39,725 nucleotides of DNA from Candidatus Woesearchaeota archaeon (GTDB lineage Archaea > Nanobdellota > Nanobdellia > Woesearchaeales > JAIPIC01), in NCBI GenBank assembly GCA_021734865.1, contig JAIPIC010000012.1, positions 1 through 39,725 on the forward strand. The letters are read 5' to 3'. Positions 1 through 39,725 of the stretch are shown here, piece after piece (within the stretch, counting starts at the first letter, position 1; every line of letters starts with the position of its first letter). Below the pieces are notes generated by a model, which did not search any database, had not been told where the DNA came from, and saw only the letters and a program-made list of their open reading frames with translations. Both the position numbers and the translations under genes were made by a program.

Positions 1-80
1 AAGGTAGATTAGATGCGTGCGCCGATTTTCGTCGCGCGTATATTTCATAGTTAAAATGGTAGAAAAAACTTACGGAGGGC

Positions 81-123
81 AGGATTCACCAACTACAACT
101 TGGGCTAAAGCCCAAGGTATCCT
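81..123. repeat. Nested inverted repeat / hairpin (AGGAT...CTTGGGC-TAAA-GCCCAAG...ATCCT), resembling IS200/IS605 (TnpB) element end hairpins
   Basis: Direct reading: 7-bp stem CTTGGGC/GCCCAAG (99-105/110-116) with TAAA loop, outer 5-bp AGGAT/ATCCT (81-85/119-123). Confidence 0.45.
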
Positions 124-132
124 AAAAATGTA

Positions 133-1521
133 ATGATTAAAAAAAAGAGATATGGGCAGGTTACTCTGTATATTATCTTAGGAATCATTCTACTTGTTTC
201 TTCCTTTGTTACATACAATCTATTGTACAAAGAAAAAACAGATATAAGTTCCGCCCCAATAGATTGTATAATAAATGAAGGCGATATCAAGTATTTCAAG
301 ATGTTAATGGAACTTTGCTTATCTGACGCTACAATGAAAAGTATTTTAAAGATAGGTAACAATGGAGGTTATATTGAGAATCTTAATAGAGCTAGAACCA
401 AGAATGTTAATGGAAACCCTGTTTCTGTTGGAATAATTAACACACCTACTTCCCTATATGGTATGCCATATTCTTCAATGTATTATGTTGAAAGCATTGC
501 TAATTATCCTTGGATGACTTATCCAATGTCTAGTATAACACTTTATACAACAGGAAGACAGGTTTTACCAGAACTAATGGATTCCTTGAGTGGGAGTCCC
601 ACAATTCGTTCAGAAATGCAAATAGATATCCAAAATAATATTAACCCTTGTGCTGAAGATATTAAAGGACTATTTCCTGACCACATCTTTGATTATAGTG
701 ACCCCTCTGTACAAGTAGCACTAACTAGTGATTCAATAAATGTATGGTTATATTATGAGATCACTGCTACATCTAACAAAGATTTATGTCAAGATGTCAG
801 ACTATATGATCAATTTTACACTGAACTCCCGTTTAGATTTAAACCATTTTATGATTACATAAGAGAAACAGCTAACGAGGATACAATAGAATTTGATCAA
901 GACATTACAGCTTATAAAACAACAGAATACCCAGATTATAGTGTAACAGTCACACAAGACATTGATGGTTTAGGTTTTGATTTAATAAAATTCACAGATA
1001 ATAATGCTGGTACAAGATTTGAAGATAATAAATATTCATTTTTATTCGTTAGGGAAAATAGGATTCCAGCAATAAAACCACCTGTCAATCCAATTGATTT
1101 GAGTTCTGATTGCAGTTTTAATGTTAATCTCAATGATGTATTTGGTTTAGCTACTACTCCAAATGGTATTGATCCTGATGAAGATACAATAAGCAACAGC
1201 TTTGAACTAATTAATCCTACGGAATGTTCATATGTAACTTATTTTGACGAAAATACAGGTCAAATGAGTGTTACTTGCGGTGACATGAGATATCCTCAAA
1301 AAACATATAATTGTCCCATCCGCATATATGTAAAAGACCAAAATACGGGGCCAAAAGATTATATTGAATCAACAGTAACATACACATGTAATGGGTGTTG
1401 TAATGCAGGTGATTGTGACTGTTCTGAATGTGGAAGCGGTTGTTTCACATTGATCCCTAATCCACCTGGTCCCCCAATCTCAGTGCCAGTTTCTTTACCT
1501 TCTTGTAGTCCACATGATTAA
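133..1521 (+). CDS. Membrane-anchored predicted surface protein with N-terminal hydrophobic segment (KRYGQVTLYIILGIILL) and Cys-rich C-terminal tail
   Basis: 462-aa ORF; N-terminal pilin-like/TM segment; C-terminal CNGCCNAGDCDCSECGSGC. Confidence 0.75.
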   Translation: MIKKKRYGQVTLYIILGIILLVSSFVTYNLLYKEKTDISSAPIDCIINEGDIKYFKMLMELCLSDATMKSILKIGNNGGYIENLNRARTKNVNGNPVSVGIINTPTSLYGMPYSSMYYVESIANYPWMTYPMSSITLYTTGRQVLPELMDSLSGSPTIRSEMQIDIQNNINPCAEDIKGLFPDHIFDYSDPSVQVALTSDSINVWLYYEITATSNKDLCQDVRLYDQFYTELPFRFKPFYDYIRETANEDTIEFDQDITAYKTTEYPDYSVTVTQDIDGLGFDLIKFTDNNAGTRFEDNKYSFLFVRENRIPAIKPPVNPIDLSSDCSFNVNLNDVFGLATTPNGIDPDEDTISNSFELINPTECSYVTYFDENTGQMSVTCGDMRYPQKTYNCPIRIYVKDQNTGPKDYIESTVTYTCNGCCNAGDCDCSECGSGCFTLIPNPPGPPISVPVSLPSCSPHD

Positions 1522-1572
1522 ATCTGCAATACAGAAAGTTTTATTAATCTCAATTATCGTATAAATCAATTA

Positions 1573-2664
1573 GTGAAAAAAAAAGGATGTTATAAGAAAA
1601 TTGTCTGTATATGGTTATTCATGTTTGTTTTAGGCATACTGCTATATACACACCAAACGTATGCATTATCAGTAGATATCCAAATTGCTGATAACTTCAG
1701 TGTCAATAATACAATCAATTTTAGTTATAGTATAACTTCTTTTAATGATGTTGAAGTAGAATATTATTTAAGTGTCAATTGTCCGTTTAATCTAAAAATC
1801 AAGAGTAAGAATAATAATATATCTCTTTCTAAAAATGAAAGTTTCTCTGGGGATTATATTGCATCTATTGTAAATAACACAATGAAAAAACAGACATGTG
1901 CTGCATATTTAACCACTATTAAACCAAATAAACAGGATTGGGTCGAGTATTTTGATATTATGATTGACCCAACTTTAGACTTTCAGCTACAATTGTGTAA
2001 TGATATGACTTGCTTTGTAAATTTAAATCAGTATAAAAAAGGAGAAATCCTTTTTATAAGATATGTTTCAAGAAATGAACCTATAGTCCATGCAATTATT
2101 GAATCACCCGACAAAACAAGAAAAGAAATACATATACCTGGTTCAGTAGTCCTTGAACTAACAGGAGAATATATACTTGAAATTCAAGCAAACCAAGAGG
2201 GTTATTTACCATATAAGGACACAATAAAGATTTCCGTAACTGAAGAAAATACAATAAACATACTCAATCCAAATAAGTTGGGAGGAACAATAATATCTGA
2301 CAATGATTTAGTCATTCCAGAATCAGAGAAAGATATTGATGAAAATCCAATGGCTCCTTATATTAACAATATTGAAAAAAAATATTCACAACAAAAATCA
2401 TCAAAGACCACAGAAGAAGAATCAAATAATCCATTGATTTGGTTTTTATTATTTGTAATTTTAAGTTTTGTTTTGACAGGTATTATTATATCATATAAGG
2501 TCAAAGAAGATTATGTGAAAATAATTCAATATATTGATTATTATGTTTCAAAAGGTTATCAATTAGATGCAATAATAAAAAAGTTAAGTAACGATGGATA
2601 TAGTAAAGCATTAATTAATGCTGCCGTGAAATTTGTCGAGAAAAGCAAATATGGTATCAAATAG
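1573..2664 (+). CDS. Predicted surface/membrane protein with signal peptide, beta-rich ectodomain, C-terminal TM and short cytosolic helical domain
   Basis: 363-aa ORF with GTG start; TM (NPLIWFLLFVILSFVLTGIIISY) followed by YVSKGYQLDAIIKKLSNDGYSKALINAAV. Confidence 0.7.
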   Translation: MKKKGCYKKIVCIWLFMFVLGILLYTHQTYALSVDIQIADNFSVNNTINFSYSITSFNDVEVEYYLSVNCPFNLKIKSKNNNISLSKNESFSGDYIASIVNNTMKKQTCAAYLTTIKPNKQDWVEYFDIMIDPTLDFQLQLCNDMTCFVNLNQYKKGEILFIRYVSRNEPIVHAIIESPDKTRKEIHIPGSVVLELTGEYILEIQANQEGYLPYKDTIKISVTEENTINILNPNKLGGTIISDNDLVIPESEKDIDENPMAPYINNIEKKYSQQKSSKTTEEESNNPLIWFLLFVILSFVLTGIIISYKVKEDYVKIIQYIDYYVSKGYQLDAIIKKLSNDGYSKALINAAVKFVEKSKYGIK

Positions 2665-2857
2665 ATTTACTCCAAGCATTTAATATCATATTTCATAGTG
2701 TAGAGCGACTGGGAAAAGCCACATTCATATTTTTAAGGATATGATATTGCTTCCAGCATATATATTGAAATTAATTGCCTACTACCAGTAAGGTACTAAT
2801 GAAAAGCACAACTACTGACTTTCATCAAAATAGTAAGTTTTCCTTAGTGCCTTCCAA

Positions 2858-4288
2858 TCAATAATTCTTCGCAAAATACACTTTGTGTTTTGCATTTTTG
2901 TTACATTTTATGCAAATTCCTTCTGTTTTAGTATCAAATGGGATAACACGAGAGGTTGCTCCAACTGTATCAGCTTTGATTTGATCTTCGCAATCAGGTT
3001 CTCCACAGAAGTCAACGAGGACCATCTTTCTGTCAATTATATGCTTTTTAAAATCATCATAATTGTCTGTCTCAACAATTGATGATTTGATATTATTTTT
3101 TGCTTTTTCAAACAAATCGTTTTGCATATCGTTTAAAAGTCCATGAGTTCTGTCCAGTAAGTCCGAGATCTCAATTTCCTGTTTTTCGAGTGTGTCCCTT
3201 CTGACGACAACTACTGTTTGCTTTTCTAAATCACGAGGTCCCACCTCAATTCTTAGAGGTATCCCTTTGAGTTCAGCATCTGCGAACTTAAAACCAGCAC
3301 TCATGTCATCTCGCAGATTTATTTCATGTTCTATATCCAGCATTTGTGATATCTTTTTCGCATAATCCAATACTGCATCTTTTGTGTCATCAAATAGGAT
3401 TGGTATGATTATTGCTTTAACTGGTGCGATTTTTGGGGGCAATACTAGCCCTTTATCATCAGAATGAAGCATGACAGTAGCTCCAATAAGTCTGGTCGAA
3501 ATTCCCCAACTTGTCTGAAAAGGATGCTTTTTTTTCTCATCTTTGTCAATGTATTCGATTCCAAAGGCTTTTGCAAATCCATCACCAAGATGATGGCTTG
3601 TTCCACACTGCAATGCTTTGCCATCAGGCATCATTGTCTCAATCGTTGTTGTAAATACTGCACCTGCAAATTTCTCTTTTTTTGTCTTATATCCGTCAAT
3701 GAGAGGGATTGCAAGATAACCCTCTATGAACTTTTTATACTCATTTAAAAACAGTAAAGTTTCTTTTTTACATTCTTCTTCTGTTGCATATACACAATGG
3801 CCTTCCTGCCAGAGGAATTCTCGAGATCTTAGGAACAACTTCACGTCAGAAACTTCCCATCTGACAATATTACACCATTGATTTATTCTCAGTGGCAGAT
3901 CCCGCCAGCTGCGGATCCACTTGGAATACGAATTATACATTATTGTCTCGCTGGTAGGTCTAATTGCCAGCCTTTCCTGATCTTCCTCTTTATTTTCAAC
4001 CCAAGCTACTTCAGGAGAAAAACCTTCAGCGTGTTCTGCTTCTTTTTTAAAGAATGATTCAGGTATGAATAACGGGAAATACGCATTTCTTACACCATGT
4101 TTCTTTATTGCTTTATTAAATTCGCTCGTTATGTTTTCCCATATCGCATAACCATTTGGCCTAATGACCATGCAACCTTTAATATCAGAATAATCAGCTA
4201 ATTGCGCTTTAATAATGATCTGATTGTACCATTCAGCCATATCTTCACTCTTTTTTACAGTTATTCCAAGCTGTTGTTTTTTTGCCAT
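2858..4288 (-). CDS. proS: Prolyl-tRNA synthetase, archaeal/eukaryotic-type
   Basis: 476 aa; class II aaRS motifs (RPTSETIMYNSYSKWIRSWRDLPLRINQWCNIVRWE, FLWQEGHCVYAT, GISTRLIGATVMLHSDDKGLVLPPKIAP) and C-terminal Cys cluster ending in KVYFAKNY. Confidence 0.97.
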   Translation of the reverse strand: MAKKQQLGITVKKSEDMAEWYNQIIIKAQLADYSDIKGCMVIRPNGYAIWENITSEFNKAIKKHGVRNAYFPLFIPESFFKKEAEHAEGFSPEVAWVENKEEDQERLAIRPTSETIMYNSYSKWIRSWRDLPLRINQWCNIVRWEVSDVKLFLRSREFLWQEGHCVYATEEECKKETLLFLNEYKKFIEGYLAIPLIDGYKTKKEKFAGAVFTTTIETMMPDGKALQCGTSHHLGDGFAKAFGIEYIDKDEKKKHPFQTSWGISTRLIGATVMLHSDDKGLVLPPKIAPVKAIIIPILFDDTKDAVLDYAKKISQMLDIEHEINLRDDMSAGFKFADAELKGIPLRIEVGPRDLEKQTVVVVRRDTLEKQEIEISDLLDRTHGLLNDMQNDLFEKAKNNIKSSIVETDNYDDFKKHIIDRKMVLVDFCGEPDCEDQIKADTVGATSRVIPFDTKTEGICIKCNKNAKHKVYFAKNY

Positions 4289-4470
4289 CCATTAAGGTAG
4301 GACAATATTATATTTAAAGTTTAGCACAATTAACAAACCAATAGGGCATAACAGTAGTAAAACCTCTCAAACATAGAGTGCCAAGTAATAAATTTAGCAT
4401 TCATTTTGATTGTATAAGAACTGCGAAAAACATACTCGATGTGCATAATAATATACCTGACGGGCAAAAA

Positions 4471-4480
4471 TTTATAAACT
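4471..4480 (+). promoter_or_regulatory. TATA-box-like element for the 4504 gene
   Basis: TTTATAAACT about 25 bp upstream of the ATG at 4504, consistent with a leaderless transcript. Confidence 0.5.
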
Positions 4481-4503
4481 GAAAGTTTATAGTTCATATA
4501 TAA

Positions 4504-5688
4504 ATGCAAATCCTAAAAAGGCTCACAATTCACAATCCTTCAGATATCGTAATAGGTCACCATACGTGCACAATGTATGGTGTTTCAGCATTAGTCTACC
4601 GTTATAGTGAAAAAGGCAAAGTAACCAAAGTAAATTTTAAAGATGGAAGTATATATGTTGCACTTCTCCCAGAGAGACAGATTAAGACAATCATTTCAGA
4701 ATCATTACTATTTGACTACTTCTTTAAAAAAAGATTCATAAGGACATCAAATGGGCCTTTAAGGTCATTTTATGTTCCAAACAAAAAGGATAAGTCTATC
4801 TATGTTCGATTCAGAATCAACAAAAATGCTAGAAATGGTACCTATTACGTAAGATATTTGATATCACCAATCATCGATAATCATATTATTCTCAGAAAGC
4901 AGTCTGAAATCTGGCAGGAATTTCATATACATAGAAAACTGGACATAAATGAAGTGATTGAGGAGAGGAATCTTGAAGAATTGGAGATCGAAGAGAAAAA
5001 CATTGAGATGGCAATTAATAAAGAGGGATTAGAATTAAAGGAAATGATAAGTGTCTTTGAAAACATTGAGAAATCTCTAAATAAATATTTAAACGATCTA
5101 AAGACGCTCAAAGATAAAAGACTTCTTGAAGAGAAGAAAAGCCATGACATACAAATGATTATGATCGACCTTAAAAATGATATTGATAAAGTGATCAATA
5201 ACCATGATGTTGAGATAATTATTAGAAACATAAATAGTAAATTAGCTGGATTAATATCAAGCCAAGAACACGGAGTAGATAATTTGACTGATTATCTCTC
5301 AAATCACCTGAAGGCCGACAGAGAGTATATTATCAACCATGTCCAAAATCTCAATGACCTAATAAAAGAAAGGAACAATCTTATCGTTAACCTTACTCGG
5401 TCACTGAATGACATAAATTCAAAAAGAGAATTTATGGAGTCAATTTATCAGGATATTGATCAGATAAATATCCGGCTGAAATTTAAGAAAACTGTAACAG
5501 AAGCCCTTGATGAAAGCGAACAGGAAATGGAGCGGCTAATAAAACATCTTCAGGATATATGTAATTTTTATTCAAATGTAATAAGAGAGATAAAAAAAGT
5601 TGAGTTGTTTGATAAAGAAAGGAACATTATCAGCCGAATAGACCAGATTGAATCGGAAATTGCTCAGAAACAACCGAAAACAATATAA
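4504..5688 (+). CDS. Hypothetical protein: N-terminal beta-rich domain followed by long coiled coil
   Basis: 394-aa ORF; residues from about 150 onward are rich in E/K/L/I heptads; adjacent to a second coiled-coil gene. Confidence 0.75.
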   Translation: MQILKRLTIHNPSDIVIGHHTCTMYGVSALVYRYSEKGKVTKVNFKDGSIYVALLPERQIKTIISESLLFDYFFKKRFIRTSNGPLRSFYVPNKKDKSIYVRFRINKNARNGTYYVRYLISPIIDNHIILRKQSEIWQEFHIHRKLDINEVIEERNLEELEIEEKNIEMAINKEGLELKEMISVFENIEKSLNKYLNDLKTLKDKRLLEEKKSHDIQMIMIDLKNDIDKVINNHDVEIIIRNINSKLAGLISSQEHGVDNLTDYLSNHLKADREYIINHVQNLNDLIKERNNLIVNLTRSLNDINSKREFMESIYQDIDQINIRLKFKKTVTEALDESEQEMERLIKHLQDICNFYSNVIREIKKVELFDKERNIISRIDQIESEIAQKQPKTI

Positions 5689-5711
5689 ATTCACAGATTA
5701 TTTACTATCAA

Positions 5712-6596
5712 ATGACTTCAGGCTTTAGTTTTTTCAAATGGATTTATTCTGATCGGTGGATGGCAAGAGTTGACCGGAAGCTTGCTAAAAAGGTATACAA
5801 GGGTATTAATGGTCTTGATGGCATTAAAAAATCCATGATTAAGGACTTCAAAGAGGGTGAAGAAGACCCCATGGAGAAGGACATCGAGAAGTTTATTGAA
5901 AACCTGGAAGCAGATGCTAAGAAAGTCGAAAAGATTCATGAGGATGGATTTATTCAGATATTTGATGAGATGCAGGAGATTAAGGATATATATAATAAAT
6001 TTGAGAAAGCCGGTCATTCCAGAGATCCTCAGGTTGAAGCAGAATTAAACGAGGACAAGCAAAGGATTATTCAATTAAAGAATGAACTTCTTGCAGATGT
6101 GCGTAAAATCAGAGGAGAGACTGCAGATCTAAAATATGACCGACAGTATATAGCAAAATATGCCAATGTCTTAGGTATGCTCCATACTATCCAGGTCGTT
6201 GCCAGACTTGAAAGGCATGTTCGTAAAGAAAGAAAGAAACTTGAGCATGCAGAAAAAGATGTTAAAGATGACGCAAATAAGTTAAGGCATGGAAAGCCAG
6301 TTAAACAAGAGGATCTTCAGGAGCATATGAGAGAATTAAGGGATGAAGCCCATGCTATGACTAAAGATATCGCTGAGATAGAGCACAGTGACGTTATAAT
6401 TTATTTCCACTTAGTTAGTCAGTTAGAATACCTCAAAAATGTCTATGCACAATTAAAGGTAACAAGATACGATGCTGAAAAATACCAACATCTGGAAGAC
6501 GAGTATCGACGCATTCAGAATGAACTTGAACAGACTTATGACCATCTGCTTCATATGGCCAACTACCTTTACGAAAGGGGCGAAAGAAAATCCTGA
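5712..6596 (+). CDS. Hypothetical coiled-coil protein
   Basis: 294-aa charged helical ORF, 23 bp after the preceding CDS on the same strand. Confidence 0.75.
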   Translation: MTSGFSFFKWIYSDRWMARVDRKLAKKVYKGINGLDGIKKSMIKDFKEGEEDPMEKDIEKFIENLEADAKKVEKIHEDGFIQIFDEMQEIKDIYNKFEKAGHSRDPQVEAELNEDKQRIIQLKNELLADVRKIRGETADLKYDRQYIAKYANVLGMLHTIQVVARLERHVRKERKKLEHAEKDVKDDANKLRHGKPVKQEDLQEHMRELRDEAHAMTKDIAEIEHSDVIIYFHLVSQLEYLKNVYAQLKVTRYDAEKYQHLEDEYRRIQNELEQTYDHLLHMANYLYERGERKS

Positions 6597-6665
6597 TGGT
6601 TGAAAAAATCATTTTTGTTTCTAGATTAAAAATACGCTTATGAATGTGCTATTATATTTTGTATT

Positions 6666-6842
6666 TTAAATATTGTTTATCCTTCTATCATATGTGGCTT
6701 CTTTTTCTTTATTAAAGTAGCAGGCGGGAAGTTCACCCCTTTTTCTGTGGTAATGCAAGCATTCACAGCATATCCCTTTTCTTGAACATTCATAAGTACA
6801 GTTACACATTGTCAGATTTTTGTCTTTGTTTTTGCAATCCAT
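6666..6842 (-). CDS. Small Cys-rich protein, DUF6485-like (58 aa; not in supplied ORF track)
   Basis: Manual translation: [58 protein letters not shown]; 8 Cys; start overlaps the end of the upstream DUF1461-like gene by 31 bp. Confidence 0.8.
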
Positions 6843-7378
6843 GAAATCCCTCCAATTATTAATGAAAATATTGATATTGAAATAGATATTATTAAATTTA
6901 ACTTAATGAAAAAATCCTGATCAAAGACTCTAACAATTTTGTCTGTTCTGGAATCCATTAGCCATAGGTCGTTTGTAAATATAAGTTTGTGGAAAAACAT
7001 CCAGAAAGACTCAAAATCAATAAGAATGAAAACCAATAAAACGCATAATGAAGCAAGAACAGATACTGATGGGATAATCATATTCTCAGGTGTATAACCT
7101 AAACATAGGACAAAGATTGATAACATCCAAATAATAAGTTGAATATAGTACAGATTTCTGACATCCTGCATATGCAACTTCTCCTTACTGTTATATTGTT
7201 CATTCTCTTGTAAGAGCATCAAGTAATCAAGAGTATCTTCAACATATTGGTCATCATATGTTAAATTTCTTAGAACGACTCGGTCACTTAAGATGATATT
7301 TAATGGAGTCAGAATTAAAAATAAAGAAATAAAAAAATAAAAAAAATTACTCTTCAGGATGTCCGGGAGAGATTTCAC
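6812..7378 (-). CDS. DUF1461-like integral membrane protein
   Basis: 188 aa, about 4 TM segments; [29 protein letters not shown] resembles the conserved DUF1461 signature; GTG start. Confidence 0.7.
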
Positions 7379-10300
7379 TGTGTTTTCTCATCATTAAGAA
7401 GATGATCACAACCAATATCAGGACAATAACAATACCTGAAATCCACAAGATTGGCAACTGTGGTATGGTGCTATCATCCTTACTATCGATGATTGGACAA
7501 GGTCTGAACTCACAATTTTTGTTAGGGTCTCTTGAGACATAAGAACCATCTTCACATTCCATTGTATCCTGAGCACAAACAACATCTCCTGGTGGTTGAG
7601 TATCAGGACAAGCTGGGAATTCACAGTTGTTATTAGGGTCTCTTACTACAACGGTTCCATCTGGACATGTTAGTGCATCTTCTGGGCATCCAGTTGGTTG
7701 GTCTCCATCTGAAGTGGATTCTTTTTCAGCGATTGCAAAATAGCTGAATCCTGGTGTCACAGCAGTGTAATACTCAGCTGTATCAGTACTCTCCTTATGT
7801 GCTGTCTGCAATTCAACCCACTCTGGATCAACCCATCTGTACATAGCAACCTGCTCTTTAGCCAGACCATTCTCTGACATCCAACTCTTATTGACTTTAA
7901 ATGTCAACGTGATATCTTCCATGTCTTCATTCTCAATGTTTGTCTTTGAGATTTCTATGAACTGATAATGGTTTCTCAAAGCTTTAGATGTAGACACAGT
8001 TGATCTCACTTGGAACTTGAATTCAACATCTGATCGACCATTCTTTGCTTTGAATGCCACTTTGGTCAGACCAAGAAGCTCTGCAGTTGTAGCCATCTCT
8101 TTGATATCACCAGCATTTATATTCTGGAATGACTTGCTTACCTCATTCTTGGATTGTGGGGCTGCACCGCCGCCGCCACCTCCTTTCATGATCAATGGTA
8201 AGCCTCCGGTATCATCATCAGTATCTTCCTCACAATCAGTAGGACAGTTTGCGTGAGATTCACCATCATCACAAACTCCATTACCACATGTGCAGTCAGC
8301 TGCACAGTTCCAATAGTATTGCTCATCAGGACCGCATGTTCCGTCACCACAGACATCTCCAGTCTCATCTGTTCCAGCACCTGCACCATAATAAACAGAG
8401 AATCCAAGATCTGAAGGAACTGTAAATTCTGTGCATTCCCATACAGTATTATATGCAGGACCGGCTGTTGTCAGATTGGTAACATTTGTGCAGTATTGGT
8501 TTCCAACTTCAGAAGCATTGTTGCAGTGCCAAAGTTCAGAGACGTTTCCAGGAACACAGATATCAATTGAATCTGGGAGCAATTCATCCTTTATGTCCTC
8601 CCATTTATCATGGTCCATACCAACAAAACTGATGTTGTTGGTGGTGTTGACGATTATATCTCCCTCTCCAAGACTGGTCTTGTTTCCGTCGATAACACCT
8701 TTGACATCCATGCCTTTGAATTCCATGTTCCATGGATTGGAAGCATCAGAGTTGCCAATTTTCACGCTGATATTTGTCGTCTCATTAGAGTTCTTCTTGA
8801 TTGAGCCTTTGCCATTACATCCCTTTGCCTGGTATCCTGACCCAAAATTCCATTGAACTGATGTACCATTAAGGTTCTCGTCTCCTGCTGGTGCATCATA
8901 CCTAATATCAAAGACAGGTCTGCATTTGACACCACAAGAGGTCAGGCTTGTTTCAGTTGTGAAATTTAAGCATGCAGAAACTCCACATGGGTTGCCAGCT
9001 TTATCACATACTTTAAGCTTAAAATAATATGTTGTGCCATTAACTAAATCGAATCCAGTATGCCTGACATCTATTGGTCCATCGTGCCAAATTTTATATG
9101 CTGGAACGTCGGATTGTGTGATTCCAATATCAAGCAGAGTTGAATTTCTCCTGCTACAACTACTATCGTTTCCGTAGAACAGCAATGAACCATTTGCTGG
9201 TTCACTAGAGTCATATTTAACGAAAGCTGCATCAACAAATTCATCAACTTCATAGCTTTCTATCTTAGCTTGAGTGGTATCGTTCTCTACATTGAATTCA
9301 AAGAGATTGCCGCCGCATTCCGGTTTCATCTTACAGTCCGGATCATCACAGTTCTCAAAACCATCATTGTCTTCATCACCTGCAGTGTAACAGTTTTCTG
9401 CAAGCTTCTTGCCGCCTTTCTTCAGGTCCTTACAGTCAGGATCCTGATCAGGTGCAAGACCATCTCCATCCATGTCCTCAAAACCAAAGCAATTCTCAGT
9501 AAATGTGTCTGTTGCTCCTGGTGTATACTTCCCTGAAACTGCATCAATAGACCTACCTGAAGACAGATTCTTGGTAAGAGCATATAACCTAATGTCTTCA
9601 GTCATGTCCCATTTACCAGTTTCTAGGAGTGTTGACTTCTCAATCATTACGATTGGACCACCAACTTCCTGACACATTGCATTAACCTTTGTTGCAGCTT
9701 CAACATCCGTGCTTTCCCACTGTCGGTTGATACACTCGTATCTGTTGACCTTTTTCTTATCAGCCAATGTGGATTCAATCACTATCTTAAACTCAAACCC
9801 TATTTGTGCATTGTTGCTGGAATTACAACCTCCAGTTTCAACTCCATTGCTATCTATGTAAAATTCAGCTTTCAAAGGGCTTGTACCAGTCATGGTGTCT
9901 GCCGTAAGTGTCATGGCCTCTCGGTCTTCCAGGACACGCTTTCCATTACATGCTGCTGCTCCGGACATGCTAACCACATTTAATCCTACACCAAAGACAT
10001 CTCTTCCTTCCTTGACACCAAGACCACATATATCAGTGTGGTTACTTTTGTTTGTTTCTGGACAGTCATCCATACCAACAATCTCAGGTGGTGTGTCCAT
10101 CTCTTGGAACATCATACCAGCCCCTTTCGGCTCGCAGAATCCAGAAAATGCCGTACAACCAGTTAACTGGCTGCAATCAGTACCCAGAATGACAGAGTCA
10201 TACTCACATGTGGACACACATTTGTTCGATGCCCATTTGCATCCAAACTCAGATTGTGCATCACATTGGCTCTCATTTTGGAAAGTGTGACATTCATCCG

Positions 10301-13300
10301 CAATATTATTGCAGTATCCTCCTTTTCCAGAAAATGAATCTCGTACCCATATACAATTATCATCCGCATTACAATTTGATTGATCAAAATATGTGTCCTC
10401 ACAAAGGATTTCAATATACGTCGTGTTATCCCAGTTTATATCACACTCAGATCCAAATTTAGAATCCTCCCAAAGACATGATGGCTGTGATAAGCACGAT
10501 GATTGGTCATTGTCAAACTGCCAGCAGTCCTCACTTTTGGTAATATTTGGTTCGCACCATCCAGTTCTAAGTTCACAGAACGCATTTGATCCGCATGAAT
10601 TCTCGTCAAGACCAAAGCAGACCGGTTCACACCAACCTCCATTATCAGAGTTTATGTCCTGCATCCAAGTGCAGTATTGACTGTTCTTATTGCATTGCTG
10701 CTGAGTGGTCACACTGCTATTGTGGCATTTTGCGAACATGACATATTCACACACACCACCTTTTGGATTATTTTCATCATCCATCCATAAACAGTTGCCA
10801 GTACATTTTCCTTCTGGTTTTCCAAAGCAGACTTCTGCTTTTGTGAAATTCAAGTCACATCTACCGCCTGAAGTTGTGTAAGTACATGCACCACTCTGAT
10901 TATTACATTCATCAGAGCTGTCATCGTATTGCCAACAAACCTCAGATGGATGACCACACCAACTTCCTCCAAAAGGATCAGTTATCCACTTACAGTTCAT
11001 AGTTGATCCAGAATATGTTGGACTGGATTCGCAGTCTTGCTGACCATATCTCCAACATTCATGCATTAATCCACCTTCTCCACATTCTGGCGCGAAGAAA
11101 CAGTCTGGATCATCACAGTCTGCCATTTCGTCATTGTCGTCATCCTTTGCGTTGAAGCAAATCTCATCTGCGAAATTTGCTGGTTCGCAAAATAGTTCGT
11201 TCTCATTGTAAACACAGCTTCCTGCTTCTCCAAGACCATAATTTTCACATTCTGATTGAGAACATTTGAAACAGCTTTCTGAACAGGTCTTATCTGATTT
11301 ATCAATGCATGTTCCCTTGCTGTTATTGTCTAGGTTAGCTGCCCATTTACACTCTGCTGCACTCTCAAGACAGGCTATCTTAGTCTCTGGTTTTGGTGTC
11401 TGTGTATCGTCAGCTATACTATTGCAGGCAAAACAGTTGCTGTCACATCCTCCTGTAGTCTGTGCTGTTGTACTAAATTCACAGTAACCATATCCATTTG
11501 GAGCACTTACATCTGTCACAAACTCACAATTTGCTGGTGAAGTTTCACATGCATTCTGTGCATCAGTTGCCGACGCATATGCAGATGTATTTGTAGGTGT
11601 CTCACATGCCCAGCAGGACTTCATACAATTCCCTTCTCCAGCTTTCATTTCACACCAACATTCGCTCTGCAATACATCATCGCTTTCATTGGAAGGGGTG
11701 CCCATGTCATCACAATATTGATCGCAGGTCCATTCATAACCAGCTTTCTCACACAATGATTTAGTCTTTATGTCAAAGATATCTCCATTTGATCCGACTA
11801 CATCATCAAACTTGAAGACACATTTATCTCTATCCCATCTGCATGGCATATACCATGGACTTCCTGCTATCTGATCGCATAGATCTTCATTGGTGTAAGA
11901 GTTGTAATCTTCACAATATGTTGCCCCTTCTGGAGGCTCCTGCAAATTATCATAACAGGTCTTATCGACATAATCTGTTACGCACTGGCTTCCTCTCCAT
12001 TTACAGCAGTTGCTTAAAGATGCAAGTCCCATACACAGATTCTGGTCTGTTATATTTTCACACTGCACTGCTGAATCTGACTGTCCGACCGCATTGATGG
12101 TTATTGCTAATCCATCTCCACCTACTTCTGAGTTTGGATCGCATGAGCTTGTATCATTGTCATAACTGCATATGCTTACATCCTCACAGGCATCCTCATC
12201 TGCATCAAACAGCCAGCAACCAGGATTATCTCCTTTTGCCTGCTCAGCAAATCCTAAACGATTTCCAGATGGATCATTACAAGTGTTATCTCCCCAGTTA
12301 TACCAGCAATAAAATGTGTCCATACACTTTTTCTCTTTGCCATCAAACTGAGCGCAGAAACCATTTGCAGGTTCACAAAGACCATCTTCGTAAGAACAGT
12401 TTATTATACCGCTATAGGTATTTGCTGCGTCTTCACAAAGGGTTTCGTTACCATCAAATGCCCAACAAGCTAACTCTGAACAATAATCTCCGCTGTCTAC
12501 CCAGACACAGTCAGCATTATCTGTACTGCTGTCACATGCTGTCTGATTGTCCATGTCCCAACATCTGACTTCTTCACACCAGCCCCATGTATCTGCTCTC
12601 CAGTTGCAACTACCGCTTGTATCACACTCATTCTGGTCCAGTTCCCAGCAGCCTTTCTCATAGCAATAATCATAGGTATCATCCCAAACACAATCCACGC
12701 TGTCGGATGTGCTTTCACAGTCTGTCTGTGTAAAGTAGTCCCAACAGCCATCTTCTTTGCACCAGCCACCATCAGTATTCCAGACACATGACCTATCGAG
12801 TGTAGTATTTAAACTTGCGCAGCCAGTTGAGTCTGATGCCTCCCAGCAACCTCTCTCTTCACACCAGCTACCCCAAGATTCATCAACCCATCTGCAAGAA
12901 TCGTTTGCTGCTTCACAAGAAGACTCATCTTTGTTCCAGCAGCTACCATCATTCTCACACCAACCCCAGGATTCATCCCAGTAGCATTTGCTATCATCAG
13001 AACAGCTACTTTCATCCATGTTGTTCCAACAACCTTTTTCAAAGCAAAATTGTCCATTTGCATCCCATGTACATTTTGTTGTAGAATTGCAACCTGATTC
13101 ATTGGTATAATCCCAACATCCTTTCTCATAACAGTAATCCCAGTTTTCATCCCATAGGCATGTGTTATGTGAACTACATTCAGTTTGCGTGTTATAGTTA
13201 GAGCATCCTAGATCATAGCACCAGCCCCAGTCGTCCCATACACATCCTGTAACTGATGTACAGTCAGACTCTGATTCTTTTGACCAACAGCCTTTTTTAT

Positions 13301-16250
13301 AACAATACTGGTAATCATCGCTCCATTCGCAACCACCAAATCTTGTATCAGTAGTACATTCTCCTTTTGTAGAATAATCCCAGCAACCCTGTTCGTAACA
13401 CTGTCCTTCGTCAGGGTCTGAACTTAAAGTATCATCTTCCCATGCACAATCCATATATGCATGCTGTTCACATTCTGTTTTAGAATCACTAAAGGTCCAA
13501 CATCCTTCTCTATGGCAAAATCCTCCATTCTCAATGCCATATCCGTAATCGATAGTTTCATTATCCCAAGCACAACCAGTCACTGCAGTGCAATCATCCT
13601 GATTGTAATATTCCCAACAATCTGTTTCCTTGCAGTTCCCGTTCTCTTCCCAACCACATTGTGATTCCTGAGCTAGGCAGTTACCCTGAGTCTGATAACT
13701 CCAACAACCTTGTTTGTTGCACTCCCCAGTCCATTTACAGCCTTCACTGATACATGTGTCCTGGTCATCGTTATAATTCCAACATTCAAGTGAGTAATCA
13801 CCTTCACATCTTGTTTCCCATGAACAGCTTGAATCACCTGAACAACTTGATTCACTTTTATAATTCCAGCATTCCCTCCGTTGACATTGTCCAGCCTGGT
13901 TCCATACACAATCTTCATCAGCATGTTGGGCGCAGGTGTCATTCTGCCAATAATTCCAGCATCCACGCTCGTTGCATGATTGAGAATTTGTATCCCAGAA
14001 GCAATTCAAGGTGCTATTGTACTGATTACAAGTAGATTCAGTATTAAATGACCAGCATTGCAAATTTTTGCAATTGTTCCATTGGTCATTCCACTGGCAC
14101 TGGGAATTTTGATCACATTGCTGTTTGTTATTATAGTTCCAGCACCCCTCTTCCTGGCACCAGCCCCATTCCTCCCAAGTGCAACTAGCGTCAGAACAGG
14201 AAGTCTGATCACTGTGGCTCCAACAACCTTCTTCAAAACATTGTCCTGTTGTCAGCCATTCACATTTGGATGATCCATCACATTCTGTAGGATTGTTGTA
14301 ATCCCAGCATCCTGGCCTCTCACACCAGTGACTATTTTGCCACCAGCATCCATTGTCTGAATTATCCTCACAAGTTGTCTGATCTCCATAATCACCACAC
14401 ATTACCGTGCATCCAATAGGGTGCTCATCATCAACGGGCCAACCGCATTCACAGCCTCCTCTCCAGCGACACTCTACGCCATTATCATCATGGGATTCAC
14501 AAGAAGTCTCATCGTCCCATGCCCAGCAACCTTGTGTGAAACAATATCCTGTTGCACCACTACTTCCACTTGAACTACCTGAACTGGTGCTTCCATCTGT
14601 AGTCGTATAATTCTCCCAACCACATCCAAGTGAGCTATCTAAGCAGGCCTCTTCACTCTCATAATTCCAACAGCCTTCCTCTTCACACCAACCATTATCA
14701 TTTGTCCATCTGCATTCTTTGTCAGTCAATGAAGAATTCAGATTATTACATTCAGATTGTGACTCAGCATTCCAACAGCCCTTATCTTCACACTGATGCA
14801 TTTCTTCTCTCCAAGTGCAAGTGTCATTGTTGGCTAAGCAACTAGTTTCATCGTAATCCCAACATCCTTGCTGCATACATTCTCCCCATGCACATTCAGA
14901 GTCCGCTATACAAGTTTCGCTATCTTGATAACCCCAACATTGACCTCCTGGTCCAGAAGATCCGCCGCCGCCACTTGAAGTAGGGGTTGGCCCTGATTGG
15001 ATAGGTTCCTCATTAATATAGAAAGTTCCTTCAAATGATGGTTGTTGGAATCCATCCCAGTTTGGTATGCACATTGGATCACCATCATCAGCAGTCAAAT
15101 CCCAAACACAATTTCCAGTACCAGCATATTCAGCATCACATTCTGTTTGATCCAAGTAATGGCAGGCATCGCAGATTTCATCTTCTGAGATATAACTGCA
15201 TCCAACCTGTTGTCCACACGCAGAAGAATCTTCATCAAATTCCTCACAGCTCAAGCACGCATCCTCAGCAGATTCATTATAATATGTGCACCCACGCCTG
15301 TAACAAGTACTTTCATCCCCATCAAAATCTTCACAGCTTCCTAGTTCTCCACCACCATCTCCATCTGGAGGTGTGTTTTTCATCATTGCAGGATGGCATT
15401 TTGCCTCCCATTGGCAATTTAAGTTAAGATTAAAAATATCACCTGTACAAGCTGTTTCATTATAGTCTGTGTACATATAACAGTCAGCAAAGAAACATTC
15501 CTGATCATCTTCGTTCCAATAACAACCTGCTTGACTACAAGTTGAGTTAGTTTCATATTCCCAGCATGCTCCTGATTCTTGACACCATCCGCCCATATTG
15601 GACCATTCGTCTGTGAACCATTCACAACCAGATTCAGCACTGCACTCATCTTCATCCTCGTAGTTCCAGCATCCGACTTCTTCACAATAGTCATGTGATT
15701 TCCACATACAACCATCAGCACCATCACATGATGAGCTGGACTCATGCTCCCAGCACCCACTCATTTCCATACAAGTCCTACCATCCCATAAGCATCCATT
15801 TTCTTCATGGGCTTCACAAGAATTCTTATCATCATAGTTCCAACAGTTAATCTCACCACAATATGGTGTCCCTTCCCAGAAGCACCCATCTGAATCTTCA
15901 CAATCAGATCTTTCATTATAGTTCCAGCATGCCATATTATCTTCGCACCATCCTGAAGATCCTTCAGCTTTCCACTGGCAATTTAGTCCCATATCAGATG
16001 CACCGGAGTTACATTCTTCCTGTCCCAAGAAATCCCAACAACTGATTTCATGACAGTACTTTCCCCAGAAGTCCCAGCGACAATTGGGCTGGTCAAGACA
16101 ACCTTCCTTATTGTTGTCAAAGTCCCAACAATCATATCCATACCCATATGTTTCATCAACATTAAAATCTGGCTCTTGAGCCTGTTCTGCATACATAACA
16201 AATGCCAAAGCACATAGAATTATAACAGCGATAAGTGTATTGTTTTTCAT
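7347..16250 (-). CDS. Giant Cys/Trp-rich repeat surface protein (2967 aa) with signal peptide, about 50 CW-type repeats, MopE-like acidic motifs, PGF-pre-PGF-like domain, C-terminal TM
   Basis: Uninterrupted 8.9-kb ORF; SD-like GAGGTG 8 nt before ATG; hydrophobic N-terminus (IAVIILCALAFVMYAEQA); repeated CWxYxxxxxCxxxxxCxWxxxxxxCxExG units; TM ILWISGIVIVLILVVIIFLMM. Confidence 0.93.
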   Translation of the reverse strand: MKNNTLIAVIILCALAFVMYAEQAQEPDFNVDETYGYGYDCWDFDNNKEGCLDQPNCRWDFWGKYCHEISCWDFLGQEECNSGASDMGLNCQWKAEGSSGWCEDNMACWNYNERSDCEDSDGCFWEGTPYCGEINCWNYDDKNSCEAHEENGCLWDGRTCMEMSGCWEHESSSSCDGADGCMWKSHDYCEEVGCWNYEDEDECSAESGCEWFTDEWSNMGGWCQESGACWEYETNSTCSQAGCYWNEDDQECFFADCYMYTDYNETACTGDIFNLNLNCQWEAKCHPAMMKNTPPDGDGGGELGSCEDFDGDESTCYRRGCTYYNESAEDACLSCEEFDEDSSACGQQVGCSYISEDEICDACHYLDQTECDAEYAGTGNCVWDLTADDGDPMCIPNWDGFQQPSFEGTFYINEEPIQSGPTPTSSGGGGSSGPGGQCWGYQDSETCIADSECAWGECMQQGCWDYDETSCLANNDTCTWREEMHQCEDKGCWNAESQSECNNLNSSLTDKECRWTNDNGWCEEEGCWNYESEEACLDSSLGCGWENYTTTDGSTSSGSSSGSSGATGYCFTQGCWAWDDETSCESHDDNGVECRWRGGCECGWPVDDEHPIGCTVMCGDYGDQTTCEDNSDNGCWWQNSHWCERPGCWDYNNPTECDGSSKCEWLTTGQCFEEGCWSHSDQTSCSDASCTWEEWGWCQEEGCWNYNNKQQCDQNSQCQWNDQWNNCKNLQCWSFNTESTCNQYNSTLNCFWDTNSQSCNERGCWNYWQNDTCAQHADEDCVWNQAGQCQRRECWNYKSESSCSGDSSCSWETRCEGDYSLECWNYNDDQDTCISEGCKWTGECNKQGCWSYQTQGNCLAQESQCGWEENGNCKETDCWEYYNQDDCTAVTGCAWDNETIDYGYGIENGGFCHREGCWTFSDSKTECEQHAYMDCAWEDDTLSSDPDEGQCYEQGCWDYSTKGECTTDTRFGGCEWSDDYQYCYKKGCWSKESESDCTSVTGCVWDDWGWCYDLGCSNYNTQTECSSHNTCLWDENWDYCYEKGCWDYTNESGCNSTTKCTWDANGQFCFEKGCWNNMDESSCSDDSKCYWDESWGWCENDGSCWNKDESSCEAANDSCRWVDESWGSWCEERGCWEASDSTGCASLNTTLDRSCVWNTDGGWCKEDGCWDYFTQTDCESTSDSVDCVWDDTYDYCYEKGCWELDQNECDTSGSCNWRADTWGWCEEVRCWDMDNQTACDSSTDNADCVWVDSGDYCSELACWAFDGNETLCEDAANTYSGIINCSYEDGLCEPANGFCAQFDGKEKKCMDTFYCWYNWGDNTCNDPSGNRLGFAEQAKGDNPGCWLFDADEDACEDVSICSYDNDTSSCDPNSEVGGDGLAITINAVGQSDSAVQCENITDQNLCMGLASLSNCCKWRGSQCVTDYVDKTCYDNLQEPPEGATYCEDYNSYTNEDLCDQIAGSPWYMPCRWDRDKCVFKFDDVVGSNGDIFDIKTKSLCEKAGYEWTCDQYCDDMGTPSNESDDVLQSECWCEMKAGEGNCMKSCWACETPTNTSAYASATDAQNACETSPANCEFVTDVSAPNGYGYCEFSTTAQTTGGCDSNCFACNSIADDTQTPKPETKIACLESAAECKWAANLDNNSKGTCIDKSDKTCSESCFKCSQSECENYGLGEAGSCVYNENELFCEPANFADEICFNAKDDDNDEMADCDDPDCFFAPECGEGGLMHECWRYGQQDCESSPTYSGSTMNCKWITDPFGGSWCGHPSEVCWQYDDSSDECNNQSGACTYTTSGGRCDLNFTKAEVCFGKPEGKCTGNCLWMDDENNPKGGVCEYVMFAKCHNSSVTTQQQCNKNSQYCTWMQDINSDNGGWCEPVCFGLDENSCGSNAFCELRTGWCEPNITKSEDCWQFDNDQSSCLSQPSCLWEDSKFGSECDINWDNTTYIEILCEDTYFDQSNCNADDNCIWVRDSFSGKGGYCNNIADECHTFQNESQCDAQSEFGCKWASNKCVSTCEYDSVILGTDCSQLTGCTAFSGFCEPKGAGMMFQEMDTPPEIVGMDDCPETNKSNHTDICGLGVKEGRDVFGVGLNVVSMSGAAACNGKRVLEDREAMTLTADTMTGTSPLKAEFYIDSNGVETGGCNSSNNAQIGFEFKIVIESTLADKKKVNRYECINRQWESTDVEAATKVNAMCQEVGGPIVMIEKSTLLETGKWDMTEDIRLYALTKNLSSGRSIDAVSGKYTPGATDTFTENCFGFEDMDGDGLAPDQDPDCKDLKKGGKKLAENCYTAGDEDNDGFENCDDPDCKMKPECGGNLFEFNVENDTTQAKIESYEVDEFVDAAFVKYDSSEPANGSLLFYGNDSSCSRRNSTLLDIGITQSDVPAYKIWHDGPIDVRHTGFDLVNGTTYYFKLKVCDKAGNPCGVSACLNFTTETSLTSCGVKCRPVFDIRYDAPAGDENLNGTSVQWNFGSGYQAKGCNGKGSIKKNSNETTNISVKIGNSDASNPWNMEFKGMDVKGVIDGNKTSLGEGDIIVNTTNNISFVGMDHDKWEDIKDELLPDSIDICVPGNVSELWHCNNASEVGNQYCTNVTNLTTAGPAYNTVWECTEFTVPSDLGFSVYYGAGAGTDETGDVCGDGTCGPDEQYYWNCAADCTCGNGVCDDGESHANCPTDCEEDTDDDTGGLPLIMKGGGGGGAAPQSKNEVSKSFQNINAGDIKEMATTAELLGLTKVAFKAKNGRSDVEFKFQVRSTVSTSKALRNHYQFIEISKTNIENEDMEDITLTFKVNKSWMSENGLAKEQVAMYRWVDPEWVELQTAHKESTDTAEYYTAVTPGFSYFAIAEKESTSDGDQPTGCPEDALTCPDGTVVVRDPNNNCEFPACPDTQPPGDVVCAQDTMECEDGSYVSRDPNKNCEFRPCPIIDSKDDSTIPQLPILWISGIVIVLILVVIIFLMMRKHSEISPGHPEE
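10130..11065 (-). repeat. Second block of about 8 CW-type repeats, more divergent
   Basis: ECWRYGQQDCESSPTYSGSTMNCKWITDPFGGSWCGH; CWQFDNDQSSCLSQPSCLWEDSKFGSECD; CHTFQNESQCDAQSEFGCKWASNKC. Confidence 0.8.
12140..16130 (-). repeat. Main block of about 40 tandem protein-level CW repeats (4 Cys each)
   Basis: Manual alignment of units, e.g. CWNYEDEDECSAESGCEWFTDEWSNMGGWCQES, CWDYTNESGCNSTTKCTWDANGQFCFEKG, CWDYFTQTDCESTSDSVDCVWDDTYDYCYEKG. Confidence 0.9.
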
Positions 16251-16272
16251 AAATTACCCACCTCAAGTATGA

Positions 16273-16289
16273 ACGGACATTTTGTCCGT
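16273..16289. promoter_or_regulatory. Perfect inverted repeat ACGGACA-TTT-TGTCCGT in the leader of the giant gene
   Basis: 7-bp stem, 3-nt loop, between the TATA-like element (16308-16318) and SD (16256-16264). Confidence 0.6.
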
Positions 16290-16307
16290 AAATTTCTTAA
16301 TTTACAT

Positions 16308-16318
16308 CATATTTAAAC
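16308..16318 (-). promoter_or_regulatory. TATA-box-like element of the giant gene
   Basis: Minus-strand GTTTAAATATG about 60 bp upstream of the ATG. Confidence 0.45.
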
Positions 16319-16387
16319 CTTTCTAACCTTCATCTCAAATATAAAAAAACAAAACATTCAGAAATATCGTCTATGGTATGGAAAAAT

Positions 16388-16417
16388 GTATAGTCTGATT
16401 TTACCAAAAGACTATAC
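16388..16417. repeat. Inverted repeat GTATAGTCT-(12 nt)-AGACTATAC between folC and the giant gene
   Basis: 9-bp perfect stem; followed by ATTTTTCC on the minus strand; possible folC 3'-end structure. Confidence 0.4.
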
Positions 16418-16518
16418 TGAATATATTCATAAAGTAAACAGCATAGTTCACTGATATTGTCAGATTGTAGCCAAGATATCAACTTAACTCACTCGAAAAA
16501 TAAGGATTTATGGATCAA

Positions 16519-17685
16519 TTACAAGAATTCCTTAGCTAAATAGCATGAACCTACAACTAGAATACTACCAGTAAATGTCTTTCTGGCTATTTTCACAGCT
16601 GTTTTGGGATCTTCAGCAATGATTATCTTTTCGTTGAAAAATTTTGATAATTCATACGGCTGCATGGATCGAGGTGCATTAGGACGTGTAAGAATTATTC
16701 TGCTTGTCTTATCCTGTATCAGAGCAGCCATCTCTTTAATTGGCTTGTCCTTAAGTACACCAAATACGATAGGTATATCATCTGGCATCTCTTTTAATAT
16801 CACTCTCAATCCAGCCGGGTTGTGCGCACAATCTATGATTAGATCGTCGACTTTTTGAAATCTCCCTGGCCATTTTGTATTCTTCAACGCATCTTGAATA
16901 ATCTTTTTTTTTGATTTTTTGGATTTATCATTGTAACTCGAATCGTAACTCAAATTAAGAATCTGATCCGCTGCCTTTATTGCCAAAGCAGCATTCATCT
17001 TCTGAAATTCTCCCTTCAAGGACAACTCAAATTCTTTGGTCATGTTATTTGCATCTTTTATAACCATCAATTTGGACCCTTTACTGCTACAATGCTGCTT
17101 AATAACCTCCAATGCTTCTGCCTGTGCTCCTGTGATACAAGGTATTTCTTTTTTGATTATGGCAGCTTTCTCCTCTGCAATCTGTTTTATTGTTGTTCCG
17201 AGGTATTCTGTATGATCAAGCGACACATTAGTTATAATTGTTAAAATTGGATTAACTATATTTGTCGAATCCAGTCTGCCACCCATTCCGGTCTCAATGA
17301 TAGCGTAATCCACTTTTTCCTCTAAGAAATACAATAATGCTATAGCTGTCAGTATTTCAAACACACTCTCGTCTGCTCTTTTGGAAAAAACAGTATCAAA
17401 TAATTGGTTAAATCGCTCCTTAGAGATTGCAACATTGTCAACTTGGAACTGTTCATATACCTCATGGAGATATGGAGAAGTGAACAACCCTACCTTAAAT
17501 CCACTTTCGATGAGTATCTGATTTAAGAACGCACATGTCGAACCTTTTCCGTTTGTCCCAGCGACATGGATGATCTTGAGCTTATCTTGAGGATTATCTA
17601 ATTTCAGGCAGATATTCCTAATTCTTTCTAGGCCAAGCTTTCTTTTATCCCAACCTATTTTTTTCAACGTTTCCAGTGGATCCAT
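16519..17685 (-). CDS. folC: Folylpolyglutamate/dihydrofolate synthase family (Mur ligase superfamily)
   Basis: 388 aa; HVAGTNGKGSTCAFLNQIL, FTSPYLHEVYEQFQVDN, ETGMGGRLDSTNIV, DCAHNPAGLRVIL. Confidence 0.93.
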   Translation of the reverse strand: MDPLETLKKIGWDKRKLGLERIRNICLKLDNPQDKLKIIHVAGTNGKGSTCAFLNQILIESGFKVGLFTSPYLHEVYEQFQVDNVAISKERFNQLFDTVFSKRADESVFEILTAIALLYFLEEKVDYAIIETGMGGRLDSTNIVNPILTIITNVSLDHTEYLGTTIKQIAEEKAAIIKKEIPCITGAQAEALEVIKQHCSSKGSKLMVIKDANNMTKEFELSLKGEFQKMNAALAIKAADQILNLSYDSSYNDKSKKSKKKIIQDALKNTKWPGRFQKVDDLIIDCAHNPAGLRVILKEMPDDIPIVFGVLKDKPIKEMAALIQDKTSRIILTRPNAPRSMQPYELSKFFNEKIIIAEDPKTAVKIARKTFTGSILVVGSCYLAKEFL

Positions 17686-17775
17686 CTGTTTTTCCTTGTC
17701 CCAGTATGCTTAATGCCCATAAAAAAATTCTGCTTGGAATAGTACTATTTGAAATAGTCCTATTCTGCAACATTA

Positions 17776-19380
17776 TTAGTGTAGGAACACTCTTGTTCCG
17801 CAAAAGATCATCGCTATACCATGTTCATCTGCAGCCTTAATGACCTCTTCATCGCGGATAGACCCACCTGGCTGAATGATTGCTGAAATTCCTGCTTTAG
17901 CAGCTTCATCAACTCCATCTCTGAAGGGAAAGAATGCATCAGAAACCATTATCGAACCCTTGGCCTTTTCACCAGCCTTTCGGGTGGCAATGATCGAAGA
18001 ATCTACCCTTGACATCTGTCCTGCACCAATCCCGACTGTGACCCCATCATTAGCATACAATACTGAATTAGATTTGACATGTTTGCATACTTTTAAGGCA
18101 AAAATCATATCTTTTAACTGCTCTCTTGTAACCTTTTTTGTTGTCACACACATGACTTTCTTTAATTCTCCTTCCTTGGCTTGAGATGTCATTTGTGCGA
18201 TCTGTTCGGTCGTTGGGTTTGGATTATCCTCAATCTCTATGGTTTCAGGATCAATTTTTGGGAAATTTGTTGATTTAATCAGCATTCCACCTGCTACTTT
18301 CTTTGTTGTGAATTTATCTGGATTGACAGGGGGTGCCTCGATGCCTTCAAGTCTCAATAGACGCACGTTCTTCTTTTCTTTGAATATTGCCTGAGATTCC
18401 TTATCAAAATCTGGGGCAATTATCACTTCGATGAATTTGTCCTTTAGAAATTCAGCGCATCCTACTGTGAAAGGACGGTTCATCGCAATAACACATCCAA
18501 ACGCAGATAGTGGGTCTGCATTATAGGCTTTTTTTAATGCATCTTCAATGTTTTCTGCTACAGCTGCACCGCTGGGATTAGCATGTTTTATAACTGCGCA
18601 CGCAGGCTGTGTAAATTCTTTAACAATATTAAGCGCTCCGTCTCCGTCCATGATGTTGTTATATGAAAGTTCTTTTCCCTGAAGCTGCTGTGCATTTGCC
18701 AGTCCAGGTTCTTTTGATGATGCGTCCTTATAGAAAGCTGCAGTTTGGTAAGGGTTTTCTCCATATCGTAGCTGTTGGACTTTTTTTCCCGCAAAGAAAT
18801 ATGTGTTTGGCACTTCTGCATTATCCAGATAGTTTGTTATGACAGAATCATACCTTGCTGTATGGGAAAAGACATCAAGAGCGAGTTTTTTCCTGAAATC
18901 CTCATCAAGTGAGTCAAATTTGGACATGAATTGCTTATATCTGCCTGGGTTTGTTAGTATTATGACATCTCTGAAGTTTTTTGCTGCTGCCCTGAGAAGG
19001 CTTGGACCACCAATATCTATTTTTTCGATAGCTTCATCGAAGGTGCATCCTTTACTGACAGTTTCCTCGAATGGATACAGGTTTACAACTACAATATCAA
19101 TCGGTTCAATTTCATTTTCTTTTAATTGCGTTATATGATCAGGATTATCCCTCACTGCAAGCAGACCTGCAAAGATTTTAGGGTTCAATGTCTTGACACG
19201 TCCGTCCAGCATTTCCGGGAATCCGGTATAATCAGACACTTTTGTTATTTTGACTCCGGCAGACTCAAGAGCTTTTGCTGTTCCACCTGTAGATATTATC
19301 TCAATGCCTTTATCCTGAAGGAATTTTCCCAATTCTTCAATTCCTGTTTTATCTGAAACACTAATAATTGCTTTTTTCAT
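17776..19380 (-). CDS. purH: Bifunctional AICAR formyltransferase / IMP cyclohydrolase
   Basis: 534 aa; MKKAIISVSDKTGIEELGKFLQDKGIEIISTGGTAKAL, DGRVKTLNPKIFAGLLAVR, IKHANPSGAAVA, DAFFPFRDGVDEAAKAGISAIIQPGGSIRDEEVI. Confidence 0.97.
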   Translation of the reverse strand: MKKAIISVSDKTGIEELGKFLQDKGIEIISTGGTAKALESAGVKITKVSDYTGFPEMLDGRVKTLNPKIFAGLLAVRDNPDHITQLKENEIEPIDIVVVNLYPFEETVSKGCTFDEAIEKIDIGGPSLLRAAAKNFRDVIILTNPGRYKQFMSKFDSLDEDFRKKLALDVFSHTARYDSVITNYLDNAEVPNTYFFAGKKVQQLRYGENPYQTAAFYKDASSKEPGLANAQQLQGKELSYNNIMDGDGALNIVKEFTQPACAVIKHANPSGAAVAENIEDALKKAYNADPLSAFGCVIAMNRPFTVGCAEFLKDKFIEVIIAPDFDKESQAIFKEKKNVRLLRLEGIEAPPVNPDKFTTKKVAGGMLIKSTNFPKIDPETIEIEDNPNPTTEQIAQMTSQAKEGELKKVMCVTTKKVTREQLKDMIFALKVCKHVKSNSVLYANDGVTVGIGAGQMSRVDSSIIATRKAGEKAKGSIMVSDAFFPFRDGVDEAAKAGISAIIQPGGSIRDEEVIKAADEHGIAMIFCGTRVFLH

Positions 19381-19398
19381 TTTATCACCTGTTATTAA

Positions 19399-19440
19399 TC
19401 ATGCATATTTAAGCTGATATTCATGCATATTAAAACTGAT
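19399..19440. repeat. Tandem direct repeat upstream of purH: TCATGCATATTTAAGCTGATAT / TCATGCATATTAAAACTGATxx
   Basis: Two adjacent 22-nt units, 19/22 identical when extended to 19442; the copy nearest purH contains the minus-strand TATA-like GCTTAAATATGC. Confidence 0.6.
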
Positions 19441-19446
19441 TTAATA

Positions 19447-20004
19447 TTAAATTTTTGAAACATATTTACCCATTTTCTCGAACGATTTGTATCTATGTGT
19501 CACATTAAATATCTTTTTTTTGTCAATTCTCACAAGAGGCTCTTCAAATCCGTCAGGAATAAATATCTTAGAGTATGGCAAATCATCTTTCTCTATATCA
19601 AAAACCTCGTCAGTGATATTTCCTTTCATCTCACCAGTGAAGATGATTGGGTTATTCTCCTCATATATCAAGCAAGTATGTGAATAAAAAGTTGCTCGTC
19701 TTGATTTGTCTGCGAGTAGTCTGAATAGTCCTTCATAGCTAATGTGGTCAAAGACGAATTTTGGCAATGCACCGGGAAAACCAGGGTAGGCTTCCATTTC
19801 GACACTTGTGTCTTCAATGAATAGTGGTCTTTTGATCTGAGAATACAAAAATATTGATGCTTTTTTGACAATCTGTTCAGGATTAAGGTCTGAGGGTTCG
19901 TCATAACCAGCTTTCATATGCTCCAATGTTATATTATACTTTTCAAGTATGTCGCAAGCCTGTTCATATTTATGTTTATTTGTTGTTACAAATATAAGTT
20001 TCAA
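19447..20004 (-). CDS. rdgB: RdgB/HAM1-like non-canonical purine NTP pyrophosphatase (ITPase)
   Basis: KLIFVTTNKHKYEQACDILEKYNI...PLFIEDTSVEMEAYPGFPGALPKFV; TTG start at about 20004 preceded by GGGGTG preferred over the track start at 20022. Confidence 0.88.
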   Translation of the reverse strand: MKLIFVTTNKHKYEQACDILEKYNITLEHMKAGYDEPSDLNPEQIVKKASIFLYSQIKRPLFIEDTSVEMEAYPGFPGALPKFVFDHISYEGLFRLLADKSRRATFYSHTCLIYEENNPIIFTGEMKGNITDEVFDIEKDDLPYSKIFIPDGFEEPLVRIDKKKIFNVTHRYKSFEKMGKYVSKI

Positions 20005-20228
20005 AATCACACCCCAATGCACGTTGCTGAATTTTTACGACGAAATAATTAGCTCATTGCAAACTAACAATAGCAGATATTGAATATCCAATTTAAAGGT
20101 TTTGCTGCTTGTTATTAATCTTTGATTTAATTTTGTCCATCACCTGGTTAATAAATGTAATACTTGGCTTAATAAAATATGTGTGAATAAGTAATTCTCT
20201 AAAACTTCACTGGACTCTTTAAGCTAAT

Positions 20229-20237
20229 ATTTATAAA
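20229..20237 (+). promoter_or_regulatory. TATA-box-like element of uvrA
   Basis: ATTTATAAA about 23-30 bp before the ATG at 20260. Confidence 0.5.
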
Positions 20238-20259
20238 CATCTTAGGTGTTTCAGAGTAG

Positions 20260-23115
20260 ATGAAAGTTCTGAGTATAAAAGGAGCAAGGCAGCACAATCT
20301 AAAGAATATAAATATTGATATTCCAAGAGATAAGCTTGTTGTTGTAACTGGTCTCTCAGGATCCGGCAAATCAACTCTTGCTTTTGATACTATATATGCT
20401 GAAGGACAGAGGCGTTATGTCGAGAGTCTATCTGCATACGCTCGTCAGTTTTTAGGTTTGATGAATAAACCTGATGTTGATTCTATTGAAGGGTTATCAC
20501 CAGCAATATCCATTGATCAGAAAACAACTTCTAAGAATCCAAGATCGACAGTTGGTACTATAACTGAAATCTATGATTATCTTAGGCTTTTATTCGCTCG
20601 TGTTGGAACTCCATTCTGTCCTGATCATAATATTAAGATAACAAAACAATCCCCTCAGGCTATATCTGAGCAGATTGCATTAGATTTCAAAAATGATGTA
20701 ATCATACTTTCACCTGTTGTCAGGAAGAAGAAAGGTACATATGAGCAACTCTTGATTGACCTTAATAAAAATGGGTACATGCGAGTCAGAATCGATGGTG
20801 TTATCCACCGAACAGATGAAAAGGTGAACATGGATAGGTATAAGATGCATGATATTGATGTTGTTATTGACAGAGTCACAATCAATGATGAGCAAAGATT
20901 AAGCGAAGCAGTTGAAAGTGCCATCAAATACTCTAAAGGCCTTGTAATTGTTCAGGAAGGACTTGAAAAACAAGGTACAAAACAGCATAATATTAAAGCA
21001 AACATTAAGGATAATACTTTCGAAAAGATATACTCTTCGAATATGTCATGTCCTGAATGCGGCATGGTATTTGAAGAGTTACAACCAAGGATGTTTTCAT
21101 TTAACAGCCCATTTGGGGCTTGTGAAGAATGTTCAGGGCTTGGCATAAAGATGGATTTTGATCCTGACTTAATTATCCCAGATAAGAACAAATCGATTGC
21201 TGATGGTGCAATTTCAGTCTACAGAAATGCAATTGATGGTTGGAGAGGAAAATACCTTGGGGCTGTTGCAAAACATCATGGTTTTTCTGTTTTTACTCCT
21301 ATTAAAGAATTTACTAAAGAACAATATGATGCATTGATGTATGGTTCTGATGATCAGATCAAGTTCAATATCTCTATGAAGAATGGTGATGCGCAATGGT
21401 CTCATAAGGGCACCTGGGAAGGTCTGATTCCACAATCAGAAAGGCTTTATCAGCAGACTGAGTCAGATTACAGGCGAAAAGAACTTGAGAAATTCATGAG
21501 AGTATCGGCATGTCCTTCCTGCGATGGGAATCGGCTTAAGAGAAAAGTTCTGTCTGTAAAGGTAAGCGATAAGTCAATAATTGAAGTCACTAATATGTCA
21601 ATAAGGGATTCGTTAGAATTTTTTGAGAATTTGAAGTTAAACTCAAAAAACGCAGAAATTGCTAAGCAGATTTTAAAAGAGATCAGATCAAGGCTTGAAT
21701 TCCTTGAAAAGGTGGGGTTGAATTATCTAACTCTTTCTAGAGGATCTGCAACTCTTTCAGGAGGAGAGGCTCAAAGGATTCGCCTTGCGACCCAGATAGG
21801 ATCAAATCTGGTGGGTGTTCTTTACATACTGGATGAGCCATCTATTGGGCTGCATCAGAGAAATAATCACAAGCTGATATCCACACTTAAGCGTCTTAGG
21901 GATCTAGGCAATACTTTGATCGTTGTGGAGCACGATGAGGATACGATAAGGAGTGCTGATTATGTAATAGATATTGGTCCTGGCGCAGGAATCCACGGTG
22001 GTAAGATTATTGCGCATGGAACACCTGAAGAGATTGAACAAAATCCTGAATCACTTACAGGAAAATACATGAGCGGGCAATTATCTATTGATGTTCCAAA
22101 ATCGCGCAGGAAACCAAAGAAATTCATGAATATTATCGGTTGCAAAGAACATAATCTCAAGAACATTGATGTCAAGATACCTTTAAGTGTTTTGACTCTG
22201 ATAACCGGCGTATCTGGTTCAGGAAAATCCACTTTGATTTATGATATTATGTACAAAGCTCTGATGAAAAAACTGCATGGTTCTAAGATGCGGCCAGGCA
22301 AACACAATCATATTGAAAACGGAAAGATCGACAAAGTTATCGTTATCGACCAAAGCCCTATAGGCAAAACACCAAGGTCTAATCCCGCTACTTATACAAA
22401 AGTATTTGATGAAATAAGAAAACTGTTTGCCAGTACACAGGAGGCTAAAGTCAGAGGGTATAGTCCTGGTCGATTCTCTTTTAATGTTAAAGGCGGAAGA
22501 TGCGAAGCTTGTCAAGGGGACGGACTGATCAAGATAGAGATGAATTTCCTTCCGGATGTTTTCGTCCAGTGTGAGGAATGCAAGGGACAGAGATATAATA
22601 AAGAAACACTTGCAGTCAAATATAAGGGTAAATCAATCTCTGATATTCTGAATATGAGTGTTGAAGAAGCCCTTGAATTATTCAAGAATATTCCAATTCT
22701 CAGAAGGAAGCTTAATCTTTTAAACAGAGTTGGGTTAGAATATATCAAACTTGGTCAGTCTTCCATTACTCTATCCGGGGGAGAAGCTCAGAGAATCAAG
22801 CTAACCAGAGAGTTATCTAAGAAGGATACTGGAAAAACACTCTATCTTCTTGATGAACCCACAACGGGGTTGCATTTCCATGATGTCAAAAAGCTCATCA
22901 AGGTACTTAATGATCTTGTCGATAAGGGAAACAGTGTTGTTGTTATCGAACATAATCTTGATGTAGTAAAATCAGCTGATCATGTGATTGATCTCGGTCC
23001 TGAAGGTGGTGATGAAGGAGGGTACATTGTAGCTGAAGGAACTCCTGAAGAGATTGCTAAAGAAAAAAAGAGCTACACTGGCCAATATATTAAGGGGCTT
23101 CTGATTAATGATTAA
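20260..23115 (+). CDS. uvrA: UvrABC system protein A
   Basis: 951 aa; [65 protein letters not shown]; two ABC signature motifs ([33 protein letters not shown]); zinc motifs CPECGMVF...CEECSGLG and CEACQGDG...CEECKGQRY. Confidence 0.99.
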
Positions 23116-23195
23116 TACATCTGTCATTGTATTGTCATTGCTGATTTTTATTAATATTCAAAAAATATTTATATGCATATCCCCATTTTAATGGG

Positions 23196-23957
23196 ATGTC
23201 TGATATTAGAATAGTTGTTTACTCTATTTTTGGGTTAGGTTTTGGTGCTTATATATTCTGGAAAGGTTTTGGCATGAATAAAGAGATTCGTGTTATAAAG
23301 AACACACCAACTTCAAAGATTCGTAGCATGGCAATGGGCCGGGTTGAGATTTATGGAGAAATAATTCCAGCTAAAGGTAAAATCTTTAAATCTCCATTTT
23401 CAGACGAGAAATGTGTTTGGTGTAAATGGATGGTCGAAGAATATAGATCTTCAGGAAAGAGCGGAAGATGGATAACGATCGATAGTGGTATTCTTCAGGA
23501 TCATTTCTATGTAAAGGATAATACTGGCTATGTATTAGTAGACCCATTTGGGGCAAATATCGATATTCAAAAAGATAATGAGTACCAATCAGGTGCTTTT
23601 CGAGGTGCGATTCCAGGAACTGCAAAAGTTTTTCTTGATAAGAATAGTATCAAAACAAAGGGCTTATTTGGGTTCAAGAGACCTCTTCGGCTTAGAGAAT
23701 ATTATCTGACTCCAGGTGATAAGATTTACGTGATGGGTTATGCAGGGGACAACCCACATATCGAAGATGGTTCAAGCCAAGAGAACGCTCAGGACATTAT
23801 GATACAGAAAGGTAATTCATTTTTTTATATTTCTGACAGTCCAGAAAAAGAAGTATTAAAAAAAATGTTCTGGAAATCCTTCTTATCTTTATATGGTGGT
23901 GCAGCTTTGATTATTGTGTGTCTGTTTATAATATTTGCTTATTTCAATATATTATGA
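23196..23957 (+). CDS. GIDE-domain-like membrane protein
   Basis: 253 aa with N- and C-terminal TM; SKIRSMAMGRVEIYGEIIPA...SPFSDEKCVWCKWMVEEY...GYVLVDPFGANID and YYLTPGDKIYVMGYA typical of GIDE-domain proteins; next to lemA. Confidence 0.75.
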   Translation: MSDIRIVVYSIFGLGFGAYIFWKGFGMNKEIRVIKNTPTSKIRSMAMGRVEIYGEIIPAKGKIFKSPFSDEKCVWCKWMVEEYRSSGKSGRWITIDSGILQDHFYVKDNTGYVLVDPFGANIDIQKDNEYQSGAFRGAIPGTAKVFLDKNSIKTKGLFGFKRPLRLREYYLTPGDKIYVMGYAGDNPHIEDGSSQENAQDIMIQKGNSFFYISDSPEKEVLKKMFWKSFLSLYGGAALIIVCLFIIFAYFNIL

Positions 23958-24056
23958 TTTTAGTATTTTATAGAGCAATAGTAAGGTTTATTATATAGAA
24001 GGTATATGAAAATTTTTAATGAAGTATTTTAATATTTGAGAATAGGAGGACTCAAA

Positions 24057-24626
24057 ATGGCAATAGGAATGATTATAGTTATTGGTGTGGGCATTTTATT
24101 GTTCGTAATGATATTCGCAGGTTATTTCATAGGGATGTACAATAGTCTTATCAGGTTAAAGAATGATATTGACAAAGCGTGGTCTAATATTGATGTATTA
24201 TTAAAACAGCGATCCGATGAATTACCAAAATTAATTGCATCAGTGAAAGGTTATATGAAACATGAGAAAGGGGTACTTGAAGGAGTGACCAAAGCAAGAA
24301 CAGCATTTATGAACGCAAGTAGTATGTCACAAAAAGCTGAAGCGGATGGGATGATCTCAGGGGCATTGAAAAGCTTGTTTGCAGTAGCTGAGAATTATCC
24401 TACTCTTAAGGCAAATGACAATTTTATGCAACTTCAGCAAAGGATCAGCGGTCTTGAGAATGAACTTGCTGACAGAAGAGAATTCTATAACGATGCTACT
24501 AATAACTTTAACATAAGAATAGAGTCATTCCCAGATATGATAATTGCCAATATGATGTCTTTGCAGAAGAAGGATATGTTTAAGGTTACAGAAGCTGAAA
24601 AACAGGATGTTAAGGTTGAGTTTTAA
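24057..24626 (+). CDS. lemA: LemA family protein
   Basis: YNSLIRLKNDIDKAWSNIDVLLKQRSDELPKLIASVKGYMKHEKGVLEGVTKART...AVAENYPTLKANDNFMQLQQRISGLENELADRREFYNDATNNFN; SD GGAGG at 24045-24049 favours this ATG over the upstream TTG at 24036. Confidence 0.95.
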   Translation: MAIGMIIVIGVGILLFVMIFAGYFIGMYNSLIRLKNDIDKAWSNIDVLLKQRSDELPKLIASVKGYMKHEKGVLEGVTKARTAFMNASSMSQKAEADGMISGALKSLFAVAENYPTLKANDNFMQLQQRISGLENELADRREFYNDATNNFNIRIESFPDMIIANMMSLQKKDMFKVTEAEKQDVKVEF

Positions 24627-24707
24627 ACTCTTAAACCTAAAAATCAGTTCCTTGTCACTAAGAACATTAGAAAAAAGTGCAGGATTAATAAAGACTGGGA
24701 AGAAGAA

Positions 24708-26261
24708 ATGATTGATCTGGCAAATATTCCTTCTCTGCCTGGATGTTATCTTTTTAAAGACAGTAGTAGTATTATTTACATTGGTAAAGCCAAAAATCTG
24801 AAAAAACGGGTTAGCAGTTATTTTTCTAAGAAGCACGATATAAAGACTACTAAGCTAGTAGATTCTATTAGAAGCGTCAGCACTATTGTGACTGATAATG
24901 AAACTGAAGCACTTATTCTCGAGAATACCCTTATCAGGAGACACAAGCCAAAGTATAATGTGGATCTAAGGAATTCAGACAGATATGCTTACTTGTGTTT
25001 TTCTCAAGAGACTTTTCCAAGACTAATCGTATCAAGATCAAAAGAGGGTCTTGGCAAGCTTTATGGTCCGTTCACATCTGGACAAGAGAGGAACAATATA
25101 CAAAGGTTTCTTATCAGATCTTTGAAGTTGAGAACTTGTAATCGTATGCGAAAAAAGGGTTGTCTCAGACATCATATTCGACTTTGTGATGGTCCGTGCA
25201 TGGGATTGATTACAAAAACCGCATATAATGAAAAGATCAAGGTAGCTAGGTTAATTCTTAGTGGCAAGATTGAAGATGTCATCTCTAGACTGAAGAAAGA
25301 CATGGAAATACAGTCCCAACATCAGAATTATGAGAAGGCTTTAGAATTCCGGAATCTAATTTCTGCATTAAATTCAATCTCAGAAAAACAAAAAGTTGAG
25401 CGCAATAGGAAATATAATGAAGATCTAGTCAATTTTAAAGTTGTGGGTGGTTATGTCTATCTGCTTGTGTTTAAAATTTATAAAGGCACTTTAAATGGTA
25501 TGCATGAATTTTCATTTCAATATTATGATGATTTTCTGAGGCATTTCTTCATCCTGTATTATAATACACATCCAAAGCCAAAAGAACTTATTGTACCTGG
25601 ATACAACAAAAGTATATTGGATGAAAGTCAGTGGGATGATTTAAGGTTGTTTTTGAAATCTATTGGGGTCGTGCTTGTTGCTCCAAAGATCGGGGAAAAG
25701 AAGAAGTTACTCGAACTAGCTGAGAAAAACATTGATATCGTTTTTTTTGGAGACGTTTCAAAATTAGATGCTTTGCGAATTGCTATCAAGCTAGAGGAAA
25801 TGCCAATTGTTATTGAGTGCTTTGATATCTCACATCTTTCTGGCACATCGGTCGTAGGTTCAATGGTGCAGTTCAGGAACGCAAAACCTGACAAATCCAA
25901 TTACAGACGATTCAAGATTCGTTCTGTTGAAGGTATCGATGACTACGCAGCAATAGCAGAGGTCGTAAGACGAAGATATAAGAGATTAATCAGTGAGAAT
26001 CAAAACCTACCAAATTTAATAATTATTGATGGGGGCAGAGGGCAATTGAATGCTGCCCTAGAAGAGCTAAGAAGGATAGGACTAAGAATACCGATCATCA
26101 GCATCGCTAAGCGTGAAGAAGAATTATATCTGCCTGGTCTGAGTATTCCCCTACGTTTGAAGCAGGACAGCAAAGATCTTCTTTTTGTGCGAGAAATCAG
26201 GGATGAAGCTCATAGGTTTGCGATAAAGTATAATAGGTTGTTGCGGAAAAAGAATTTATGA
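24708..26261 (+). CDS. uvrC: UvrABC system protein C, truncated form lacking C-terminal HhH region
   Basis: 517 aa; GIY-YIG domain (LPGCYLFKDSSSIIYIGKAKNLKKRVSSYF), UVR-like helix, RNase H-like endonuclease domain (ECFDISHLSGTSVVGSMVQF, NLIIIDGGRGQLNAALEEL); ends ...RDEAHRFAIKYNRLLRKKNL. Confidence 0.96.
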   Translation: MIDLANIPSLPGCYLFKDSSSIIYIGKAKNLKKRVSSYFSKKHDIKTTKLVDSIRSVSTIVTDNETEALILENTLIRRHKPKYNVDLRNSDRYAYLCFSQETFPRLIVSRSKEGLGKLYGPFTSGQERNNIQRFLIRSLKLRTCNRMRKKGCLRHHIRLCDGPCMGLITKTAYNEKIKVARLILSGKIEDVISRLKKDMEIQSQHQNYEKALEFRNLISALNSISEKQKVERNRKYNEDLVNFKVVGGYVYLLVFKIYKGTLNGMHEFSFQYYDDFLRHFFILYYNTHPKPKELIVPGYNKSILDESQWDDLRLFLKSIGVVLVAPKIGEKKKLLELAEKNIDIVFFGDVSKLDALRIAIKLEEMPIVIECFDISHLSGTSVVGSMVQFRNAKPDKSNYRRFKIRSVEGIDDYAAIAEVVRRRYKRLISENQNLPNLIIIDGGRGQLNAALEELRRIGLRIPIISIAKREEELYLPGLSIPLRLKQDSKDLLFVREIRDEAHRFAIKYNRLLRKKNL

Positions 26262-26284
26262 GATGAACATTTCCCTTGATATCA

Positions 26285-26420
26285 CTATTTTTTTCTGCTC
26301 AGCATAAGTACATGCGAGCCTGCATTGGCCTCAATCAATTCTCTTGGCTGCCATATTACTCTGTCATCTTCTATACTTAATCCCGCTCCTTCCACATCCT
26401 TTTCAAAAATATCTCCTTGG
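26285..26420 (-). pseudogene. C-terminal remnant of an unidentified protein, no start codon
   Basis: Manual minus-strand translation ...QGDIFEKDVEGAGLSIEDDRVIWQPRELIEANAGSHVLMLSRKK*; open but without credible N-terminus. Confidence 0.4.
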
Positions 26421-26591
26421 ACTTTTGAGATTGAATTTGAGATACAGGATTACAAGATGCTGAATATGATACTTAAAGATATGAAAAACCAATTTGGAGA
26501 CATAATTAAACGAACAGAAATCACATTAATATCTGAACAATTCAAAGGTGAATTAAATATCCTATCCACTGGACACACGTTAATTTTATAA
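26418..26591 (+). pseudogene. Possible C-terminal remnant of an Lrp/AsnC-like regulator
   Basis: WTFEIEFEIQDYKMLNMILKDMKNQFGDIIKRTEITLISEQFKGELNIL resembles the C-terminal effector-domain region of Lrp/AsnC proteins; N-terminal HTH absent. Confidence 0.45.
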
Positions 26592-26614
26592 TAAATTCTT
26601 CTTTCTAATGATTT

Positions 26615-29600
26615 ATGGATTTCAAATTAACATCACCTTTCAAACCTAAAGGGTCACAACCTAATGCAATTGAAAAACTTGTTGATGGACTTAAGACCAG
26701 GCAACAGCATCAGACACTATTAGGTGTGACAGGGTCCGGCAAAAGTCTCGATTATAATGAGATGTTATTGATTAGAACCGAAAATAATGAACTACATAAG
26801 GTTAAGATAGGGAAATATGTTGACAACAATCTAAATAAACCAAAAAAAAAAGGTCAAACCATATATCAAAAAACACATGGAAACAAAATTTTGTCCTTTA
26901 ATCCAAAAACAAATGAAATTAGTGAACAGGAAATACAAGAAGTATCCAAACATCGTGAACAGCAAATATTTGAAATAACTTTAGATGACAATTATTCAAT
27001 AAAAGTTACAAAAGACCATAATTGCTATAAATTGGTTAATTGTAGGATGGAATTATGCACAACATCTAAACTGAAAATTGGAGATTATGTTCCTACATCC
27101 AAGGAAATTTTAATAGCTACAAGCAATCCACAGCATATCAATTTACTGGATTCTAATAAAAAAAATAAGGTCAATATTGGTTGCCTTGTTGACAAACATA
27201 ACAAAAAAAAGATAATTGCATTTCTAAAAAAGAATTATACTGCGTACAATTGGAAATTAAAACAAATAGAAAGAAAAACAAAAGAAAGGGGTTTAACTGT
27301 ATCTCAGGTTAATCAATTATTGCCTGAATTAGGTCTATCATTAGAGGAAGTAAATAATAAAATAAAAGTCATTACCAAAGGAATCGATGTAACCCCTCCC
27401 TTAATAGAAATAAGTCCAAATTTTTTGTATTTTTGCGGTTTATATGTGGCTGAAGGACACAATACTGGTGATTATGTGCTTATTTCCAATTCAAATAAAA
27501 AACTGCAAAAAAAATGCATGGCTTTTATTAAATCAATAGGATTAAACTACAAACGAAGAAACAAAAATGATGTGGTCTATTATTCTAAATTAATTGCAAA
27601 TTTCATGGGCATTTTTGGTTTGAATGCACAAAACAAGAGAATTCCTAATTTCATTTATAACCTTTCCAACCAGCAATTGTCAATCTTTGTCCAAGCAATT
27701 TTTGATGGAGATGGATGGGTTGAGAAAAATTCGGTTCACACTTTATCTACCTCTAAACAATTAATATATTCTGTAAAAGAGCTATTGCTAAGATTTGGTA
27801 TTACGTCAAGAATTAGTATAAAAAAAAACGTATATAATTCAACAATCAAAAAGTATTATCAACTAAACATATCTGGAAGTCATTGCCTTACATTATTTAA
27901 GGAAAATATCTCCTTTTCAATAAATGCAAAAAAGAATAAACTTTCAAAGGTAATTAAAAAAAATGCAAATACAAATGTTGACTTGATACCTAATTGCCAT
28001 TATTTTTTCAAATCAATAAGGATTCAGCATGGTCTCTTTCAGAAAGACATAGCTAAGATATGTTTATGTGCAAGATCACACATATCATTAATAGAATCTG
28101 GTAAAAGACAACCATCAAAAGTTATTTTTTCAAGGATTGCCAAATGGCTAATAAGCAAAAATCCAAAACATTACCCTCTTCTGAATTTGTTGAATTTCAA
28201 TTTTCGTAAGATTATTAAAATTAGAAAAACAAAAAGTACAACTGGTTTCGTATATGATATTTCTGTTAAGGGAAATGAGAATTTTGCAGCTGGAAACGGA
28301 AATATTTTTGTTCATAATACTTTTACGATGGCCAATATCATTGCAAGTCTTAACATACCAAGTTTGATACTGGCTCACAATAAAACTCTCGCAGCACAAC
28401 TTTACTCTGAATTTAAGGATTTCTTTCCTGAAAACCGGGTTGAATACTTTGTATCATACTATGACTATTATCAACCTGAATCATATCTTCCACAAAAGGA
28501 TCTGTATATTGAGAAAGATTCACAGATTAATCCTAAGATTGAACAGATGAGACTGGCTGCTACTGCTTCAGCACTCTCAAGGAGAGACGTAATCGTTGTC
28601 GCTTCTGTTTCCTGTATCTACAATACTGGCAATCCGTCCTATTTCCAGGGTTTGGGTTTTGAGATCAAGTCAGGAGAGACAATGAGACGGAATGATCTCC
28701 TCAATAAGCTTGTATCAATCCAGTTTGAACGCAATGATATGGAACTGATGCCTGGTCGATTCAGGGTGAAAGGAGACACTATCGACTTCATCCCGGGATA
28801 TTTCAATAATATCATCCGGATCGAGATGTTTGGTGACGATATCGAGCGGATTTCGGAGATTGATAAGGTAACTGGCTCTGTCAAGGAGGAGTTAAAGTAT
28901 TTCTATGTTTATCCAGCCAAGCACTTTGTGATGGGAGATGAGGAGAGAGAAAAGGGTTTGAAGTCGATCCAGAGGGAGCTTGATACCTATTTGCCTAAAC
29001 TTGATATGATACAGGCACACAGACTGAAGCAGCGGACCATGTATGACATTGAAATGATAAGGGAAACTGGTTCCTGTAAGGGTATTGAGAATTATTCCAG
29101 TCACTTTGATGGCCGAAAGTCAGGTGAGAAACCATACTGTTTTATGGATTACCTTCCTAAAGATTTTGTATTTTTTATTGATGAAAGCCATCAGACCATT
29201 CCACAGGTCAGAGGAATGTATAATGGCGATAGGGCACGCAAGAAAACTCTGATTGATTATGGTTTTAGGCTGCCATCAGCACTTGATAACAGGCCTTTGA
29301 TGTTTAATGAATTTGAGAAATATCTGAATAGTGTTGTTTTTGTCAGTGCTACACCAGCTGATTATGAAAAGAAAAAATCAAGTGTTATTGTTGAGCAGAT
29401 TATCAGACCAACCGGACTGATTGACCCAAATGTTGAGGTAAGAGGTATTAAAGGTCAAGTTGATGATCTTATATCTGAGATTAATTCAACCATTAGGAAG
29501 AATAACAGGGTTCTTGTTACCACGCTGACTAAGAAACTTGCAGAAGAACTTACTGAATATTTTGCCGAGCATAGTATTAAGACAAGATATCTCCATTCTG

Positions 29601-30112
29601 AAATAGATACACTGGAAAGGACGGAGATTATAAGGGAACTGCGACTCGGTGAATTCGATGTTCTGGTAGGTATAAATCTACTTAGAGAAGGATTGGATAT
29701 TCCTGAGGTTGGTCTTATTGGGATTTTGGATGCAGATAAAGAGGGATTTCTTCGAGATTCAAGAAGTCTTATTCAAATTATCGGAAGAGCTGCAAGAAAT
29801 ACTGAATCACGAGTAATTCTGTACGCTGATAAGATGACTGATTCAATGAAAACAGCTATTTATGAGACTAAGCGTCGTAGGAAGCTGCAACAGGAATACA
29901 ATAAGAAACATGGTATCACTCCAAAAACAATCCAGAAACCAGTTAAAGAAAAGGTTGTAGATATTAAGGACACAAAACATATTCCTAAAAAAGATATACC
30001 CAATATGATTATCGAGTTAGAAAAAGAGATGGCAGATTGCGCTGACAATCTTGATTTTGAAAAAGCTATTATGCTCAGGGATAGGATCAGAAAGATGAAA
30101 CTCAGATCCTAA
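26615..30112 (+). CDS. uvrB: UvrABC system protein B, interrupted by an intein
   Basis: Exteins [22 protein letters not shown]...LLGVTGSGK / [61 protein letters not shown]...; UVR motif near C-terminus. Confidence 0.98.
   Translation: [1165 protein letters not shown]
26744..28318 (+). mobile_element. In-frame intein (525 aa) with LAGLIDADG-type homing endonuclease region, inserted in UvrB Walker A (GSGK^T)
   Basis: Starts with Ser1 ([12 protein letters not shown]), block B-like [10 protein letters not shown], dodecapeptide-like LYVAEGHN and IFDGDGW, block F-like [25 protein letters not shown], +1 Thr; removing it gives GVTGSGK-TFTMAN. Confidence 0.95.
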
Positions 30113-31097
30113 AACCTTCAACAAATCTTCTGATTACTGAATACTTGCTCAGATAATTTCGGCCCTTATCGGTTATTTTAATCTTGTCTGCATGTTTGAC
30201 CAGAAATTTTTCTTCCAGCAACCCATCAACACAAAATCTGCAGTTGTCTTTATTGAAATCCCTTATAGAATATAGGCTTTTAACATCAGATGACCCTGTT
30301 TTGTTGATTTTACTTAATATTGCATACATCCTTTCAAGATGACTCTTAGGCTTAACTCCCATAATAACATCAACAGCTTTCTGCATTTCGTAACTAAAAA
30401 TGTCCTCTGGCCATTTATCAATGAATACATATTTGCTTTGTGCAAGCATAAGTGATTCTGAGAATGGAAGAAAGCCCGCCACATTTACATTGTATTTTGA
30501 TTCCAATTGTTTTTTAAGAATCTTAGTGTTTATGCTTTTGTGTACCTTATTTAAAAGAACAAAAGCGCGTTTCCTCAATTTGGAAGAGACCTGTGAAGTG
30601 ATACCCAACCCCTGGTAATCCTGATTATCTGGTCTGACCACATTTATTAGTATGTCTGAGCCAGGGAGTATTGCCAAGAACTCTTCATTCAGTCCAGGGT
30701 GTGTGTCAATCAATAGAAAATCAGTCTCAACATTCTCCGCAATCTCTTTAACTGCCTTTGAGAACAGGTTAGCTCTGTTTTTGTCTATGAGTATCTCGGC
30801 TATCTCTTTTCTGTCAAGTGAAGCTGGAACAATGCTGAGTCTTCCTTGAGGGAGATTTAAATCCTCGGAGATATCATATACAATATCATCAAGTTCACAG
30901 TTTTCAGTGATGTAATCAGTAATAGTATCTTTTACGTTTTCAAGTCCAAATATTGCATGCACACCCGGACTAATAAGATCACCGTCAACAATAACTACCT
31001 TATAATCAAATGATGCCAAATATGCAGCTATGTTACTTATAATAGTTGATTTCCCTGTCCCACCTCTAAATGAATTTGTGGTCACAATTTTTGTCAT
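30102..31097 (-). CDS. ParA/MinD-like ATPase with C-terminal winged-helix-like extension
   Basis: 331 aa; deviant Walker A SFRGGTGKST, VVIVDGDLISPG, FLLIDTHPGL; C-terminal LEEKFLVKHADKIKITDKGRNYLSKY. Confidence 0.88.
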   Translation of the reverse strand: MTKIVTTNSFRGGTGKSTIISNIAAYLASFDYKVVIVDGDLISPGVHAIFGLENVKDTITDYITENCELDDIVYDISEDLNLPQGRLSIVPASLDRKEIAEILIDKNRANLFSKAVKEIAENVETDFLLIDTHPGLNEEFLAILPGSDILINVVRPDNQDYQGLGITSQVSSKLRKRAFVLLNKVHKSINTKILKKQLESKYNVNVAGFLPFSESLMLAQSKYVFIDKWPEDIFSYEMQKAVDVIMGVKPKSHLERMYAILSKINKTGSSDVKSLYSIRDFNKDNCRFCVDGLLEEKFLVKHADKIKITDKGRNYLSKYSVIRRFVEGFRI

Positions 31098-31792
31098 TTG
31101 AAACCACCTCGGGTAAGACGGTACACATTATGGCTTACGGCTTTGAAAAAGACTGTGATTATGCCCCAGATGTAATAATGAATTATCTGAAGGTAACTAA
31201 TCACGAGACTTTCTATGAAAAATAATAGATAAATACCAAGGGCAAGCACAACATATGAAAGGAATGGATCAAACATCTTTTTTGCCTTTCTATGCTTGAC
31301 ATTATACACAATTGCACTCATGATAATAGGAATCATCACGAGATATAAAAGTAAAGGAGATGTAAAACCAAAAACTGTCATCAGCAGTATATTCATTGCA
31401 GAGAGGATTGCAGCAGCAATGTACAGGATCGCCCTCTTAATCGGATGTGGTTGTTTAATCCTGTCCTTTTCAAATCTTCTCCATACTAGTGAATATGATA
31501 TATAAACACCACCCACTATTGCGGTATATAATGTTATTATTGAGAGGACTATCTTAATTATGGGTGTGGATAAATTCATGAACAATGACAAATGATATAT
31601 GTAATTTGCACCAAAACATATGGTATAATATAGATTTGCTCTACTAAAGTACATCAGTCCTTTATGTAAACTTATTTTATAGAGACTTTTTGTTCTTATG
31701 TAAGTCATTAAACAAGATGCTATTATGATTAGGCTGGTCAAAGTCTCAAAAATAAGGGATTGTGGAGTATTCAATCCGGCTAGCATAGTCAT
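31094..31792 (-). CDS. Polytopic membrane protein, about 7 TM segments
   Basis: 232 aa, hydrophobic throughout; 4-bp overlap with both neighbours. Confidence 0.7.
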   Translation of the reverse strand: MTMLAGLNTPQSLIFETLTSLIIIASCLMTYIRTKSLYKISLHKGLMYFSRANLYYTICFGANYIYHLSLFMNLSTPIIKIVLSIITLYTAIVGGVYISYSLVWRRFEKDRIKQPHPIKRAILYIAAAILSAMNILLMTVFGFTSPLLLYLVMIPIIMSAIVYNVKHRKAKKMFDPFLSYVVLALGIYLLFFIESLVISYLQIIHYYIWGIITVFFKAVSHNVYRLTRGGFK

Positions 31793-32397
31793 TTTTTACC
31801 ACCTTGCTTTAAACATCCACGTAATCTCATCTTCTTTGGTATGTATTCCAATACCATAGCTGCTGCAAAAATTGACACTAATTTGTCTGATACTTCAGTT
31901 ATCATTTTTTCAAAAAGTAATGCTAAAAACGGACTATTAGTCATATCAAATATTAATTTGTACGCTGGAGCAGATCCTTCATAAGATGTTGTTAGATCAA
32001 AAAAGACGAAATGAATTAAGATCACTACTATTGCGTTTGTTACACCTATTACAACACCTGCCAAAATCAATTTGACTGGATTACCAAGGTTAATCCATCC
32101 TCCTCTGTACAAAATACAGGTTATTATTGCAATCCACACGCTGGATAAGCAAAATATCCACCATTCAAAAGGCCATACTGTAAGTGCCATGATCAAATTA
32201 TATAGGACGCCACCAGCAATTCCAACAGGTAAACCTGCAACTAATACTCCTAAGGAGGTAGCCCAAGTATCCAGAAAGAAAGGTATTTTCAGAGAATATG
32301 CAAATAATCCTGTGAGATAATTTAAAATCACTATTAAAGGAATCATTACTATGAAAACCGTTCGTTTCCCTGTTGTAGTACTCCAGTAACTTCTCAT
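31789..32397 (-). CDS. ECF-transporter S-component-like membrane protein
   Basis: 202 aa, 5-6 TM; PFFLDTWATSLGVLVAGLPVGIAGGVLYNLIMALT pattern resembles ECF S-component/sensor membrane domains. Confidence 0.5.
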   Translation of the reverse strand: MRSYWSTTTGKRTVFIVMIPLIVILNYLTGLFAYSLKIPFFLDTWATSLGVLVAGLPVGIAGGVLYNLIMALTVWPFEWWIFCLSSVWIAIITCILYRGGWINLGNPVKLILAGVVIGVTNAIVVILIHFVFFDLTTSYEGSAPAYKLIFDMTNSPFLALLFEKMITEVSDKLVSIFAAAMVLEYIPKKMRLRGCLKQGGKK

Positions 32398-33665
32398 TTT
32401 TCAAGTACGCTAGACCCATAATTAGTATGGACTTTTTTCGCCCGGGGTTTCTGTTTTGATCCTTTAACTTTTCTTATGAACATGTAAACTAAAATAACTG
32501 CTATCACTACAACCCCTGCTATTACTAATGGCCATGGATTGTCAGGTTTTGAATTAGTTACACTCACAGGAATTTTTTTACTGTAGGTTAAGACATCATT
32601 GTTGACAACGTTTTTAATCTCGATATCAAGATAATATTCTTGAAGATTAGCATCATCATCTACATCAAATACAAAGGTTCCCTGTCCTTCTTCTCCAGGT
32701 CCAAGAGATGGTGCAATGAAATCAGATGATTCCATAAATCTGAAAGGCTGTTCAGTCTTCCCATATACTTTGATTCTCACAGCTTCTCCTTCCTCATTTC
32801 CAATATTCTTGACTGTGATTCTCAGACTTACATCATCATCACCAGCTGTTAATACAGAAGGGAAAAGTTCTACAGATGAGATATTATATAGGGGAACAGG
32901 TTTAATCGCGATGTCCAAAGGGATTTTCTTTTCCTCAAATAGATAGTCATCTTCTTCCAGGTCCGGTTTGTATTTATAGCTTACTGTAACATATGCTTTA
33001 TGAACTCCCGGTTCAACACTTTCGGAAATATCTAGATAGAATGTTGCTGTGCTCATGCTGTCTGCCTCGATATTCCCTAAAAGTGATGTTCCAGAATAAC
33101 TCTCAGACAAAGTTATTCCATCTGAGAGACCTGTAATCTCAGCTTTCACTCCCTGGGCATTCCCATCTCCTAGATTTTGAAGCACTACATCAAGTTTAAC
33201 GTCTTCATCTCCAGGTTTAATACGGCTTGGGTCTGATTCAATATCGCCAATAGCAAGGTTAACATCTTTTAGATCTTTTTCTGTCACTTCTATTGATAAA
33301 TCAGTTTTCGAAGCTGCAGAAGCCCCCTTCTTTATTCGTGCCTCAATATTATGTGTTCCCTCAAAAGCATCAGAATTGACAATCATTCTGTATTGAACAG
33401 TCTGTGAACTTCTTCCTGCGAGCACTCCAATATTTTTAAGTGCATTTTCACCAGTAGTCAGCCTCAGGCTGTCTTTTGGGATAATTTCCAAAGTTATGTC
33501 ACTGACTGCATCATCACCACTGTTCTGTATTTTAAACCATACATTAACTGCTTTTCCTGCTTCTGCAGGTTTTGGATCATAGTCATTGACAGAAACGTCG
33601 ATAGCGTATGCTGTACTAATACTCAAGATTGCCATAAGCAATATACAAATAATTTTGTTGGTCAT
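32394..33665 (-). CDS. CARDB/NEW3-type repeat protein with signal peptide and C-terminal TM
   Basis: 423 aa; three Ig-like repeats (e.g. KPAEAGKAVNVWFKIQNSGDDAVSDITLEI; DPSRIKPGDEDVKLDVVLQNLGDGNAQGVKAEI; FPSVLTAGDDDVSLRITVKNIGNEEGEAVRIKV). Confidence 0.8.
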   Translation of the reverse strand: MTNKIICILLMAILSISTAYAIDVSVNDYDPKPAEAGKAVNVWFKIQNSGDDAVSDITLEIIPKDSLRLTTGENALKNIGVLAGRSSQTVQYRMIVNSDAFEGTHNIEARIKKGASAASKTDLSIEVTEKDLKDVNLAIGDIESDPSRIKPGDEDVKLDVVLQNLGDGNAQGVKAEITGLSDGITLSESYSGTSLLGNIEADSMSTATFYLDISESVEPGVHKAYVTVSYKYKPDLEEDDYLFEEKKIPLDIAIKPVPLYNISSVELFPSVLTAGDDDVSLRITVKNIGNEEGEAVRIKVYGKTEQPFRFMESSDFIAPSLGPGEEGQGTFVFDVDDDANLQEYYLDIEIKNVVNNDVLTYSKKIPVSVTNSKPDNPWPLVIAGVVVIAVILVYMFIRKVKGSKQKPRAKKVHTNYGSSVLEK

Positions 33666-35974
33666 TTTTTATCACCGTTTTTATATTTTATCACCAGCAC
33701 TGCTGGTACAATAACAATACATGCAAAGAATGTGGCACCTATACCTAATGCCAGTGTCCACCCAAGCCTCATTGTATTGACTAGCGTAGCAAACGATAAA
33801 GCCATAAATCCTACAACAGTAGTAATTGTTGTCACAGATATGGCCTGGCCTGTACTCATCAAAGCTCTTGGTACAGCGTCTTCAAGATTTTTATGTTCTT
33901 CCATCTTCTCCTTAATGCTATGCATGAGATGGATGCTAAAATCAATTCCCATACCCATCAGGATAGCAAGCATACCTGTCGTGAGGACAGTAAAAGGGAG
34001 GTCAATATAACCCATCATTCCTACGGTCCATATAATTGCAAAAACAATAGGGATGAATGCTAATAATCCATTTACAATTGATTTGTAAAATAATGAAGCT
34101 ATTAGTATCACCAATAGGAATCCGATTGTAGTTGTCAACATCGTATCGTTGCCCATTGTCTGTTCGAATTCTATGTCTTCAGGGATAGATCCCTGTGGAA
34201 TAATTTGTACTTCTTTTGGAAAATTAATTCCCTCAACCTCTTTTAATAATTCATAATAATCGTCTCTGTCAATAAGATCAAAATTAAGCGTATATTTTGC
34301 TATGCTGTAATCATCGTTGAAATTTCCCCTGATATCTGCATTCTCTGATATTATATTGACTATTTCATGTTCATCCTGAGGCACTCTTCCATTATTGTAT
34401 CGTCTTATAAGCGATGTAGGTGAATCAACTGAATCCACCCAGGTCAGATCAGTAATTACGGAGTCTAATGAATCCATAGGACCGATAACACGAGGATCAC
34501 GGAGGTCATGTACTGCGAATTCATCATATACTCCCACTGTACTACCTTCGAGCACAAATAGCAAATTCATAGAAGAGGTTCCACCAAAATTATATCCGAC
34601 ATCATTTAAACCTTCTACAATATCATCTCCTTCTGGAACCCAGTTCTCACCATCAGTATCCAGATAGACCAAAGTAAATCCTGGGATAACAAGAACAGTA
34701 AATATTACAGCACCAATAAGAACCCTCACGGGAGCTTTGACCTGAACAGCTGCGATGTATGATAAAAATGAATCAATGAAACTTTTTTTCTTTGACTGTC
34801 CCTTTCTTGAATTCCCACCTAGCTTGAAAAGTGTCTCATCAAGTTTTGAGTAAATGAATTTTCTTTGAAGCCTCATTAATGGTGGAAGTATTGTTATAGA
34901 TATGATAAATGCAAAAGCAACTCCATAAGAAAGCACGGTACCCTGAACCTGTGAATTGGGTGAAACACCTAAAAGCATCGCAAGAAACCCAGCCAAGGTA
35001 GTCATTACTGACGCAAATAGCGCTGTACCTATTCCCTTAACAGTATCCTTTGTTGCATCTTCATGGCCATTTTTAATATTTTCGTGATATCTATGAGTTA
35101 GATGGATAGCATAGTCCACACTTATACCTATAATCATAGCTCCAACACTTGCCGTCATAACTGTTATTCTTATATCATTGAGGTACATTGTTCCAGCTAA
35201 CCACACTAATGTTAAAGTGGTAGGAATTATGCTGAAAAGGGCAATTTTCCAAGACCTAAAGTAAATCCAGAGTACAACAAATACTCCTACTAACGCCATG
35301 ACTATTGTCCTAAGATTATCATTAATTAAGTAATTTAATATCCTGTTCATAAGAACAGGCATACCGGTAAGCTGCGCTGTTACACCCATGGGAAAGGGAG
35401 TCTGTTCAATCTTTTCCCTGACATTGTCCTCAATTAGCTGGACATATCCTGGAGTGTCTTGCACACTCACAGAAATCATGACATTCTGGTAAATAAAATC
35501 CTTACTTAGAAATCTGGGGAGATAAGTACTCTTTATTTCTTCAGGCATGTTGTCAATCATCTGTTTTGACTCTTCAAGTGTTGCAGGTAATCTGCCATAA
35601 ATCATGTAAAAAAGGTCAGAAAGAGAAAATGCTGATGCCACAAATGTTTCTGATTTAAGACTATTTGTCAAATCAGCTGTAGCTTTGATCACATCTGGAT
35701 GCCTAATGTCCTGTATTCTGGTCTTGTCGTCTGTTTCTGCATTTACCTTCATAAGAACAAACATAACATCTGTTCCGCCAAATTCGGTATCAATAAGCCG
35801 CTTGAGCATTTGAGCTTGAGAATCATCTCTAAACATGACATCAAAACTCGAATCAGTCTCCAATCTAAGAGCATAATATCCAAAGAAAAGGGATACTGTA
35901 AGGACTAATAATATTATTAAAACTGGATATTTTTTCTGTATGTCTCCAAATTTCGCCAATATTTGCTCCAACAT
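33662..35974 (-). CDS. MMPL/RND superfamily exporter
   Basis: 770 aa; two sterol-sensing-like TM bundles (VMTASVGAMIIGISVDYAIHLTHRYHENI; VLTTGMLAILMGMGIDFSIHLMHSIKEKM). Confidence 0.93.
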   Translation of the reverse strand: MLEQILAKFGDIQKKYPVLIILLVLTVSLFFGYYALRLETDSSFDVMFRDDSQAQMLKRLIDTEFGGTDVMFVLMKVNAETDDKTRIQDIRHPDVIKATADLTNSLKSETFVASAFSLSDLFYMIYGRLPATLEESKQMIDNMPEEIKSTYLPRFLSKDFIYQNVMISVSVQDTPGYVQLIEDNVREKIEQTPFPMGVTAQLTGMPVLMNRILNYLINDNLRTIVMALVGVFVVLWIYFRSWKIALFSIIPTTLTLVWLAGTMYLNDIRITVMTASVGAMIIGISVDYAIHLTHRYHENIKNGHEDATKDTVKGIGTALFASVMTTLAGFLAMLLGVSPNSQVQGTVLSYGVAFAFIISITILPPLMRLQRKFIYSKLDETLFKLGGNSRKGQSKKKSFIDSFLSYIAAVQVKAPVRVLIGAVIFTVLVIPGFTLVYLDTDGENWVPEGDDIVEGLNDVGYNFGGTSSMNLLFVLEGSTVGVYDEFAVHDLRDPRVIGPMDSLDSVITDLTWVDSVDSPTSLIRRYNNGRVPQDEHEIVNIISENADIRGNFNDDYSIAKYTLNFDLIDRDDYYELLKEVEGINFPKEVQIIPQGSIPEDIEFEQTMGNDTMLTTTIGFLLVILIASLFYKSIVNGLLAFIPIVFAIIWTVGMMGYIDLPFTVLTTGMLAILMGMGIDFSIHLMHSIKEKMEEHKNLEDAVPRALMSTGQAISVTTITTVVGFMALSFATLVNTMRLGWTLALGIGATFFACIVIVPAVLVIKYKNGDKK

Positions 35975-35997
35975 GGCAGAATGGGTTCCAATTTAGG

Positions 35998-36006
35998 TTA
36001 TAAAAG
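35998..36006 (-). promoter_or_regulatory. TATA-box-like element of the MMPL operon
   Basis: Minus-strand CTTTTATAA 24 bp upstream of the ATG at 35974, leaderless arrangement. Confidence 0.5.
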
Positions 36007-36067
36007 TTATGGATTTGGAGGAAATAAAGATTCAAAAAAGCCATTTTTCAGGCAATAAACCGCATTG

Positions 36068-37087
36068 TCACATATTTTTTAGGATAGTTAAAAATCTTTG
36101 TCTGTGTGATACATCGATACTAAATCCACCAGCCTTTTCGTGGCCGCCTCCAAGCCATCCATCAAATTGATCCTGGAACCCTTCAAGATATTTACCAGCA
36201 TCAAAATCCAGACAGTCAGGTACTCTCAAACTGCCGATCAGTTGATTGTTATAATTATTGATGATCAATATAGGCTTATCTTTGACATGTCTGGCACAAA
36301 GGACCCCCTGTACATTGTTTTCGCATTCGATCTCAGCATATTGCACTTCACCATTCTCTTTTATATCCAATGGCATATCATAAAGTCTCCTAAGTTGACT
36401 TTTATAGCTGTTAAGTTTCCTTGCAATGACGTGTTTACCAGTTACTATTGGTGTATAATCCGTGACGGATTTACATAATTCCAGAGGCAAATCACCACTC
36501 CATTTGGCTCTTTTTCCAACATTCATAAGCGATACATATCTCTGAATTTCAAAATATCCCCCGCCCCATCTCGATTCTCTGTAAACCATCATATCCGGCA
36601 TCATTTCCTGAGCTAGATAATACAGATCTAGTGGGATGTCTTCTGCTTTTCCACCGTCTCCAAAGAAACCTACCAATGTTAAAAAAACATTGTAAGGGTC
36701 GAGCATTCGCTCCTTAAAATTGTTCCATATTGTCAGAGTACAGGATTGAGAATTAACATCATGAAGTGCAATCGCATATTTTGAAGGATCTTCATTAGGA
36801 TGGTGGTCAATATATATTGTCTTATCATTACCAAGATCATCTGATGGTTGAATATCTGTGCATATAACGTAATCAATATCATGTAATTCTTGATTCAATG
36901 CATTCTGCATATCCGATGGTGTGATTTCAAAGGTCAGTCCTTTTGATATAGTGTTAACGGTTTTAGCGTGTTTTTTAATCATATGATATATAATTGCACC
37001 GCTTGTAACTCCATCAGCATCCCAGTGTGTTCCTAGAAAGACGTTTTTGTCGGATATAGTATTTATTAAGGTATCGTAAAAATTCAT
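36068..37087 (-). CDS. DHH family phosphoesterase (archaeal RecJ-like)
   Basis: 339 aa; GTHWDADGVTSGAIIYHMI, YIDHHPNED, DHHA1 motif GWLGGGHEKAGGFSI. Confidence 0.92.
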   Translation of the reverse strand: MNFYDTLINTISDKNVFLGTHWDADGVTSGAIIYHMIKKHAKTVNTISKGLTFEITPSDMQNALNQELHDIDYVICTDIQPSDDLGNDKTIYIDHHPNEDPSKYAIALHDVNSQSCTLTIWNNFKERMLDPYNVFLTLVGFFGDGGKAEDIPLDLYYLAQEMMPDMMVYRESRWGGGYFEIQRYVSLMNVGKRAKWSGDLPLELCKSVTDYTPIVTGKHVIARKLNSYKSQLRRLYDMPLDIKENGEVQYAEIECENNVQGVLCARHVKDKPILIINNYNNQLIGSLRVPDCLDFDAGKYLEGFQDQFDGWLGGGHEKAGGFSIDVSHRQRFLTILKNM

Positions 37088-37277
37088 GTTACAAAGTAAA
37101 AATATTATTTATTTAAAGATATTTATTAAATGTCCTGTGGATCCATATGTATTGGATGACTGCATTTGTGTGAATGTATGAGTCATATTTGTATAAATTT
37201 TTATTATTCATGTGATTTATCTGAAACATGGACCTAAAAATATTGAAATTTTAAAATGATATTGGGGGTAATATTAA

Positions 37278-38447
37278 TTGAGTAAAAGGGCTATTATTGT
37301 GGGCATTGACCCTGGCACAACGACAGGAATAGCAGTCCTTTCTGCAGATGGGACCATTTTGTCATTGATGTCGTCGAAGGATCTTGGGATATCAAAGATA
37401 ATCCAATTTGTTCTAGAACATGGGGTTCCGATAATTGTGGCGTGTGATAAGAAAAAGATGCCTTATGTAGTCGACAAAGTGTCTGCTTCTTTGGGTGCGA
37501 AAAGATACTGTCCGGAAAACGATCTTTCTGTTCTTGAGAAGAAGAGCATCACTTCTTATATTAAATATGATGGGGATCATGAACGGGATGCGCTAGCTGG
37601 TGCTCTTTATGCTCATAAACAATATGAGCATTTGATTCTAAAGATTATGAATACAGCTGATAAATATCTTGATGGATTATTTACGAGCAAAAGTCCTGAT
37701 AGAAGGGAATCAGTTGAAATAATAAATAGAAAGACCGAAGATATTAAGATTTCAGTCATGCAAGAAGTTATTATCAATGAAACTGCTATAAGTACTGCTT
37801 ATAAGAAAATTGTGTCCTATTATGCATCTATTGATTCATCTAATGATAAAAGTATATTGGAAAATGTTAAAATTGACAGTAAAGATAATATTATTAGGTT
37901 CTCAGCTGAAAGGATAACTGAACTTAAGAGAATCAATAGTACTTTGGAGAAAAAGTGCATTAGACTTAGTAAGAACAATGAGAAGTTAAAAGATAAGATC
38001 AAGGATATTCAGACACGCGGTTTGGATAATTTTTTGAAGAATATTGAGAATAAGGCTGCGCAAAAATATAAATCTGTTAAGAAAAACTTAAAGACTGCAC
38101 AAGATAAGTGTGATAATCTTGATCGAACTAACAAGATTCTAAAAACAGGAGTGCAGAGTCTTTTGGGATATCTCGACCTTAAGAAATGCATTGTTGTCAG
38201 GAAAAACACTTTTGAAGGAGATTATGTGTTTTTTTCCAGGCCGGAAAGCATAAAACCCCAGCGGCTTCAGGGTAAAAAATTGATAACAGTACATGAAATC
38301 AGAAAATTGTCGACAAAATTGCCTCAAGTGTTAAAATCTAGTATAAAAATAATCTATGAAGATGATAGATATTTAATATTCAGGACACCCGTTGAAAAGG
38401 CTAAGGATATTTTTAGAAGAGTAATGAGAGATTATGAAAAATCATAA
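37278..38447 (+). CDS. DUF460-like protein (RNase H-like fold plus coiled coil)
   Basis: 389 aa; IIVGIDPGTTTGIAVLSADGTILSLMSSKDLGISKIIQFVLEHG.PIIVACDKKKMP...DGDHERDALAGALYAHKQY; TTG start preceded by GGGGGT. Confidence 0.85.
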   Translation: MSKRAIIVGIDPGTTTGIAVLSADGTILSLMSSKDLGISKIIQFVLEHGVPIIVACDKKKMPYVVDKVSASLGAKRYCPENDLSVLEKKSITSYIKYDGDHERDALAGALYAHKQYEHLILKIMNTADKYLDGLFTSKSPDRRESVEIINRKTEDIKISVMQEVIINETAISTAYKKIVSYYASIDSSNDKSILENVKIDSKDNIIRFSAERITELKRINSTLEKKCIRLSKNNEKLKDKIKDIQTRGLDNFLKNIENKAAQKYKSVKKNLKTAQDKCDNLDRTNKILKTGVQSLLGYLDLKKCIVVRKNTFEGDYVFFSRPESIKPQRLQGKKLITVHEIRKLSTKLPQVLKSSIKIIYEDDRYLIFRTPVEKAKDIFRRVMRDYEKS

Positions 38448-38592
38448 TGGATTTAGTGTATCCAAATTTTTTCGCATTCCAGATTTAACATTCAATAAAT
38501 AGAGCGTTTATATTCAAGCCCAGTGTGCTTTTCGTTGTGTCCTGTTTTATTTATTCTATCCTTTTTAGGCTGTTCCAAATAAATTTTATACA

Positions 38593-39543
38593 TTAGATTA
38601 TCAGATATATCTGTCCTTTGTGCAAGATACCCTCTACTTTATCGGTTTTATGGAATAATTTTTGATTTATCGGTTTCTCATTCTGATATGTTTCAGGATG
38701 TATCACATATAATTCCGGCCGTTCCTGTATAATTTCAAGATCAAATTTTGTCAGAACAGGACAATTTTCCTCATAAGATGCCACAGCAGTTTTTCCAGTA
38801 TCAAGATATACCCCTTTTACCTTCTCCTGGCTAAATCCTTTGACTTGGAATGGCCTGTCATCGACGATGATTACATCTCCAACCATGAAGTGAGGTGGCT
38901 TATATAATATATTTGTCCTGTAGACTTCTTTTGATGTTTGCCGATTTCTTGTGAATAATTTGGCTGATTTCTTCACAATTCCTCCAAATTTCTGTTTTAA
39001 TTCCTTTGAGAGGGCCAGCATAAAGCTCGAAGAATTGAAATAATAGTCTATTCCTGTACTAATCTGTGTTGTCTTGACTATCTTAATTCCTTTAATATTA
39101 TTGTCAAGTGCTCTTTGTTCTATATAATCTTTAATTTCTGGACATTTATTACAATCCCTGTATTGAAAGATTCCTTCATAATAAGTCTTATTAAGCAGTT
39201 TTTTACATACTGAACATTCCGTAAATTTAACTGGTATGCTCATATCGCTGTGAAACTGACTGATTTTATTTTTGATTTTTTTAGATATTTGTGCTTCAAT
39301 ATTAATATTGGTATTGAGACCTGGGCCTTTTTTGTAAGGAGATTTAATCTTCACTTGGTCTGAACCAGTCCCTTTACAGAGAGCTTCCTCAATGCTTTCT
39401 TTTTTTGTCCAATTATTATTATCAAGAAGCGAAAAACAATGTGGACAGATTGTCAATGTGTTTATAGCTATCTCAATCCCATCATCATAGCAATTCTTGC
39501 ATATCCCTTTGGATACTTCTCCACATATCGGACATCTAGCCAT
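38593..39543 (-). CDS. NMD3-related protein
   Basis: 316 aa; paired CxxC zinc motifs (CPICGEVSKGICKNCYDD...CPHC...CSVCKKLLNKTYYEGIFQYRDCNKC) with NMD3-like body. Confidence 0.88.
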   Translation of the reverse strand: MARCPICGEVSKGICKNCYDDGIEIAINTLTICPHCFSLLDNNNWTKKESIEEALCKGTGSDQVKIKSPYKKGPGLNTNINIEAQISKKIKNKISQFHSDMSIPVKFTECSVCKKLLNKTYYEGIFQYRDCNKCPEIKDYIEQRALDNNIKGIKIVKTTQISTGIDYYFNSSSFMLALSKELKQKFGGIVKKSAKLFTRNRQTSKEVYRTNILYKPPHFMVGDVIIVDDRPFQVKGFSQEKVKGVYLDTGKTAVASYEENCPVLTKFDLEIIQERPELYVIHPETYQNEKPINQKLFHKTDKVEGILHKGQIYLII

Positions 39544-39653
39544 ATGAGGGGTTAAGATTGATTTACATATAAATGTTATGAATAACGACAGTGTTACTTA
39601 ATCGGCAGATTAATATATGGAAGCTTTTTTTAGTTATTCTTAGAGGTGAAAAT

Positions 39654-39725
39654 ATGTTTTATTGTAAGCACTGTAAAACAAATTCTGCCGTAAAAGCTGG
39701 TTTACGGAAAAACAAAGTTGGGTTT
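39654..39725 (+). CDS. 5' end of an ORF with zinc-ribbon start, possibly a transposase (truncated by window end)
   Basis: SD GAGGTGA at 39643-39649 then MFYCKHCKTNSAVKAGLRKNKVGF; resembles N-terminal Zn ribbons of DDE transposases. Confidence 0.45.
   Translation, partial: MFYCKHCKTNSAVKAGLRKNKVGF

Follow-up and report, generated by a model that had tools for sequence, protein, structure and literature searches.

The window, by which we mean the entire 39,725-nucleotide stretch of DNA from a small-celled Candidatus Woesearchaeota archaeon analysed here, encodes a giant cysteine-rich protein built from tandem Cys/Trp (CW) units. Relatives in the class preserve the order of its units, which marks it as a genuine and conserved, though uncharacterised, surface fibre and not as noise from sequencing. 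As originally predicted, its sequence supports a secreted, membrane-anchored and disulfide-stabilised surface protein, given a signal-like segment, a transmembrane helix, a PGF-pre-PGF domain and the paired loss of cysteines. The best explanation, to which we assign a probability of about 0.6, is a single-pass, C-terminally anchored, constant and disulfide-locked fibre for cell contact or coat formation; the structural part of this reading is well supported, and we infer the contact or coat role. A literature search of partial coverage found no earlier description of a CW-array protein.

The gene begins with ATG and runs for 2967 codons without interruption on the minus strand, bearing out the single ORF read from the sequence at the outset. 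Its parts are as follows.

7347..16250, minus strand: complete giant ORF, a type I membrane-anchored surface protein of 2967 aa, with collinear unit order in the independent MAGs L061 and L062
16185..16250, minus strand: signal-peptide-like segment, aa 1 to ~22, MKNNTLIAVIILCALAFVMYA, recognised by eye in the sequence rather than by a predictor
15069..16130, minus strand: N-terminal CW block, aa 41-394, 11 units of which the last three are degenerate; its register matches units 0-7 of L061 and L062
14940..15068, minus strand: G/S/P low-complexity linker, aa 395-437, delimited by eye
12375..14939, minus strand: main regular CW array, aa 438-1292, ~28 units of the form C-W-x-Y..C..C-x-W..C, from the pattern scan and the four-unit model
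10134..12356, minus strand: divergent Cys-unit block, aa 1299-2039, ~45-66% identical to L061 and L062 across the block
8376..10160, minus strand: conserved C-terminal module of ~590 aa with no Pfam entry, mainly beta-sheet with FN3/Ig-like parts, common to full-length relatives
7728..8126, minus strand: PGF-pre-PGF domain (TIGR04213), aa 2709-2841, E=4.9e-19, 68.8 bits against a cut-off of 28
7389..7457, minus strand: C-terminal transmembrane helix, followed by a ~13-aa tail, located by eye

Since the array is N-terminal and the transmembrane helix C-terminal, the array lies distal to the membrane. The stalk originally proposed does not fit this layout: the units start almost at the mature N-terminus and lift no known head, and it is the conserved module that is membrane-proximal. 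PGF-pre-PGF domains are typical of archaeal surface proteins. The C-terminal PGF-CTERM signal that marks archaeosortase substrates was not found in the giant protein, which gave no NCBIfam match to it and whose C-terminus lacks PGF. The protein carries 49 N-glycosylation sequons, compared with 31 in shuffles, and is acidic, as had been noted for the context of the units (551 D+E versus 167 K+R). It contains 127 Trp and 275 Cys, well above the roughly 200 cysteines first estimated. The host genome had also been taken to be small; at 2.01 Mb (99 contigs) and 87% completeness it is large for the class.

A loose regular expression finds 54 units, or 52 if internal cysteines are disallowed, from position 16130 down to 10134 (aa 41-2039), in agreement with the approximately 50 units predicted for 10130-16130. 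Their consensus is approximately G-C-W-x-Y-x(4-7)-C-x(3-12)-C-x-W-x(3-14)-C-x-E-x, and 34 matches to a strict unit pattern were counted, compared with a mean of 0.26 and a maximum of 2 in 500 residue shuffles. The supposed arrangement of about 40 consecutive units plus about 8 more is corrected: the units fall into an N-terminal block of 8-11, a very regular block of ~28 and a divergent block of ~14.

When the arrays are aligned end to end, the majority of the window's 52 units pair sequentially with the 46 units of the nearest relative, L061 (Candidatus Woesearchaeota archaeon J072), and they pair in the same manner with the units of L062. With Cys and Trp excluded, orthologous units are 39% identical, as against 21% for other pairs, and the unit-order score lies far above that of shuffled orders (z=21 for L061 and z=17 for L062). 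Inside a group of proteins with 20-26 units, spanning families of the order and the class, z was 7-12; comparing the long-array clade with shorter arrays gave a weak order signal or none (z 0.1-6). The gene has no tandem DNA repeats, trivial ones aside. An assembly artefact, raised alongside the original prediction as what might undo it, is rejected, because independent MAGs encode a collinear protein and tandem DNA repeats are lacking; the same observations count against an antigen varied by recombination. Unlike many repeat adhesins, which expand and homogenise, the CW units hold their order and identity across families.

Cysteines of the family vary in pairs. Four pairs in the C-terminal module (alignment columns 38/54, 287/308, 665/678 and 509/513) are perfectly co-present or co-absent in 27 sequences, and 172 of 173 segments between canonical units hold an even number of cysteines, both counts being inflated by shared ancestry. 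Three clear degenerate units were identified by a scan of residual segments, the HMM-based scan having aligned complete units only; in all three (L062 aa 961; L066 aa 188 and 675) C1 and C3 are gone together while C2 and C4 are kept. The simplest reading of this joint loss, which at unit level comes from n=3, is that the disulfides of the CW unit would be C1-C3 and C2-C4, and each mini-domain is probably held by two such bonds.

Structure prediction of three to five units had been suggested with the original prediction, and a four-unit segment (12948-13292) modelled with AlphaFold2 on 42 aligned runs reached a pLDDT of 93.4; the pTM of 0.63 leaves the geometry between units uncertain. The model predicts two helices per unit, a short one at C-W-x-Y and another around C2, and a hairpin that spans C-x-W to C4. 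Foldseek aligned single units with semaphorins and plexins at 1.6-2.5 Å over 30-36 residues (probability at most 0.80, E ~1 or worse). The best single-unit PDB match was Drosophila semaphorin 2b (probability 0.80, 1.6 Å over 30 residues). As Foldseek gave no residue ranges, that these matches fall on the PSI domain is our inference. Among viral structures (BFVD), a single unit matches mimivirus-type proteins at 0.5-0.6 Å over 29 residues with a probability of 0.99; the giant-virus proteins concerned are mimivirus R327 and Megavirus VETF-like proteins. A CW-like mini-module may be widespread on cell surfaces. A search of the PDB with the single-unit sequence profile gave no match.

A profile of the unit, proposed earlier for searching archaeal proteomes, was run on 378 genomes of the class and matched in 32, mostly in one giant ORF apiece. 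The C-terminal module is more broadly distributed, with a count, tallied by eye from tables, of ~60 of the 378 genomes (~16%) at E<1e-30. Nearly all full-length module carriers also have CW-like units. Together the ~590-aa module and the CW array define a recognisable family in about one-sixth of the class genomes sampled. The plan of units, ~590-aa module, PGF-pre-PGF domain and one transmembrane helix recurs in relatives from many of the class's families. Between full-length relatives the module is 26-60% identical; no convincing Pfam match was found in the 27 of 27 members examined, and a fold search returned generic Ig/FN3 beta-sandwich matches only. Named relatives come from Woesearchaeota, Pacearchaeota, Aenigmatarchaeota, Nanohalarchaeota and unclassified archaeal MAGs, according to a pattern-based scan that used a subset of the modules, the alignment of all 27 being too diverse. 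No relatives of the giant protein were found in phage and viral collections.

Across 50 module proteins the number of CW units ranges from 3 to 52; among those at the low end are L085, which is truncated, and an 8970-aa protein of another plan. The latter, from G258:C3 (L110, L111, L124), carries the module in mid-protein with only three CW-like units. The three proteins with 43-52 units (the window, L061 and L062) group in a single clade with full support, and the long array thus probably arose by one expansion specific to that lineage. In L063 a run of N is present and the C-terminus is probably mis-scaffolded. A split-anchor form was observed in L074, L079, L112, L113, L114 and L115, where the giant ORF ends right after ..W-G-C and a second ORF starts 0-4 nt on, with its own signal peptide, an S/G-rich linker and (where complete) a transmembrane helix. 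The five such members included in the tree form one supported clade, and the arrangement resembles a gene fission that split off the anchor.

The search for oxidative-folding genes advised earlier gave a mixed answer. VKOR was not found in the window's own genome (87% complete), which does encode an exported lipoprotein, L098 (G000:C23:26415-27641), with two thioredoxin/GILT-like halves (SQCPFG and SHCPFG); no other candidate for an exported thiol oxidoreductase was seen there. In L062 a DsbA-like thiol oxidoreductase gene (FSDFECPYC; 17034-17696, plus strand) lies directly downstream of the giant gene and is a possible dedicated folding partner of its product, and G255 carries VKOR ~0.4 kb away from a module gene. 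Genomes with the module are not enriched in VKOR (~27 of 60 versus 158 of 318 others, tallied by eye), and the evidence on oxidative folding is no more than suggestive. Apart from a small subgroup, no conserved operon or neighbours were found around the relatives' genes, and none hints at a role. Lit/DUF1461 proteins of bacteria are a lipoprotein acyl transferase family; a Lit/DUF1461-like membrane protein (6812-7378, minus strand; PF07314, E=6e-19) shares 32 nt with the giant gene at its 3' end and is not conserved beside the relatives' giant genes. Elsewhere in the window, a UvrB gene with an in-frame intein (26615-30112, plus strand; Intein_splicing, LAGLIDADG_3) closes a cluster of uvrA, GIDE-like, LemA, uvrC and uvrB (20260-30112).

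These observations allow us to propose how the protein might work. After export, each ~30-residue CW unit would fold on its own into two short helices and a beta-hairpin around a core made of the tryptophan in C-x-W and the W/Y in C-W-x-Y, and would be locked by its C1-C3 and C2-C4 disulfides as a minimal PSI-like cystine module. Some 52 modules in fixed order would produce a long, acidic, protease-resistant distal rod, the rod shape being our extrapolation, on a membrane-proximal base formed by the conserved beta-rich module, the PGF-pre-PGF domain and the single transmembrane helix. Such a fibre may serve steady contact with a host or partner cell, or coat formation, rather than catalysis.

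The same layout could serve an envelope scaffold of the S-layer or sheath type, in which laterally packed modules would build a protective lattice and have no part in cell contact. The single conserved copy per genome, the membrane anchor, the PGF-pre-PGF domain and the many sequons all suit a scaffold, yet the patchy occurrence in ~16% of class genomes is unlike an essential S-layer, and array length ranges from a few units to 52; we regard this reading as rather unlikely. The cysteine and tryptophan density, which is extreme, had also suggested a fibre binding metal, heme or electrons through a Cys/Trp ladder. Against this, there is a single CxxCH in 2967 aa, the cysteines vary in pairs, with C1 and C3 lost jointly while C2 and C4 stay, and the fold matches are disulfide modules, making such a fibre highly improbable.

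A variable coat or antigen of ciliate type, homologous to Paramecium surface antigens and used to evade immunity or predators, draws on the closest sequence profile to the array, Paramecium_SA (PF01508), and on Tetrahymena, whose cells are coated by Cys-rich GPI-anchored proteins of this kind (PMC4136848). The profile matches 12 of 42 four-unit runs (best E=2.4e-5) and, in a scan of the genome, exceeds its cut-off in two places (26.7 and 22.1 bits); these matches are confined to the giant ORF. The whole protein nevertheless stays borderline, below the Pfam cut-off (E=0.002, 19 bits versus 21.2). Antigenic variation is further disfavoured by the presence of usually one gene per genome and no multigene family, by units whose order and individual character are preserved from one species to the next, by a gene that lacks tandem DNA repeats suited to recombination and by a transmembrane rather than a GPI anchor, and we consider it improbable.

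We favour the constant, anchored contact or coat fibre. Woese- and Pacearchaeota are abundant, and most have not been cultured. They are thought to lead a life attached to other cells, and to our knowledge few of their surface molecules have been described. A host-contact role would be consistent with these lifestyle ideas and, by analogy, with the giant surface proteins of Nanohaloarchaeota. More tentatively, the protein may represent a contact or coat fibre of Woesearchaeales, Pacearchaeales and related archaea in which minimal PSI-like modules stand in fixed order on a new base module, a prokaryotic counterpart of PSI domains and ciliate antigens by descent or convergence. If so, it would be a candidate for governing how these uncultured archaea make contact with other cells, and the family supplies a testable disulfide topology and an imaging marker for them.

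Searched with the whole protein, Pfam gave no match above a cut-off. Membership of the PGF-pre-PGF family is confined to aa 2709-2841, and the remainder lies outside that family. Like the SPEARE and other giant surface proteins of Nanohaloarchaeota (PMC6642349, PMC10266531), it is giant, mostly extracytoplasmic, C-terminally anchored by a transmembrane helix and encoded by a DPANN-type archaeon. Unlike them, it has Cys units in place of Ig/FN3 tandems and a tail of ~13 aa after the helix, and Pfam found no laminin-G, protease or cytoplasmic ATPase domain; SPEARE membership is not supported, given the short tail and the absence of ATPase-like or adhesion-domain matches. The best PDB sequence-profile match, which was not significant (E=0.053), was the C-terminal domain of a Trypanosoma brucei VSG (2JWG). 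This fold has four conserved cysteines and a conserved aromatic residue (PMC12226131) and resembles the CW unit as a small surface module of such composition, but occurs in one or two copies per protein and is GPI-anchored. The Paramecium_SA antigens are likewise very large surface proteins, anchored at the C-terminus, whose extracellular units are rich in Cys and arranged in tandem; they are multigene and switchable, whereas the archaeal gene is single-copy, with conserved unit order and an unrelated C-terminal module.

The likeness to PSI/plexin-type repeats first noted from the sequence may hold for the fold of the predicted unit and for its disulfide logic; it does not extend to membership of the Pfam PSI family (PF01437), which appeared in one of 42 four-unit runs at E=0.99 and was absent from the whole-protein Pfam search. 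In the crystal structure of RON the PSI bonds run C1-C4, C2-C8, C3-C6 and C5-C7 along the chain (PMC3405059). The CW unit has a C..C..C-x-W..C core with similar spacing, together with predicted helices and a hairpin, and the C1-C3 co-loss seen in three units would correspond to the C1-C4/C3-C6 core of PSI. It differs in having ~30 aa and four cysteines instead of ~50 aa and eight, and in forming a tandem array of ~50; the full PSI cysteine set is absent. The CW unit would keep the C1-C4 and C3-C6 core of PSI and drop C2-C8 and C5-C7. The array supplies an archaeal test case of whether the PSI-like modules of animals, ciliates, trypanosomes and giant viruses reflect common ancestry or repeated origin.
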